NCBI RefSeq assembly: GCF_014930455.1
Contig: NZ_JAAIYO010000006.1
Span: forward strand, 372,001 to 436,000
Length of the DNA: 64,000 bases
Reading direction: 5' to 3'
Source of the DNA: Corallococcus soli
GTDB lineage: Bacteria; Myxococcota; Myxococcia; Myxococcales; Myxococcaceae
Shown here: one piece after another, positions 1 to 64,000 of the stretch
Numbering within the stretch: position 1 is the stretch's first letter
Layout of the letters: every line of letters starts with the position of its first letter
Made by a program: the position numbers and the translations under genes
Notes under the pieces: generated by a model
Seen by the model: only the letters and a program-made list of their open reading frames with translations
What the model was told of the DNA's origin: nothing
Database searches by the model: none

Positions 1-158
1 CCGCCAACGGGCGGACGGGCGCGGATCCGCAGTACGGCCTGGAAGTCACCCTCCGGCGCTAGCGGACGCGGGCCGTCGGGCCCGACCGTGTCCGTGTGTC
101 GTGCGCCGGCCCGCGCACGCCGCGCCCACACCCGAGCCCCTGACGGTCGTCCCGTTCC

Positions 159-419
159 ATGCCCCGTTCGTTCCTCCTGCACGTCGTGCTGTCGAGCACC
201 GCCATGTCCGCGGTCCTGATGGCGGGCTGCGACCCGCTCTGCGTCACCGGCCTGTCCCCGCCGGACAAGGGCCATGCGTACACGGACGACGCGGGCGTCT
301 GTGTCGTCGTCGTGGAGGCGCCCGACGGCCACGACGCGGGCCTCGCGGCCGACGGTGGAGAAGACGCGGGCCCTGAAGACGCGGGCACAAAGGACGCGGG
401 GGTCACGGACCCACCGTAG
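159..419 (+). CDS. small Asp/Gly-rich lipoprotein
   Basis: An 86-residue protein with a hydrophobic N-terminal segment (about residues 5-22) ending in a lipobox-like LMAGC with the cysteine at position 24, so it is probably exported and lipidated. The mature part is only about 60 residues and is dominated by acidic and small residues, with several DAG tripeptides near the C-terminus. No enzymatic motif is visible and I do not recognise the family. There is no strong ribosome binding site before this ATG; a downstream in-frame ATG near 204 would destroy the signal peptide, so the longer start is preferred. It precedes a DUF6311-type membrane protein by about 80 bp on the same strand. Function unknown. 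Confidence 0.5.
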   Translation: MPRSFLLHVVLSSTAMSAVLMAGCDPLCVTGLSPPDKGHAYTDDAGVCVVVVEAPDGHDAGLAADGGEDAGPEDAGTKDAGVTDPP

Positions 420-501
420 TCCCCGTGCGAGGAGGCGGTGGTTGCGGGGTGCGGAAGCCGGCGCCTACAGTCGCCGCCCCTCCCAAGAGACTCCACCGCC
501 C

Positions 502-2196
502 ATGTCGTCGAACCCCAGCGCACCCGCCGCCGTCCCCGCCTCGTCCCGCCGCGCCCTCCTGGTGGCGCGCGCGCTGGCGGTGCTGGGGGGACTGGGCTGG
601 TTCCTGTGGCTGGGAGGCGGGCCGGTGCTGCCGCCCACGAACATCGACTGGATGATGCGCGAGGACTGGGCCGCGCACATCTTCGGCTGGCTCTTCTTCC
701 GCAACGCGGACTGGCAACTGCCGCTGGGCGCGGCGCCCAACCACTTCTTCCCCTACGGCACGTCGGTGGCGCTCACCGACGGAAACCCCTGGGCGGCCGT
801 GCTGCTCAGGCCCTTCAGCGCGCTGCTGCCGGCGGACTTCCAGTACACCGGGCCGTGGCTGGGCCTGTGCTACGCGCTGATGGGGTACTTCGGCGCGAGG
901 CTGGTGGAGACGGTGTCGCCGCGCGCGGTGCCCGTGGCGCTGGGCGGCGCGCTGCTGGCGCTGTCGCCGGTGATGGCGGCGCGCTTCGGCCACCCCACGC
1001 TGTGCGCGCACTGGCTGCTGGTGGCCCTGCTGTGGCTCAACCTGCGCGACCTGCCGGACGCGCGCACCGCGACGTGGAGCCTGGGCCTCGCGGCGCTCTT
1101 CAACGCCATCGCCTCCGGCACCCATCCGTACTGGGTGGCCATGCTGGTGCCGCTGACGCTGGCGCTGGGCGTGCGCATCGTCTGGAGCCGGAGGCTGGGC
1201 CTCCCGCGCGTCGCGGCCGCCGTCGCGGGCATCATCGGGTTGGACGTGCTGCTGTTCGCCGTCTTCGGCTACTTCGGCGGGCAGGGCCTGGGCGCGGAGG
1301 GCTTCGGGGACTTCTCCTCGGACCTGGCCACGCTGGTGAACCCGATGGGGTGGTCGCGCCTGCTGCCGGACCTGCCCGCGAACCCCCGGCAGGCCGAGGG
1401 CTTCGGCTACCTGGGCGCGGGCGCGCTGCTGCTCTGCGCGCTGGCGGTGGTGAGCGTCCTTCCGCGCCTGCGCGAAGCGCGCACGCTGGACTGGCGCCGG
1501 GTGCTGCCCGCGGTGGTCGTGGTGGTGCTGATGGCCGTGTATGCGCTGTCCTCGCGCGTGACGTGGCTGGGCCAGCCGGTGGCGGACCTGGGCCCGCTGT
1601 ACGCGCCGCTGACGAAGGCGACGAACGCGTTCCGCGCCTCCGGCCGCTTCATCTGGCCGTTGAGCTACCTGTTCGTGGTGGGCGCGGTGCTGCTGGTGGT
1701 GCGCCTGTGGCGCCAGGTCCCGGGCGTGGCCGTGGCCGCGCTGGCGGTGGCGCTGGCGGTGCAGGCGTACGACGTCCGCGAGGACAAGAGCGCGCTCTTC
1801 AAGCCCGTGCGCTTCCAGCGCCTGCAGTCCCCTGAGTGGGCCGCGCTCCAGGGCCCCTACCAGCACCTGGCCCTCTTCCCGCCGCATGCGCAGTGGGTGT
1901 GCCGCTACGACGAGCCGCTGGTGAACGCGCTGGCGTATCAGGCGTACCGGCTGAAGCTCACCTTCAACAGTGGCTACGCGTCACGCACGCCGCAGGCGCT
2001 GGAGGCCGAGTGCCACGCGCGGCTGCCCCGCGACGGCCTGGACGCGAGCACCGCGTACGTGGTGCTGCCCGAACACCTGCGGCCGTTCCTGGACGCGGGC
2101 GCGAGGTGCGGGAGGGTGGAGGGCCTCGCCGTGTGCGTGGTGGCCGGCAACACGGACGCCTTCGCGCAGGGGCTCGCACGTCACCCCCTCCGCTGA
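502..2196 (+). CDS. DUF6311-like polytopic membrane protein
   Basis: A 564-residue membrane protein. The N-terminus has one hydrophobic segment (about residues 17-36) followed by a conserved-looking block with W-A-A-H-I-F-G-W-L-F-F and F-F-P-Y-G-T near residues 52-90. About ten further transmembrane segments follow, and a soluble C-terminal domain of about 120 residues contains several cysteines (after residue 440). This architecture and the early motif match the DUF6311 group, which resembles GT-C-fold glycosyltransferases or O-antigen-type membrane enzymes. That resemblance is family knowledge and the substrate is unknown. The open frame extends upstream to 274, but that part has shadow-like composition, so the ATG at 502 was chosen. 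No operon partner is evident. Confidence 0.75.
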   Translation: MSSNPSAPAAVPASSRRALLVARALAVLGGLGWFLWLGGGPVLPPTNIDWMMREDWAAHIFGWLFFRNADWQLPLGAAPNHFFPYGTSVALTDGNPWAAVLLRPFSALLPADFQYTGPWLGLCYALMGYFGARLVETVSPRAVPVALGGALLALSPVMAARFGHPTLCAHWLLVALLWLNLRDLPDARTATWSLGLAALFNAIASGTHPYWVAMLVPLTLALGVRIVWSRRLGLPRVAAAVAGIIGLDVLLFAVFGYFGGQGLGAEGFGDFSSDLATLVNPMGWSRLLPDLPANPRQAEGFGYLGAGALLLCALAVVSVLPRLREARTLDWRRVLPAVVVVVLMAVYALSSRVTWLGQPVADLGPLYAPLTKATNAFRASGRFIWPLSYLFVVGAVLLVVRLWRQVPGVAVAALAVALAVQAYDVREDKSALFKPVRFQRLQSPEWAALQGPYQHLALFPPHAQWVCRYDEPLVNALAYQAYRLKLTFNSGYASRTPQALEAECHARLPRDGLDASTAYVVLPEHLRPFLDAGARCGRVEGLAVCVVAGNTDAFAQGLARHPLR

Positions 2197-2207
2197 CGCG
2201 AAGCCGC

Positions 2208-2225
2208 ACTGAAAATCCTTTCAGT
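2208..2225 (+). terminator. hairpin just after the DUF6311-like gene
   Basis: A perfect 7-bp inverted repeat (ACTGAAA / TTTCAGT) with a 4-nt loop starts 12 bp after the stop codon of the preceding gene. No T-run follows, so it is at best a weak or processing-type 3' end. Confidence 0.3.
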
Positions 2226-2297
2226 CGCCGCTCCGCGCGGGATATTACCTTTCAGGTAGCCCGAAGGGATTCGGGCCCGCCTTGAAGGGAGCGAACG

Positions 2298-3065
2298 ATG
2301 CCCGCGGTGACGAAGCACGAGTCCGGGACGGTGTGCTGGGTGGACCTGATGGCCTGGGACCTGGAGAAGGCCAAGACCTTCTATGGGGAGCTGTTCGGCT
2401 GGACGTTCGAGACGGGCCCGCAGGAGACGAACTACTACACGATGGCCCGGTCCCAGGGCCGCGAGGTGGCGGCGCTGATGCCCCGCGCAAAGGACGCTCC
2501 GTTCCCGCCGGTGTGGAACTTCTACTTCAGCGTGGAGAGCGTGGACCGCGCGATGGCCCGCGTGAAGGAGCTGGGCGGCCGGGAGCTGCTGCCCCCCATG
2601 GACGTCATGGACTCCGGGCGCATGGCCTTCTGTCAGGACTCCACCGGGGTGCCGTTCGGGCTCTGGCAGCCGAACCAGTTCCAGGGGGCCGGGGTGATCA
2701 ACGAGCCCGGCTCCATGGCGTGGCACGAGGTGAACACGCGGGAGGGAGAGAAGGCGCTCGACTTCTACAAGGGCCTCTTCGGCTTCACGGCGGAGAAGAT
2801 GCCGGCCGAGGAGATGGACTACTGGGTCATGAGGAAGGACGGGAAGGAGGTGGGCGGCCTGATGAAGATGGGCGCGAGCACCCCGGCCGACCTTCCGCCC
2901 CACTGCACGACCACCTTCGCCGTGGCGGACACCGACGCCTCCGCGGCGACCGTCACCCGGCTGGGCGGCAAGGTGCTCATCCCGCCGTTTGACTCGCCCT
3001 ACGGCCGCATCAGCATCGTGGCCGACCCCGGCGGCGCGAGCTTCGGCATCATCAAGCTGTCCTAG
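2298..3065 (+). CDS. VOC-family protein with two glyoxalase-like domains
   Basis: A 255-residue soluble protein made of two tandem vicinal-oxygen-chelate modules (about residues 10-125 and 135-255). Each module begins with a typical W-x-D/E-V/L stretch followed by K-x-F-Y-x-x-L-F-G (residues about 26-34 and 153-161). The second ends with the usual I-V-A-D-P-x-G-A-x-F-G-I near the C-terminus. This arrangement is common in glyoxalase/bleomycin-resistance/dioxygenase superfamily proteins, whose substrates range from methylglyoxal adducts to antibiotics; none can be assigned here. A purine-rich AAGGGAG lies about 7 bp before the ATG and supports this start. It stands alone between the DUF6311-like gene and the convergent ABC operon. 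Confidence 0.85.
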   Translation: MPAVTKHESGTVCWVDLMAWDLEKAKTFYGELFGWTFETGPQETNYYTMARSQGREVAALMPRAKDAPFPPVWNFYFSVESVDRAMARVKELGGRELLPPMDVMDSGRMAFCQDSTGVPFGLWQPNQFQGAGVINEPGSMAWHEVNTREGEKALDFYKGLFGFTAEKMPAEEMDYWVMRKDGKEVGGLMKMGASTPADLPPHCTTTFAVADTDASAATVTRLGGKVLIPPFDSPYGRISIVADPGGASFGIIKLS

Positions 3066-3170
3066 GAGACGGCGCCCCCCAGGCCGAGCTGCCAGCCCAT
3101 GAAGGCCAGGCAGAGCAGGAGCAGCACCAACGGTCCAGCCGGCGCGCGATGCGAGCCCTGGACCCCAGGG

Positions 3171-3938
3171 CTACCGCCGCTCCAGCCAGCGCAGGGAGAA
3201 GACCTCCTGGGGGGAGTCGATGCCGAACTCCAGCTCCTTGAACTCGACCCGGGTGACCGACCCCTGCTTCACGTGGTCCCGCACGCTCATCCGCGTGGGG
3301 AAGCGGCGCCCGTCGGCGAAGGTCTTCACGTCGGACATGGTCCAGGTCTTCAGCAGCATCCCGGACAGCGCGTACAGGTCCTGCTTCAGCGGGACGAAGG
3401 TCTCCTTGTCGATGCAGCTGACCCGGCGCGGGTAGGTGACCGCGGGGTCCTTCGCCTTCAGCTCCAGCGTCCAGCACGGGCGATTGTCGTGGGTGCCCTC
3501 CCCCAGCACCTTCGCTGCGTAGCGCTTGCGCAGCTCGCGCGCGGCCATCAGGTCCTCGTAGGACACGTCCGAGCCCATCATCCCCTCGCGCAGCATGTGG
3601 CCGGAGATCTTCTGCACCCGGTCCGCGCCGGGCAGGTAGAGCCACAGCTCGTTGCCCAGTTTCAGCATCCGGGTGCCCTTGTCGCGCGCGGGCGCCACGT
3701 ACTCCATCGCGGAGTCCTCCTCTCCGCGGCCATGGCTGATCATCTCGTAGGTGCGCGTGCGCCGTCCCTCCACCGTCATCACCATCCGGGCCCGGCGCGC
3801 CTCGAAGGTGAGGTTCTTGTCCATCTGGTCGAGCAGCGCCTCCGCCGTGGGGGCGACCACCGCCCCCGGCTCCACCGGCTGCGCCGCCGCCACGCCCCCC
3901 AGACACATCCACACCACCACTGCCAGAAGCCGTCTCAT
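3171..3938 (-). CDS. LolA-like outer membrane lipoprotein-sorting protein
   Basis: A 255-residue periplasmic protein with a signal peptide cleaved near A-A-A-Q (about residue 20). The rest reads as a LolA/LolB-like half-barrel of the type annotated 'outer membrane lipoprotein-sorting protein': an early helix (LLDQMDKNL), then beta strands including M-V-M-T-V-E-G-R, L-W-L-Y-L-P, and a helix with M-x-G-S-D-V-S-Y-E-D-L-M. Members of this family carry a lipid or acylated protein across the periplasm. It is the last gene of a five-gene transport cassette led by a TetR repressor and starts 3 bp after the second permease, so it most likely serves that ABC transporter. The cargo is unknown. Confidence 0.8.
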   Translation of the reverse strand: MRRLLAVVVWMCLGGVAAAQPVEPGAVVAPTAEALLDQMDKNLTFEARRARMVMTVEGRRTRTYEMISHGRGEEDSAMEYVAPARDKGTRMLKLGNELWLYLPGADRVQKISGHMLREGMMGSDVSYEDLMAARELRKRYAAKVLGEGTHDNRPCWTLELKAKDPAVTYPRRVSCIDKETFVPLKQDLYALSGMLLKTWTMSDVKTFADGRRFPTRMSVRDHVKQGSVTRVEFKELEFGIDSPQEVFSLRWLERR

Positions 3939-3941
3939 CGC

Positions 3942-5174
3942 CTACCTCCCAGAACGCATGGCCGCCACCGGTGGAATGCTCGCGGCGCGAAGCGCGGGCA
4001 GGATGCTGCCGAGCACCGCCATCACCCACCCGAGCCCGAACGCCATCCCGACGGTCTCCAGGGTGAGCTCCCCGTGAAGCGTCTCCGACAGGGGCAGGGC
4101 CAGGTTGTCCACCGCCTGCGCCCCGATGCGGATGCCGTAGCGCTCCAGCATCCATGCGGGCCCCAGGCCCAGCGCGATGCCCAGCAGCCCCCCCGCCCCG
4201 GACACCATCAGGGCCTCGCCGACGAACAGCCCCACCGCGCCCAGGCGTGACAGGCCCAGGGCCCGCAGCACGCCAATCTCGTGCATGCGTTCAAGCACCG
4301 ACATCATCAGGGTGTTCCAGATGCCCAGCGCGGTGAGGAACACGAAGAGGAACACCACCACCCCCTCCACCCCCTTCACCGAGGCCAGGGTGGACTTCAG
4401 CGGCTCGCGCTCGGACCAGGCCCGCACCGCCAGCCCCTGGAGCTGCGGCACGCGCCGCAGCCGGGCCGCCACGTCAGGGGCGCCGTGGAGGTCGTCGGTG
4501 AAGACCAGCAGCTCCACCGCTTCATCCGGCATGTCCACCAGCCACTGGACCCTCTCCAGCGGGGCCAGCACCTGCTGTTCGAGGCCGCCCCCGTGCACCA
4601 CGCCCACCAGCCGTCCCTGGAGGGAGGACAGGGAGCCGTCCTGCGTGGTCCCGAGCAGCACCAGCGCGTCTCCGACCTTCGCGCCCAGCCGCTCCACCAC
4701 CCTGGCGCCGACGACGAGCTCGTCCGGCGCGCCGGTGAACCACGTCCCCGCGACCAGCTTCTGGTCCGCGCCAAGCCGCTCCCGGAAGTAGCGCTCGTGC
4801 GCGCCCATCACCCGGGCGAAGACGTCGCCAATCTCCTCGCCCGCGCTGAGGGTGACCCCCGCGGTGATGCGGGGCTCCACCGCGCGCACCCCGGGCTGCC
4901 GGCGCAGCAGCCGCGTGAGCGCCCCGGTGTCGGTGAGGTGCTCGTGCAGCGGCATCAGCTCCTCGCGCTCCTCGAAGTCCGGGTCGACGACGCGCACGTG
5001 CCCGCCCAGGGCGCTGGCGGCGAGCAGCATTGAACCGAACGCGCCGCGGATCCACGTGAGCGCCACCAGCAGCAGCGCCACGCTCAACGCGACCATGCCC
5101 AGGGTGAGCAGGGTGCGGGTGCGGCTGCGCAGGGTGTTGCGCGCCGCCAGCCTCAGCTGCATGCCGGGCGTCAT
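3942..5174 (-). CDS. ABC transporter permease (FtsX/LolCE/MacB type), second of pair
   Basis: A 410-residue inner-membrane permease. One transmembrane helix lies at about residues 21-43, followed by a periplasmic domain of about 220 residues and three C-terminal helices (about 270-295, 320-350, 370-400), which is the FtsX/MacB_PCD layout. The sequence E-x-M-H-E-I-G-V-L-R-A-L-G before the third helix is the typical coupling helix that contacts the ATPase. The start ATG overlaps the stop of the upstream permease by 4 bp (ATGA), implying translational coupling; the open frame upstream of it is antisense-like and was excluded. With the first permease it should form the heterodimeric core of the exporter. 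Confidence 0.85.
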   Translation of the reverse strand: MTPGMQLRLAARNTLRSRTRTLLTLGMVALSVALLLVALTWIRGAFGSMLLAASALGGHVRVVDPDFEEREELMPLHEHLTDTGALTRLLRRQPGVRAVEPRITAGVTLSAGEEIGDVFARVMGAHERYFRERLGADQKLVAGTWFTGAPDELVVGARVVERLGAKVGDALVLLGTTQDGSLSSLQGRLVGVVHGGGLEQQVLAPLERVQWLVDMPDEAVELLVFTDDLHGAPDVAARLRRVPQLQGLAVRAWSEREPLKSTLASVKGVEGVVVFLFVFLTALGIWNTLMMSVLERMHEIGVLRALGLSRLGAVGLFVGEALMVSGAGGLLGIALGLGPAWMLERYGIRIGAQAVDNLALPLSETLHGELTLETVGMAFGLGWVMAVLGSILPALRAASIPPVAAMRSGR

Positions 5175-6394
5175 GCGGCCCTCACGGCATCCGCGGGAGC
5201 GCGGCGCGAGGCGACCCGGGCCGGATGGAGGGAGGCGAGCACCGCGACGGCGATGCCCATCCCCACGGCCGCGAGCACCACCGTCAGGTCGAAGCGGGTG
5301 TGGATCCACGCGGAGATGGGGAGGCTGGAGCCCTGCTTCTCGAAGGTGGCGCTGAAGTCGAGCGGGTGCTTCGCCCACCACGCGACGGCGCCCCCGCCGA
5401 GGAGCGCGCCCAGCAGGCTGCCCAGGCCTCCCACCACCGCGCCCTCCACCAGGAACAGCCGCGCCACGGCGCCTTCACTCATGCCCATCGCGCGGAGCGT
5501 GCCCACTTCGCGCACCCGCTCGTGCGCCGCCATCAGCAGGGTGTTGGCGATGCCGAAGCCCGCCAGGGCCAGGAGGATGAACACCACCAGGTCCAGCGCC
5601 TTGCGGCGGACCGCCTGGAGCTGGAGGAGCTCCGCCGTCTCCTGCCGCCAGGTGGCCACCCCGGCCTGGGCGCCCAGCAGGGCCTGGAGCCGTGCCGCGA
5701 ACGCCGGAGCGTCGTCCCGGTCCCGCAGGGTGATGGCGACGTGGCTGGGCAGGTCGGTGGCGACCAGCTCGCGCGCGAGCTGGCGCGGGACGAAGACGCC
5801 CAGCGCGTCCAGGGCGGGGTTGCTCGTGCCCACCCGGCCGGAGACGGTGACCTCCAGCGCGTTCAGCGCGCCCTCATGGGTGCGCGCCTGGAGGATCATC
5901 CGGTCCCCCGGCTGGAGCCGCAGCAGTCGCGCCACGCGGAAGCTCACGGCGACCTCGGCGGCCCCTGGACGCGGCAGGGCCCCGTCCACGCGCCACAGGT
6001 CGCGCGGGAAGACCCGCGCATCGCCCTCCGGGTCATAGCCAATCCCCATGACGCGAAGGGAGTCCATGCCCGCCACGGCGGTGGGCGCGAACAGCAGCCG
6101 CCCGGTCCAGGCGACCGCTTCGGCTTCGATGAGCGCGCGAGCGTCCTCCGGCAGGCGCACCAGCACGTCCACGGGGTGCTGACCCGGCTGGGTGGGGTAG
6201 TCCGGGGGGCGGACGAGGACATGGCCCACGGTGCCCTGGATGGCGGTGGCGAGGATGTTCTCCTCGACGCCTCCCACGAAGCCCTCGCCGAGGATGAACA
6301 CGCCAATCCCCGCGACGATGGCGATGGAGGTCAACGCCGTGCGGCGCGGGTTGCGCCAGAGGTTGCGCAGCGCCAGCCTGACCAGGGTGCTCAT
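5171..6394 (-). CDS. ABC transporter permease (FtsX/LolCE/MacB type), first of pair
   Basis: A 407-residue permease with the same layout as its neighbour: an N-terminal motif L-A-L-R-N-L-W-R-N-P-R-R-T, one helix (about residues 20-38), a large periplasmic domain and three C-terminal helices. The coupling sequence H-E-R-V-R-E-V-G-T-L-R-A-M-G sits near residue 305. Family members (LolC/LolE, MacB) extract lipids, lipoproteins or peptides from the outer leaflet by a mechanotransmission mechanism. The gene overlaps the ATPase gene by 4 bp upstream and the second permease by 4 bp downstream. The two permeases differ in sequence, so the transporter is predicted to be a heterodimer rather than MacB-like. 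Confidence 0.85.
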   Translation of the reverse strand: MSTLVRLALRNLWRNPRRTALTSIAIVAGIGVFILGEGFVGGVEENILATAIQGTVGHVLVRPPDYPTQPGQHPVDVLVRLPEDARALIEAEAVAWTGRLLFAPTAVAGMDSLRVMGIGYDPEGDARVFPRDLWRVDGALPRPGAAEVAVSFRVARLLRLQPGDRMILQARTHEGALNALEVTVSGRVGTSNPALDALGVFVPRQLARELVATDLPSHVAITLRDRDDAPAFAARLQALLGAQAGVATWRQETAELLQLQAVRRKALDLVVFILLALAGFGIANTLLMAAHERVREVGTLRAMGMSEGAVARLFLVEGAVVGGLGSLLGALLGGGAVAWWAKHPLDFSATFEKQGSSLPISAWIHTRFDLTVVLAAVGMGIAVAVLASLHPARVASRRAPADAVRAA

Positions 6395-7110
6395 CGCGCG
6401 TGCTCCCGGCCGACGGCGGCGACGGCCCGCGGGCCCGCCTCGTCGCTGACGAGGCGGCCATCGCGCAGGGTGATGACCCGGGTGGCATGGGCGATGACCC
6501 TCGGGTCATGCGAGGAGAAGAGGAAGGTGATGCCCAGCTCGCTGTTGAGCCGCCGCATCGTCGCCAGCACCTGCTCGCCATTGACCGAGTCGAGGTTGGC
6601 GGTGGGCTCGTCGGCGATGACGAGCAGCGGCTTCTTCACCAGCGCGCGGGCAATGGCCACGCGCTGCTGCTGGCCCCCGGACAGCTCGTTGGGGCGCCGG
6701 TGCCGCAGCTCCTTCAATCCGACCTGCTCCAGCATGGCGGCGGCCGCGTCGCGCCGGCTTCCCTGGCGCCAGGCCAGCTCCAGCGCGAGCTCCACGTTCT
6801 CCTGGGCCGACAGCACGGGAATCAGGTTGAAGGACTGGAAGATGAAGCCAATCTTGTCCGCCCGCAGCCGCGACAGGGCGTGGGAGGAGAGCCGCCGCGT
6901 GCTCTGTCCGTCGATGCGCAGCTCCCCTCCGGTCGGCGCGTCCAGACAGCCAATCTGGTTGAGCAGCGTCGTCTTGCCGGAGCCCGACGGGCCCTGGAAC
7001 ACGGTGAACTCGCCAGGCTCGATGGTGAGCGACACGCCGCACAGCGCCTCCACGCGCGTCGGCCCCGTGCCGTATGTCCTGGTGACCTCATGAACCTCGC
7101 AGATGGGCAT
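6391..7110 (-). CDS. ABC transporter ATPase (LolD/MacB-type)
   Basis: A 239-residue nucleotide-binding subunit with all hallmarks: Walker A GPSGSGKT (about residues 41-48), Q-loop F-Q-S-F-N-L-I-P, signature LSGGQQQR, Walker B L-L-V-I-A-D-E-P and a switch histidine in S-S-H-D. The F-N-L-I-P after the Q-loop and the overall length place it in the LolD/MacB subfamily that pairs with FtsX-type permeases. The ATG at 7110 was chosen because the sequence before it is out of family. It lies 10 bp after the barrel gene and overlaps the first permease, so it is the motor of the same export cassette. Confidence 0.9.
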   Translation of the reverse strand: MPICEVHEVTRTYGTGPTRVEALCGVSLTIEPGEFTVFQGPSGSGKTTLLNQIGCLDAPTGGELRIDGQSTRRLSSHALSRLRADKIGFIFQSFNLIPVLSAQENVELALELAWRQGSRRDAAAAMLEQVGLKELRHRRPNELSGGQQQRVAIARALVKKPLLVIADEPTANLDSVNGEQVLATMRRLNSELGITFLFSSHDPRVIAHATRVITLRDGRLVSDEAGPRAVAAVGREHAR

Positions 7111-7120
7111 GACCGCCTCC

Positions 7121-8380
7121 TCAGAAACTCGCGCGCGTCCAGAAGGTGAAGGTCGCGGTGGGAACCAGGCCGGCCAGGTCCACGCCGACAGTGCCGAGCG
7201 GCGGCCCGAGGTCCCGCTCGAAGCGGAGGTCCTCCGGCCGGGGGCGGAATTCGCCTCCGGCGCCCCACAGCGAGTACGGGAGCTGCGCGGACACGGAGGC
7301 ATCCAGCCAGTCGAGCACGTTGTAGCTGAGCGTCGGCACGGCGAAGCCGGAGCCATCGTTCAGATTCTGCAGGAGGAACACCGTCCCGCCCAGCTCCGGC
7401 AGCACGCCCAGCGACACGCCCACCAGCGCGTAGTCGCGCCCTCGGGTGAACGGCGCGAAGGGGTCCGCCTGGGGACCGGCGCCGGGCGGGGAGGTCGCGA
7501 ACAGCGCGGCCGCGCTGGCCTGGGAGGGGTCCCTGGCGCCCGCGCCGTTCCGGTAGTACTGCGCGTAGAGCGTGGCCTGTTCGAGCACGGCGAACGAGGC
7601 GTCAACCCCCACCGCCAGCTCCACGTGCGCGCGCCGCCCCGGGAAGTACGCGGCCTCCACCCACCAGCCGACCCCCAGCGTCCCACGCAGGTCCACCCCC
7701 ACGAGGCCCCGGTCCTCGCCCCGCCACGCCCCAACCAGCGCGAAGTCCGTGCCCGCGTGGTTGAGCCGCAGCCGGGCCGCGGCGCGCGGTTCGTCCAGGG
7801 CGTCGTTCAACGCCATCACGACGGAGACGTCGCTGCGCTCGCCCAGGGGGATGAGGGCCCGCGCGGCGTTCACGCCCCGGCGCGGACGCCATGGTTCGGC
7901 CAGGAGCACCTCCGGAAAGGGGTCCGTCGGGTTGAAGAACCGGGCGGAGCCCCAGTTGAGGGCCTGGCGCCCGACCCGCAGGTCCACCGCCCCGGCGTAG
8001 GCGTCCAGGTAGAGCCGGTCCACGTGCAGGTAGTCATCCGCGCGGTCGATGCGCAGCGCCTCGTTCGCGTACGCGGGGCCGCAGCACGCCCCCGAGTCCA
8101 CCAGCGTCCCCAGCCCCTGTTCACGCAACAGGCGCTCGAGCTCGCCTTGACTCCAGCGTCCCTGTGCGAGCCCGGCCTCGACCGTGGCCACCAGCAGCAC
8201 CCGCTCGGCGAGCGGCGTCTGGAGGGAGGGGCGGACGCGTTCGACGAACTGGAAGCGCTGGCCGTCCACACCGGCGAACAGCGAGCCCCGCAGCTCGGCG
8301 AAGCCCAGCCCCTCCTGGGCGGACGAGGTCGCGGGAACAAGCGCGAGGGCTCCCAGCAGGAGGAGCCAGCGCGGGCTCAC
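7121..8380 (-). CDS. putative outer membrane beta-barrel of the export cassette
   Basis: A 419-residue protein with a signal peptide ending at about S-S-A-Q (residues 19-22). The remainder alternates polar and hydrophobic residues in short strands ending in aromatic residues, as in outer-membrane barrels. The segment L-R-V-G-R-Q-A-L-N-W-G-S-A-R-F-F-N-P-T-D-P-F (around residues 135-155) resembles the early strands of DUF1302-type porins, which accompany lipid exporters with LolA-like partners. It does not end in phenylalanine preceded by a long barrel motif but does finish W-T-R-A-S-F, which fits an outer-membrane C-terminal signature. It overlaps tetR by 4 bp and precedes the ABC ATPase by 10 bp. 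Identification as the outer-membrane exit is inference. Confidence 0.6.
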   Translation of the reverse strand: MSPRWLLLLGALALVPATSSAQEGLGFAELRGSLFAGVDGQRFQFVERVRPSLQTPLAERVLLVATVEAGLAQGRWSQGELERLLREQGLGTLVDSGACCGPAYANEALRIDRADDYLHVDRLYLDAYAGAVDLRVGRQALNWGSARFFNPTDPFPEVLLAEPWRPRRGVNAARALIPLGERSDVSVVMALNDALDEPRAAARLRLNHAGTDFALVGAWRGEDRGLVGVDLRGTLGVGWWVEAAYFPGRRAHVELAVGVDASFAVLEQATLYAQYYRNGAGARDPSQASAAALFATSPPGAGPQADPFAPFTRGRDYALVGVSLGVLPELGGTVFLLQNLNDGSGFAVPTLSYNVLDWLDASVSAQLPYSLWGAGGEFRPRPEDLRFERDLGPPLGTVGVDLAGLVPTATFTFWTRASF

Positions 8381-9042
8381 GGCGCACCCACGCCATCCAC
8401 GAGGATCTTCGCGAGCTGGCGCGCGTACTGGGGCAGCTCCAGCCCGGTGCGCGACCGCGCCTCCAGCAGGTGGCCCATGGAATAGAGCAGGCCCTGGAAC
8501 GCGGCGACGCGCCCCTGCCGCTCCTCCGCGCCCAGCGCATCGAAGTGGCCCACCCCGGCGAGCAGCGCGGCCACGCCGTCCCCCTGCTGGGTCAGCATCT
8601 GCTCGCGCAGGTCCGCGGGCAGCTCCTCCAGGAACAGCAGGAGCTCGCGGTCCCCGGTGAGCAGCTTCAGCGTCAGCGGAGACACGGAGAGCGATTCCAG
8701 GATGAGCTCAAGGTAGCGGCGCACGCGCTCGGCCGGCGCGAGCGCTTCGCGGAACAGCGGCTGGAAGCGCTCCAGGAGCCGCTTCTTCTCCTCGATGAGG
8801 ACGTGGAAGCACAGCTCCGACTTGCTCTTGAAGTGGACGTAGACCGTCCCCTTCGCGAGTCCGGCCTCGCGCGCGATGTCCTCGATGCTGGTGTGGCGGT
8901 AGCCGCGCTGTTCGAACAGCGCGGCCGCCGCGCGCAGCAGCCTCGCGCGGGTGCGCTGCTTCGGATCCGCGGGGTCGCCGTCGGGCGCGCCGAAGGCGTT
9001 CAGCCGCGCGGTCACCTCATCGTATTTGAACCAACCCGCCAT
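8377..9042 (-). CDS. TetR/AcrR-family repressor
   Basis: A 221-residue regulator. The N-terminal helix-turn-helix (about residues 30-75) contains T-R-A-R-L-L-R-A-A-A-A-L-F-E-Q-R-G-Y, T-S-I-E-D-I-A-R-E-A-G-L and K-G-T-V-Y-V-H-F-K-S-K, the standard TetR signature. The C-terminal part is an all-helical ligand-binding and dimerisation domain. It is the first gene of the operon and shares a 4-bp overlap with the barrel gene. A TTG start three codons upstream is possible, but the ATG is preferred. A 24-bp imperfect palindrome overlaps its own predicted promoter, so it probably represses itself and the transport genes until a hydrophobic ligand binds. Confidence 0.9.
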   Translation of the reverse strand: MAGWFKYDEVTARLNAFGAPDGDPADPKQRTRARLLRAAAALFEQRGYRHTSIEDIAREAGLAKGTVYVHFKSKSELCFHVLIEEKKRLLERFQPLFREALAPAERVRRYLELILESLSVSPLTLKLLTGDRELLLFLEELPADLREQMLTQQGDGVAALLAGVGHFDALGAEERQGRVAAFQGLLYSMGHLLEARSRTGLELPQYARQLAKILVDGVGAP

Positions 9043-9044
9043 GA

Positions 9045-9068
9045 TGACCAAATACGTCTAAATGGTCA
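9045..9068. promoter_or_regulatory. predicted TetR operator (24-bp palindrome)
   Basis: An imperfect palindrome with 6-bp perfect outer arms TGACCA-N12-TGGTCA and additional inner pairs (TA/TA) lies immediately upstream of the tetR start. Its size and position, between the -35 and over the -10 hexamer, are typical for self-regulating TetR repressors. Confidence 0.6.
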
Positions 9069-9077
9069 CTTCGTCAA
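9049..9077 (-). promoter_or_regulatory. predicted promoter of the TetR-ABC operon
   Basis: A -35 box TTGACG (9072-9077) and a -10 box TATTTG (9049-9054) are separated by 17 bp on the minus strand. The -10 box is close to the ATG, so the transcript would be leaderless or nearly so. The predicted operator occupies the spacer and -10. Confidence 0.5.
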
Positions 9078-9100
9078 AATGGCAAAAAATCCCTTGTCAT

Positions 9101-9114
9101 TCCAAGGACTTGGA
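9101..9114. repeat. 14-bp inverted repeat between tetR and larC
   Basis: TCCAAG and CTTGGA flank 2 bases. It lies 29 bp after the larC stop, with a run of six T about 13 bases further in the larC direction, so it could be a weak terminator of the lar genes. The stem is short. Confidence 0.3.
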
Positions 9115-9142
9115 AACGCCCCGGCGGACGTGACGCGGCGTT

Positions 9143-10309
9143 TCAGGGCGTGAGGGCCGCCAGCGCGGCGGCCATCACCTGCTTCACGGGCACGCCGGCG
9201 ACCTGGGCCACGCGGACGCAGTCGTCGAACTCCGGGTGCGCGTTGAGCACCCGGCCGTCGCGCAGGCCGCGCTTCACGCGGACCTTGCCCCAGGGCGTCT
9301 CCACGTCCACCCAGTCGCGCTCCAGCGCGTGGCGCTCCACCCGGTGGTATCTCACGCCCAGCGACGTGGACTCGCGCAGCACCGTGTCCACCACCGCGTC
9401 GCGCAGGCCGCCCTCCACCAGCGCGCCCAACAGGTGCGCCGGCCGGCCCTTCTTCATCACCACCGGGGCCACCCACGCGTCCTTCGCGCCCACCTCCAAG
9501 AGCCGCTCCACCAGGTGCCCCAGGAGCTGCGGTGTGGCGTCGTCCAGGTTCGCCTCCACCACCCACAGCCCTTCGGTGGCCTGTGCCTCCAGGCGGCCCA
9601 GCGACGCGCGCAGCACGTTGGGCCGGTCGCGGAAGTCCTTCGTCCCCACGCCGTAGCCCACCCTCTCCACGATGAAGTCCGGGGGGTGGCCAATCTTCGT
9701 CAGCACCTTGAGCAGCGCCGCGCCCGTGGGCGTCGTCAGCTCGCCCACGCCCTCGAAGCGCACCGGCACGTCGCGCAGCAGCTCCAGCGTCGCGGGCACG
9801 GGGATGGGCATCTGCCCGTGCGCCACGCGGATGGTGCCGCTGCCCAGCGGTGGCGGCGCGGCGTGCACCTCCGGGTCCCCCAGCAGCTCCAGCACCACCG
9901 CCGCGCCGCAGATGTCCACGATGGAGTCCACCGCGCCCACTTCGTGGAAGTGGATGGCGTCGATGGAGACGCCGTGCACCTTGGCCTCGGCCTCCCCGAT
10001 GGCGCGGAACACCGCCAGGGCGCGGGCCTTCGCGCGCTCCGGCAGCGTGGTGGCCGCTTCGATGAGCTGGCGGATGTCCGCGTAGGCGCGGTGCGGGTGC
10101 GCTTCCTTCGCGTCCAGCACCACGTCCAGGTGCGTGCCGCTGATGGCGTGGCGCACCGCGCGCGACACGGCCAGCTTCCAGCCGGGCACATTGAGGCCAC
10201 TCAGGGCCTGGGTGAGCGCGTCCGGGGACACGCCCAGGTCGATGCCCGCCGCCAGGAACATGTCCCCGGCGATGCCGCCCACGGGCTCCAGGTAGAGGAT
10301 GCGTCGCAT
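9143..10309 (-). CDS. larC: nickel-pincer cofactor biosynthesis protein LarC (nickel insertion)
   Basis: A 388-residue LarC (DUF111) protein. It opens with L-Y-L-E-P-V-G-G-I-A-G-D-M and contains H-F-H-E-V-G-A-V-D-S-I-V-D-I (about residues 110-125), the conserved block of the family. In the lactate racemase system LarC is the CTP-dependent cyclometallase that inserts nickel into the pyridinium dithiocarboxylate pincer made by LarB and LarE. The ATG at 10309 aligns with the usual start and sits 4 bp after larB, so the two are translationally linked. Here LarC is a single continuous frame, with no programmed frameshift visible. No larA or larE lies within the window. Confidence 0.9.
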   Translation of the reverse strand: MRRILYLEPVGGIAGDMFLAAGIDLGVSPDALTQALSGLNVPGWKLAVSRAVRHAISGTHLDVVLDAKEAHPHRAYADIRQLIEAATTLPERAKARALAVFRAIGEAEAKVHGVSIDAIHFHEVGAVDSIVDICGAAVVLELLGDPEVHAAPPPLGSGTIRVAHGQMPIPVPATLELLRDVPVRFEGVGELTTPTGAALLKVLTKIGHPPDFIVERVGYGVGTKDFRDRPNVLRASLGRLEAQATEGLWVVEANLDDATPQLLGHLVERLLEVGAKDAWVAPVVMKKGRPAHLLGALVEGGLRDAVVDTVLRESTSLGVRYHRVERHALERDWVDVETPWGKVRVKRGLRDGRVLNAHPEFDDCVRVAQVAGVPVKQVMAAALAALTP

Positions 10310-10313
10310 GGCT

Positions 10314-11066
10314 TCAGCTCCGTCCCTTCGTGCGGGAGACGAGGGCCGCGTAGAAGCCGCCGCCAAAGCCGTTGTCGATGTTCACCGTCGCCACGTTCGC
10401 GGCGCACGAGTTCACCATCGCGAGCAGCGCGGAGATGCCCTTCAGGTTCGCGCCGTAGCCCACCGACGTGGGCACCGCCACCACCGGGATGCCGACCAGG
10501 CCTCCCAGCGCGCTCGCGAGCGCCCCCTCCATGCCCGCCACCACCACCGCGACGTGGCACTCCTGGATCTCCTCGCGCCGGCGCAACAGCCGGTGGATGC
10601 CCGCCACGCCCACGTCGTAGACGCGCCGCACCTCCGCGCCCATCGCCTCCGCGGTGAGCGCCGCCTCCTCCGCCACCGGGATGTCGCTGGTGCCGGCCGT
10701 CACCACCGCGACGCGCCCCGCCTTCACCTTGCGCTGACGCAGGTGGAAGATGCGCGCCACCGGGTGGTATTCCGCCTTGGGGAAGCGCGCGAGCAGCGCC
10801 TCCGCCTTGTCCGGTTGCAGCCGCGTCACCAGCACCGTCTGCTTGCGCTCCACCAGCGCGCCCACGATGCCCAGCAATTGCTCCACCGTCTTGGGCTCGC
10901 CCAGCACCACCTCCGGGAAGCCGAAGCGCAGGTTGCGGTGCGTGTCGAGCGTCGCGTAGCCCAGCTCCGCGAACGGCAGGTCCTTGAGCTTGCCCACCGC
11001 GTCGTCCAGGGTGACCTTGCCCGTCTTCACCTGTCCCAGCAGTTGCCGCAGTGCCTTCTCGTCCAT
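10314..11066 (-). CDS. larB: nickel-pincer cofactor biosynthesis protein LarB
   Basis: A 250-residue LarB (AIR-carboxylase-like) protein. The C-terminal half carries the PurE-like nucleotide-binding fold with V-V-T-A-G-T-S-D-I-P-V-A-E-E-A (about residues 125-140) and G-V-A-G-I-H-R-L and V-A-V-P-T-S-V-G-Y-G further on, all typical of LarB. The enzyme carboxylates and hydrolyses nicotinic acid adenine dinucleotide, the first step of nickel-pincer cofactor synthesis. It is followed 4 bp later by larC. It begins about 84 bp after the CheC-like gene on the same strand and could be read through from the che operon, though the functions are unrelated. Confidence 0.9.
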   Translation of the reverse strand: MDEKALRQLLGQVKTGKVTLDDAVGKLKDLPFAELGYATLDTHRNLRFGFPEVVLGEPKTVEQLLGIVGALVERKQTVLVTRLQPDKAEALLARFPKAEYHPVARIFHLRQRKVKAGRVAVVTAGTSDIPVAEEAALTAEAMGAEVRRVYDVGVAGIHRLLRRREEIQECHVAVVVAGMEGALASALGGLVGIPVVAVPTSVGYGANLKGISALLAMVNSCAANVATVNIDNGFGGGFYAALVSRTKGRS

Positions 11067-11150
11067 GGGCGACCGTCTACCCCACCCGCCCCCGGTGCTC
11101 CAGGCGCGCGGCGGAAAGGCCCGGGACGGCCTGCTTCCGGCAGGGTGCCC

Positions 11151-11747
11151 CTACAGGCCCAGCCGGGTGAGCAGCGCCTGGGCGCTGCCGCGCTCCAGCA
11201 CCAGCAGCATCCGCCCCCCCAGCGCCGTGGGGGCCGTGGCCGTGAAGTCCGCGCCCAGCACCACCACCGGCCCGGGGCCGGACTCCACCTCGCCCAGCAC
11301 GCCCGCCAGCGCCGGCCGGACCGGGCCGCGCTCCAGCCGGGGCACCGTGGGCAGCAGCCGCCAGCCGGTCAGCCGTCCAATGGCGGACAGACACGCGCTG
11401 GCGATGATGTTGGCCGCCTCCGCCAGGGCGCTCTCGCGCTCCTCGGGGGCCGCGGGCTGGCCTCGCACCAGCGCCGACTCCAGCGCATCACTGTCGCGCG
11501 CGGGCAGCAGCAGCACCAGCGCGCCGCGCAGCTCGCCCGTCATGCCCAGGCGCACGACGACGGCGGGGCCGTCCCCGCCCAGCAGGGCCGGCCCGTCCTG
11601 GGCGCTGGTCAGCCGCACCAGCGGGACGGACAGGTCCACCCGACCGCCCACCAGGCGGGCCAGGGCGTTGGCGCCATGGCCACAGCCGATGTTGGCCACC
11701 TCGCGCAGGGCGTCGAGCTGCGCGTCGCTGGGCAGGGGCGGACTCAC
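11151..11747 (-). CDS. CheC-like chemotaxis phosphatase
   Basis: A 198-residue protein of the CheC/FliY/CheX class. Its first helix reads L-D-A-L-R-E-V-A-N-I-G-C-G-H-G-A-N-A-L-A (residues about 11-30), and a second copy of the motif, E-S-A-L-A-E-A-A-N-I-I-A-S-A, appears near residue 108. These E-x3-N motifs are the catalytic signature for dephosphorylating CheY-P. The GTG start at 11747 overlaps the cheA stop (GTGA), which fixes the start and implies coupling. It closes the chemosensory operon, where it would reset the CheY signal since no cheZ, cheB or cheR is present. Confidence 0.85.
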   Translation of the reverse strand: MSPPLPSDAQLDALREVANIGCGHGANALARLVGGRVDLSVPLVRLTSAQDGPALLGGDGPAVVVRLGMTGELRGALVLLLPARDSDALESALVRGQPAAPEERESALAEAANIIASACLSAIGRLTGWRLLPTVPRLERGPVRPALAGVLGEVESGPGPVVVLGADFTATAPTALGGRMLLVLERGSAQALLTRLGL

Positions 11748-14275
11748 GCGGTCAGTAACCTCGGGACGTCCAGGATGAACACGGGCCGGCCACTGCCCAG
11801 GATGGTCACCCCGGACAGCCCCGGCAGCAAGTCCAGCGGCCGGGACAGGGGCTTGAGGACGACTTCCTCCTGCCCCAGGAGGCGATCCACCGCCAGCGCC
11901 ACCTTGCCGGTGCCCGCGTCCCCCTCCATCACCACGAAGGGCCGGAAGCCCGGCCGGGGTGACGCGGGCACGCCCAGGAGCACCTCCAGCAGGTGCACCG
12001 GCAGCAGGCCGTTGCCGTGGGGCAGGAGCGCCGTCTCCCGGCTGCGGCTCAGCGCGTCCGGGTCCGCCTCCGTGGCGCCCACCACCTTGGCGATGGGCAG
12101 GCCGAAGACCTCCTCCCCCACCTGCACGAGGAGCAGGTGCACCACCGCCACGGTGAGCGGCAGCCGCAGGGTGAAGACGGTGCCCCGGCCGCGCTCGCTG
12201 TCGATTTCGAGCGTGCCGCCCACGCTCTCCACCACGCGCTTGACGGCGTCCATGCCCACGCCGCGTCCGGAGATGTCCGTGATGTCCTTGGCGGTGGAGA
12301 CGCCCGGCAGGCACGACAGCAGGAAGGCGTCGCGGTCCGCCATCCGGTGGGCGGCCTCTTCCGTGATGAGCCCGCGCTTCACCGCCGCGGCCTTGAGGCG
12401 CGCGGGGTCCATGCCCCGGCCGTCGTCCTCGATATCGATGATGACCCGGTCGCGCGCGCGGCGCACCGTCACCAGCACGCGGCCGCGCACGGACTTCTTC
12501 GCGGCCAGCCGCTCCTCGGGGGCCTCCAGGCCGTGGTCGATGCAGTTGCGCAGCAGGTGCAGCAGCGGGTCCGCCAGCTCGTCCAGGATGGCGCGGTCCA
12601 GCTCAATCTCCGCGCCGGTGATGACCAGCTCGACCTCGCGCTCCTTGCGGCGGGCCAGGTCGCGCGCGGCGCGGGGCAGCCGGTCGGTGATGAGCGACAG
12701 CGGCGTCATGCGCGCGCTCATCACCTTGTCGTGCAGGTCCTTCACCAGCGTGTGCAGCCGGTAGACGCCCTCCTCCAGGGCGGGCCGCGTGTTCTCCGGT
12801 AGCTCCTTGCCCACCTCCCGGAGGCGGGCGGTGGCGAGCATCAGCTCCCCGACCGTGTCGAGGAAGTAGTCGAGCAGCTCCGTGCGCACGCGCACCGTGC
12901 GGGAGCCGGCGTCCGCGCTGGCGCGCGCGCTGTCGGACGTCGGCGGGGCGACGGCGATGATGGGCGGCTCGGGGACGGCCAGGGAGACGGAGACGACCTC
13001 CACCTCCGCCACGTTGCGCAGGGCCGTCTGGATGCCGGCCTCGCCCACGGCGGACTCCAGCTCCACCTGGATGTAGCCGTCCGGGATGCGCCCGGCCTTC
13101 AGCTCCTCCAGGGGAGGCCGCAGGTCCACGAGCGTGCCCAGCGTGGACAACCGCTTGTGCACAAGGAACGCGCGCACGCCCGGCACCTGGCAGGTGGGCG
13201 AGATGCGCAGCCGCACGGACCAGCGGGGCGAGCCGGGGCGGCCGTCCATGCCCACGCTGGCGACCGCCTTGAGGCTGGCGGTCAGCGCGGAGACGGAGGA
13301 GCCGGGGTCCACCTCCGCCGGCACGCGCAGCAGGGACTGCCCCCCAGGCGCGCCATAGAGCGACTCCGGGCTGCTCAGGTCGCGCGGCGGCATCAGGCTG
13401 GCGGGAGGAAGGACCGCGAGGGCCGTGGTCCCGGATGCGCCTGGACCGCTCCGGTCCACGCCGGAGTCCGAGCCCAGGGTCCCGCCCGCACGACCCGAAG
13501 CGCCCGGTTCCGCGCTGCCCGAAGCGCCGGTCGCGCCGACCGAAGCGCCCGCGCCCGACCCTGAAGCCCCAGCCGCGCCGACCGAGCCCGAAGTCCCAGC
13601 CGCGCCGCCCGAGCCCGAGCCCGAAGTCCCAGCCGCGCCGCCCGGGTTCACCGGGTCCGACGCCGAAGCGCCACCCGCGCTGGAGGCAGTCCCGGCGTCC
13701 GTCGCGCCCGACGCCGAAGCGTCCGAGCCCGCCGCACCGCCCGTCCCCGTCGCTCCGGCGGCGTCCGCCCCGCCCTCCGCGCCGACCCGAGCGGACCCCG
13801 CCACCCCGTCCCCGGCCGCCGCCCCGGAGGGCCCGTCCGCCGGCTTGAGCACGGTGACCTGGGCCACGCGCGTCACCGCGGGCGCGTGGCCGGTGAGCGA
13901 CCTCACGCGCGCGCTCAGCTGTTGCAGCAGGGACTCCGCCTGCTCCGGCTCACGGCTGGACGCGACGGCGCGCACCTGGGCCGTCAGCGTGTCCGCGGCG
14001 CTCAGGAGCAGGTCCACCAGGTCCCGGTCGAGCAGCTTCCGGTCCCCGCGCACGGCGTCCACCAGGTCTTCCACCCGGTGCGCCAGCATGGCGATGGGCT
14101 CGAAGCCCATGGAGGACGCCATGCCCTTCACCGAATGGGCGTGGCGGAACATGGAGTCCACGGTGCTGGCGGTGGCCTCCCGCTCCAACTCCACGAGGTC
14201 CCGCCCGAGCGCCTCCAGGTGCTCGGTGGCCTCCGAGATGAAGAGGCCCAGGTACCGGGACATGTCCATCGTCAT
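11744..14275 (-). CDS. cheA: chemotaxis histidine kinase CheA
   Basis: An 843-residue CheA. The P1/Hpt domain occupies residues 1-110, with the phosphorylated histidine in H-S-V-K-G at position 47. A long low-complexity Ala/Gly/Ser linker (about 145-300) follows in place of an obvious P2 domain. A short globular region (about 340-430) comes next, then the P3 dimerisation helices (about 460-530), the HATPase core with the N box L-L-R-N-C-I-D-H-G-L-E and G boxes D-D-G-R-G-M and G-R-G-V-G-M, and a C-terminal CheW-like P5 domain. The kinase should be active. The missing or unrecognised P2 means CheY docking may differ. It lies between cheY and the cheC-like gene. Confidence 0.92.
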   Translation of the reverse strand: MTMDMSRYLGLFISEATEHLEALGRDLVELEREATASTVDSMFRHAHSVKGMASSMGFEPIAMLAHRVEDLVDAVRGDRKLLDRDLVDLLLSAADTLTAQVRAVASSREPEQAESLLQQLSARVRSLTGHAPAVTRVAQVTVLKPADGPSGAAAGDGVAGSARVGAEGGADAAGATGTGGAAGSDASASGATDAGTASSAGGASASDPVNPGGAAGTSGSGSGGAAGTSGSVGAAGASGSGAGASVGATGASGSAEPGASGRAGGTLGSDSGVDRSGPGASGTTALAVLPPASLMPPRDLSSPESLYGAPGGQSLLRVPAEVDPGSSVSALTASLKAVASVGMDGRPGSPRWSVRLRISPTCQVPGVRAFLVHKRLSTLGTLVDLRPPLEELKAGRIPDGYIQVELESAVGEAGIQTALRNVAEVEVVSVSLAVPEPPIIAVAPPTSDSARASADAGSRTVRVRTELLDYFLDTVGELMLATARLREVGKELPENTRPALEEGVYRLHTLVKDLHDKVMSARMTPLSLITDRLPRAARDLARRKEREVELVITGAEIELDRAILDELADPLLHLLRNCIDHGLEAPEERLAAKKSVRGRVLVTVRRARDRVIIDIEDDGRGMDPARLKAAAVKRGLITEEAAHRMADRDAFLLSCLPGVSTAKDITDISGRGVGMDAVKRVVESVGGTLEIDSERGRGTVFTLRLPLTVAVVHLLLVQVGEEVFGLPIAKVVGATEADPDALSRSRETALLPHGNGLLPVHLLEVLLGVPASPRPGFRPFVVMEGDAGTGKVALAVDRLLGQEEVVLKPLSRPLDLLPGLSGVTILGSGRPVFILDVPRLLTA
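13390..13828 (-). repeat. low-complexity Ala/Gly/Ser linker inside cheA
   Basis: About 145 codons encode imperfect repeats of short units such as GAAGTSGS, GASGSGA and GASGSAE. The DNA shows irregular tandem repeats of GC-rich 9- to 27-bp units, a likely hotspot for slippage and length variation between strains. Confidence 0.75.
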
Positions 14276-14336
14276 GACCCGGTACCTCCCACAGGCGGAC
14301 GGGGCCGCGACCCGGGCGGGCGCGGCCCTGCGTCGG

Positions 14337-14705
14337 TCAGGCCTCGCCCAGCACCTTCTTGACGACCGCCAGCACGTCCTCGGCCCGGAAGGGCTTGACG
14401 ATGAAGTCCGAGGCGCCCGCCTCGATGGCCTCCATCACCAGGCTCTCCTGGCCGAGCGCGGAGCACATGATGACCACCGCGCTGCTGTCGGCCTTGATGA
14501 TTTCCCGCGTCGCTTCGATTCCGCTCTTGAACGGCATCACGATGTCCATCGTCGTGAGGTCCGGTTTCAACTCCTTGAACTTCTCCACGGCTTCCAGGCC
14601 GTTGGCCGCCTCACCGACGACCTCGAACCCTCCAGACGCAAAGATGTCCTTGATCATGTTGCGCATGAAGATGGCGTCGTCGACGACCAGCACCCGCTTA
14701 GCCAT
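14337..14705 (-). CDS. cheY: CheY-like single-domain response regulator
   Basis: A 122-residue receiver domain with no output domain. The acidic pair D9-D10, phosphoacceptor D54 in M-D-I-V-M-P, S82 in M-C-S-A-L and K104 in V-K-P-F are all present, so it should be phosphorylated by the neighbouring CheA. The conserved M-R-N-M-I after the acidic pair is characteristic of chemotaxis CheY proteins. It lies 61 bp upstream of cheA and 71 bp downstream of cheW. In a myxobacterium without flagella the target is more likely motility reversal, exopolysaccharide or gene expression than a flagellar motor. Confidence 0.92.
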   Translation of the reverse strand: MAKRVLVVDDAIFMRNMIKDIFASGGFEVVGEAANGLEAVEKFKELKPDLTTMDIVMPFKSGIEATREIIKADSSAVVIMCSALGQESLVMEAIEAGASDFIVKPFRAEDVLAVVKKVLGEA

Positions 14706-14776
14706 GTGAAGAACTCCGCCTCCGTTTCAGGCCTAGAGGGAGCGCACCCTATCACCGGCCGTTTCCAGGGGGCTAC

Positions 14777-15199
14777 TCACTTGGAGGCAGTGAACAAGGC
14801 AACGACCGCCGCATCAAGTCCTTCCGGATCCAGGACGGTCACTCCCAGACCGCCCAGGCGGGCAACGCCGCGAACCGCGGGCATGACCTTGCCCGGGGCC
14901 GCGCTGACGCGCTCCACCGCCTCGATGCCGTCCACGTCCGTCACCAGGAGGCCCAAATCGCGCCGCCCCCGGTCCAGCAGTACCACGCGGCACAGCGGCG
15001 TGGGGCCTTCTGGAAGGTGCAAGAGCTGCCGCAGCTCCACCACCGTCACCACGCGACCGCGCAGGTTCATCACTCCAGTGATGGCGGAAGGGGCCCGGGG
15101 CACACGGGTGTAGCGCTCCGGGGGCACGACGACCTCCCGGACCGCCGACAAGGGCAGCCCGTAGCGCTCCTTCTCTACCCGGAAGATGACGTGCCGCAC
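14777..15199 (-). CDS. cheW: CheW-family coupling protein
   Basis: A 140-residue CheW-type double SH3-like protein. Residues 1-25 (F-R-V-E-K-E-R-Y-G-L-P-L-S-A-V-R-E-V) and the central G-V-M-N-L-R-G-R-V-V-T-V-V-E-L-R (about 42-57) are the usual signature. It would bridge the chemoreceptor and CheA into an array. The start appears to be GTG at 15199, 44 bp after the mcp stop; no strong ribosome binding site precedes it, so the exact start is uncertain by a few codons. Confidence 0.9.
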   Translation of the reverse strand: MRHVIFRVEKERYGLPLSAVREVVVPPERYTRVPRAPSAITGVMNLRGRVVTVVELRQLLHLPEGPTPLCRVVLLDRGRRDLGLLVTDVDGIEAVERVSAAPGKVMPAVRGVARLGGLGVTVLDPEGLDAAVVALFTASK

Positions 15200-15243
15200 G
15201 GTGGAGGCCTTTGTCGCAGGGGGCGGCGGGGCGTCCGGGGCCC

Positions 15244-16617
15244 TCAGGGCCCCAGGCGGAAGCTGCGCACCACGCTCTGCAGCTCCACGGAGAGGTTGGT
15301 CAGCTCACTGGCCAGCGACGTCATCCGCGACACCGCGGCGGTCTGCTCCTGGATGACGGCCTGGATGGCCTCCGTGGAGCTGGCGTTGTTGCGGGCCACG
15401 AGCTTGATTTCCTCGATGGCCTTCACCATCTCCTCGCTGCCCTTCATCTGCTCGCGGGTGCTGTCGGAGATGAGCGTCACCTTCTCCGCGCCCTTGCGCG
15501 CGGTGTCGGTGATGGCCCCCATGGAGCGCATGATGTCGGTGAGGTCCTCGCGGCCCTCCGCCAGCTCCGCGATGCCTTCCTTCATGGCGCTCACGACGGA
15601 GGTGGACTGACCGGAGATGTCGCGCGCCAGACGGGAGATCTGCTCCGCGGAGCGGCCCGCGCTCTCCGCCAGCTTGCGCACCTCGTCGGCGACCACCGCG
15701 AAGCCGCGGCCGTACTCGCCCGCGCGCGCCGCCTCGATGGTGGCGTTGAGGGCCAGGAGGTTCGTCTGCTGGGCCACCTGGGTGATGGCGTCGACGATCT
15801 TGGAGATCTCCTGCGTCTTCTCGCCGAAGGCGAACACCTGCTGGCTGGCGGACTCGATGCGGTTGAAGACCTTCTTCACCTTGTCGCCCGCGAGCTTCGC
15901 CGCCTTGGAGCCGTCCTCCGCGCTGCTGCTGGTCTCCGCGGACGTGCGGGCCGCGTCCAGGGCGCTGGCCGCCGTGCGCTGGATGCTGCCGGCCATCTCC
16001 GTGATGACCTTGGAGGCCTGGGAGACGAGCTGCGACTGGGTCTCCGCGCCGCTGGCGATCTTCTCCATCGACGAGCCCACCTCCTCGGTGGACCCGTTGA
16101 CGTTCTCCGCCGAGCGCTGCAGGTCGATGGCCGTGTCCGCCACGCTCTTGGCGGTGTCCTGGATCTTGCCCACCAGCTCGCGCAGGTTCTCCTGCATGCG
16201 GGAGATGGCGCCCGTCAGCTCGTCGATTTCGTCGCGCGTGCTGTGGACCTCCGCGGCCACGGGCTTGGACAAATCACCCTGGGAGATTTCGAACGCGGAG
16301 CGGCTGAGCACCTTCACGCGGGTGACGCGCGCCAGCAGCGAGGGCAGGTACGCCGCGCCACCGAAGGTGATGAGCACGCCCACGCCCACCCGGATGACGT
16401 AGCTCCAGCGGCCCCAGGACGCGTCGAAGATGCTCTCGCTGCCCAGCAGCCACGTGCCCAGCAGCAGGCCCAGGACGATGTAGCCGGTGGTGATCTTCCG
16501 GTGCAGCGACTGCTCGCGGACGACCTTGGGACCATCGACGAAGCGCAGCATCCGCTGCACGGGCTCGCGTCGGGGGGTGAGACCGGAGGAGGGGTCGTCG
16601 CGAAGGGGGCGGCGCAC
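15244..16617 (-). CDS. methyl-accepting chemotaxis protein with minimal periplasmic loop
   Basis: A 457-residue chemoreceptor. Two transmembrane helices (about residues 42-60 and 74-97) are separated by only some 13 residues, so there is no periplasmic ligand-binding domain. A HAMP domain (about 95-150) and a long coiled-coil signalling domain follow, with the conserved hairpin tip [19 protein letters not shown]. Signals must come from within the membrane, the cytoplasmic N-terminus or a partner protein, as in the Myxococcus DifA receptor, which is also short in the periplasm. The GTG at 16617 gives the longest plausible N-terminus; an ATG 22 codons later is the alternative. It is the first gene of the che operon. 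Confidence 0.9.
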
Positions 16618-16657
16618 GGAGTGCTTTCAGCTGGGGAGGGGCAGGAAGCAGCCCAGG

Positions 16658-16687
16658 GGTTTAGCCTTGCTGTCCGGTACGGGTCAA
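16658..16687 (-). promoter_or_regulatory. predicted promoter of the che operon
   Basis: A -35 box TTGACC (16682-16687) and a -10 box TAAACC (16658-16663) with an 18-bp spacer lie on the minus strand, about 40 bp before the mcp start and directly after the thiL stop codon. Confidence 0.4.
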
Positions 16688-17647
16688 TCATCCGGCCGGC
16701 TTCCGCCTGCTTGAACGGGCGAAGTGGTCGAACCCCGGGGGCGGGGTCAGCAGGCGGCCCGCCGCGTCGCGCAGGGCCAGCCGGCGCTCCCGGGTGAGCA
16801 CGCCCACGGGGGTGACGGCCTCCCCCGCGCGAGCGCACGCCCGCTCGAACGCCCGCGCCCTTGAAGGGGGGATGGCCAGCAGCAGCTCGTAGTCCTCGCC
16901 GCCCCGCAGGGCCCCCTCGGGCCCCAGCGCCGCGCGCACGGCGGGTGACAGCGGCAGCCGCGCCAGCTCCAGCGTCGCGCCCACCCGCGACGCGGCGCAC
17001 AGATGACCCAGGTCCTGGGCGAGCCCGTCCGACACGTCCAGGCCCGCGGAGGCGAAGCGGGCGGCGAGCCGGCCCAGGGCGACGCGCGGTTCCGGGCGGC
17101 GCTGGCGGCGCACGGCGCCACCCCGGCGCAGGCCCGCCTGGAGCTGCTCCAGGCCCAGGCGCGCGTCGCCCAGGGTGCCGGAGACGTAGAGCAGGTCCCC
17201 GGGCCGGGCGCCCGCGCGGGTGATGGGGGGATGGGACAGCTCGCCGGTGGCGGTGATGGTGACGGAGAGCTCGCGCGCGGAGGTGAAGTTGCCGCCCACC
17301 AGCGCGATGCGGTGCGCCTTCGCGAGCGCGGCCATGCCCCGGCCGAGCGCGGACAGGTGACGCGCGGGGAAGTCCCCCGGCAGCGCGAGCGCGCAGACGA
17401 ACCAGCGGGGCGCGGCGCCCATGGAGGCCAGGTCCGACAGGTTCACCGCGAGCGCCTTGTGGCCGATGTCGCCGGCAGAGAACGTCGCGCGGGTGAAGTG
17501 CACGTCCTCCACCACGGCGTCGGTGGTGACGCACAGCGCGCCCTTTGACGGCGCGAGCACGGCGCAATCGTCCCCGGGTCCCACGGGCACGCGGGCCCTG
17601 GGAAAGCAGGCGAGGAAGCGTTGGATGAGGTCGAACTCACCGGGCAT
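16688..17647 (-). CDS. thiL: thiamine-monophosphate kinase ThiL
   Basis: A 319-residue ThiL. It starts G-E-F-D-L-I-Q-R-F, followed by G-P-G-D-D-C-A-V (about residues 22-29), T-T-D-A-V-V-E-D-V-H-F (about 40-50), and N-L-S-D-L-A-S-M-G-A. The C-terminal half has the ATP-grasp-like D-V-S-D-G-L-A-Q-D-L and G-G-E-D-Y-E-L-L motifs. It phosphorylates thiamine monophosphate to thiamine pyrophosphate. The ATG at 17647 matches the family start; the extra upstream reading frame is excluded. It is divergent from the aquaporin fusion gene and stands just upstream of the che operon, with no other thi gene nearby. Confidence 0.92.
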   Translation of the reverse strand: MPGEFDLIQRFLACFPRARVPVGPGDDCAVLAPSKGALCVTTDAVVEDVHFTRATFSAGDIGHKALAVNLSDLASMGAAPRWFVCALALPGDFPARHLSALGRGMAALAKAHRIALVGGNFTSARELSVTITATGELSHPPITRAGARPGDLLYVSGTLGDARLGLEQLQAGLRRGGAVRRQRRPEPRVALGRLAARFASAGLDVSDGLAQDLGHLCAASRVGATLELARLPLSPAVRAALGPEGALRGGEDYELLLAIPPSRARAFERACARAGEAVTPVGVLTRERRLALRDAAGRLLTPPPGFDHFARSSRRKPAG

Positions 17648-17736
17648 GGAGTGACCACAGACCACGCCCCGTCCCCCGGGCGCAACGAAGAGCGTCCCGC
17701 GTGGCGTTGACCGTGCCAGTCCCGCGAGGCATAGCA

Positions 17737-18870
17737 ATGGGAGTGTCTTCCCTGCCCGCGCCCCTGGACCTGCGACGCCGTCTCGCGACGGAGGCGCTGG
17801 GGTGTGGGCTGCTGGTGGTGGCGCTGGAGGGCTCGCACCACGTCGCGGAGCACCTGGGCGCGAGCGCCACGGAGGGGCGCCTCTTCGTGTCCCTGTCGTG
17901 CGGCGCGGTGCTGGCGTGCCTCTTGTGGGTCCTGCGGCCGCTGTCCGGCGCGCACCTCAACCCGGCGCTCACCTTCGCCGACGCGCTGGGGGAGCGCACG
18001 CCCTGGCGCGAGGTGCCGCTGTACGTGCTGGCGCAGCTCTTCGGCTGCCTCGTGGGGCGGCTCGTCGCGCACCGCATGTGCAACGAACCGCTGCTGCTCG
18101 CCGCGCGCCCGCCCGCGGCCGACGGGGCCCGGTTCCTCACGGAGATGGTGGCGACGTTCGGCCTGCTGGTGGTGGTGCGCGGCTGCGTGCGCACGCGCCC
18201 GGCGGCCATGCCCCTGGCCATCGCGGGGTACGTGGCCGCCACGGTGTGGTTCACGGACTCGCGCTCGCTGGCCAACCCGGCGCTGGTGCTGGCGCGGGCG
18301 GCCAGCGCCCACCTGGGCGTGATGAACCCGCTGGAGGTGGAGTCCTTCGTCGCGGCGCAGCTGCTGGGCGCGGCGCTGGCGGTGCTCCTCTTCCGCTGGC
18401 TGCTCGGCGGCGCGCCCCGGCCCGCGCCCGCGGCGCTGGAGACCGTCGTCTTCGAGTGCGCGGACCCGGGGCCCGCGCACCTGGCCGCCGCGCTCTTCAA
18501 CACGCTGGCCCATCCGGAGCGCGCCTGCGCGGTGGCGGCGCCGCCGCCGTCCGCGAGCGAAGCCGGGGCCCCGCCGGCCGTGGAGGCGCTGATGAAGGAT
18601 CTGCACCTGCGCCGCGCGCCGCTGAGGGACCGGGGCGTGCCCGCGTCGCACTACGTCCTTATCGAGGTCGCGGGCCAGGCGCCGGGCATGGACGCCCGCG
18701 TGCGCGAGCGCTGGTCGCTGCCCGCGCTGTCCCTGACGGACGACACCGGCGCGAAGGCCCTGCAGGCCGCCCTGCGACCGCGAATCCTCCAGCTGCTCGC
18801 GCGCCGGGGCTGGGAGCGGCTGCACGTCGTGAGCAACCCCACGCCCGAAGGGCCCCGCGCCCTCAGTTGA
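17737..18870 (+). CDS. aquaporin (MIP) fused to a degenerate LMW-phosphatase/arsenate-reductase domain
   Basis: A 377-residue fusion. Residues 12-225 form an aquaporin-like channel with six hydrophobic segments and two NPA boxes (N75-P-A in S-G-A-H-L-N-P-A and N180-P-A). The second box lacks the usual following arginine. Residues 235-365 read like a low-molecular-weight tyrosine phosphatase/ArsC domain: V-V-F-E-C at 237-241, A-A-A-L-F-N at 250-255, W-S-L-P and a C-terminal helix I-L-Q-L-L. The catalytic loop C-x5-R is broken, since Cys241 is kept but the arginine position is A247, and the general-acid Asp-Pro segment is also missing. Arsenate reductase-aquaporin fusions are known elsewhere; here the enzyme looks dead and may be regulatory. 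The ATG has GAGG just upstream. Confidence 0.75.
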   Translation: MGVSSLPAPLDLRRRLATEALGCGLLVVALEGSHHVAEHLGASATEGRLFVSLSCGAVLACLLWVLRPLSGAHLNPALTFADALGERTPWREVPLYVLAQLFGCLVGRLVAHRMCNEPLLLAARPPAADGARFLTEMVATFGLLVVVRGCVRTRPAAMPLAIAGYVAATVWFTDSRSLANPALVLARAASAHLGVMNPLEVESFVAAQLLGAALAVLLFRWLLGGAPRPAPAALETVVFECADPGPAHLAAALFNTLAHPERACAVAAPPPSASEAGAPPAVEALMKDLHLRRAPLRDRGVPASHYVLIEVAGQAPGMDARVRERWSLPALSLTDDTGAKALQAALRPRILQLLARRGWERLHVVSNPTPEGPRALS

Positions 18871-18909
18871 AGGGCGCCGCCCGCGGGGCCTTGGGGGTGC
18901 GCGGCCCGC

Positions 18910-20406
18910 TCAGAAGCGGTCCGGCTCCGGCAGGGGCGGCGCGGCGGACAGGCCGCGATCCTGCATGGGCGGGTGCAGGGGCAGCTGGACGATGAAGCGC
19001 GAGCCGTGGCCGAACTCGCTCTCCACGCGCACGCGCCCGCCGTGGCCTTCCACCAGGCTCTTCACGATGGCCAGCCCCAGGCCCGCGCCGCCGAACTCGC
19101 GCGTGGAGCTGCCGTCCACCTGGTAGAAGCTCTGGAAGATGCGGTCGAACTCCTCCGTGCGGATGCCCACGCCGGTGTCCTCCACGCTGATGCGGTAGCC
19201 GGGCACGCCCAGCTCCTGCTGCATCGCCGCGTCCGACAGCGTCACCTTCACCCGGCCCCCCGGCGGCGTGAACTTCACCGCGTTGGCCAGCAGGTTCACC
19301 ACCACCTGGCGCAGCTTGTCCAGGTCGCCCGCGAGCCGGGGCTGCGGCGTGTGCGGCAGCCGCACCTCCAGCTCCAGGCCCTTTCTCTGCGCCTGCGGCA
19401 GCACGCTGGAGACCGCCGTCTGGATGATGTAGCCGGGGTCCACGGGCGACATGGACAGGCGCAGCCGCCCCGCTTCAATCTGGCTCAGGTCCAGGAGCGA
19501 GGAGATCATCGAGAGGAGCGTTTCGCCCTTCTCCACGATGGTGCGCACGTACTGGAGCTGCTCCGGGTTGAGCGGCCCCGCCAGCCCCTCCGCCATCATC
19601 TCCGAATAGCCAAGGATGGACGCCAGCGGCGTGCGCAGCTCGTGGCTCACCGTGCCCAGGAAGGACGACTTCAGCCGGTCCAGCTCCTTGAGCCGCGCGT
19701 TCGCCTGGATGAGCCGCGCGTTCTGCGCCTCCAGCTCGCGGTGCACCTCCAGCGTGGACTCCAGGTGCAGGTGCGTGGCCAGGTACGCCTTCTGCCCGCT
19801 GGCGACGAGCGCCCCCAGCACCTGGCCGAAGTGCCCCAGCACCTGCGCGGCGGTGCGCTCGGGGACGCGGCGCACGCGCGCCAGCAGCTCGTGCGCCCGC
19901 TCCAGGTCCAGGCCCTGGATGCCCGTGAGCGTGTCGGGGAAGTCCGCCAGCTCCTCCGGCGTGAAGGGGCCCAGGATGACCCGGCCCAGCAGGTCCCCGT
20001 CCCAGCGCACCGGCATCACCACGTAGCGCAGGCCGGTGAAGCAGGAGAGCGCGATGAGGCCCGACGCCTCGGAGGTGTCGCCGTCCGCCACCCGCCCGCC
20101 CCCCTCCGGCAGCACGGGGCCGTCCTTCACCCGGCCCACCATCGCGGTGCACTGGTGGCGGCCCTCCGGGAAGGAGAAGACGTAGGCGCAGAAGTCGCCG
20201 TGGCCCACCTTCACGTCCGCCAGCTTGGTGCCGCGCGCGTCCAGCACCTTGATGCCCACGCGGTACAGGTCGCTGAAGCCCTTCACCACCTCCGCGAAGG
20301 AGGGCAGGTCCAGGAGGTCCCCCAGCGACAGCCGCCGCTGGAGCGCGGACTCCCGGCGGGTCAGGCCCGCCGTGTCCCGCGGGCCTCCTGAGGACGCGCC
20401 GCTCAC
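18910..20406 (-). CDS. PocR-domain sensor histidine kinase
   Basis: A 498-residue soluble hybrid of a PocR-type sensory domain and a kinase. Residues about 28-190 match the PocR pattern (L-L-D-L-P-S-F-A-E-V-V-K-G-F, then F-C-A-Y-V-F-S-F-P-E-G and a cysteine-containing core). A coiled coil comes next (about 205-245), then HisKA with [13 protein letters not shown] (about 258-270) and an HATPase domain with N-L-L-A-N-A-V-K-F-T, D-T-G-V-G-I and G-G-A-G-L-G-L-A-I-V. There are no membrane segments, so it senses a cytoplasmic ligand; PocR domains are thought to bind small hydrocarbon derivatives. The start overlaps the stop of the MglA-like GTPase gene by 4 bp in a position that makes the GTPase gene downstream-dependent. 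No receiver partner is adjacent. Confidence 0.88.
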   Translation of the reverse strand: MSGASSGGPRDTAGLTRRESALQRRLSLGDLLDLPSFAEVVKGFSDLYRVGIKVLDARGTKLADVKVGHGDFCAYVFSFPEGRHQCTAMVGRVKDGPVLPEGGGRVADGDTSEASGLIALSCFTGLRYVVMPVRWDGDLLGRVILGPFTPEELADFPDTLTGIQGLDLERAHELLARVRRVPERTAAQVLGHFGQVLGALVASGQKAYLATHLHLESTLEVHRELEAQNARLIQANARLKELDRLKSSFLGTVSHELRTPLASILGYSEMMAEGLAGPLNPEQLQYVRTIVEKGETLLSMISSLLDLSQIEAGRLRLSMSPVDPGYIIQTAVSSVLPQAQRKGLELEVRLPHTPQPRLAGDLDKLRQVVVNLLANAVKFTPPGGRVKVTLSDAAMQQELGVPGYRISVEDTGVGIRTEEFDRIFQSFYQVDGSSTREFGGAGLGLAIVKSLVEGHGGRVRVESEFGHGSRFIVQLPLHPPMQDRGLSAAPPLPEPDRF

Positions 20407-21122
20407 GCAGGGCTCCCGCTCGCCCGGCCACCCGGCAGGGGGCCGTAGCGTCCCTCCAGGGCCGTGCCGGACAGGTCCACGTGGCGGAAGATCTGCGCCA
20501 GGAACTCATCCTCGGTGAGGCCCACGTTGCGCGACAGGTGGGCGCGCGTCTCCAGCGAGCGCCAGGCCGCCTGGGCCACGGCGTGGAAGGTCTCCACCAC
20601 GCCCTCGCCCCGCACCGCCACCGAGCCCACCACCGGCTGCGAACCCTTGCGCTGGATGTCCTCCAGTTCGGCGTCCGTGAGGCTGTCCGGCAGGTCGCGC
20701 TTGTTGAACTGGATGACCACCGGCACCTGCTGCGGATCCAGCTCCATCTCCCGCAGGTTCTCCTGGAGGTTGCGCCAGTAGGCGTTGTTCTCCTGCGACG
20801 CGTTGCGCCGGCTGTCCGCGATGAAGACCACCGCGTCCGTGCCCTGGAGCACCACCCGCCGGGTGGCGTTGTGGATGACCTGGCCGGGGACGGTGAAGAG
20901 CTTCACCTTCACCTTGAAGCCCGCGGAGGTGGAGAAGAAGACGGGCAGCAGGTCGAAGAAGAGCGTCCGGTCGTCATGCGTGTCCACCGACAGCAGGCGA
21001 CCTCGCACGTCGGGCCGCGCCCGGGCGTGCAGCTTGCGCAAATTGGTCGTCTTCCCGCTGAGCCCGGGGCCGTAATAGACGATCTTGAGCGTCAGCTCTC
21101 GCTGGGCGTGGTTCAGTTGCAA
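20403..21122 (-). CDS. MglA-like small GTPase
   Basis: A 239-residue Ras-like GTPase. The P-loop is G-P-G-L-S-G-K-T (residues 18-25), G3 is T-V-P-G-Q with threonine in place of the usual aspartate, exactly as in the gliding-motility GTPase MglA, and G4 is F-N-K-R-D. About 40 extra residues extend the C-terminus beyond the MglA length (about 195). The protein belongs to the prokaryotic MglA/ADP-ribosylation-factor-like group, which sets cell polarity in Myxococcus. It is transcribed first and the PocR kinase follows with a 4-bp overlap, so a common signalling role is likely. No MglB-like activator gene is adjacent. Confidence 0.88.
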   Translation of the reverse strand: MQLNHAQRELTLKIVYYGPGLSGKTTNLRKLHARARPDVRGRLLSVDTHDDRTLFFDLLPVFFSTSAGFKVKVKLFTVPGQVIHNATRRVVLQGTDAVVFIADSRRNASQENNAYWRNLQENLREMELDPQQVPVVIQFNKRDLPDSLTDAELEDIQRKGSQPVVGSVAVRGEGVVETFHAVAQAAWRSLETRAHLSRNVGLTEDEFLAQIFRHVDLSGTALEGRYGPLPGGRASGSPA

Positions 21123-21160
21123 GGGGGAGGACTCGGACCGAGGGGGAATCGGTACCTGCT

Positions 21161-21190
21161 TTTTATAATGGCCTCACGCGCCGCGCGGAA
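21161..21190 (-). promoter_or_regulatory. possible promoter of the MglA-like/PocR-kinase operon
   Basis: An A/T-rich block gives a minus-strand -10 box TATAAA (21161-21166) with a weak -35 TTCCGC (21185-21190) 18 bp away. The same block reads TATAAT on the plus strand toward the GNAT gene, but there it has no good -35 box. Confidence 0.3.
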
Positions 21191-21394
21191 GGCCGGTCGC
21201 ATGCCGAACGACAGGGCACGGAGCATCCTCCTGGAATGACGCGTGCGCGAGTGGCGTTTCGACAGATTCCCGCTCCTCGCGCCATGAGGAGGACGTCTCC
21301 CCACACTGAAAAGAGGACACTGTGCGCGGAATGATCGCGTGCATGGGTACGGGGGGACCGGTTAGGATCGCGGACGCGACGGAGGAGCAAGGCG

Positions 21395-21931
21395 ATGACG
21401 ATGAAGCAGGTGGATCCAGGCGTCGAGGTGGCCCCCACGCCGGTGATGGACGTGGCGAACCTCCCCAATGATCTGGTGAACGGGGTCAAATTCGGTCCGC
21501 CCACCGATGAAGACCTGACCGCGGTGTCGGCCCTGCGCGCCAACTCCGAGCCCTGGAAGGGACGTGGGGAGAGCCAGGAGGACAGCCTCAAGGCCCTCAC
21601 CCAGCTCAAGCCCTTCCTCCACGTGGCCCGCGTGCAGAACCAGATCGTGGGTTACGTGACGGTGGAGCGCGACGGCCCGGTGCCCGGGGCGGCGTACCTG
21701 CGCAACATCGTGGTGAAGCCGGAGCTGCGGCGCCACGGCGTGGGCCAGAAGCTGCTCAACAAGGCGCTGGACGTGGCGCGCGACATGTACCGCAAGACCA
21801 TCGCCCTGCGCGTGGACCCCGCGAACGCGCCCGCGGTGGGCTTCTACCGCAAGGAGGGCTTCACCACGGTGGCCACGGTGGTGTCCAAGAAGTCCGGCAA
21901 GCTGCGGCTCCTGATGTCCCGCGAGCTGTAG
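21395..21931 (+). CDS. GNAT-family N-acetyltransferase
   Basis: A 178-residue acetyltransferase. The fold is recognisable from F-L-H-V-A-R-V-Q-N-Q-I-V-G-Y-V-T-V (about residues 70-86), the acetyl-CoA loop R-R-H-G-V-G-Q-K-L-L (motif A, about 112-121) preceded by L-R-N-I-V-V-K-P-E-L, and the motif B segment V-G-F-Y-R-K-E-G-F. The first 45 residues are not conserved-looking and may be a flexible tail. GGAGGAG lies about 7 bp before the ATG. The substrate is unknown; the RimI-like layout would fit a protein N-terminus or a small amine. A strong terminator follows, so it is monocistronic. Confidence 0.85.
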   Translation: MTMKQVDPGVEVAPTPVMDVANLPNDLVNGVKFGPPTDEDLTAVSALRANSEPWKGRGESQEDSLKALTQLKPFLHVARVQNQIVGYVTVERDGPVPGAAYLRNIVVKPELRRHGVGQKLLNKALDVARDMYRKTIALRVDPANAPAVGFYRKEGFTTVATVVSKKSGKLRLLMSREL

Positions 21932-21962
21932 TCGCCCGGCCCCTGACACGGCATGTCGTTCC

Positions 21963-22004
21963 CGACGGGAGGGGCCCTCACACGGCCGCTCCCGTCGTGC
22001 TTTT
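21963..22004 (+). terminator. rho-independent terminator after the GNAT gene
   Basis: A perfect 9-bp stem (CGACGGGAG / CTCCCGTCG) encloses a 17-nt loop and is followed by TGCTTTT. It lies 31 bp after the stop codon. Confidence 0.7.
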
Positions 22005-22121
22005 GGGGGCCTCCTTCCAGACGGGCCCCCCGGGTGTCCCGGAGCGCGCCGGTCGACTATCCTGCGGCGGTTCCACCCCGCCGGGCCTGACGCACGGCAG
22101 CGGTGGGGCCCCCGCCCCCGC

Positions 22122-23933
22122 ATGAAACCGCTCGCAGAGCTGCTGCGTCACCTGTCGCGTCCCGGAATCACCGAGCTGGCCCTGGCCAGTGGCCGCCCGC
22201 CCATGGTGCGTGGCGCCACCGGCTATGAGCCCGTGGACCCCGGCTCGCTCACCACCGACGAACTCGTGAAGGCCCTCCAGGCCATGGTGGGCATGGCGCG
22301 AGCCTCCACCGTGTCGGAGACGCCCGTGCAATGGACGGTGAACGCCACCGGCCTGGGCGCGCTCTGCATCGCCGCGGTGCGCCGGGGCGACCTGATGAAC
22401 GTGCGCCTCACGCGGAGCACCGAGGGCGCGGCGCAAGCGGCGGCCCCGGCGCAAGCGGCGGCTCCGGCGCAAGCGGCGGCCCCCGCCCCTGTCCGCGCCC
22501 CTCCTGCCAGCCCGCCCGGGGTGTCCTCGCCCGCCGACGCCGCCGCGCGCACCGCCCCGGTAGGAAGCCCGGCCTCCGCCGCCGCGCGGGCCCCCCAGCC
22601 TGTGGCGGCTCCCGCACGGACCGCGCAGGCCCCTGCCCCGGGCCCGTCCGCCGGGTATGCGCCCGCCGCGCAGGGGCACGCTCCCGCCGCGCAGGCCCAG
22701 GCGGCCGGGCACGCTCCCGCCGGGCACGCTCCCGTCGCGCGTGCCATTCCCATCTCACGCGCGACGTCCGCGCCCGGCCGCGACCTGGCCCTGCTGCTGG
22801 AGCAGGCGCGCAACATGTTCGCCAGCGACCTGCACGTCGTGGCCGGACGGCCGCCGCTGTTCCGGCTGGCGGGGGAGCTGCAACCGCAGGACACGCCGCT
22901 GTCGCCGGAGACGGTGGAGCGGCTGCTGTTGCCCATCATCCCGGAGCGCCTCCGGCCGGTGCTGGAGAAGGACGGCAGCGTGGACTTCGCGCTGGACTCC
23001 GAGGAGACCGGGCGCTTCCGCGTGAACGTGGGCCGCCAGCGCACGGGCCTCAAGGGCATCTTCCGCGTCATCCCCCGGGAGATCCCCACGCTGGAGTCGC
23101 TGGGCCTGCCGCCGGACATCGCCAAGGCGACGCACCACCACCAGGGCCTCATCGTGCTCACCGGCCCCTCCGGCCACGGCAAGACGGCCACGCTCGCGGC
23201 GCTGCTGGACATCATCAACCGCGAAACCACGCACCACGTGCTCACCGTGGAGGACCCGGTGGAGTACGTGCACCCGCGCAAGCGCGCCCTCATCAGCCAG
23301 CGCGAGGTGGGCAGCAACACCCGCACCTTCGCCAGCGCCCTCAAGGGCAGCCTGCGTGAGGACCCGGACGTCATCGTCGTGGGCGAACTGCGCGACACGG
23401 AGACGGTGCGCATGGCGCTCGCGGCCAGCGAGACGGGCCACCTGCTCATCAGCACCATGAACACGCCCAGCGCGGCGAAGACCATCGACCGGCTCATCGA
23501 CCTCTTTCCCCCGGCGGACCAGGGCCAGGTGCGGCTGTCGCTCTCCAGCGGCCTGCGCCTCATCGTCAGCCAGCGGCTGATGCCCAGCGCGGACGGCAAG
23601 CGCATGGTGGCCGCGGCGGAGGTGCTCACCGGCTCCGTGGCGCTGGGCAACCTCATCCGCGACAACAAGACGTTCCAGATTCCGTCGCTCCAGCAGCGCG
23701 GCAAGTCGCTGGGCATCATCCGCTTCGAGGACTCGCTGGCGGAATTGGCCAGGTCGGGCAAGGCGACGCTGGAGACGGTGAAGGGCTTCGCGGAGAACCC
23801 GGACGAAATCGAGGCCATGGTGACGGGCAAGCGCCCCGGCGCGGCGGGCACCGTGCCCGCCCCCGCTTCGCCCCAGGAGGGCGCGCGGATGCTGTCCAAG
23901 GTGGGCTCACTGCTTGGAAAGAAGGGGGCCTGA
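22122..23933 (+). CDS. PilT-family ATPase with duplicated N-terminal domain and unusual active-site loops
   Basis: A 603-residue secretion-type ATPase. Residues 1-98 look like a second, divergent copy of the PilT N-terminal PAS-like domain (I-T-E-L-A-L-A-S-G-R-P-P-M-V-R, compare S-D-L-H-V-V-A-G-R-P-P-L-F-R at 235-248). An Ala/Pro linker of about 110 residues joins them. The RecA-like core has Walker A G-P-S-G-H-G-K-T (348-355, normally G-P-T-G-S-G-K-S-T), the Asp box V-E-D-P-V-E-Y and Walker B V-I-V-V-G-E-L-R-D. In the His box the first histidine (T-G-H440) is kept but the second is N447 (T-M-N-T instead of T-L-H-T). It overlaps nothing but abuts the next PilT gene, so the two probably act as partners. 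Confidence 0.9.
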   Translation: MKPLAELLRHLSRPGITELALASGRPPMVRGATGYEPVDPGSLTTDELVKALQAMVGMARASTVSETPVQWTVNATGLGALCIAAVRRGDLMNVRLTRSTEGAAQAAAPAQAAAPAQAAAPAPVRAPPASPPGVSSPADAAARTAPVGSPASAAARAPQPVAAPARTAQAPAPGPSAGYAPAAQGHAPAAQAQAAGHAPAGHAPVARAIPISRATSAPGRDLALLLEQARNMFASDLHVVAGRPPLFRLAGELQPQDTPLSPETVERLLLPIIPERLRPVLEKDGSVDFALDSEETGRFRVNVGRQRTGLKGIFRVIPREIPTLESLGLPPDIAKATHHHQGLIVLTGPSGHGKTATLAALLDIINRETTHHVLTVEDPVEYVHPRKRALISQREVGSNTRTFASALKGSLREDPDVIVVGELRDTETVRMALAASETGHLLISTMNTPSAAKTIDRLIDLFPPADQGQVRLSLSSGLRLIVSQRLMPSADGKRMVAAAEVLTGSVALGNLIRDNKTFQIPSLQQRGKSLGIIRFEDSLAELARSGKATLETVKGFAENPDEIEAMVTGKRPGAAGTVPAPASPQEGARMLSKVGSLLGKKGA

Positions 23934-23934
23934 C

Positions 23935-25041
23935 ATGACGGACACGCCTCGCATCGCGACCTGGTTCGACGTGCTGCTCGACAAGAAGGGCAGCGACCTG
24001 CACATGGCCGTGGGCTATCCGCCCCTGGGCCGCATCCGCGGTGAGCTGGTGCCGCTGCGCGAAGAGCCCCTCGCCTCCGACGAGCTGGAGTCGCTGCTCT
24101 TCGAGCTCTGCTCGCCCGAACAGAAGCGGCAGATCACCGAGGAGCTGGACCTGGACTTCGCCTATGGCTACGGGACGAAGGCCCGCTTCCGCGCGAACTA
24201 CTTCTACCGGATGACCGGCATCGGGGCCGTCTTCCGCACCATCCCCAGCAAGGTGCTGTCGCTGGAGGACCTGAAGACGCCGGAGGTGGTGCGCAAGATG
24301 GCGGACCGCCGCAGCGGGCTGGTGCTGGTGACGGGCCCCACGGGCAGCGGCAAGTCCACCACGCTGGCGGGGATGATCAACCACATCAACAAGACGCGCG
24401 CGTCACACGTGCTCACCATCGAGGACCCGGTGGAGTTCGTGCACGAGTCCCTCAAGGCCCAGGTCACCCACCGCGAGGTGGGCCCGCACGCGTCCAGCTT
24501 CGCCACCGCCATCCGCTCCGCCGGCCGCGAGGACCCCAACGTCATCCTCATCGGCGAGCTGCGCACCAACGAGACGATGAAGCTGGCGCTCCAGCTCGCC
24601 AGCTTCGGCGTGCTCGTGTTCGCCACGGTGCACACCAACAGCGCGCCCGCCACCATCGACCGCATCATCAACGCCTTCCCCGCGGACGAGCAGGGTCAGG
24701 TGCGCGGCATGCTCGCGGAGTCGCTCGCCGGCATCGTCGCCCAGCAGCTGGTGAAGACCGCGGACGGCAAGGGCCGCGTCGCCGCGCTCGAAATCCTGGT
24801 GGGCGGGGCCGCCATCGCTTCCATGATTCGCGAGGGCAAGGTGTTCCAGATCGCCTCCAAGATGCAGGCGGGCCAGGGCCAGGGCATGCAGACCCTGGAC
24901 ATGCACCTGGAGCGGCTGGTGAAGGACGACGTCATCCTCCCCGACGCCGCCCTGGAGAAGGCCCAGGACAAGGAGAACTTCGTGAAGGTCATCCAGCGGC
25001 TGAAGCCGGACTGGGAGGTCCCGGAGACCCTGAAGGCGTGA
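23935..25041 (+). CDS. PilT-family ATPase, canonical length
   Basis: A 368-residue PilT-like ATPase with a normal N-terminal domain (K-K-G-S-D-L-H-M-A-V-G, residues 17-27) and RecA-like core: Walker A G-P-T-G-S-G-K-S (134-141), Asp box I-E-D-P-V-E-F and Walker B V-I-L-I-G-E-L-R. The aspartate that normally follows the Walker B arginine is T211. The His box is F-G-V-L-V-F-A-T-V-H233-T: the first histidine is replaced by V226 and the second is retained. This is the reverse of the upstream gene. The ATG at 23935 follows the upstream stop by a single base. PilT proteins power pilus retraction; these two divergent copies may form a mixed hexamer for another type IV-like machine. Confidence 0.9.
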   Translation: MTDTPRIATWFDVLLDKKGSDLHMAVGYPPLGRIRGELVPLREEPLASDELESLLFELCSPEQKRQITEELDLDFAYGYGTKARFRANYFYRMTGIGAVFRTIPSKVLSLEDLKTPEVVRKMADRRSGLVLVTGPTGSGKSTTLAGMINHINKTRASHVLTIEDPVEFVHESLKAQVTHREVGPHASSFATAIRSAGREDPNVILIGELRTNETMKLALQLASFGVLVFATVHTNSAPATIDRIINAFPADEQGQVRGMLAESLAGIVAQQLVKTADGKGRVAALEILVGGAAIASMIREGKVFQIASKMQAGQGQGMQTLDMHLERLVKDDVILPDAALEKAQDKENFVKVIQRLKPDWEVPETLKA

Positions 25042-25067
25042 GACAGGGATGTCTCAAGGTTCGAGAC
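25040..25067 (+). promoter_or_regulatory. mutually exclusive hairpins at the end of the second PilT gene
   Basis: GAGAC (25040-25044), GTCTC (25051-25055) and GAGAC (25063-25067) are spaced so that the middle element can pair with either flank. The first overlaps the stop codon. No T-run follows, so this could be an mRNA-stability element rather than a terminator. Confidence 0.3.
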
Positions 25068-25190
25068 GAAGCGGCCTGGGGGTGAAGGGATTTGCATTCC
25101 CCCCCCTACTTCGCGAATTGTTCGACATTGAACCTGGACATCGACCGGCCCTGGCGCCGGCGTCCCAAACTTCCGAGGGGGAAGTCAGTC

Positions 25191-25610
25191 ATGGATGAAC
25201 AGCAGCTTGAGATGATGCGGCAGATGCAGGAGCAGCAGGACGCGGGCCCGGGCCCGCTGTTCTACATCTTCTACTTCGCCTTCATCGGCGCGATGATCGC
25301 GGGCCTGTGGAAGACGTTCGCCAAGGCGGGCGAGCCCGGCTGGGCGGCCATCGTGCCCTTCTACAACGTGTACATCATGACCAAGATCATCGGCCGTCCG
25401 GCCTGGTGGGTCGTGCTGGCGCTGATCCCCTGCGTGAACTTCATCGCGCTGTTCATCATTGGCATTGACATGGCGAAGTCGTTCGGCAAGGGCACGGGCT
25501 TCGGCATCGGCCTGGCGCTGCTCGGCCCGGTCTTCTACGCCATCCTCGGCTTCGGCGACGCGCAGTACCAGGGCCCCGCCGCAGCCAGCGGTGGCGCGGC
25601 CGCGGCGTAG
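25191..25610 (+). CDS. DUF5684-like small membrane protein
   Basis: A 139-residue membrane protein with three to four hydrophobic segments (about residues 22-42, 63-90 and 97-117). The sequence K-A-G-E-P-G-W-A-A-I-V-P-F-Y-N-V-Y (about 47-63) is the signature of the DUF5684 group, found near signal peptidases and ubiquitous in delta-proteobacteria. The N-terminus is Met/Gln-rich and acidic, the C-terminus Ala/Gly-rich. A GAGGGGGA ribosome binding site lies about 8 bp before the ATG. The role is unknown. It stands alone, about 150 bp after the PilT pair. Confidence 0.75.
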   Translation: MDEQQLEMMRQMQEQQDAGPGPLFYIFYFAFIGAMIAGLWKTFAKAGEPGWAAIVPFYNVYIMTKIIGRPAWWVVLALIPCVNFIALFIIGIDMAKSFGKGTGFGIGLALLGPVFYAILGFGDAQYQGPAAASGGAAAA

Positions 25611-25796
25611 TTGCCCGCGCGGGCCCGGCCATCCGGGTCCCGGCGTGACGGCGGTGGAGGTGCCTCTTCCCAGGCCCTTCACCGCCGTTCGTGTTTCCAG
25701 GGGAGGGTGGCCGGAAGTGTCGTCTCCCGCCCGGTGGCGCGGGCCCGGGTGGCTCCGCCCTCCCGCGAGCGCGGCATCTCCGCTAGAGCGGCGGGA

Positions 25797-28067
25797 ATGA
25801 CCGGCCCGCGTGCTCACTCCCATCCGCTCGTCGCGCCCATCCGACGGCGCGCCTTCCGTTGCTGGAGCTTCGGAGCCTGCTGCGCCCTGGTGCTGCTGCC
25901 CGTCATCGCGGCGGCGCAAGCGGTGCCACCCGCCGGGCCCGCGACCGCGGATGCGCAGGGCAAGCCCGACGTTCCCGGCGAGTCCACGCCTCCGAGCAAG
26001 CCCGATGCTCCTGGCAAGTCCGCGCCTCCGAGCGAGCCCGACGCTCCTGGCGAGACCCGCACCGTCGTCACCGCCACGCGCCTGCCGCGCCCGCTGCGCG
26101 ACGTGCCCGCCACCACCGTGGTGATTCCCCGCGACGAAATCCAGCGCAGCCCCACGCTCACGCAGGACGCGCTGGTGCGCACGCTGCCCTCCGTCGCCAC
26201 CTTCCGCCGCACGCCGTCCCTGGTGGCGGACCCCACCGCGCAGGGGCTCAACCTGCGCGGGCTCGCGCCGTCCGGCGTGGCTCGGGGGCTGGTGCTGCTG
26301 GACGGGCTGCCGGTGAACGACCCCTACGGAGGCTGGGTGTTCTGGCGCGCCCTGCCCCGGCTGGGCCTGGACCGCATCGAGGTCGTCCCCACCGGCGGCT
26401 CCGCGCTCTATGGCAGCGCCGCGCTGGGCGGCGTCGTGCAGCTCATCTCCCAGCCCATCACCGGGGCCATCGACGCGGACCTGTCCGTGGGCAACCAGGG
26501 CACCGGCTTCTTCGGCGCGCGCGTCGCGGACCGCTGGAAGCGCGTGGGCATCTCGCTGGAGGCCGAGGGCCTCACCAGCGACGGCTACCGCATCGTCCCC
26601 GCTGGCCAGCGCGGCGCCATCGACGGCGACACCCCGTCCAACCACCTCACCGGGCAGGCGCGCGTGGAGGTCCAGGCCACCGACGACCTCCTGCTCTCCG
26701 CCCGCGCCGGCCTGTTCCGCGAGACGCAGAACGGCGGCACCCGCTACACCGTCGCCCGCGTGGACCTCGCGTGGTTCACCGGCAACGCGCGCCTGCGCAC
26801 GCAGGACGCCGGCACCTTCGAGCTGGGCCTCTACGGCCGCACCCAGGACTTCGCCCAGGACCGCGCCCGCGTCAGCGCGGACCGGAGCACCGAGTCCCGC
26901 TCCGCGCACCAGGACGTGCCCGCAAACGATCAGGGCGGCTCGCTCGTGTGGACCGGGCCGGAGCTGACGCTGGGGGGCAAGCACGTGCTCGCCGTCGGGG
27001 TGGATGCCCGCCGCGCCGCCGGCACCGCGCAGGAGCAGCTCTTCCCCGCCACCGACGCCCCCACGGCGCTCCGCGCGCGCACCACGCGGGGGACCCAGCT
27101 GTCCGGTGGGCTCTTCGTGCAGGACCTCTACACCGTGTCCCCCGCGCTGGAGTTCGCCGGCACGCTGCGCTGGGACCTGTGGCGCAACCAGGACGGTGCC
27201 CGGCAGGAGCGCCGCGCGAACGGCGATGCCACCACCACCGACTTCGCGCCCCGCTCCGCCAGCCAGCTCAGCCCGCGCCTGGCCGCGCGCCTGCGCCCGC
27301 TGGACTGGCTCACCCTGCGCGCCTCCGCCTACCGCGCCTTCCGCGCGCCCACCCTCAACGAGCTGTACCGCCCCTTCCAGGTGGGCACCGTCCTCACCGC
27401 CGCCAACCCGGACCTGGGCGCCGAGCGCCTCTGGGGCACCGAGGCCGGCGTGGAGGCCCTGGGCCCCGGCGGTCTCACCGGACGCGTCACGGGCTTCTGG
27501 AACGTGCTCGACGCGCCCGTCACCAACGTCACCCTGGCCGCGCCCCTGCCCGACGGCACCACCCGCCAGCGCCAGAACCTGGGTCAGGCGCGCGTGCGCG
27601 GCGTGGAGCTGGGCACCGACTGGCGTCCGGCCCGCCAGTGGACCGTGCTCGCCGCCTACACCTTCGTGGACCCCGTCGTCACCGAAGCGCCCGGCCAGCC
27701 CGACCTGGTGGGCCGCCAGCTCCCGCAGGACCCGCGGCATCGCGGGTCGCTCAGCGTCACCTTCGACGAGCCGTCGCTCCTCACCGCCACCGCGCAGCTG
27801 CGCGTCGTGGGCCCGCAGTACGAGGACGACCTCAACACGCGCGGCATGGGCGGCGCGGCCATCGTGGACCTGTTCGTGAACCGCCACCTCTTCTGGAAGG
27901 TGGCCGCCTTCGCGGCGGTGGAGAACCTGTTCGACCGCTCCTACCTGGCGGGGCGCGCGGGCGTGGACACGCTCGCCCCACCCTTCCAGGCGCGCGTGGG
28001 CCTGCGCCTGCGCGACGGCGTCAACGCACGGTCCTCAGCGGCGGAACGGGGCGCACCGGCCCATTGA
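25797..28067 (+). CDS. TonB-dependent outer membrane receptor
   Basis: A 756-residue TonB-dependent receptor. A signal peptide (to about residue 41, A-A-A-Q-A) is followed by a Pro/Lys/Asp-rich spacer with imperfect copies of a motif like S-K-P-D-A-P-G-K. The plug domain then begins with T-V-V-T-A-T-R-L-P-R-P-L-R-D-V-P and includes G-L-N-L-R-G-L-A-P-S-G and D-R-I-E-V-V-P-T-G-G-S-A-L-Y-G-S-A-A-L-G-G-V-V. A 22-strand barrel follows, with the BtuB-like R-A-P-T-L-N-E-L-Y-R. The closest general style is BtuB or CirA, but the ligand cannot be told. No transporter or iron genes are adjacent. Its last 47 bases overlap the end of the convergent helicase gene. Confidence 0.88.
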   Translation: MTGPRAHSHPLVAPIRRRAFRCWSFGACCALVLLPVIAAAQAVPPAGPATADAQGKPDVPGESTPPSKPDAPGKSAPPSEPDAPGETRTVVTATRLPRPLRDVPATTVVIPRDEIQRSPTLTQDALVRTLPSVATFRRTPSLVADPTAQGLNLRGLAPSGVARGLVLLDGLPVNDPYGGWVFWRALPRLGLDRIEVVPTGGSALYGSAALGGVVQLISQPITGAIDADLSVGNQGTGFFGARVADRWKRVGISLEAEGLTSDGYRIVPAGQRGAIDGDTPSNHLTGQARVEVQATDDLLLSARAGLFRETQNGGTRYTVARVDLAWFTGNARLRTQDAGTFELGLYGRTQDFAQDRARVSADRSTESRSAHQDVPANDQGGSLVWTGPELTLGGKHVLAVGVDARRAAGTAQEQLFPATDAPTALRARTTRGTQLSGGLFVQDLYTVSPALEFAGTLRWDLWRNQDGARQERRANGDATTTDFAPRSASQLSPRLAARLRPLDWLTLRASAYRAFRAPTLNELYRPFQVGTVLTAANPDLGAERLWGTEAGVEALGPGGLTGRVTGFWNVLDAPVTNVTLAAPLPDGTTRQRQNLGQARVRGVELGTDWRPARQWTVLAAYTFVDPVVTEAPGQPDLVGRQLPQDPRHRGSLSVTFDEPSLLTATAQLRVVGPQYEDDLNTRGMGGAAIVDLFVNRHLFWKVAAFAAVENLFDRSYLAGRAGVDTLAPPFQARVGLRLRDGVNARSSAAERGAPAH

Positions 28068-30018
28068 ACCAGCGGCTCAGCTCCGTCGTGTCCTCCATCC
28101 GCTTCGCGGGCGGCAGGCTGGAGAGGAACACCCGGCCGTAGCCCTTGGTCACGATGCGGCGGTCCAGCATCGCCACGATGCCCCGGTCCGCCTGCGTGCG
28201 GATGAGCCGCCCGAAGCCCTGGCGCAGCGCCAGCGCCGCCTGCGGCAGCTGGTACTGGTCGAAGGGCTCCTCGCCGCGCGCCTCAATCTGCCGGATGCGC
28301 GCGGCCACCAGCGGGTCGCCCGGCGACGCGAACGGGAGCCGGTCGATGATGACCAGGCTCAGCGCGTCCCCCGGCACGTCCACGCCCTCCCAGAAGCTGT
28401 GCGCGGCGAAGAGCACGCTGGGCGTCTGCCGGAAGGCCTCCAGCAGCTGGGCCTTGGGCCGCTCGCCCTGGAGCAACGCCTGGTAGGGCAGCCGCGTGGC
28501 GGTGAGTTCGTACGCGCGCACCATGTTGCGCAGGGACGTGAAGAGCACGAAGGCGCGCCCGCCCGTCACCTCGCACAGCCGGAGGATCTCCTCCGCCGCC
28601 GCTTCGATGAAGCCCGGGGCGCTGGGGTCCGGCAGGTGCGTGGGCAGGTACAGCGCGGACTGGCGCGGGAAGTCGAACGGGCTGGGCACCGCCAGCGTGC
28701 GCACGCGCGTCACCGGCTGGCCCTCCTCGTCGTACATGCCCATGCGCTTGGCGAAGAAGTCGAAGCGGCTGTCCGCCGCGAGCGTCGCGGAGGTGAACAC
28801 CACCGTGTCCAGCGCGCCGTAGAGCCGGTCGCGCAGCTCCTTCGCCACGTCGATGGGGTTCGCGCGCAGGAAGATGCCCTTGCCGCGCGCCTCCGCCCAG
28901 TAGACGTGCTCGGAGGACTCCGCCTTCTCCAGGAAGGTGAGCTGCTCCACCATCTCCTCCGCGCGGCGGTGGATGGCGGCCAGCTCCGCCTCGCGCTCGC
29001 TGCCGGAAAAGGACGCCAGCGCGGACAGGCCCTCGCGCACCTGCTCCAGCGCGCCGGACAGCTTGCCCATGGTCTCCGGGCGCAGCGCGACGGTGGACTC
29101 CTGGTTGGAGAACCCCAGCGCGCGCGGGGCCTGGAGGAACAGCGCGTCCGCGTGCGAGCGCACCCGCTGGGCCAGCGCCGCGAGCGTCGCGTGCCGTTCG
29201 TCCTTCACCGGCAGGGCCGCCACCGCGTCGCGCGACAGCTCCTCCAGCCGGTAGTTGGAGACGCTGTAGCCGAAGTGGCCGCTGGCCACGTCCTCCAGCG
29301 CGTGCGCCTCGTCGAAGACGACGGCCTCGTAGAAGGGCAGCACGCCTTCGGTGCGCTTGCCGGAGCTGCGCAGCGCCAGGTCCGCGAAGAACAGGTGGTG
29401 GTTCACCACCAGCAGGTCCGCGGCCTCCGCGCGCTTGCGCATCTTCGTGACGAAGCACGTCTCGTACTGCGCGCAGCGCGAGCCCAGGCACGTCTCCGAC
29501 GTGGTGGACAGCCGCGACCACGCGGCGAAGGACTCCGGTAGGTCCAGCTCCGCCCGGTCCCCCGTCTCCGTCTGCGTCACCCACTTCTTGAGCAGCGGCC
29601 ACTGCTTCGCCTCATCGCGCGAGACGAACTGCGGGTCCTTCTCAAAGGATTCGTAGCGGTGCAGGCAGAGGTAGTTGCCCCGGCCCTTGAGGTAGGCCGC
29701 CTCGAACTGGAGCCCCAGCTTCTCGCTGAGCAGCGGCAGGTCCTTGAAGAACACCTGGTCCTGGAGCGTCTTCGTCGCCGTGGACACCACCACCTTGCGG
29801 CCCGACAGCAGGGCGGGCACCAGGTAGGCCAGCGTCTTGCCCGTGCCCGTGCCGGCCTCCGCCAGCAGGTAGCTGCCCTCGGAGAAGGCCCGCTCCACGG
29901 CGCGCGCCATCTGGAGCTGCTCCGGGCGGTGCTCGTACGCGGGCAGCGCCTGCTCCAGCGCGCCGCCAGGACCGAGCAGGCTGTCGACAGAGGGAGGACG
30001 GGGCGCGGGCGCGGACAT
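28021..30018 (-). CDS. DinG/YoaA-family ATP-dependent DNA helicase
   Basis: A 665-residue XPD-like superfamily 2 helicase. Motif I is A-E-A-G-T-G-T-G-K-T (53-62), motif II is V-F-D-E-A-H-A-L, and the C-terminal motif VI reads Q-G-F-G-R-L-I-R. Between motifs I and II are four spaced cysteines (N-Y-L-C, then T-C-L-G-S-R-C-A-Q-Y-E-T-C) in the arrangement of an iron-sulfur cluster. Such enzymes unwind DNA or DNA-RNA structures in repair and at stalled replication forks. It is convergent with the TonB receptor and overlaps its 3' end by 47 bp; both reading frames remain convincing to the end. Confidence 0.92.
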   Translation of the reverse strand: MSAPAPRPPSVDSLLGPGGALEQALPAYEHRPEQLQMARAVERAFSEGSYLLAEAGTGTGKTLAYLVPALLSGRKVVVSTATKTLQDQVFFKDLPLLSEKLGLQFEAAYLKGRGNYLCLHRYESFEKDPQFVSRDEAKQWPLLKKWVTQTETGDRAELDLPESFAAWSRLSTTSETCLGSRCAQYETCFVTKMRKRAEAADLLVVNHHLFFADLALRSSGKRTEGVLPFYEAVVFDEAHALEDVASGHFGYSVSNYRLEELSRDAVAALPVKDERHATLAALAQRVRSHADALFLQAPRALGFSNQESTVALRPETMGKLSGALEQVREGLSALASFSGSEREAELAAIHRRAEEMVEQLTFLEKAESSEHVYWAEARGKGIFLRANPIDVAKELRDRLYGALDTVVFTSATLAADSRFDFFAKRMGMYDEEGQPVTRVRTLAVPSPFDFPRQSALYLPTHLPDPSAPGFIEAAAEEILRLCEVTGGRAFVLFTSLRNMVRAYELTATRLPYQALLQGERPKAQLLEAFRQTPSVLFAAHSFWEGVDVPGDALSLVIIDRLPFASPGDPLVAARIRQIEARGEEPFDQYQLPQAALALRQGFGRLIRTQADRGIVAMLDRRIVTKGYGRVFLSSLPPAKRMEDTTELSRWFNGPVRPVPPLRTVR

Positions 30019-30172
30019 GCGGCGTTCTACCAGGGGCAGGAGGGGCGAAACGCGAACGGCCCCGCAGGATAACAGCGCCCACGGCCCTCCGCGCGTTCCC
30101 CGACACCGTTCCAGCGCGCGCCCGCCCGGAAGGCGGGCCGGCCAGCGCCTCCCCGCCGCCCCGCCCAGGCCA

Positions 30173-30955
30173 CTAGAAGGAGCCGCGCATCATCTGGGAG
30201 AGCACCAGCACCAGCACCAGGGCCAAGAGCAGCACCGCGCCCATGACGATGTTCTTCACCTTGCGCCCGAGGTCCGGCGACGGGCCGTCCGCCGCGAGCG
30301 GCACCACGGACGTCACCCGGCGCACCACCTCGTCCCGCCCGCGCAGCGCCAGGGCATCGTCCGGGGTCCGGGCAAGCCGCAGGCGGTACAGCCGGCCCAC
30401 CATGGCCAGCTCCCCCCGCCCCATCGCCGTCGTCAGCAGCCGGTCATGCGCGTCCCAGTCGCCCCAGGTCCGCAGCAGCGCGTGCCACTGCGTGGCCAGC
30501 ACCTCCGAGGGCTGGTGCTCCTCCGGGATGAAGTTCGCGTAGACGAGCCCGCACTGCGCGCAGGCCCCCTCGTCCTCGCGCAGGGGCGCCACGCACTTGG
30601 GGCAGTGGCCCGGTGGCGCCTGGAACGGGTCCCCGTCCGGGATGGCGGACACCGCGGACGGCGCGTCGGAGCGCACCACGCGCAGGGCGGTGGCGCTCGG
30701 CCGCGGGGGCGCTGGCGGCGCGGACGCGAACGGGGCCTGCGCGGGCAGGGCCACCGCGGCGCCCTCACCGCCGCCCCGGACCTTCGCGTCCTCCGGGCGG
30801 GGCGCGTCAGGGGGCGCGGCGGGAGACGGGGCCAGGGACGGCCCGGCGAAGGTCCGGGCACCACAGGCGCGGCACGTCACGGACAGCTGGCCGCCCTCGA
30901 CCTGGAAGGACTCCACCGGGACCAGCCGCTCGCAGCCTTCGCACTGGTACTTCAT
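30173..30955 (-). CDS. zinc-ribbon membrane protein coupled to an M50 protease
   Basis: A 260-residue protein with two zinc-ribbon-like cysteine clusters. The N-terminal one is C5-x2-C8 with C28-x2-C31, and the second, C-P-K-C and C-A-Q-C-G, lies about residues 119-137. A proline- and alanine-rich stretch separates them. A single hydrophobic segment (about residues 239-256) anchors the C-terminus, so most of the protein faces the cytoplasm. The start overlaps the stop of the protease gene by 4 bp (ATGA). The pair may form a membrane proteolysis unit, but the zinc-ribbon protein has no known function. Confidence 0.65.
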   Translation of the reverse strand: MKYQCEGCERLVPVESFQVEGGQLSVTCRACGARTFAGPSLAPSPAAPPDAPRPEDAKVRGGGEGAAVALPAQAPFASAPPAPPRPSATALRVVRSDAPSAVSAIPDGDPFQAPPGHCPKCVAPLREDEGACAQCGLVYANFIPEEHQPSEVLATQWHALLRTWGDWDAHDRLLTTAMGRGELAMVGRLYRLRLARTPDDALALRGRDEVVRRVTSVVPLAADGPSPDLGRKVKNIVMGAVLLLALVLVLVLSQMMRGSF

Positions 30956-31956
30956 GACAGCACCTCCCGCAGCGGCACGGGCATGGCACACCCGATGAGC
31001 GCCAGCAGGCACAGCGCGCAGATGACCTTGCGCGCGGGACTCAGGGGTTCACCCGGCTCCAGCACCTCCGGGTGGCCGAACCCCACGACCTTGCTCGCCA
31101 CCACCAGCCACAGGCCCCAGGAGACGGTGACGAACACCGTGAGGAACAACAGCACCCAGGCCACGCCCTTGCCCAGCGTCCGGGCCCGGGGCCCCAGCAC
31201 CGCGAACGTCAGGTGCCCGCCGTCCAACTGGCCCACCGGCAGCAGGTTGAGCAGCGTCACCAGCAGGCCGAACCACGCCGCGATGACCACCGGGTGCACC
31301 ACCACGTCCTTGCCCTCGGGCACCGGCCCCAGCGCCAGCCACGTCATGGCCTTCATGATGAGGTTGTCGCCGAACAGCGTCTGCCGCTGGGTGATGACGG
31401 TCTCCAGCGCGGGCGGCGCGTTCGTCAGCCGCTCCATCGCCCAATGCAGCAGGTTCTGTCCCAGCACCCACAGCGACGAGTCACCCGGGAACGTGGAAGG
31501 CACCGGCGGCGAGTCCACCACCGTGGAGTGCAGGAGGCCCCAGTAGAGCAGCGGCAGCGCCACCACCAGGCCCGCCAGCGGCCCCGCCGCGCCAATGTCC
31601 ACCAGCGCATTGCGCGTGGGGATGCGCCCCCGCAGCCGGATGACCGCGCCCAGCGTGCCCAGGCTCCCGGGCACCGGAAGTGGGATGAAGTAGGGCAGCG
31701 ACGTGTCCACCTTGTGCCAACGCGCCAGGACGTAGTGCCCCATCTCGTGCGCGCCCAGGATGCCCAGCAGCGACGCGCTGAAGGCCAGCCCCTGCGCCCG
31801 GTCCTCCGGGAGCAGCCCCGCCCCGCTGAAGGGGAACGAGCGGCCGAAGAGCAGCAGGTACGCGAGGAAGGTCGTCCCCAGCGTCACCACGAACAGCAGC
31901 AGGTGCAGCCACACGCGGAGCGGGGCGGTGGGAGGGGCAACGGAAACCGGGTGCAT
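30952..31956 (-). CDS. M50 (site-2 protease-like) membrane metalloprotease
   Basis: A 334-residue intramembrane zinc protease. The zinc motif H-E-M-G-H is at residues 70-74 within the second hydrophobic segment, and the second metal ligand lies in N-L-L-P-V-G-Q-L-D-G-G-H (about residues 241-252). At least six transmembrane segments are evident. The family cleaves membrane-bound substrates such as anti-sigma factors; the plant and cyanobacterial EGY proteases share the short form seen here. The ATG at 31956 was chosen because the upstream frame is unrelated in composition. It overlaps the zinc-ribbon gene downstream and diverges from the lipoprotein at 32.2 kb. Confidence 0.88.
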   Translation of the reverse strand: MHPVSVAPPTAPLRVWLHLLLFVVTLGTTFLAYLLLFGRSFPFSGAGLLPEDRAQGLAFSASLLGILGAHEMGHYVLARWHKVDTSLPYFIPLPVPGSLGTLGAVIRLRGRIPTRNALVDIGAAGPLAGLVVALPLLYWGLLHSTVVDSPPVPSTFPGDSSLWVLGQNLLHWAMERLTNAPPALETVITQRQTLFGDNLIMKAMTWLALGPVPEGKDVVVHPVVIAAWFGLLVTLLNLLPVGQLDGGHLTFAVLGPRARTLGKGVAWVLLFLTVFVTVSWGLWLVVASKVVGFGHPEVLEPGEPLSPARKVICALCLLALIGCAMPVPLREVLS

Positions 31957-32054
31957 GCGCGAAGATGCCTCACGTCCGCCAAAGGTGCGACCTGTCCCCG
32001 GTCGCGATGCGGCAAAAATGTAAAACAGAACTCGGACTACCCCGACCCCGGTCC

Positions 32055-32082
32055 TTGACTTGAGGTTGACTTCTGGTACGAA
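32055..32082 (+). promoter_or_regulatory. predicted sigma-70-type promoter for the 115-residue lipoprotein
   Basis: A -35 box TTGACT (32055-32060) and a -10 box TACGAA (32077-32082) are separated by 16 bp. The start codon lies about 90 bp downstream, preceded by GGGGAG. Confidence 0.45.
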
Positions 32083-32171
32083 CCGCGCCGCTTGGGGTTC
32101 CATCAAACGGCGGGGCGCCCGTTCAGGGCGGCCCGCCACCGTGCAAGCGACCATCTGTTGGGGAGAAAACC

Positions 32172-32519
32172 ATGAAGAAGCTCATCCTGTCCGCCGTTGC
32201 CGCCGCCTCCCTCGTGGGCTGCACCAGCGTCGAGTCCGCCGTTGTCTCCGGTTCCGAGATCGCCGCCAACGGCGAGGCCGTGGCCGTGATCCAGGGTAGC
32301 TCGCTGGGCCTGACCGCCATCTTCCACATCATCGACATCGTCCAGAGCGACCTGGACACGGTGGTGAACAAGCTCCTCATCAGCGAGGCGAAGGCCATGG
32401 GCGCCTCGAAGATCGACCTGAAGTCGGCGAACACCACGCCCCGTCACGGCATCTTCGCGCTGTTCGGCACCATCATCGGCATCACCAGCTCCTCCGCGAC
32501 CGGCGTGGCGGTGAAGTAG
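32172..32519 (+). CDS. small lipoprotein of unknown function
   Basis: A 115-residue protein with a clean lipoprotein signal (A-S-L-V-G-C-T, Cys17). The mature part has a helical-looking region (I-I-D-I-V-Q-S-D-L-D-T-V-V-N-K-L-L) followed by A-M-G-A-S-K-I-D-L and a glycine/serine-rich hydrophobic C-terminus. I could not place it in a named family with confidence; it resembles TRL-like lipoproteins in length and style. Its own promoter, a GGGGAG ribosome binding site and a strong terminator make it a well-isolated monocistronic gene. Confidence 0.8.
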   Translation: MKKLILSAVAAASLVGCTSVESAVVSGSEIAANGEAVAVIQGSSLGLTAIFHIIDIVQSDLDTVVNKLLISEAKAMGASKIDLKSANTTPRHGIFALFGTIIGITSSSATGVAVK

Positions 32520-32549
32520 GCACCCTGCCCCCTCACCGGGGCAGACCCA

Positions 32550-32579
32550 GAGGCCCCCTGGCGACAGTGGGGCCTCTTT
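32550..32579 (+). terminator. rho-independent terminator
   Basis: A perfect 8-bp stem (GAGGCCCC / GGGGCCTC) with an 11-nt loop is followed by TTT, 30 bp after the lipoprotein stop codon and before the next gene. Confidence 0.75.
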
Positions 32580-32595
32580 CCATTTTGGAGCCCCC

Positions 32596-33414
32596 ATGCG
32601 CGCCCTGCTGCTGCTGCCCCTGCTGAGCCTCCTCGCGTGCCGTTCGTCCTCCTCCGGAAGCGGGGACGGCGCGGAGCTGATGGCCCAGGTGCGCGAGAAG
32701 CTGGCCGCGCGCGACGCGAAGCTCCTGAACTACCAGTTGGAGGGCACCCAGAAGGAAGGCGACAGCCTGTCCGCGGGCTTCACCTTCGCGTACCGCGCGC
32801 CCCAGAAGATGCGCGGCACCGTGACGCAGCCTGCGCGCACCGTGTCCTGGGACGGCAAGCACCTGTACGAGCAGGTGGAGGCGGGGCGCCAGTTCACGAC
32901 GTTCACCTCCCAGGTCTCCGCGGAGAAGCTGTCCGCCTTCCTCACGGAGATCTTCACGCCCTTCGTGCCGGAGGGCTTCCGCGCGCCCCTGCTCCTGCGC
33001 AGCACGAAGGCGCGCCGCACGGCGGCCCTGCCCCAGGCGAAGGACGCGGTGGAGCTGTCCATGCCGCTGGAGGGCGCCGCGGGCGAGGGCATGGTGGTGA
33101 CATACGTGCTGCGCTGGCCCACGCTGGACTTCCTCGCCAAGCGCACGCGCGCCCCCGACGGCACCGAGGCCGAGGTGCGGATGGAGGAGGAGCACTGCGA
33201 CGCGGAGCTGGGGCTGTGCGTGCCTCGCCGGCTCACGCGCCGCGCGGGCGGCCAGCAGGTGGGCGAGACGGTGCTGTCGCGCGTGGACCTGAAGACCCCG
33301 CTGAACAACGATGCGTTCACCCCCACGGCGCCGGAGGGTTACAGCGTGCAGACCCGGACACTCGTGGACAGCGCAACGCAGGAGAGTGGACCGAAGGCAC
33401 CCACGGGCGGTTGA
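32596..33414 (+). CDS. LolA-like lipoprotein
   Basis: A 272-residue lipoprotein (signal peptide ending L-L-A-C, Cys15), then a serine/glycine-rich spacer. The body looks like a LolA/LolB-type half-barrel: an early helix (A-Q-V-R-E-K-L-A-A-R-D), strands such as T-F-A-Y-R-A-P-Q-K-M-R-G-T-V, and W-D-G-K-H-L-Y-E-Q. This suggests binding of a lipid or lipoprotein in the envelope, perhaps as an outer-membrane receptor. Unlike the LolA-like gene at 3.2 kb it is not next to a transporter. It is followed within about 50 bp by the HAD hydrolase gene on the same strand. Confidence 0.65.
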   Translation: MRALLLLPLLSLLACRSSSSGSGDGAELMAQVREKLAARDAKLLNYQLEGTQKEGDSLSAGFTFAYRAPQKMRGTVTQPARTVSWDGKHLYEQVEAGRQFTTFTSQVSAEKLSAFLTEIFTPFVPEGFRAPLLLRSTKARRTAALPQAKDAVELSMPLEGAAGEGMVVTYVLRWPTLDFLAKRTRAPDGTEAEVRMEEEHCDAELGLCVPRRLTRRAGGQQVGETVLSRVDLKTPLNNDAFTPTAPEGYSVQTRTLVDSATQESGPKAPTGG

Positions 33415-33460
33415 CCGGCCCGACCTCCGTCGCCACCTTGGACGGCGGAGGGTGCTGCGA

Positions 33461-34174
33461 ATGGTCGAGAATGTCATCTTCGACGTGGACGGGACGCTGG
33501 TGGACTCGGTGGACGAGCACGCCGAAGCTTGGCGCAGATCGTTCATCGAGTTCGGTCGGGACATCCCCTTCGCCCACGTGCGCAGCCAGATTGGCAAGGG
33601 CTCCGACCAGCTGCTGCCCGTCTTCTTCAACGACGAGGAGCTGGAGCGCTTCGGCAAGGACCTGGACGAGTACCGCTCCGCGCTCTTCAAGCGCGAGTTC
33701 CTGCCCAAGGTGCGCGCCTTCCCCCGCGTGAAGGAGCTGTTCCAGCAGCTGCGCAAGCGCGACCGCAAGGTGGCCCTGGCCTCCAGCGCGAAGGACGACG
33801 AGCTCAAGCGCTACGTGGAGCTGTGCGGCATCGACGGCCTCTTCGAGGCGAAGACGAACGCGGACGAGTCCGACAAGAGCAAGCCGCACCCGGACATCTT
33901 CCAGGTGGCGCTGGCGAAGCTGGGCAAGCCGGACCCCGCCCGGGTGGTGGTGGTGGGCGACACGCCCTATGACGCCATCGCCGCGGGCAAGCTGCACATG
34001 CCGACCGTGGGCATGCTGTGCGGCGGGTTCGGCAAGGACAACCTGCTCACCGCCGGGTGCCGCACGCTGGTGAAGGACCCCGCGGAGCTGCTGCGCCGCC
34101 TGGAGCAGGACCCCGAGGGCTGGCCGTGGGACGCGGCGTCGCGGGACTCCTCCAAGGACGAGGAGTCGCGCTGA
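33461..34174 (+). CDS. HAD-superfamily phosphatase
   Basis: A 237-residue HAD hydrolase of the phosphoglycolate-phosphatase/beta-phosphoglucomutase type. Motif I is F-D-V-D-G-T-L-V-D-S (nucleophile D8, acid D10), the helical cap lies at about 15-80, motif II is L-A-S-S-A-K, motif III lies in K-S-K-P-H-P-D, and motif IV is V-V-V-G-D-T-P-Y-D (about 165-173). It should remove phosphate from a small metabolite. A GGAGGG site 8 bp before the ATG supports the start. The C-terminus is a charged tail of about 15 residues. It may be co-transcribed with the preceding lipoprotein. Confidence 0.9.
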   Translation: MVENVIFDVDGTLVDSVDEHAEAWRRSFIEFGRDIPFAHVRSQIGKGSDQLLPVFFNDEELERFGKDLDEYRSALFKREFLPKVRAFPRVKELFQQLRKRDRKVALASSAKDDELKRYVELCGIDGLFEAKTNADESDKSKPHPDIFQVALAKLGKPDPARVVVVGDTPYDAIAAGKLHMPTVGMLCGGFGKDNLLTAGCRTLVKDPAELLRRLEQDPEGWPWDAASRDSSKDEESR

Positions 34175-34245
34175 AGCGGTAGCGACCGCCTCCGGTGCTC
34201 GCGGTGGCCCCGCCCGGGGCCACCGGCAAGCCCTGGAAGGCCGCG

Positions 34246-34713
34246 CTACTTGCGCGAGCCGCCGCGCTTCGCCGTGCGCGAACGGGACGTGCTCTTGCGG
34301 GCAGGGCTCTTGCGAGCAGGGCTCTTGCGCGCGGTGCTCTTGCGCGCCGTGGAGCGCTTGCCGGCCGTGCCCGTGCGCGTCGCCTTGCGGCCCGTGGTGG
34401 CGCGCTTGGCCCGCGTGGGCGAGGCCTTGCGACGGCTGGAGGTGGAGGTCTTCTTCGCGGTCGCCGCGCGGCGCTTGCCGCCAATGCGCCCCGCCTTGCG
34501 CGCGTTCTTGCGGGCCGCGGGACGGCGCCGGGCCACCTTCGCCTTGCTGCCGGAGCCCCCGTTCATCCCGCCGCCGGTGAGCTTGTTCACGGTGGCCCAC
34601 GCGCGGGCCTCGGCGGTCTTCTCACCAAGGCCCTTGTCCTCGTAGCCCTCTTCGATGTGTTCGGCCATGCGCTTCTGTTTGTCCGAGTACTTCGCCTTGC
34701 TTCCGCGTGCCAT
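34246..34713 (-). CDS. histone-H1-like basic protein with 'plasmid stabilization' N-terminal motif
   Basis: A 155-residue, very basic protein. The first 50 residues (Y-S-D-K-Q-K-R-M-A-E-H-I-E-E-G-Y, then A-W-A-T-V-N-K-L) match a small domain often annotated as 'plasmid stabilization protein'. The remaining 105 residues are almost entirely Lys, Arg, Ala, Ser and Thr, with A-R-K-S-P and T-A-R-K repeats like eukaryotic histone H1 tails. This suggests a DNA-condensing role, and serine/proline sites could be phosphorylated. The gene stands alone between the HAD hydrolase and the lipid kinase, both on the opposite strand, and its repetitive tail is prone to length variation. Confidence 0.8.
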   Translation of the reverse strand: MARGSKAKYSDKQKRMAEHIEEGYEDKGLGEKTAEARAWATVNKLTGGGMNGGSGSKAKVARRRPAARKNARKAGRIGGKRRAATAKKTSTSSRRKASPTRAKRATTGRKATRTGTAGKRSTARKSTARKSPARKSPARKSTSRSRTAKRGGSRK

Positions 34714-34889
34714 GCCCCAGCCTCCTGGTAACGGTTTGCCTGCGCGGGCCCGGATGCAGTCCGCGTCGCCTGCAAGGTGAGCATGTCCGTCGGGGCAGGG
34801 AACCCGCTGGCCCCCTACCCCTGTCCACCCCAGGAACCTTGCGCCGCGCGCGGGCCGGGAATGGACAGCCCCCTGCCCTTTTCTCTGGG

Positions 34890-35930
34890 ATGCGACTGGT
34901 GGAGGGGACGGGGCGTGCGCACCTTGCGGGCCGGCTCAGAAAGCAGAGGTCGCACCTGGAACCCGCACTCAACGCGTCCCCCCGACTCCGACACCTGGAC
35001 GAGGGCCCCGCGGTCCTGGTGGTCAACACGCGCTCCCGTTCGGGGCTCCTGGCCTTCGAGGAGGCCCGCGCCGTGCTGACCGCCCGGGGCATTCCCCTGG
35101 TCGCGGCGCACGCGCTGTCCAAGCCCAAGCGCCTGCGCTCGGTGCTCGAGGAGGCCATCGCCGCCGGGGCCCGGCGCGTGCTGGTGGGCGGAGGCGACGG
35201 CACCATCAGCTGCGCGGCGCAGGTGTTGATGAACCGCGACGTGACGCTGGGCGTGGTGCCCCTGGGCACCGGCAACGACTTCGCGCGCTCCATGGGCATC
35301 CCGGACACCATCGAGGCCGCGTGCGACGTCATCGTCGGCGGCTACACGGCGCGGGTGGACGTGGGGCTCGTCAACGGCCGGCCCTTCCTCAACGCCGCCA
35401 GCCTGGGGCTCACCACCGCCATCGCGAAGCGGCTGACGCAGGAATTGAAGCAGCGCGCCGGCAAGCTGGCGTACCCGATGGCCGCCGCCGCGGAGATGCG
35501 CACCCTGCAACCCTTCCACGTCCGCATCCAGGCGGACGGGCGGACGCTGGAGCTGGACGCGCTCCAGGTGGTGGTGGGCAACGGCCGCTACCACGGCGCG
35601 GGCAACATGGTGGCGCCGGAGGCGACGCTGGACGACCGCCGGCTGCACGTCTACGCCATCACCGCGCCGTCGGCCGCGGACGGCAACGGGGAGCGCACGG
35701 GGCTGGGCCACCTGCAGGACGTGGCCACGCTGGCGCGCGTGGCGCTGGGCATGCGCAGCGGCGGCCACCTGGAGCACGAGTCCGTCGAGCACCTGGACAC
35801 GGCCCGCCTCACCGTGGAGACGGACCCGCCCATGGAGGTGAACGCGGACGGCGAGAACGTGGGCCTGACGCCCATGCGCTTCGAGGTCGCCACGGCGGCG
35901 CTGCGCGTCTACGCGCCCGCGCCGCAGTGA
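34890..35930 (+). CDS. diacylglycerol-kinase-like lipid kinase
   Basis: A 346-residue member of the DAGK catalytic family (YegS/DgkB style). The nucleotide loop is V-N-T-R-S-R-S-G (about residues 45-52) and the key G-G-G-D-G-T is at 100-105, followed by the family signature P-L-G-T-G-N-D-F-A-R-S (about 125-135) and the phosphate/metal region near the C-terminus. It would phosphorylate diacylglycerol or a related lipid. The start is uncertain: this ATG lacks a clear ribosome binding site, and the first 38 residues are not typical of the family. It converges with hrcA, 7 bp away. Confidence 0.85.
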   Translation: MRLVEGTGRAHLAGRLRKQRSHLEPALNASPRLRHLDEGPAVLVVNTRSRSGLLAFEEARAVLTARGIPLVAAHALSKPKRLRSVLEEAIAAGARRVLVGGGDGTISCAAQVLMNRDVTLGVVPLGTGNDFARSMGIPDTIEAACDVIVGGYTARVDVGLVNGRPFLNAASLGLTTAIAKRLTQELKQRAGKLAYPMAAAAEMRTLQPFHVRIQADGRTLELDALQVVVGNGRYHGAGNMVAPEATLDDRRLHVYAITAPSAADGNGERTGLGHLQDVATLARVALGMRSGGHLEHESVEHLDTARLTVETDPPMEVNADGENVGLTPMRFEVATAALRVYAPAPQ

Positions 35931-35937
35931 CGCGGGG

Positions 35938-36969
35938 CTACACCTTCTCCAGCACGCTGGAGAGCACCTGCGCGGTGAAGTTCACCAGGGGAATCACGCG
36001 CCGGTAGTCCATGCGCGTGGGCCCGATGACGCCCACCGTGCCCAGCACCGCTTCGGCGGTGCCGTAGGGGCTGGCGATGACGGTGACGTCGCCGGCGGCG
36101 GAGAACTCGCTCTCCGCGCCGATGAAGACGTGCATCTCCTTGGTGCGCTGCACGCGGTCCAGCAGGTGCAGCAGCTTGTGCTTCTCATCCAGGGCGCGGA
36201 ACAGCGCGCGGATGCGCTCCACGTCCGCGAACTCCGGCTGCTCCAGGAACGAACCCGTGCCCTCGATGAGCACCCGCTCGGGCGTCTGGAGGGCGGTGGC
36301 CGCCGCGCCCAGGCGCAGGGCCTTGGCGGTGAGCGCGTTGTAGAGCGCCTGGTCCTGGTCCATCTCCGCGCGGATGCGCTCGCGCGCCTCTTCCAGGGGC
36401 ACCTGGTGGAGCAGCTCGGACAGGTAGTTGCTGGCCTTGATGAGCTCGTCGGACGTCACCGGGAAGTCCACGGTGAGGGCCTTGTTGTGCACCTGGCCGT
36501 TCTGCCCGACGAGGATGGCGAGCACCCGGTCCTCGCGCAGGCGCAGGAATTCGATGCGCTGGAACACGGCCGCGTCGGGGCGGGGCGTGAGGACGACGCC
36601 CGCGTGGCGCGTGAGCGAGTGCAGCACGCGGCTGGCCTCCGACAGGATGTCGTCCAGGTTGGACTCGTGCACGAGCCCCGCGTGGATGAGCTCGCGGTCG
36701 CGCGGCGCGGGGTCGCGCAGCTTCACCAACGTGTCCACGTAGAAGCGGTAGCCCCGGTCGGTGGGCACGCGTCCGGCGGACGTGTGGGGCTTCTCCAGGA
36801 AGCCCAGGGCCTCCAGGTCCGCGAGGACGTTGCGCATCGTGGCGGAGGAGACCTCGAACTCCCCCCGTCGCGTCAGCTGCTGACTGCCGACGGGGCCGCC
36901 CGTGGTGATGTACTCCTGCACCACGGCACGGAGGACTTCCTTCTCGCGCTCACCCAGCTCGTCGGGCAT
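35938..36969 (-). CDS. hrcA: heat-inducible transcription repressor HrcA
   Basis: A 343-residue HrcA. The N-terminal winged helix (residues 5-75) has R-E-K-E-V-L-R-A-V-V-Q-E-Y, G-G-P-V-G-S-Q-Q-L and A-T-M-R-N-V-L-A-D-L-E; K-P-H-T-S-A-G-R-V-P-T-D-R-G-Y-R-F-Y-V-D completes the family signature. A GAF-like dimerisation domain follows. HrcA represses chaperone genes through the CIRCE element. No grpE, dnaK, dnaJ or groE lies next to it, and I see no CIRCE (TTAGCACTC-N9-GAGTGCTAA) in front of it, so here it is a lone regulator with its own promoter. Confidence 0.93.
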   Translation of the reverse strand: MPDELGEREKEVLRAVVQEYITTGGPVGSQQLTRRGEFEVSSATMRNVLADLEALGFLEKPHTSAGRVPTDRGYRFYVDTLVKLRDPAPRDRELIHAGLVHESNLDDILSEASRVLHSLTRHAGVVLTPRPDAAVFQRIEFLRLREDRVLAILVGQNGQVHNKALTVDFPVTSDELIKASNYLSELLHQVPLEEARERIRAEMDQDQALYNALTAKALRLGAAATALQTPERVLIEGTGSFLEQPEFADVERIRALFRALDEKHKLLHLLDRVQRTKEMHVFIGAESEFSAAGDVTVIASPYGTAEAVLGTVGVIGPTRMDYRRVIPLVNFTAQVLSSVLEKV

Positions 36970-37029
36970 TCCCGCTCACGCTCCGGTAGCCGACGGCCCG
37001 AACCTTCCGGCCTCCGCGCTTCCTGTAGA

Positions 37030-37058
37030 ATTCTAAGAGGGACGCCCGGGGCATTCAA
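37030..37058 (-). promoter_or_regulatory. predicted hrcA promoter
   Basis: A -35 box TTGAAT (37053-37058) and a -10 box TAGAAT (37030-37035) are separated by exactly 17 bp on the minus strand, 60 bp upstream of the hrcA ATG. It also contains the 10-bp palindrome TAGAATTCTA (37026-37035). Confidence 0.6.
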
Positions 37059-37175
37059 TCCAGGGGGGTGAATCCGCAGGGCAGGCAGGCGTCGCGCCGG
37101 CTTCCTGGCCGCCGTGGCGGGTACGGCAATGCGCACATCGCCCTGGGGCGGGGCGGGCATTAGAAGGCCCCCGCC

Positions 37176-38105
37176 GTGTCCACCTCTCCCGCCCCCATGT
37201 CGAGCATGCCCGCGTCCGTCGCGCGGCCTGAAGCCTCCGAGCAGGCGCCCCACCGGGGCTGGCTGCTCTTCAGCCTCTTCGCGCTCTACGTCATCTGGGG
37301 GTCCACCTACCTGGCGATGCGGTTCGCGCTGACGGGCTTTCCGCCCTTCCGGATGGCGGGCCTGCGCTTCCTGCTGGCGGGGGGGATGCTGTTCGTGGGG
37401 TTGCGGCTGCGAGGCCAGCCGGTGCCGGGAGCGCGGCAGTGGGGCGCGGGGGCGGCGACGGGCTTCCTGTTGCTGGTGGTGGGCAACGGGGGCATCGCGT
37501 TCGCGCAGAACCTGGGGGTGCCGTCGGGGGTGGCGGCGCTGGTGGTGGGCAGCATGCCGCTGTGGGCGGCCATCTTCGGCGCGGCCTTCGGGCAGCGGCC
37601 GGGGCGCGCGGAGCTGGCGGGGCTGGTGCTGGGCTTCGCGGGTGTGGCGCTGCTCAACCTGGGTGGGGACATGGGCGGCGGCGGCGCGGCGGCGTTGGCC
37701 CTGCTGGTGGCGCCGCTGAGCTGGGCGTTCGGTTCGGTGTGGGGCCGGCGGCTGCCCATGCCCGTGGGACTGATGGCGCCAGCGACGCAGATGTTGTGCG
37801 CGGGCGTGATGATGCTGGGCGTGAGCGCGGTGCTGGGCGAGCGGATGGTGGGCACGCCGCCGCTGCGCGCGGTGGTGTCGTTCGTGTATCTGGTGCTCTT
37901 TGGTTCGCTGGTGGCGTTCAGCGCGTATGCCTATCTGCTGCGCAACGCGAGGCCGGCCCTGGCCACCAGCTATGCGTATGTGAATCCGGCGGTGGCTGTG
38001 CTGCTGGGCGTGGTGTTCGCGGGAGAGACGCTGGGCCCGCTGACGTGGGGCGCGATGGCCGCCATTCTCTTCTCGGTGATGCTGCTGGCTCGCGGCAAGC
38101 GCTGA
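37176..38105 (+). CDS. EamA/DMT-family exporter (YedA-like)
   Basis: A 309-residue transporter with ten hydrophobic segments in two five-helix halves (EamA domains, about residues 25-155 and 165-305). The first helix contains F-A-L-Y-V-I-W-G-S-T-Y-L-A-M-R, the characteristic YedA/RhaT-like opening, and the end carries N-P-A-V-A-V-L-L-G-V-V-F-A-G-E-T-L-G, a hallmark of the drug/metabolite transporter family. The GTG at 37176 was chosen because AGAAGG stands about 8 bp before it; an ATG 21 bp further has no such site. It probably exports a small metabolite or amino-acid-like compound. Confidence 0.87.
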   Translation: MSTSPAPMSSMPASVARPEASEQAPHRGWLLFSLFALYVIWGSTYLAMRFALTGFPPFRMAGLRFLLAGGMLFVGLRLRGQPVPGARQWGAGAATGFLLLVVGNGGIAFAQNLGVPSGVAALVVGSMPLWAAIFGAAFGQRPGRAELAGLVLGFAGVALLNLGGDMGGGGAAALALLVAPLSWAFGSVWGRRLPMPVGLMAPATQMLCAGVMMLGVSAVLGERMVGTPPLRAVVSFVYLVLFGSLVAFSAYAYLLRNARPALATSYAYVNPAVAVLLGVVFAGETLGPLTWGAMAAILFSVMLLARGKR

Positions 38106-38159
38106 CGGTCGGGGCGTTTCGGTCCGGCCGCTGCGGGGCCTCCGGGTAGAGTTCTCGCC

Positions 38160-38975
38160 GTGCGTTCCGACACTGGTTCCGTGAGATGGCCCGCGCCCTT
38201 GAAGTTCGTGTGCCTGGGGATGGCGTGCGCCCTGCTCACGGCCTGCGTCAGTGGCTCCGCCTTGCGTCTGGACACGCACACCGCCGGGAACGTCCGCCAC
38301 GCCGCCGCCCTGACCCAGGGGATTGCGGCCCAGGGCGCCACACGGGCCGGGGTCTCCATCCTGGTGCAGTACGCACCGGTCATGCTGGCCCTGATGCAGA
38401 GCCACAACGCCGTGGGGGAACTCGAGGAGCGCCTCAAGGCGTGCGCCGTTCATGCTGACGAGCGGGGCAATGCCCTCTTCTTCAAGAACCGCGCACCGAC
38501 GCATGCGGAGTGCCTTGAGGAACTGGACTCGGACGAATGCGGCCGGCCCATCACCCGGGCCATGAGACTGGGCCAGCAGAAGCACGTGCTCGCCCTGGAG
38601 TGCGCACGGGAGGTCCTGGAGGAGTTGTGGCCCGCGCCGTTCAGCATCGAGCAGCGCTATCGCTTCTACCCGAATGCCCGGCTCTTGGAGACCATCAGCC
38701 CCGAGAAGGAGGCGAGCATCATCGCCCAGGGGTGCACCGAGCAACTCTGGGGAAGCATCAAGCCGGACATCGTCCTCCATGCGGATCGCAACCTGCTGAA
38801 GGCAGCTCTCACCCTGGACTTCAAGTTCCCCTGCCCTGAGTCCAATCAGCCTCGGTGGACACCCTATGGAAAAGGCAGCGCCTACTCCGGCAGCAATCAG
38901 CAACGCGTCTACGAAGACGCATTGGACGGCAAGGCATTGCTCATCTCCCCGCGTAAAGGATTCAGGCAACCATGA
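38160..38975 (+). CDS. lipoprotein with PD-(D/E)xK nuclease signature, probable toxin
   Basis: A 271-residue lipoprotein (signal L-L-T-A-C, Cys29; GTG start). The middle third is helical. The C-terminal third carries the pattern of a restriction-endonuclease-like fold: P202-D203 in K-P-D-I-V-L-H, D220-x-K222 in L-D-F-K-F-P-C, and a downstream S-N-Q-Q-R-V-Y-E-D-A-L helix like the Q-x3-Y motif of PD-(D/E)xK nucleases. Family comparison suggests a group of myxobacterial nuclease lipoproteins; the name is inference. The stop codon overlaps the start of a DUF3396 (type VI immunity family) gene by 4 bp, which strongly suggests a toxin/immunity pair. Codon use is noticeably less GC-rich than in neighbours. 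Confidence 0.6.
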   Translation: MRSDTGSVRWPAPLKFVCLGMACALLTACVSGSALRLDTHTAGNVRHAAALTQGIAAQGATRAGVSILVQYAPVMLALMQSHNAVGELEERLKACAVHADERGNALFFKNRAPTHAECLEELDSDECGRPITRAMRLGQQKHVLALECAREVLEELWPAPFSIEQRYRFYPNARLLETISPEKEASIIAQGCTEQLWGSIKPDIVLHADRNLLKAALTLDFKFPCPESNQPRWTPYGKGSAYSGSNQQRVYEDALDGKALLISPRKGFRQP

Positions 38976-39877
38976 GAGAGAACCTTCCCATCATCCAACT
39001 TCAGGACAGGGGCGGATGGCCTGTGGCACGGGACGGTGTCGTGATCTCCTTCTTCATCCACCGGGACCACGCGCAGGTCGCCTCCGCAGTATGGCGCGCC
39101 TTGCAACTCTACCTTCAGGCCATCCCACCCAAGACCCTGAACTGGTACGTGTCGGACGAAGGCGACTTTGTCGAGTTCGATGACAAAGCGTGGGAGCGCC
39201 AGCGGCAGTTGCTGCTTGAACGCCCCTGGGATGGCACCTGTCGCCTCGAACTCTCGGAAAGTCCCAGCGAAGTCGGTGGCTACCAGTTCGAATACTACGG
39301 CCGGAAACTCGATAGCCCACTCTGGAAAAACCCTGCCACCGCAGTGGCCTTCACGTTCCCCACCGAGTACCTGCTGGAGCACGGCCCGGACCACCTGCGC
39401 GCCTTGGCCTTCAAGCTCGCGTGGGAGCTACCCTTCAGCTTCGGCTACGCAAGCCTCGCCGTCGTCTCTCCGCAGGGATCATGGGGCAATTCGGATTGGG
39501 ACATGCTCGACTCGCTCCGGGATCGCTACCTGGGCCTGGACCTCTACCATCTGGAGGACACCAGCGACGTCATCGGCACCCACGCCCGGAGCGCCGCCTG
39601 GCTCACCTTCCTGGGCCAACCCCTGCTCGGTCAACTCGGCGGCATCAAGGGCCTCCGGCGCGCACTCCCCTTCCCGGAGGTCTCGCTCCTCCCGCTGGAC
39701 AGCCAGCGCCTGTTGATTGCCCTGGGCGAATGGCCCGCGGTCATCGACATCGAGAAGGAAGGCATCCCGCCCCAGTACCGGGCGCTGGCGCTCAAGCTGG
39801 AGCCCTTCCGTTTCGAGGAGCCCGCAAGGTGGCCCCAACGCCACCCTTATTCATGGCTCAGGCGAATCAGCCGGTGA
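38972..39877 (+). CDS. DUF3396 / type VI immunity family protein
   Basis: A 301-residue soluble protein with the DUF3396 pattern: an early R-D-G-V-V-I-S-F-F-I-H-R-D-H (about residues 20-33), T-F-P-T-E-Y-L-L-E-H-G-P-D-H-L-R-A-L-A (about 129-147), E-L-P-F-S-F-G-Y-A-S-L-A, D-W-D-M-L, and a late A-W-L-T-F-L-G-Q-P-L-L-G-Q-L-G-G (about 209-224). DUF3396 members (Pfam PF11876) are known as immunity proteins for type VI secretion effectors. It is coupled to the preceding nuclease-like lipoprotein gene by an ATGA overlap, so it probably neutralises that protein in the producer. GC content is lower than average. Confidence 0.8.
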   Translation: MRENLPIIQLQDRGGWPVARDGVVISFFIHRDHAQVASAVWRALQLYLQAIPPKTLNWYVSDEGDFVEFDDKAWERQRQLLLERPWDGTCRLELSESPSEVGGYQFEYYGRKLDSPLWKNPATAVAFTFPTEYLLEHGPDHLRALAFKLAWELPFSFGYASLAVVSPQGSWGNSDWDMLDSLRDRYLGLDLYHLEDTSDVIGTHARSAAWLTFLGQPLLGQLGGIKGLRRALPFPEVSLLPLDSQRLLIALGEWPAVIDIEKEGIPPQYRALALKLEPFRFEEPARWPQRHPYSWLRRISR

Positions 39878-39896
39878 CGCAGGCGGGCCCAGGACC

Positions 39897-41831
39897 TCAG
39901 AGCGCCTTCGGCCAGGGCGACAGCTTCTCCTCCTCGTACCGCCCGAGCAGCACGTGCGTCGCCCTCGCCGCCTCCTCCACCTCCACGCGGGGCAGCCCTC
40001 CGGGCAGCACTTCAATCAGCGTCGGGAAGGGCGCGTCGTAGACGACGAGGTTCTCCAATTCCAGCGGGTCGCTCTGGAGGTCGTAGAGCTCCCACTGGTC
40101 CGCGTGCTCACCCGAGGGGTCGAACGTGCGCGCCAGCTTCCAGCGCGGCGTGCGTACGCAGCGGACGTGGTTCGGCTGGCACACCGCGCCGGGCTTCAAC
40201 CCGGGCACATGGCCCGCCCGCGTGCTCCCGTCACGCAGCGCCTCCACCGCGCGCGTGTACACCGAGAAGAGGGCCTCGTCGTGCATCTGGTGCGGGTCCC
40301 CGGTGCGCGGCAGCGGCTCCGTGATTTCATCGTCGGTGATGAAGAGCACGCCCTCGCGCGGCGTTCCGTCGGGCTCCGTCACCGTCTGGGACTCGCCGCG
40401 CGCCAGCGGGCTCAGGTCCGCGCCGACGAACGGGGGCACCGGCCGGTGCAGTCGCAGGTCCGTGCGGATGGCCGCGACCTCTTCGTGCGGGATGCCCGCC
40501 AGGCCCAGCAGCGTGGGCACGATGTCGACATGGCTCGTGAGCGCTTCAATCTGCCGCGTCTCCTGCGCCTGCGGAAACTGCACCACCAGCGGCACATGCA
40601 GCGCCTCCTGGTAGGACGCGTGCCACTTCTCCATCAGGTAGCCGTGGGCCGCGCCGTATTCGCCGTGGTCGGAGAGGAACACCACCAGGGTGTTCTCCCG
40701 CAGCCCACTGTCATCCAGCGTCTGGAGCACGCGGGCGATGTGCCCGTCCACCAGGTGGATCAACCACGCGTAGTACTGCTGGAAGCGCAGCGCCGCCTCT
40801 TCCGGGTCCGCCGTGAGCTGGAAGGGGATGCCCGAGTTGAGGGTGACCGCCACCGGGTCGATGCCCTCCTTCGCCTGGTGCAGCGTCAGCCCCGTCTTCG
40901 ACGCGAGCGCCAATCCCATCTTGTACGCGTAGTCCCGCTGGCAGCTCGGCTTGTTCGCCAGGGTGTCGCGCAGGTTCGTCGGCACGCGCGCGTTCTCCTG
41001 CGGGAACCCGAGCGGATTCAGCGGCACCGTGAAGGTGCCCGCCACGGGCTTGATGGACCGCGAGCCCTCGGCCGGAACCTTCAGGGGTCCCAGCCTGGTG
41101 GAATCCGGATCCAACTGCCTGGGCAGGATGGGGTACGTCGCGATGTCGTGGGGGTTCGTGAACGACGCGACCGCCAGCCACGGCTGCGCCTCTCCATCCG
41201 GCGCGGCGCCCCGGGGCGCGGCATAGGACTGCTCCGCCAGCGCCCGGTTGTAGGGCTGGCCCAACGCCATCCGGCGCAGGAAGTCACACGCGAGGTCCGC
41301 GAAGCCCACGTCGCGGAAGGCCCCCAGGTTGTTGACGGAGGCCCCGTGAGGCTCCGGGTACGACAGCTCCCAGTCATCAAACCCATACCGCCGCAGCGAG
41401 TGCTCCGGCGGATTGCTCACGTGCCACTTGCCGAAGTAGTGCGTGTGGTAGCCGGCCTTCTGGAACCAGTGCCCCAGCGTCGGAATCCCGTCCGGCGCGA
41501 GCCACGGGAAGGCCGCCGCGTCGCCGCTCTTGAACAGGCCGTCCGTCTGCGTCACCCCCGTGCGCGTGCCGTACTGCCCCGTGTAGATGACCGACCGGCT
41601 CGGCGTGCAGGCCGAGGCCGCGATGGTGTGGTTGCGGAACACCGCCGCGTTCTTCTGGAGCGCCGCGAAGCCGGGGAAGAACTTCCGGAAGGGGTTGTCC
41701 TCCCCGCCTTCGTCCACGAAGCCCAGGATGTCCTTGATGCCCGGCAGGAAGCCGCCGTCAGGGCCATAGGCGAACCGGGGGAATTGAAGCTGGTCTACCG
41801 TCAGGACGAGGATGTTGGGACGCGTGGCCAT
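39897..41831 (-). CDS. type I sulfatase (arylsulfatase family)
   Basis: A 644-residue sulfatase. The N-terminal metal site is in N-I-L-V-L-T-V-D-Q (D13-Q14) and the catalytic cysteine is in C75-T-P-S-R79, the C-x-P-x-R motif that formylglycine-generating enzyme modifies. Later metal and sulfate residues appear in V-V-F-L-S-D-H-G-E-Y-G and G-K-W-H. There is no signal peptide, so it may be cytoplasmic or exported another way. The substrate (aryl, choline or glycan sulfate) cannot be assigned. It converges with the DUF3396 gene, 19 bp away. No maturase gene is nearby. Confidence 0.85.
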   Translation of the reverse strand: MATRPNILVLTVDQLQFPRFAYGPDGGFLPGIKDILGFVDEGGEDNPFRKFFPGFAALQKNAAVFRNHTIAASACTPSRSVIYTGQYGTRTGVTQTDGLFKSGDAAAFPWLAPDGIPTLGHWFQKAGYHTHYFGKWHVSNPPEHSLRRYGFDDWELSYPEPHGASVNNLGAFRDVGFADLACDFLRRMALGQPYNRALAEQSYAAPRGAAPDGEAQPWLAVASFTNPHDIATYPILPRQLDPDSTRLGPLKVPAEGSRSIKPVAGTFTVPLNPLGFPQENARVPTNLRDTLANKPSCQRDYAYKMGLALASKTGLTLHQAKEGIDPVAVTLNSGIPFQLTADPEEAALRFQQYYAWLIHLVDGHIARVLQTLDDSGLRENTLVVFLSDHGEYGAAHGYLMEKWHASYQEALHVPLVVQFPQAQETRQIEALTSHVDIVPTLLGLAGIPHEEVAAIRTDLRLHRPVPPFVGADLSPLARGESQTVTEPDGTPREGVLFITDDEITEPLPRTGDPHQMHDEALFSVYTRAVEALRDGSTRAGHVPGLKPGAVCQPNHVRCVRTPRWKLARTFDPSGEHADQWELYDLQSDPLELENLVVYDAPFPTLIEVLPGGLPRVEVEEAARATHVLLGRYEEEKLSPWPKAL

Positions 41832-41974
41832 GAAGCCTCCTGCGTCCAGCAGAGCACATCCCATGCCTCGGGCTCCGGGCCGGGCCCTCCCTGGGAGCCC
41901 GCGCCCTGCCACGGCCCGGCATGCGTCCTTCCCGAACGCGGCTGCGTCCCACGGGAGCGCGGCCGCGCGTCCCC

Positions 41975-43948
41975 TCAGCTCGGGCTGCGCGACACATCCG
42001 TGGGCGTCGCGGACTGCGTTTCCGTGCGGCGGGGCAGCCAGACGTTGAAGGTGGAGCCCTGCCCGGCGGTGCCGACCGACTCCGCCCAGATGCGGCCTCC
42101 GTGCTGCTCCACGATGCCCTGGCTGATGGTGAGCCCCAGGCCCAGCCCGCCGTACTTGCTGCCGTGCGCGCGGCCGAAGCGCTCGAAGATGAGGCGCTGC
42201 TTCTCGCTGGGGATGCCCACGCCCTGGTCCTTCACGGACAGGTGCACGCCCGTGTCACCCTCCGCCACCACGCGCACCAGCACCACCCCGCCCTCGGGTG
42301 AGTAGCGGATGGCGTTGGACAGGAGGTTCGTCAGCACCTGATCCAAGCGCCCCCGGTCCCAGGTGCCCTCCAGGTGCTCGGGCACCTCCACCTTCAGCTC
42401 GTGCGTCTGCGACAGCACCGCCATCCGGTCGCGCGTCTCCAGCACCAGCTGCGACAGGTCGAACGGCTCCAGCTCCAGCGACAGCCTTCCTGCCTGCAAC
42501 CGGCTGATGTCCAGCAGGTCCTCCACCAGCTTCGCCATGCGGTCGATCTGCCGGTTGATGATCTGCAACGACTTGCCGGGCCCGGCCTCCGTCTGGCCTC
42601 CCAGCTTGAGCAGCGCCAGGTGCGCGTGCCCCTTCGCCGCGGCCAGCGGCGTGCGCAGCTCATGGCTCGCGGCGGCCAGGAACGCGTCCTTCGCCTCGCT
42701 CGCCAGCCGCAGCGCCGTCTCCGCGCGCTGCCGCTCGGTGATGTCGCGCGCCACGGAGATGAAGCGGCCCGGGCCCTCGCCCTCCACCACGTACTGGAGC
42801 ACCACCTCCACCGGGACCTCGGAGCCGTCGCGGCGCCGGTGGTTGGTGGAGTAGGTCTGCGACGGCAGCGTGCCGGACATCAGCGGCGCCAGCAGCTTGC
42901 GGAAGCCCGTCTCGTCGAAGGCGCTCTCCACCTCCAGCACCGACAGGCCCACCAGCTCGTCCACGCCGGCGGCCAATTGCTTGGCCGCGCCCGCGTTCGC
43001 GTACGCCAGCGTGAGCGTGTCCGGGGAGAACATCAGGACGCAGTCCAGCGTCGCGTCCAGCGTCGTCTTGAAGCGCCCCAGCGTCTCCTCCGCGCGGCGC
43101 TTGTCGTCGATGTCCGTCGCGATGGCCAGCCAGCCCACCAGCGCCCCGTGCTCGTCGTGCTCCGGCACCGCGCGCGCCAGGTGCCAGCGGTAGACGCCGT
43201 CCTTGCGCCGCAGGCGGAACTCGTTCGCGCTGCCCTGCACGCGCTCCAGCGCGTCGCTCCACACGCCGCTCATCCGCTCGCGGTCCGTCGGGTGCACGTC
43301 CTGCAGGAAGGTGGCGAGCGACAGCTCATAGCCCTCCTGGTGCCCGGTGTAGTCGCGCCAGGCCCGGTTCGCGTACGTCAGCGACCCGTCTGCCCTCGCC
43401 GCCCACATGATCTCCGGCAGGGACTCCGTGAGGCGCCGGTAGCGCAGCGCGCCCTGGCGCTCCAGGGCCTCGCGGTCCCGCTGCCGCAGCAGCGTCGCCT
43501 GCCGCTGAAGCTGCTGCTCCTTGAGGAACAGGTCCACGAAGACGCTGACCTTCGAGCGGAGGATCTCCGGGTCGAAGGGCTTGAGCAGGTAGTCCACCGC
43601 GCCGTGCGCGTAGCCCTTGAAGACGTGCGCCGCGTCACGGCTGAGCGCGGTCAGGAAGATGATGGGGATGGTGCGCGTGCGCTCGCGCTGCTTGATGAGC
43701 GCCGCCGTCTGGAACCCGTCCAGGCCCGGCATCTGCACGTCCATCAGGATGACCGCGAAGTCGCGCTGGAGCAGCTGCTTGAGGGCGTCCTCGCCGCTGG
43801 TGGCCTTCACCAGCTCCTGTCCCAACGGCTCGAGGATGGCCTCCAGGGCCAGCAGGTTGGCCGGGTGGTCATCCACCATCAGGATGGCCGCGCGCGCGGA
43901 CGGCGCGGCTTCCTGGGGACGTTCCGGAGTGTGCTCTGTGGAGTTCAT
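41975..43948 (-). CDS. response-regulator/PAS/histidine-kinase hybrid
   Basis: A 657-residue soluble signalling protein. A receiver domain (about residues 20-140) has the acidic pair in V-D-D-H-P, phosphoacceptor D in L-M-D-V-Q-M-P and K in L-K-P-F. A short coiled coil precedes two PAS domains (about 170-290 and 305-420; S-L-P-E-I-M-W-A-A-R-A-D-G, then T-L-D-C-V-L-M-F-S). HisKA follows with [14 protein letters not shown] and HATPase with N-L-L-S-N-A-I-R-Y-S and G-G-L-G-L-G-L-T-I. The N-terminal receiver suggests the kinase is itself a phosphorelay target, plausibly of the adjacent poly-HAMP kinase on the same strand, 118 bp upstream. Confidence 0.88.
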   Translation of the reverse strand: MNSTEHTPERPQEAAPSARAAILMVDDHPANLLALEAILEPLGQELVKATSGEDALKQLLQRDFAVILMDVQMPGLDGFQTAALIKQRERTRTIPIIFLTALSRDAAHVFKGYAHGAVDYLLKPFDPEILRSKVSVFVDLFLKEQQLQRQATLLRQRDREALERQGALRYRRLTESLPEIMWAARADGSLTYANRAWRDYTGHQEGYELSLATFLQDVHPTDRERMSGVWSDALERVQGSANEFRLRRKDGVYRWHLARAVPEHDEHGALVGWLAIATDIDDKRRAEETLGRFKTTLDATLDCVLMFSPDTLTLAYANAGAAKQLAAGVDELVGLSVLEVESAFDETGFRKLLAPLMSGTLPSQTYSTNHRRRDGSEVPVEVVLQYVVEGEGPGRFISVARDITERQRAETALRLASEAKDAFLAAASHELRTPLAAAKGHAHLALLKLGGQTEAGPGKSLQIINRQIDRMAKLVEDLLDISRLQAGRLSLELEPFDLSQLVLETRDRMAVLSQTHELKVEVPEHLEGTWDRGRLDQVLTNLLSNAIRYSPEGGVVLVRVVAEGDTGVHLSVKDQGVGIPSEKQRLIFERFGRAHGSKYGGLGLGLTISQGIVEQHGGRIWAESVGTAGQGSTFNVWLPRRTETQSATPTDVSRSPS

Positions 43949-44066
43949 GTGCGCGGCGGGGGAGCGCAGGGGCCAACGGACTGGGACACGGCGAGCAAGG
44001 CTAGGGCTGCCCCCTTCCAGACGGAAGTGCAAAGGGGGCCCTGGGGTGGATCGCCGCCGTTGAGTT

Positions 44067-51479
<7,413 letters not shown>

Positions 51480-51623
51480 GAATGAAACCCCTGATCGGCG
51501 GAAGCGTTGCGGCGGGAGCTGCAAAAACGACCTGCGAACCCATGAATCTTTAGGAAGTTCGCGGGCTTGTCGATTTCAAAGCGGGGGCATGAAGGCCCCT
51601 TGTGTCGGGCACTGAACGCCGTG

Positions 51624-51665
51624 CCCGGACCAGGGTCGCGGCATTCCCGGAAGCCCTGGACCGGG
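51624..51665. terminator. hairpin downstream of the beta-propeller-like gene
   Basis: A 12-bp inverted repeat with one mismatch (CCCGGACCAGGG / CCCTGGACCGGG, 18-nt loop) lies 16 bp after the stop of the gene at 51.7-52.6 kb, which is on the minus strand, and upstream of the giant kinase. No T-run; a possible terminator or mRNA-end structure. Confidence 0.4.
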
Positions 51666-51681
51666 GCCTTCCATAACAGCT

Positions 51682-52575
51682 TCAGGGCGGCGTGGCGGTG
51701 CACGGGAAGCCGTCGCAGCCCTGGACATACAGTGCCCGGCCCGGGAGCCTGCGAGCAGGCGCGCGGGTCCGGTCGGGCACCTCGTGACGGGCGCCGGTGC
51801 GCACGTCGAAGCGGAGCGCGGCGGGTGTGGGCGTGCCCTGGGAGGGACCGCAGCGCAGCAGGACCTCTTCCCTGCTGTCCAGCCACCAGAGGAACTCCAC
51901 GGCGCACGGGGCCTCCGCGCGCACGAGCGCGAGCGTGCGGGCCTCATAGACGAGGACGCCGCCGCCCCACTCCACCGCCGCCAGCACGCCGCCGGGTCCC
52001 ACGGAGAGCCGGCCCCCGGTTCCCGGCACCTGCGCCTGTCCCAGCACCTTGCCGTCCGGGGCCACGGAGACGAGCTGTCCGGCGGCATCCAGCGCGATCA
52101 CCCCGCCCGCGTGGCCGACGAGCTCCTCGGGCGGGGTGATGTCCCCCACCTGCTGGAGCAGCCCGTCCCGCTCCCGCAGCAGATGGCCTCCAGCGGCCAC
52201 CCACAGCGTCCGCTCCCCGTCGAAGGCGAGCGCGGTGACGCCGGGAAACTCCAGCCGGAAGCGCTTGCCCTTCTCGCCACAGACGGCGACGACGCGGGGG
52301 CCGAACACCGCCGCGCGCGAAGCGTCCGGCGCCACGGCCCAGCCCAGGCGTGTGGCCCCGGCGAGCTGCCGCGACAGACAGTCATTGAGCGCGCCCAGGT
52401 GCGCGTCCCCGGCGGGCGAGGCGATGAGGTACGGCAGGCTGGTGGTGGCGACGTAGAGCAACAGCCCCAAGCCCGCGGCGACGACGAGCGTGAGGGGCCA
52501 GGCGAGGACGCTCACGCTGCCTGGCAGCCGTGCGCCCTTGCGTCCCGCCACCGCATGCCCATCCCGTCCGCCCAC
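51682..52575 (-). CDS. membrane-anchored beta-propeller-like protein
   Basis: A 297-residue protein with one N-terminal transmembrane helix (about residues 21-43). The rest is a series of short beta strands in a repeating pattern: A-L-A-F-D-G-E-R-T-L-W-V-A-A-G-G, V-I-A-L-D-A-A-G-Q-L-V-S-V-A-P-D-G-K-V, L-S-V-G-P-G-G-V-L-A-A-V-E-W-G-G-G-V-L-V-Y, reminiscent of NHL or WD-type propellers. It may face the periplasm. Four cysteines occur near the ends. The GTG start at 52575 is preceded by AGGGAG five bases upstream, which decided the choice over a much longer frame. Function unknown. Confidence 0.6.
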   Translation of the reverse strand: MGGRDGHAVAGRKGARLPGSVSVLAWPLTLVVAAGLGLLLYVATTSLPYLIASPAGDAHLGALNDCLSRQLAGATRLGWAVAPDASRAAVFGPRVVAVCGEKGKRFRLEFPGVTALAFDGERTLWVAAGGHLLRERDGLLQQVGDITPPEELVGHAGGVIALDAAGQLVSVAPDGKVLGQAQVPGTGGRLSVGPGGVLAAVEWGGGVLVYEARTLALVRAEAPCAVEFLWWLDSREEVLLRCGPSQGTPTPAALRFDVRTGARHEVPDRTRAPARRLPGRALYVQGCDGFPCTATPP

Positions 52576-52807
52576 GCACGCTCCCTTCCGGACCGGAGGA
52601 CAGCACAGAACCGGCGTGACGCGCTGACTTCGACGCTCGAAAGCACTGCGGACGACCGAACAGCGCTCGTCCGTTTTCAAGCCCCCGGGTGGCGCCGGGC
52701 GTTCCGCAGGCCGCCGACCTGCCATGGGCCGTCTTCTTCCCCCGGGTTGCCGTGTCAGGTGAAGCACACACCTTTACGGCTCACGGGACGGGGAAAGGAT
52801 TCCAGAC

Positions 52808-53560
52808 ATGCGACGCACCATCACCACCGCGGCCTTGGCCTTCAGCTTTCTGCTCTCCACCAGCGCGGTCGCCCAGCAGGTAGGCGACGGGTCGAGCCCC
52901 GGGACGACGCCCGGCTCCACCGGCACCTCCTCGGAGATGGGCACCACCGGCCAGACGGGCACCGCCGGCTCCACCGGCACGTTCACGCCGGGGACCACCA
53001 ACTCCACGGGCGTGCAGACCGGCAACACCGCGACCGGCACGGGCGGTTCAGGGACGGGCGTGAACCCGGTTCCGGGCACCACCGGCACCGGCACCACCGG
53101 CGGAAGCACCTCCGGCACGGGCGGCACCGGGACCAGCGGCATCGGCACGGGCTCCACCACGGGCACGGGCAGCAGCACGGACACCTACGGCACGGGCAGC
53201 ACGGCGCCCTCCACCGGGGCGGGCTCCTACACGGCGCCCTCCACCGGGACCAGCACGGGCACCTACGGGGGCTCGGGCACCGGGAGCACCGGCACCATCG
53301 GCGGCACCGGCACTGGCACCACGGGCTCCACCGCGCCCGGCACCGACAGCACCGGAACCTCCATCAACCCCGGCGGCACGGGGGCGGGCGGCACCGGCAC
53401 CAGTGGCGGCACGACCGGCGGCGTGGGCGGCTCCGGCGGCAACATTGGCGGTGTGGGCGGCACCGGCACCAGCGGCTCCGGCGGCTCCATGGGCGGCGTG
53501 GGCGGCACCGGCACCAGCGGCTCCAATGGGACGTCGGGCGGCACCCTGGGCGGCAACTAG
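52808..53560 (+). CDS. Gly/Thr/Ser-rich low-complexity exported protein
   Basis: A 250-residue protein with a signal peptide (cleavage near A-V-A-Q-Q, residue 23). The mature part is almost only Gly, Thr and Ser with scattered Pro, Ala, Tyr and Val. Short imperfect repeats such as G-T-G-T-G-G, S-T-G-T-Y and G-V-G-G-T-G-T-S-G-S recur throughout. It has no recognisable domain and is probably an extended or aggregating surface or matrix component. The DNA is a mosaic of short tandem repeats, so copy number may differ between strains. Its 3' end meets a convergent MerR gene across a shared hairpin. Confidence 0.65.
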   Translation: MRRTITTAALAFSFLLSTSAVAQQVGDGSSPGTTPGSTGTSSEMGTTGQTGTAGSTGTFTPGTTNSTGVQTGNTATGTGGSGTGVNPVPGTTGTGTTGGSTSGTGGTGTSGIGTGSTTGTGSSTDTYGTGSTAPSTGAGSYTAPSTGTSTGTYGGSGTGSTGTIGGTGTGTTGSTAPGTDSTGTSINPGGTGAGGTGTSGGTTGGVGGSGGNIGGVGGTGTSGSGGSMGGVGGTGTSGSNGTSGGTLGGN

Positions 53561-53587
53561 CCTTCCTTCCGAAAGCCCCTCATGACG

Positions 53588-53620
53588 GCGCGGCCGCCAG
53601 CACTTCGCTGACGGCCGCGC
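53588..53620. terminator. bidirectional terminator between convergent genes
   Basis: A perfect 9-bp palindromic stem (GCGCGGCCG / CGGCCGCGC) with a 15-nt loop lies between the Gly/Thr/Ser-rich protein gene (+) and the MerR gene (-). Short T-containing flanks are present on both sides. Confidence 0.55.
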
Positions 53621-53632
53621 TCGTGTCTGTCT

Positions 53633-54370
53633 TTACTTCGGCGCATCCAGCGCCGCCATGGCCCGGCCCACGTACTCCATCAACTTCGGGTCGCGACCCT
53701 GGCGCTCGGCCACCTGGGGCTCCTGCTGGTGCAGCGTGTTGAGCGACTTCTCGATGCCGGGGTTGCCGCCCGTGAAGGCGCGGACCAGCTCACGCCAGCG
53801 CGTGGCCAGCGTCCGCACCGGCTCGGCCGCGGGGTCGGTGCCCTTCTCCAGCTCCTCGCGCATGCGGGCGATGAGGCGGGGCCACTCGGCCTCCACTTCC
53901 TTGATGGCGTCCTCGCCCATCGCCTGGCGACGGGCCTCCAATTCCTTCAACTGCTCCGGGGTGTAGTACTTCTCGAACATGGCCATGGCCTCGATGGTCT
54001 GGAGGAAGTCGTCGGCGGACACGGGCTCCGCCGCGCGCAGCTGCCGTGCGAGGGTGTCCAGGCGTTCGCAGAGCTGGCATTGCTCCGCCAGTTGCTCGCG
54101 TGCCCGCTGGAGCCGCAGCTCCACCACGCGCAGGGCGGAGAAGTCCGCCCGGCCCAGCGTCCCGGAAATCTCCTCCAACGAGAACCCGAGCTGCTTGAGC
54201 GACAGGATGTGACTCAGGCGGGCGATGTCCGCCGCCGTGTAGAGCCGATGCCCCGACGCCGTGTGCGCCGAGGGCTTGAGCAAGCCAATCTCGTCGTAGT
54301 GGTGCAGCGCGCGGACGGACAGCCCCGTGCGCCGGGCCAGCTCCCCGACCTTCAGTTCCGTGTGCTGCAT
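53633..54370 (-). CDS. MerR-family regulator with TipA-like C-terminal domain
   Basis: A 245-residue activator/repressor. The MerR helix-turn-helix is at residues 5-75 (V-G-E-L-A-R-R-T-G-L-S-V-R-A-L-H-H-Y-D-E-I-G-L-L and H-R-L-Y-T-A-A-D-I-A-R-L). A coiled-coil helix (about 85-115) leads to a TipAS-like helical domain (about 130-240; F-E-K-Y-Y-T-P-E-Q-L-K-E-L), which in TipA binds thiopeptide antibiotics or other large ligands. The gene lies directly behind a 19-bp palindrome typical of MerR operators, so it probably controls itself. It is convergent with the Gly/Thr/Ser-rich protein gene. Confidence 0.9.
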   Translation of the reverse strand: MQHTELKVGELARRTGLSVRALHHYDEIGLLKPSAHTASGHRLYTAADIARLSHILSLKQLGFSLEEISGTLGRADFSALRVVELRLQRAREQLAEQCQLCERLDTLARQLRAAEPVSADDFLQTIEAMAMFEKYYTPEQLKELEARRQAMGEDAIKEVEAEWPRLIARMREELEKGTDPAAEPVRTLATRWRELVRAFTGGNPGIEKSLNTLHQQEPQVAERQGRDPKLMEYVGRAMAALDAPK

Positions 54371-54382
54371 GCCTCACCCCTT

Positions 54383-54412
54383 TCCAGTCACCGTGCCACT
54401 TCCGTGACTGGA
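54383..54412. repeat. 9-bp inverted repeat in the merR leader
   Basis: TCCAGTCAC and GTGACTGGA flank a 12-nt loop, ending 12 bp before the merR start. It could be a second operator or an mRNA hairpin in the 5' leader. Confidence 0.4.
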
Positions 54413-54425
54413 GGTGATGGGTACA

Positions 54426-54444
54426 ACCTCACGTCGCGTGAGGT
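54426..54444. promoter_or_regulatory. predicted MerR-type operator and promoter
   Basis: The perfect palindrome ACCTCAC-N5-GTGAGGT (19 bp) lies between TTGCAC (-35, about 54443-54448 on the minus strand) and a weak TACCCA (-10) with the 19-bp spacing characteristic of MerR-controlled promoters. It faces merR itself. Confidence 0.65.
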
Positions 54445-54579
54445 GCAAGGGGGAAAAACAGGACGCAGCCGCTCGGGACGGGACGAAGCCCTCTCCCGGC
54501 CCGAGCGACTCGCCTCACTGGAAAGCCATCCAGGCCTGTCACTCCAATGACAGGTCTGGATGAACCCGCGACGGGAAGC

Positions 54580-55818
54580 TCACGCGGCTGCGGGCGTGAG
54601 CATCTTTGTCGCATCCACACGCCACGGCGCGCCACCCTGGGGCATGACCGCGATGCTCGCGGCGGCCGGGTACGCCGGCGTGGTGGCGAAGTCCAACGAG
54701 TTCAGATCGATCATCGTCAGAATCCCGCTGAACGCAGACATGAAGTAGTACTTGAGGTTGGTGTGGTCGCGCACGCTCGTCCACATCGTGTAGTCGCCGT
54801 ACGTGGTCGTGGACGAGGAGGGCATGGTGTCGGGGGTGCCCGTCGTGGACGGCGAGTTCTTCACCGTCTCCAGCAGCATCCCGTACGGCGTCCCCATGCA
54901 GATCTGCGTGAGCTGCAGCGCGACCATGACCGCGGTCTGCTCGGGTCCGGCGAAGCCGGGCGGGTTCTTCGACGGTGGCGTCGTCGGGAAGACGCCTGGC
55001 GCCGGCAGCCAGCCCGTACCGTCCGCCGGGAGCTGGCTGATGCCCTGGGAGAGGATGGTGGCCCTGACGAATCGCGAGGCGGACAGCGAGTCTCCGGGCA
55101 GTCCGACCAGACCGCCTCCGACGGGATTGCCGGCACCCGAGGTGGAGGTGGCAGTGCCGACGAGCGTCAGGTTGTAGTAGTTCTGGACGTTCGTCAGCTG
55201 CCAGTCATAGGTCGGCCAGTTGGTCATGACGCCGTTGGTACACTTGTAGATTTGGGGCGTGCCGTTGATGAACTCGATGACGGCGCTCTGACCGGTGTTG
55301 TCCGTCACGATGTAGTGCAGCGGGACATAGAACTGCGCTCCCGGCGCAGGCCCGACGACGATGATGTTCGGAAGGGCTGACAGGAAGTCCGAAACCGACG
55401 CGAAGTTGCCGAGGATCCACGCGGGAAAATCCAGGAACGAGACCTGATTTTTCGGCGTCCCAGCCCCAGTCCCGAGGGGGCCGTACTGGGTACCCGGGGC
55501 GAGCCACAGCGCTCCGACGGACAGCCCCTGGCTGTTGATGCCGTCATTGAAGGTCGGCAGGGATTGCCAGCCGCTCCCCGACGGGGCGATCCCCACGAAA
55601 CCATAAGGATTGGTCCAACGGAGCGTCGTCCATCCCTGGGCCGCCGAGCCGGGAGTGGCCGGCGTCAGCGGCCAGGACTGCTTGCTCGGCATGACGTAGA
55701 CGCTCTGCGCAATCTCTCCTGGCATCTCCAGCGCCCTCGCGCTCACGAACATCCGAGACGTGTCTGGGGAACTCAGCCCGGGATTGGCGGGGACGCTGAT
55801 CATCAGGTTCGTGCACAT
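54580..55818 (-). CDS. choloylglycine-hydrolase-like (Ntn) amidase
   Basis: A 412-residue Ntn-hydrolase of the linear amide C-N hydrolase group. The protein starts M-C-T-N, so Cys2 becomes the N-terminal nucleophile after removal of Met, as in bile salt hydrolase and penicillin V acylase. V-S-A-R-A-L-E-M-P (about residues 26-34) corresponds to the substrate-binding Arg/Asp region, and N-D-G-I-N-S-Q-G-L (about 91-99) to the conserved N-x-x-G-L. No signal peptide is seen, so it acts in the cytoplasm or is released otherwise. Members hydrolyse bile acid amides, penicillin V or acyl-homoserine lactones. An AGAGAGG site precedes the ATG. Confidence 0.85.
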   Translation of the reverse strand: MCTNLMISVPANPGLSSPDTSRMFVSARALEMPGEIAQSVYVMPSKQSWPLTPATPGSAAQGWTTLRWTNPYGFVGIAPSGSGWQSLPTFNDGINSQGLSVGALWLAPGTQYGPLGTGAGTPKNQVSFLDFPAWILGNFASVSDFLSALPNIIVVGPAPGAQFYVPLHYIVTDNTGQSAVIEFINGTPQIYKCTNGVMTNWPTYDWQLTNVQNYYNLTLVGTATSTSGAGNPVGGGLVGLPGDSLSASRFVRATILSQGISQLPADGTGWLPAPGVFPTTPPSKNPPGFAGPEQTAVMVALQLTQICMGTPYGMLLETVKNSPSTTGTPDTMPSSSTTTYGDYTMWTSVRDHTNLKYYFMSAFSGILTMIDLNSLDFATTPAYPAAASIAVMPQGGAPWRVDATKMLTPAAA

Positions 55819-56456
55819 TCTGAGGCCTCTCTGGGTGGTATTTCACCGCGATGCGCGATGCCTCAGCGTATGGTCGAGCGTGCCGCCCCGCACGAGAATC
55901 GCAGAGATTCCTGTCAAAGCCGGTAAGGCCGCTAAATTCATGGAATGAAAAAAGACCCACCCAGAAAGACGAAGCGTGTCTTGGTGGAATATTGCGACAT
56001 GGACATTCCTTGCACCGAGCACCTTGACTCGAACGAGTGCGAAGGCAGAGCGGGACAGGGATGCTCGCACGGTGTCTGCCTACGCTTCCGATCAAGTAGC
56101 AATACGATGTATTTCAAAGGAACGCGCTCAACAGCCACAATATCAATACATACAAGTTGACCCTTTCGTGTGCAGGCGCGAAGCGATGGTGGGTGTCCTC
56201 GGACAGGCTCAGTACCCGTCCTTCTTGCGCCAGTATTTGTCGCGTGGCCCGTCTCCCTGGTGCCCTTCGCGGTACCGGAAACCTTCACAGCAGGCCCCGC
56301 TTCCACCCCGGCAAGTCGCGCTGGACCAGCTCCGCAGCGGCCTTGCCGGAGATGCTGACAGAGTGAATTTCCGCGCGGTTTTTTCGTGTCTTCGCGGGGG
56401 TCGCCACGCCGGAGCCCCTTCAAGCCCTTCTTTCGGGGGCACGAGGACACACACAC
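55819..56456. other. lower-GC intergenic region
   Basis: About 640 bp between the Ntn-hydrolase (-) and the malectin-type lipoprotein (+). It is visibly less GC-rich than its surroundings. It holds a weak 71-codon candidate and a GAGGA ribosome binding site for the downstream gene. No repeat, tRNA or known element was recognised. Confidence 0.6.
55945..56160 (+). CDS. weak 71-residue ORF, cysteine-containing
   Basis: A short open frame with six cysteines (C-x5-C-x8-C among them) and a basic N-terminus, in a lower-GC patch. There is no good ribosome binding site, no signal peptide and no recognisable family. It could be a small real gene, or chance in a region without strong codon bias. Confidence 0.25.
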   Translation: MKKDPPRKTKRVLVEYCDMDIPCTEHLDSNECEGRAGQGCSHGVCLRFRSSSNTMYFKGTRSTATISIHTS

Positions 56457-58217
56457 ATGTACAGGAAGAACCCCGGGACGCGCGCAAGCGCTTCCCGTCG
56501 GATGTTGCTCGGTTTCGCGGGCACCGCGTTGCTGGCCGCTTGTGGCGGGGCGGAGGGCCCCGAGGAGCCCACGCTCCAGAGCCATGACCAGGCCGTTACG
56601 ACGGTGACACTGCCCATCCGCATCAACGTGGGCGGGGGCGCGTTCACCGACATCAATGGCCGGCCCTGGGAGGCGGACCGCGGCTACCTCGGCGGCCAGG
56701 TGCTCCAGGTGACGGACCCCATCGCGGGAACCACGAACGACTCGCTGTACCAGTCGATCCGCATGGGCGACTCGTGGCTCAACCCGGGCATTGCCTACGA
56801 AATCCCGGTGCCGGGGCCGGGCATCTACACCGTCCAGCTCCTCCTCATGGAGCCGGACGAGACCGTCACGAACCGCGAGATGCGCATCATCGCCGAGGGC
56901 ACCACGTTCGTACCGCAGTACAAGGACCTCCAGGTTCCCCTGCGCGCGTACACGCTGAGCATGGACGTCGCGGTGCGGGATGGCGCGCTGAACCTGGAGC
57001 TGATGGCAGACGCGCTGCCCGCGGTGCTGTCCGCCATCGAGGTGACGGCATCCAAGTGGAAGTGGCTGGGCCTGAGCCCGCAGGCCTCGAACATCGCGGA
57101 CCCCATTGAAGCGCCCTCGCTGGCGCTGGATGCGAACAACCGCCCCTTCGTCGCCTGGGAGGAAAGGCCTGCCTCCACCAGCACCTTCAACGTCTACGCC
57201 GCCCGGTGGACGGGCAGCGCCTACGAGCTGCTGGGCGGCTCTCTGGGGAGTAGCACCTGGGCGCGCAACCCCACGCTCCTGATGGACCCGACGGGCGCCC
57301 CCGTGGTGGCGTTCCTCGACTCCGCGCCCTCGAGTTCCGGCGCGCACGTGCGGGTCCGACGCTGGAACGGAACGGCCTGGACCGAGGTGGGAGGTCCCGT
57401 GGGCGTGGAGGGCCAGGACGCCCTCGCAGTGGCCGCCGCCATGGATGGCCAGGGCCGACCCGTGCTCGCGGCCGTGATGTACGACCGGGCACAGGAGGAC
57501 GAGCGCATCTCCGTCTTCCGCTTCGACGGCACGACCTGGGTCTCGATGGGCGACATTCTGGAGAGCACGTCGGACTGGAATGAGCATACCCGCCACCCCG
57601 TCATCGCCGTGGATCCGTCCAACCGCATCGTCGTGGCGTGGGACGAGTGGTACGGCACCCGGGACTTCACGCTCTTCGAGAAGACCCATGTCTTCCGCCG
57701 GGAGGCGAACCAGTGGGTGCGCGTGGGAACGTCCGTCCCGAACAGCGCGTCCAGTGTGTCGGAGCGCCCCTCGCTGGCGCTGTCGCCCGTGGACGGCACG
57801 CCGTGGGTGGCCTACCTGGAGGATGGGCGGGTCAAGGTGGTGCGTGAGCAGAGCGGCGCCTGGGTGCCTGTCGCGCCCACGGGACTGGAGGGCTGGCCCG
57901 GCATGCCCCATGACGCGGGCCCGCCGCTGCTGCGCATGGATGCCATGGGGACGCCGACGGTGGCCCTCGTCGAAGGCGGTCGGAACAACGAGCCAAGGCG
58001 CTTCATCCGGAAGTTCAATGGCACGGCATGGATACCGGTGGACGGCCGAGTCAGTCCCTTCGACACGACCTTTGCCCCGTTGAGCGGCGAGGATGTCCTG
58101 GGGGACATGGCGCTCGCCCTGAGCACGTCGGGTCAGCCCGTGGTGGCCCTGTTCGAGCAAGACCCCGCCGGCCCCTCCCTCCAGCGCATCCTCCGCGTCC
58201 GGACCTTCACGCCGTGA
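56457..58217 (+). CDS. malectin-domain lipoprotein with propeller-like repeats
   Basis: A 586-residue lipoprotein. The signal region ends L-L-A-A-C-G-G (Cys29). Residues about 50-200 match a malectin-type carbohydrate-binding domain (I-R-I-N-V-G-G-G-A-F-T-D-I-N-G-R-P-W-E-A-D-R-G-Y, with I-Y-T-V-Q-L-L-L-M-E-P). The rest (about 210-586) consists of some seven strand-rich repeats with W-x-x-x-G motifs and D-x-x-G-x-P-V-V/P-V-L-A units, like a surface beta-propeller. It probably binds sugars or cell-surface polymers. GAGGA lies 8 bp before the ATG. No operon partner. Confidence 0.75.
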   Translation: MYRKNPGTRASASRRMLLGFAGTALLAACGGAEGPEEPTLQSHDQAVTTVTLPIRINVGGGAFTDINGRPWEADRGYLGGQVLQVTDPIAGTTNDSLYQSIRMGDSWLNPGIAYEIPVPGPGIYTVQLLLMEPDETVTNREMRIIAEGTTFVPQYKDLQVPLRAYTLSMDVAVRDGALNLELMADALPAVLSAIEVTASKWKWLGLSPQASNIADPIEAPSLALDANNRPFVAWEERPASTSTFNVYAARWTGSAYELLGGSLGSSTWARNPTLLMDPTGAPVVAFLDSAPSSSGAHVRVRRWNGTAWTEVGGPVGVEGQDALAVAAAMDGQGRPVLAAVMYDRAQEDERISVFRFDGTTWVSMGDILESTSDWNEHTRHPVIAVDPSNRIVVAWDEWYGTRDFTLFEKTHVFRREANQWVRVGTSVPNSASSVSERPSLALSPVDGTPWVAYLEDGRVKVVREQSGAWVPVAPTGLEGWPGMPHDAGPPLLRMDAMGTPTVALVEGGRNNEPRRFIRKFNGTAWIPVDGRVSPFDTTFAPLSGEDVLGDMALALSTSGQPVVALFEQDPAGPSLQRILRVRTFTP

Positions 58218-58685
58218 ACCGAAGGCATGAGGCCCTCCGTGGCTGAGGGGGGCTTCGTGACGCCTCTTCAGGCCAACGACAGGCAGGGAAGGTGCGGCCG
58301 TTTCCGCTTCCTCCAGCGAAGGCGGAGCCGGGGCTGCCGCGCCGTACCTACGCACGGGATGTCTTCGCCTGCGCTCGGTGGGGTGGCTGTCCCCCAGGAA
58401 GGTGTCTCAGGAATCCCTGGGGCGGAGGAGGGGGTCGCCAACGGCTGACGGGAGTTGATAGGGTCGCTACCGGTCCGGCGATGGCCGCCGGCTCCCGCGC
58501 ACCACCAGGAGGCTTCCCAGATGAACCTGCCACTTGTCGCCGTCGCGGTCCCTGCCCTCCTCTCGCGGGCGCTCGTCAGCTGAGTCGGTTCGAAGCACCT
58601 TCCGCCGCAGCGCGAGCCCCCTGTCCGCCAGGCGCCCCGGAGTCGTCCGGCACGCCCAGGCACCGCTCTGCCCGGAGTTCCCCTC
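58218..58685. other. 470-bp intergenic region before rsgA
   Basis: No convincing protein of normal length is encoded on either strand. The region contains one possible leader peptide (58521-58583) and an imperfect hairpin near 58306-58331 downstream of the malectin gene. Apart from these I see nothing. Confidence 0.6.
58521..58583 (+). CDS. possible 20-residue hydrophobic leader peptide
   Basis: ATG preceded by GGAGG at the ideal distance (8 bp) opens a 20-codon frame (MNLPLVAVAVPALLSRALVS) rich in Leu, Val and Ala. It ends about 100 bp before rsgA. It could be a real small membrane peptide, a translation leader or a remnant of a broken gene. Confidence 0.35.
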   Translation: MNLPLVAVAVPALLSRALVS

Positions 58686-59780
58686 GTGTCACTTGAATCC
58701 CTTGGCTGGGGTCCTGATTTCGACCTCGCGTTGTCCACCGCGCAGTCCACCTCCTCCGTCTCCCTCGTCCCCGGCCGCGTCGTGCGCCAGCACCGGGGCC
58801 TGCTCACCGTCCAGACCTCCAGCCGGGCCCTCCTCGCCCGCGCCGCCGGGCGGCTGCTCCACCAGGCGGAGAGCGCCGAAGCGCTGCCCACCATTGGCGA
58901 CTGGGTGCTGCTGCAGCCGCCGTCCTCCGGTGACGGCGAGGCGCTGATGCAGGCCGTGCTGCCCCGCCGCAGCGTCCTCAAGCGGCGCGAGGCGGGCAGC
59001 GAACACGACGGGCAGCTCATCGCCGCCAACGTGGACGTGGTGTTCCTCGTCGTGGGCCTGGACGGCAACTTCAACCCGCGCCGCATCGAACGGGCCCTCA
59101 CCCTGGCCTGGAACAGCGGCGCCACCCCCGTCGTCCTCCTGAGCAAGGCGGACCTCGCGCCGGACGCCGCCGCGCGCGTCCTGGAGGTGCAGGCCCTGGC
59201 CCCCGGCGTGGACGTGCTCGCGGTGAGCGCGAAGGCGGGCCTGGGCGTCGAGGAGGTGCGCGCGCGCATCCCCGCCGCGAAGACGGGCGTGCTGCTGGGC
59301 TCGTCGGGCGTGGGCAAGTCCACGCTCGCCAACCGCCTGCTGGACGCCGCGCGGCTCGTCACCCAGCCGGTGCGGGCGGAGGACGACAAGGGCCGGCACA
59401 CCACCACGCACCGCGAATTGTTCGTGCTGGACCACGGAGGGCTCGTCATCGACGGGCCCGGCATGCGCGAGCTGGGGCTGTGGGGCGAGGACGAGAAGGT
59501 GTCCCTGGCCCAGGCCTTCGCGGACGTCTTCGCGCTGGCGGAGGGCTGCCGCTTCAACGACTGCGGACACCGGAACGAACCGGGGTGCGCGGTGACGGCG
59601 GCGGTCCAGGCCGGCACGCTCCCCGAGGAGCGGCGCGCCAACTTCGAGAAGCTCCTGCGCGAGCAGTCCTTCACCGCCCGTCAGGTGGACGCCGCCGCGC
59701 AGCGGGAACACAAGCGCACCCAGCGCAAGCAGACGCTGGAGGGCTCGCAGCGGGGCCGCGCGAAGCGGCGCGGCGAATAG
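58686..59780 (+). CDS. rsgA: ribosome small-subunit-dependent GTPase RsgA
   Basis: A 364-residue circularly permuted GTPase. An OB-fold (about residues 25-105) precedes the G domain, whose motif order is permuted: G4 S-K-A-D (153-156) comes before G1 G-S-S-G-V-G-K-S-T (205-213), with G3 D-G-P-G further on. A zinc-binding segment C-R-F-N-D-C-G-H-x5-C follows near residues 284-300. RsgA promotes 30S subunit maturation. The GTG start has no strong ribosome binding site but matches the family length; the C-terminus ends in a basic tail (K-x-T-Q-R-K-Q-T, R-G-R-A-K-R-R). It stands alone. Confidence 0.92.
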   Translation: MSLESLGWGPDFDLALSTAQSTSSVSLVPGRVVRQHRGLLTVQTSSRALLARAAGRLLHQAESAEALPTIGDWVLLQPPSSGDGEALMQAVLPRRSVLKRREAGSEHDGQLIAANVDVVFLVVGLDGNFNPRRIERALTLAWNSGATPVVLLSKADLAPDAAARVLEVQALAPGVDVLAVSAKAGLGVEEVRARIPAAKTGVLLGSSGVGKSTLANRLLDAARLVTQPVRAEDDKGRHTTTHRELFVLDHGGLVIDGPGMRELGLWGEDEKVSLAQAFADVFALAEGCRFNDCGHRNEPGCAVTAAVQAGTLPEERRANFEKLLREQSFTARQVDAAAQREHKRTQRKQTLEGSQRGRAKRRGE

Positions 59781-59845
59781 ACAGACACCCCAGGGCACGG
59801 CGCGGAGCCAACTCCTTTCGCGCCGTGGCCCTGGCGGGTGACTTC

Positions 59846-60388
59846 TCAGAGCCCGGGGTTTGTTTCGGGCACCGCGCCGGGCGGCGGCAGCGGCGGCGGG
59901 GTCGGCGTGGACGGCACGGCCTCCGGGGTCTCGTCGGCGGGCGTGCGGCCCGGCGCCCCCAGGGGCATGCCCGGCGTCGGCAGCCCAACCTGGTCGTCCG
60001 CGACGCAGGCGTAGGCCACCGTGCGCGAGCCCACGAGCAGCAGGGGCGCCAGCGCGCCGTAGCCCGCGCAGGCGCTCTGCTCGTCTTCCGTCCGGTCGCC
60101 CCCGGCGCACACCGCCCCGCCAATCAGGCCTCCGACGAGCACGAGGCCCGCCTGGATGAAGAAGTCCGTAGGGGTCACCCGGCTCTGCGCCCAGGCCACG
60201 CCGTTCCTGCACTCGCTGCCGGGCGACTTGGACAGGGGCACCAGCCCCGCCGCCGTGAACCACTGCCGGTCCTCGTGGTGCCGGCCCTGCTCAGGTCGCA
60301 GGTTCGTGGTGACGTGGGTCCGGTAACAGCCCGTCTGCCCCAACATCAGCGCAGCCAACGACACCGCGACCGCGTGTGCCTTCCGCAT
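59846..60388 (-). CDS. Bor-like lipoprotein
   Basis: A 180-residue lipoprotein (signal peptide ending G-Q-T-G-C-Y, Cys21). The following part, C-Y-R-T-H-V-T-T-N, W-F-T-A-A-G-L-V-P-L-S, and S-E-C-R-N-G-V-A-W, shares its layout with the Bor/Iss family of phage lambda-derived surface lipoproteins that raise serum resistance. A hydrophobic glycine-rich segment (about residues 77-95) could insert in a membrane. The C-terminal 45 residues are rich in Pro, Thr and Ala. The resemblance to Bor is by eye and needs a profile search. It converges with rsgA, leaving 65 bp. Confidence 0.55.
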   Translation of the reverse strand: MRKAHAVAVSLAALMLGQTGCYRTHVTTNLRPEQGRHHEDRQWFTAAGLVPLSKSPGSECRNGVAWAQSRVTPTDFFIQAGLVLVGGLIGGAVCAGGDRTEDEQSACAGYGALAPLLLVGSRTVAYACVADDQVGLPTPGMPLGAPGRTPADETPEAVPSTPTPPPLPPPGAVPETNPGL

Positions 60389-60509
60389 GAGTGCCCCCAT
60401 CCCGGTGAGAGGCCGCGTCGACACGCGGCCAGGGCCCGTGCCTAGCCCGAAGCGGCGGGTCGCGGGAAGAGGGACGGCGCGACGCACCGGCGAAGCAGGA
60501 CGACCGCCT

Positions 60510-60740
60510 TCAGCCGTCCTTGCCGTCCGGGTTCGACGTGCCCAGCTTGCGCAGCCTCGCGGCGAAGGGGCTCTCGCCGTTCACCGGCAGGGGGCCTCCC
60601 GCCATGCGCTGGCGGCGGTCCATCGCGAGGGGCCCTTCCGCGGGGCCCTCCAGCGCTTCCTTCTCGAAACGGTCCTGTCCGCCCAGCACGCGCCCCACGG
60701 GGCGGGACGACCTGACACGGCGGTTGGGATCCACGGACAT
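60510..60740 (-). CDS. small 76-residue conserved-looking protein
   Basis: A charged 76-residue soluble protein starting with S-V-D-P-N-R-R-V-R-S-S, with a central D-R-F-E-K-E-A-L-E-G-P-A-E-G-P-L-A-M-D-R-R-Q-R-M. GGAGG lies 8 bp before the ATG at the best position, which supports translation. There is no known domain. It may belong with the E2-like gene upstream on the same strand, which ends 29 bp before it. Confidence 0.55.
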   Translation of the reverse strand: MSVDPNRRVRSSRPVGRVLGGQDRFEKEALEGPAEGPLAMDRRQRMAGGPLPVNGESPFAARLRKLGTSNPDGKDG

Positions 60741-60769
60741 GGCGTTGACCTCCAGGTGACGCCCCCTTT

Positions 60770-61612
60770 CTACCGCGCTTCGCCCCCGGGTGCATCCCAC
60801 CCCCAGGGGTCCTCCAGCGCGCCTCCGATGTGCCGGAGCACCCGCGCCGCCAGGTCCACGTCGATGAGGCGCGCGTCCCAGGTGCAGGTGAGCGTCATCG
60901 CCTTGCCGGGCACCAGCGCCCCGTCCTCCACCACCGGCACGTCGCGCACCTTCCCCGGGGCCAGCAGCAGCGGCACGCGGGTGTAGGGCACCATCGCGAC
61001 GAAGCCCTGCTCCAGGCCCAGCGAGCCCAGGTTCGTCACCGCCACGGAGCCGAACGGGTCCACGGGCATGCCCACCCGCCGCAGGTTCACGTTCAGCCCG
61101 TACCAGACGAACGACAGCAGCCGCAGCGCGGGGCCCATCAGCCAGCCGGGCAGCAGCGACGAGCGGCGCTTGCCCCGCTCAATCTCCACGTCCTCACGCG
61201 CCCGCACCCGCGACACCTTCGCCTCCAGCGCGTCCGCCAGGGCTTCCAACGGCATCACATCCGCGCGGTGCACGGTGGCGGTGGTCAGGTCCACCCGCGA
61301 GGAGCCCTGCGCCGGCTGCACCACCAGTACGCAGACGCCCACGTCCCGCCGCTGCCAGGGGCGGTGGCCGCGCAGCACGACGTTGGCGTCGGGGTGGAGG
61401 CGCAGCGCGTCCGCGGCGGCCTTCGCCACCAGGTGCGTCACCGTCAGCCGCCGGCCCGTCCGTGTCCGGTGCGCGGCCATGAACGCGAGGGCCGGCTCCA
61501 TGCGCAGCTCCAGCGACGCATACGCGGAGGGGTCCCGGGGCGCGCGCCACGTGCCCAGCGCGAGCTTGCGAAAGGCACTGGCGGGCGGCGCGGGGATGAG
61601 GTCCAGGTTCAT
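60770..61612 (-). CDS. 2-oxoacid dehydrogenase acyltransferase (E2)-like protein without the catalytic His
   Basis: A 280-residue protein with the fold of the E2 catalytic core (CAT-like acyltransferase). V-T-H-L-V-A-K-A-A-A-D-A-L-R-L-H-P (about residues 56-72), V-Q-P-A-Q-G-S-S-R and G-S-V-A-V-T-N-L-G-S-L-G (about 190-200) match the family. The active-site motif is normally D-H-R-x-x-D-G; here it reads D-A-R-L-I-D-V, so the catalytic histidine and the glycine are lost. There is no lipoyl or binding domain. It may act as a scaffold or bind CoA esters. The ATG at 61612 fits the family length; the frame upstream is unrelated. Confidence 0.75.
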   Translation of the reverse strand: MNLDLIPAPPASAFRKLALGTWRAPRDPSAYASLELRMEPALAFMAAHRTRTGRRLTVTHLVAKAAADALRLHPDANVVLRGHRPWQRRDVGVCVLVVQPAQGSSRVDLTTATVHRADVMPLEALADALEAKVSRVRAREDVEIERGKRRSSLLPGWLMGPALRLLSFVWYGLNVNLRRVGMPVDPFGSVAVTNLGSLGLEQGFVAMVPYTRVPLLLAPGKVRDVPVVEDGALVPGKAMTLTCTWDARLIDVDLAARVLRHIGGALEDPWGWDAPGGEAR

Positions 61613-61742
61613 GCGGGGCTCCCCGCGCATCGCACGCGGGTGGACGGCGCGCAACCGGGGGGCGCTGCGCGAGGCGGGCCACCCCTGTTAGACAGCAGGG
61701 CCGCGAAGTCCTCCCCTCCCCCACGCCCCGAGGCCCATCCGC

Positions 61743-62678
61743 ATGAGCACCCTCGCCCTGGTCCTGTCCCTGGCCTTGCAGGCCGCGCCGCCCGCGAAGA
61801 CACCCTCCAAGCCCCCGGCCCCCACCGAGGAGAAGAAGGCCCCGGCGACGCAGGCAGGGGACGTCGTCGCCGCCACCCAGGCGTGGCATGCGCAGCGGTT
61901 GCAGGAGCTGTCGACGGAGGACGGCTGGCTGACGCTGGTGGGGCTCACCTGGCTGAAGGAGGGCGCGCAGACGGCGGGCTCCGCGCCCGACAGCGTGGTG
62001 CGCCTGCCCGCGTCGGTGCCGACGAAGGCGGGCTCCTTCGTGCGCGAGGGCAACACCGTGCGCTTCCAGCCAGCGGCGGGCGTGGTCTTCACGCGGGAGG
62101 GGAAGCCCTTCACGGGGGGCGCGCTGAAGACAGACGAGCAGGGCGCGCCGGACGTGCTGCGCCTGGGCAGCGTGAACTTCCAGGTCATCCAGCGGGGCGA
62201 CAAGCTGGGCGTGCGGGTGAAGGACTCGGAGGCCCCGGCGCGCAAGCAGTTCCACGGCATTCCCATGTACACGCCCAGCGCGGCGTGGAAGGTGGAGGCC
62301 CGGCTGGTGCCGGACTCCGCGTCACGCACCATCACCGTCCCCAACGTGCTGGGCATGCAGGATCAGCTGCCGTCGCCCGGGGCGCTCGTGTTCACCGTGG
62401 CGGGCAAGGAGTACCGCCTGCTGCCGGTGCAGGACGAGGGCTCGGAGGAGCTGTTCATCATCTTCGGCGACGAGACGAACCGCGACACCACCTACGGCGC
62501 CGGCCGCTTCCTCTCCGCGCCCCTGCCGGATGCGAGCGGGCGCGTCGTGCTGGACTTCAACCGCGCCTACAACCCGCCGTGCGCCTTCTCCGCCTTCGCC
62601 ACCTGCCCGCTGCCGCCCCGCGGCAACCGTCTGGCATTGCGCGTGGAAGCCGGTGAGAAGCGCGCGGGCGGTCACTGA
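61743..62678 (+). CDS. DUF1684 protein
   Basis: A 311-residue protein. The first 14 residues are a short hydrophobic stretch, so it may be exported, followed by a Pro/Lys-rich spacer. The conserved core begins at about residue 45 with W-H-A-Q-R-L-Q-E-L and L-T-L-V-G-L-T-W-L-K-E-G, then F-G-I-P-like F-H-G-I-P-M-Y, D-E-T-N-R-D-T-T-Y-G-A-G-R-F and the signature L-D-F-N-R-A-Y-N-P-P-C-A-F, all typical of DUF1684. The function of this family is not known; it resembles calycin or FHA-like beta-rich proteins. It is divergent from the E2-like gene. Confidence 0.85.
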   Translation: MSTLALVLSLALQAAPPAKTPSKPPAPTEEKKAPATQAGDVVAATQAWHAQRLQELSTEDGWLTLVGLTWLKEGAQTAGSAPDSVVRLPASVPTKAGSFVREGNTVRFQPAAGVVFTREGKPFTGGALKTDEQGAPDVLRLGSVNFQVIQRGDKLGVRVKDSEAPARKQFHGIPMYTPSAAWKVEARLVPDSASRTITVPNVLGMQDQLPSPGALVFTVAGKEYRLLPVQDEGSEELFIIFGDETNRDTTYGAGRFLSAPLPDASGRVVLDFNRAYNPPCAFSAFATCPLPPRGNRLALRVEAGEKRAGGH

Positions 62679-62752
62679 GGCCTGGAAACGCCACCGCCCG
62701 CCTCCCTGGGGGGAAGCGGGCGGCGTGGGGCTGCGGACCCTGAACGGCGGGC

Positions 62753-63664
62753 TCAGACCTGAATGGTCTTCTCCAGCTCCGCCAGACGGAAGCGCGCCAG
62801 CGCCAGGTTCGCGCTCGCGCGGTGCAGCGCGATGTAGAGGAACAGCCCGTCGCGCGCCGCGAGCGGCCGGATGATGTGGTACTGCTCGCCGAGGGTGATG
62901 AGGATGTCCTCGATGCGGTCCTTGATGCCCAGCATCTGCATCGTCTTCATCTTGGCGCGCACCACCTCCGTGTTGCCCGCCGCCGCCGCCTCGACGTTGA
63001 ACCCCGCGGAACCGGCGCTGCCCAGGGTCATGCCGCTCTTCGCATCGGCCAGACAGACCGCGAAGGCCCCGTCAATCTTCAGAGCTTCTTCCAGCGCCTG
63101 CTTCACGTTCGCCATTGCTTCACTTTCCAGAAGGGGAGGGGGGACATGCGGGGCTGCGGACTGCGGTGCTTCCTGCCGCGGTGCTTCGGCTGGCGGCGGC
63201 GACGCGACGGACGCCAGCTCATCCAGCTTGAAGGTCATCTGACTGGAGTAGGAGCGCGGCTGCGGCACGAAGAGGGCCTGCACCTCCGTCAGCCCCAGCA
63301 GCGCGTCCAGCTGACCGCCCAGGTGCCGGCACAGCAGCTCGCGCAGCGTGTCCCGCTCCACCAGGCCCCAGGCCACCAGCGTCTCGCAGAAGTTGCCGCC
63401 GCTCTTGCGGCACTCCGCCATCACCTGCTCCACGTCTTCCCGGCTCACCAGCCGCGCGTCGATCAACGCCGTGGAGAAGCTGCGCGCCCCGGGCCCGGTG
63501 AGCACCGTCCACGCCACCTTGCGCTCCACCACGAAGATGCGGCCGGAGACCGTGGTGGACTTCACCACCACCTCCCCTCCCAGCTTGCTCTCCAGGGCCT
63601 CGTGCAGCACGGCACGCACAACCTGTCGCGGCGGGGAGGTCACGGGTCGAGATGCCAGGTTCAT
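62753..63664 (-). CDS. DUF4388-like and Roadblock/LC7-like two-domain protein
   Basis: A 303-residue soluble protein. The N-terminal part (about residues 10-155) looks like the DUF4388/PATAN-type regions common in myxobacterial signalling proteins (L-H-E-A-L-E-S-K-L-G-G and E-D-V-E-Q-V-M-A-E-C). A Pro/Ala linker separates it from a Roadblock/LC7-like domain (about 185-300; A-N-V-K-Q-A-L-E-E-A-L-K-I-D-G-A-F-A-V-C-L-A-D-A-K-S-G). Roadblock proteins often pair with MglA-type GTPases as regulators, which is notable since such a GTPase lies elsewhere in the window. It has a predicted promoter about 60 bp upstream. Confidence 0.7.
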   Translation of the reverse strand: MNLASRPVTSPPRQVVRAVLHEALESKLGGEVVVKSTTVSGRIFVVERKVAWTVLTGPGARSFSTALIDARLVSREDVEQVMAECRKSGGNFCETLVAWGLVERDTLRELLCRHLGGQLDALLGLTEVQALFVPQPRSYSSQMTFKLDELASVASPPPAEAPRQEAPQSAAPHVPPPLLESEAMANVKQALEEALKIDGAFAVCLADAKSGMTLGSAGSAGFNVEAAAAGNTEVVRAKMKTMQMLGIKDRIEDILITLGEQYHIIRPLAARDGLFLYIALHRASANLALARFRLAELEKTIQV

Positions 63665-64000
63665 GAAGGGGGGTCCGATGCCACCGCGCGGGGGGAGCGC
63701 GTCCGAGTCGCTTCGGACCGGACTATAAACAGCATCATCAAATAATCGCAACGCAGGTGGAAAATCAGGGAACTGGTGACGTCCCTGGGGTACGGGAAAC
63801 CCACTAAAGATGTTTTCGACCCCTCCATCAAGCTGCATTTGAAGGAACAATCCCAAACCAACGGAAAGACAACCCTGGGGGTTACGGCGCAGTGCGTCGG
63901 CAGGGGTGGGTTGGCCGGCTGACAATCCAAGCCCCGGGGTTGCCTGGGGAAGCGGGCCGGCAGGCCCCGGGACGCCCTGTTCGCCGTGAACATTCCAGGC
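63665..64000. other. lower-GC leader and edge region
   Basis: The last 336 bp contain the promoter of the preceding gene and no convincing further coding sequence. A minus-strand open frame spans it but has no family or ribosome binding site. The window ends here. Confidence 0.5.
63722..63751 (-). promoter_or_regulatory. predicted sigma-70-type promoter
   Basis: A -35 box TTGCGA (63746-63751) and a -10 box TATAGT (63722-63727) with an 18-bp spacer lie in an unusually A/T-rich patch, 58 bp upstream of the Roadblock-type gene's ATG. Confidence 0.55.

Follow-up and report, generated by a model that had tools for sequence, protein, structure and literature searches.

A single gene of Corallococcus soli joins a channel of the AqpS type to a C-terminal domain with the predicted fold of ArsC and LMW-PTP proteins, and this domain, judged by its residues, has ceased to be an enzyme. 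We are highly confident of these two points taken together, the anatomy of the fusion and the death of the enzyme. The explanation we favor, namely an AqpS-lineage channel with a non-enzymatic structural or docking tail, arsenate being reduced in trans, is plausible but tentative. The gene lies in the window, by which we mean the whole stretch of 64,000 nucleotides that was analyzed, and is composed as follows:

17737..18870, + strand: whole gene, AqpS-type channel plus an ArsC-fold domain predicted to be catalytically dead, 377 aa from ATG 17737
17776..18408, + strand: MIP/aquaporin channel, residues 14-224 (Pfam MIP 4.2e-22; helices in the model; Foldseek matches to aquaporins)
17959..17967, + strand: NPA box 1, residues 75-77
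18274..18285, + strand: NPA box 2, residues 180-182, followed by Leu183 where the selectivity Arg is expected
18433..18819, + strand: predicted dead ArsC/LMW-PTP-fold domain, residues 233-361 (sequence match, profile-profile comparison, AlphaFold model, fold search)
18457..18480, + strand: broken P-loop, residues 241-248, with Cys241 present, one residue short and Pro246 in the Arg column (alignment)
18667..18684, + strand: counterpart of the CGxxCP resolving-cysteine segment, residues 311-316, both Cys gone (alignment)
18712..18729, + strand: counterpart of the WPLxDP segment, residues 326-331 (Trp-Ser-Leu-Pro-Ala-Leu), Trp present, Asp-Pro gone (alignment)
18820..18867, + strand: C-terminal tail, residues 362-377, past the end of ArsC enzymes (alignment)

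Translation may begin slightly further in than listed, at the GTG at 17743, because this codon is found at the corresponding position in all 14 full Corallococcus copies and ATG 17737 is absent from several of them. At the other end of the protein, the stretch around residues 362-377 carries an (E/D/Q)GPR motif common to the copies of Corallococcus, Citreicoccus and some others.

The channel half belongs to the MIP/aquaporin superfamily both by its profile (Pfam MIP 79.5 bits, cut-off 25) and by its two NPA boxes. The original prediction had pointed out that the usual selectivity arginine is lacking after the second box, and this is true: the fusion has Leu183 in this place, and L003, an AqpZ-like channel encoded in the same genome, carries Arg. 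Sinorhizobium meliloti AqpS, however, has Val there, and a hydrophobic residue in place of Arg is a trait of AqpS channels. Since the missing Arg is common to S. meliloti AqpS, we do not read it as evidence of a special mechanism; its loss would be a trait of the AqpS lineage that needs no special explanation. Most unfused relatives have FANPAV boxes, and one of them (L021) gave a 56.5% match to the annotated S. meliloti AqpS. Another MIP group without the selectivity Arg is described in the accessible part of PMC8355241.

The C-terminal domain was harder to name. Alone against Pfam it gave no convincing match to LMWPc or any other family, and LMWPc in turn matched none of 27 fused domains. 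A standalone 137-aa protein of the same genome, itself a Pfam LMWPc member (E 3.3e-8), matched it at 34% (E 8.1e-7). A profile made from 27 of the 44 fused tails aligned with the 12 intact myxobacterial ArsCs at an hhalign probability of 98.7% and a pairwise E of 1.5e-16, ArsC being the one family compared in this manner. Against PDB sequences, with E 10 as the limit, the same profile found a single match, to an arsenate reductase (E 0.77), too weak to count alone. When the tail alone was modeled with AlphaFold (mean pLDDT 81.3), the best PDB match of the model was the arsenate reductase 1y1l (Foldseek E 9.2e-6; Z 14.5, rmsd 2.4 over 117 residues), with LMW phosphatases within 1 Z unit of the arsenate reductases and a mitoribosomal protein also close behind. 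As the LMW phosphatases score nearly equally, the fold alone cannot separate ArsC from phosphatase, and the sequence profile has to supply the remainder. The alignment behind this model included standalone ArsC rows, which biases it towards the ArsC fold. A full-length model (mean pLDDT 84.3), made from an alignment free of ArsC rows (39 of the 44 full fusions, that of the window included, and 14 of the 19 other rows), showed the same order of strands and helices in the tail; the Foldseek matches shown for it were all aquaporins and hence gave no independent fold match for the tail. Profile and fold searches thus place the domain in a predicted ArsC/LMW-PTP fold and not in another, in line with the kind of domain originally supposed. 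The proposed fusion itself, of an aquaporin with a phosphatase-type domain, was confirmed, residues 14-224 and 233-361 lying in one polypeptide.

The catalytic residues were counted in one MAFFT alignment of 44 non-redundant fusions and 12 intact myxobacterial ArsCs. Copies of the same gene had been collapsed, which left 44 full rows (at least 300 aa) and 19 shorter ones (17 channels without a fused domain plus 2 fusions truncated by contig ends). The nucleophilic Cys was retained in 35 of the 44 fusions, the P-loop Arg in none, the second (resolving) Cys in none and the third Cys in one; the Asp of Asp-Pro was found in none and its Pro in three. All 12 intact ArsCs retain every one of these residues and fit the three-cysteine scheme given for ArsC in the accessible part of PMC9454679. 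In the nine fusions without the nucleophile, both Citreicoccus copies included, the position of Cys241 is occupied by Ser or Leu, and three of the nine have a Cys two residues earlier. In addition, 43 of the 44 are one residue short in the loop that follows Cys241 when set against ArsC.

These counts require one correction to the original prediction. Cys241 is indeed present and the Arg is indeed missing, but Ala247 is not what replaced it: with the loop one residue short and the alignment anchored on the next helix, Pro246 falls in the Arg column and Ala247 is the residue after. The absence of the second catalytic segment, Asp-Pro, was rightly noted, and the loss of Arg, on which a survey of homologues had been proposed, turned out to be general. 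It had also been considered that some homologues might have an intact C-x5-R loop at a shifted position; none of the 44 does. The sole C-x5-R string among them (L088) falls after the first helix and was taken as chance. By its residues, the fused domain is predicted to be catalytically dead in every fusion examined. What the window protein shares with the active AqpS-ArsC fusions is the channel and the ArsC-fold domain in one polypeptide, but not the catalytic residues of the reductase.

A dead domain of this kind had been proposed to act as a regulatory sensor gating the pore; the ligand to be bound would be an oxyanion or a thiol. The tail lies presumably on the cytosolic side of the membrane, as MIP topology would have it, which would suit a sensor, as would the retention of Cys241 in most fusions and a fold that is that of an arsenate-binding enzyme. 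However, the Arg of the oxyanion loop is missing in 44 of 44 and the loop itself is shortened in 43, and Cys241, the one reactive residue able to sense arsenite or redox state, is the very residue replaced by Ser or Leu in 9 of the 44. In the copies of Myxococcus and Archangium, moreover, the middle of the domain is partly deleted, and the missing selectivity Arg is no help to the proposal, being shared with S. meliloti AqpS. With the binding-loop Arg lost throughout and the Cys lost in nine copies, we consider gating by the tail improbable and the least supported of the explanations.

If the domain is dead, is it still held by selection? In 91 pairs of the 14 Corallococcus copies, the two copies cut at contig ends being excluded, the median dN/dS was 0.291 for the dead domain (maximum 0.541) and 0.135 for the channel. 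The corresponding value was 0.153 for 14 ArsC genes of intact type from the genus (a set that takes in paralogues and leaves out the short L144) and 0.460 for a degenerating standalone ArsC paralogue of Corallococcus, of which 15 copies were compared. Within the 18 Myxococcus-like rows among the 44, dN/dS amounted to 0.124 for the channel and 0.457 for the dead domain. Between these rows and Corallococcus it rose to 0.260 and 0.932, respectively, with dS large and near saturation, and identity was 74% for the channel versus 32% for the dead domain. Within genera, the dead domain is thus under purifying selection, weaker than that on intact ArsC; over longer times the constraint looks weak, with dS near saturation. 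The domain is held, but loosely.

This looseness brings up the strongest rival to our explanation. The dead domain could be a vestige, fused by loss of a stop codon, deprived of catalysis since reduction was done elsewhere, and now in slow decay without function. Such a decay would be in keeping with a dN/dS that, within Corallococcus, is roughly double the channel's, with the value of 0.93 and the low identity between Corallococcus and Myxococcus, with the deletions in the middle of the domain in Myxococcus and Archangium, and with the fact that a standalone ArsC paralogue of the same genus is also shedding catalytic residues. On the other hand, the main fused clade has no short members apart from the two copies cut at contig ends, dN/dS stays below 0.55 in all 91 Corallococcus pairs, and Trp326, Gly358, Trp359, Arg361 and Leu362, core residues of the fold, are invariant in the alignment of 27 main-clade tails. 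We regard a mere vestige as rather unlikely, although it deserves more weight than the other rivals.

The standalone paralogue just mentioned (L115-L129; G000:C1:486754-487164 in the window genome) appears to be decaying stepwise. Eight of its 15 copies have an intact C-x5-R and have lost the CGxxC pair; in the seven others, that of the window genome included, the Arg has also become Ser.

The fusion is not confined to C. soli. It was present in all 16 genomes of the genus that were searched, full-length in 14 and cut at contig ends in two (G002 and G005, the dead tail being seen separately for G005 only), and in 46 of 96 genomes of the family Myxococcaceae; these 46 were picked by eye from the search of the phylum and checked against open reading frames. 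No fusion with an intact reductase was seen in the family genomes, and outside the family no fusion was found among 195 genomes of the phylum, with about 10 candidates scored per genome. Eight plasmid regions around AqpS relatives were inspected for an intact fusion that could serve as a positive control, and the seven of them that are annotated contain no fusion. In a tree of 64 channel rows the fusions fell into two groups, a clade of 44 rows (100/100) and the pair G023/G122 (100/88), the tree program warning that it could not place the long row of G122 (L095) with certainty. The well-supported branches require two changes between the fused and unfused states, which would mean either that fusion occurred twice or that it occurred once and was undone once. 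All fusions examined appear dead in both clades.

Six unfused relatives from other Myxococcota (L021, L022, L023, L024, L105 and L107) hint at how the fusion came about: they carry an intact arsC 0 to about 90 bases after aqpS. In the ars cluster of S. meliloti the two genes even overlap by 4 bases. Since aqpS and arsC adjoin in the unfused relatives, the downstream arsC is the likely source of the fused domain. We propose that, early in Myxococcaceae, an AqpS-lineage channel gene was joined to the arsC lying just behind it, and that the fused reductase would then have lost its catalytic residues and kept its fold as a cytosolic tail.

Two further joined frames were observed near AqpS genes. 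In G123 (L106:1025-1879), the end of an AqpS channel is in frame with what appears by eye to be the C-terminal part of another ArsC type, without the P-loop; this is perhaps a third, broken fusion or else a deletion product. In G054 (L027:1832-3064), a single open frame near an unfused AqpS holds an intact ArsC and, upstream of it, a sequence resembling an acetyltransferase by eye. Fusions of arsN with arsC are mentioned in the accessible part of PMC6205960.

According to the explanation we favor, the tail would now be a non-enzymatic module for folding, assembly or docking of a partner, and a structural or docking role of this sort strikes us as a reasonable working assumption, held tentatively. 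The channel would still let a small uncharged solute out of the cell, most likely As(OH)3, which would be made in trans by a separate intact ArsC of the same genome. The window genome does encode an intact standalone ArsC (G000:C12). That arsenite is the solute is a guess in which we place slightly less trust than in the role of the tail. Against the explanation stands the setting of the window gene, which lacks a further trait of AqpS channels, the location inside an ars cluster: no such cluster was seen around it, its neighbors being thiL upstream (divergent) and a sensor kinase downstream. A search of the locus for RNA elements, promoter or terminator patterns found none.

As to arsenite pumps, it counts in favor of the explanation that in the window genome no protein reaches the cut-off for Acr3 or the NCBIfam cut-off for ArsB; one protein exceeds the Pfam ArsB cut-off (61 bits vs 22.2), and an ArsB-like pump is conceivable from this match. 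Also in its favor, among the family genomes Acr3 over the cut-off occurred in 12 of 46 with the fusion versus 27 of 50 without it (Fisher p 0.007, kinship and genome incompleteness being ignored). With the genus Corallococcus taken out, p was 0.02, kinship again being ignored, and inside genus g41 it was 0.13 (6 of 18 versus 6 of 9). Because the contrast is weaker inside g41 alone, it may reflect only kinship. The channel may also have changed its substrate, as the main fused clade sits on a long stem in the channel tree (1.37 changes per site).

Many relatives also have a neighbor of the MgtC family, and this suggests a function unrelated to arsenic. Of the 42 main-clade genomes placed, 24 carry a gene for an MgtC-DUF4010 protein just downstream of the fusion and in the same orientation, at a distance of some 25 to 250 bases in those loci that extend to it; the gene is found across genera whose other neighbors differ. 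The tally covers 42 of the 46 fused genomes, with G002 and G005 (cut at contig ends) and G023 and G122 (second clade) left out; G005 has no DUF4010 match and G002 has one fragment elsewhere. In the second clade, a short MgtC gene directly follows the fusion; the gap is about 40 bases in G023, and in G122 the two genes overlap. Since PF02308 matches few places in these genomes (four in G023, two in G122), such a position is unlikely to have arisen by chance.

One could imagine that the channel and its tail act in the membrane as one module with a protein of the MgtC family, in the service of ion or phosphate homeostasis and not of arsenic, with the tail as the docking site. MgtC of Salmonella is reported, in the accessible part of PMC6658541, to activate phosphate uptake via PhoR. 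Yet 18 of the 42 main-clade genomes lack a copy next to the fusion; the window genome is one of these and has no DUF4010 match at all. Moreover, the two MgtC types, MgtC-DUF4010 in the main clade and the short one in the second, differ in their domains. We hold this module to be distinctly unlikely. The same low probability applies to its boldest form: that twice in Myxococcaceae an AqpS channel was fused with the neighboring reductase, the enzyme died and the gene was paired with MgtC, the dead reductase being re-employed for docking or sensing inside a new channel-MgtC complex through which ion or phosphate balance would be adjusted.

Within the window genome, the kinase reading frame ends about 40 bases after the fusion, and MgtC-DUF4010 is missing from that gap. 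In other Corallococcus and Citreicoccus genomes (L033, L034 and L041 were compared), MgtC-DUF4010 lies between the fusion and the sensor kinase.

Fusions of a channel with an enzyme are usually explained by the product passing straight to the pore. A clade in which the fusion outlives the enzyme splits that idea, as the tether or the fold may merit keeping even with no catalysis left. Should the tail serve in regulation or docking, it would constitute a pseudoenzyme on an aquaporin and a test case for the re-use of a detoxification fusion, with the recurring MgtC neighbor as a concrete candidate partner.

We found no description of a dead ArsC fused to an aquaporin in the literature searched, most subscription papers being outside its reach. 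AqpS proteins with a long cytoplasmic C-terminus are mentioned in the accessible part of a paper on Frankia (PMC4531530). Among the closest known systems are actinobacterial AqpS-ArsC fusions such as that of Salinispora tropica (Wu, Song and Beitz 2010), for which arsenate resistance through a catalytic ArsC is reported in the accessible parts of PMC12838822 and PMC6205960. Like that of Corallococcus, the Salinispora protein unites an AqpS-type channel with an ArsC domain in a single chain; its ArsC, however, is reported to be catalytic, whereas the Corallococcus fusion keeps only Cys241 of the catalytic residues tested. S. meliloti AqpS is of the same channel lineage, likewise lacks the selectivity Arg after the second NPA box and has arsC adjoining, as in the unfused myxobacterial relatives, but there AqpS and ArsC are two proteins, encoded in an arsR-aqpS-arsC-arsH cluster, and not one fused protein. 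With the thioredoxin-linked ArsC/LMW-PTP proteins (LMWPc), the tail shares the predicted fold and the order of secondary structure elements, and its first helix and GWxR end resemble those of intact ArsC; it differs from them in the loss of C-x5-R, the resolving Cys pair and Asp-Pro and in having no Pfam LMWPc match. A phosphatase fold kept without catalysis is also seen in the pseudophosphatases STYX and MK-STYX, which, unlike the tail described here, belong to another phosphatase class, are eukaryotic and are not known to be joined to a channel. It would appear, then, that a detoxification fusion of a known kind has become something non-enzymatic in Corallococcus and its relatives in the soil.
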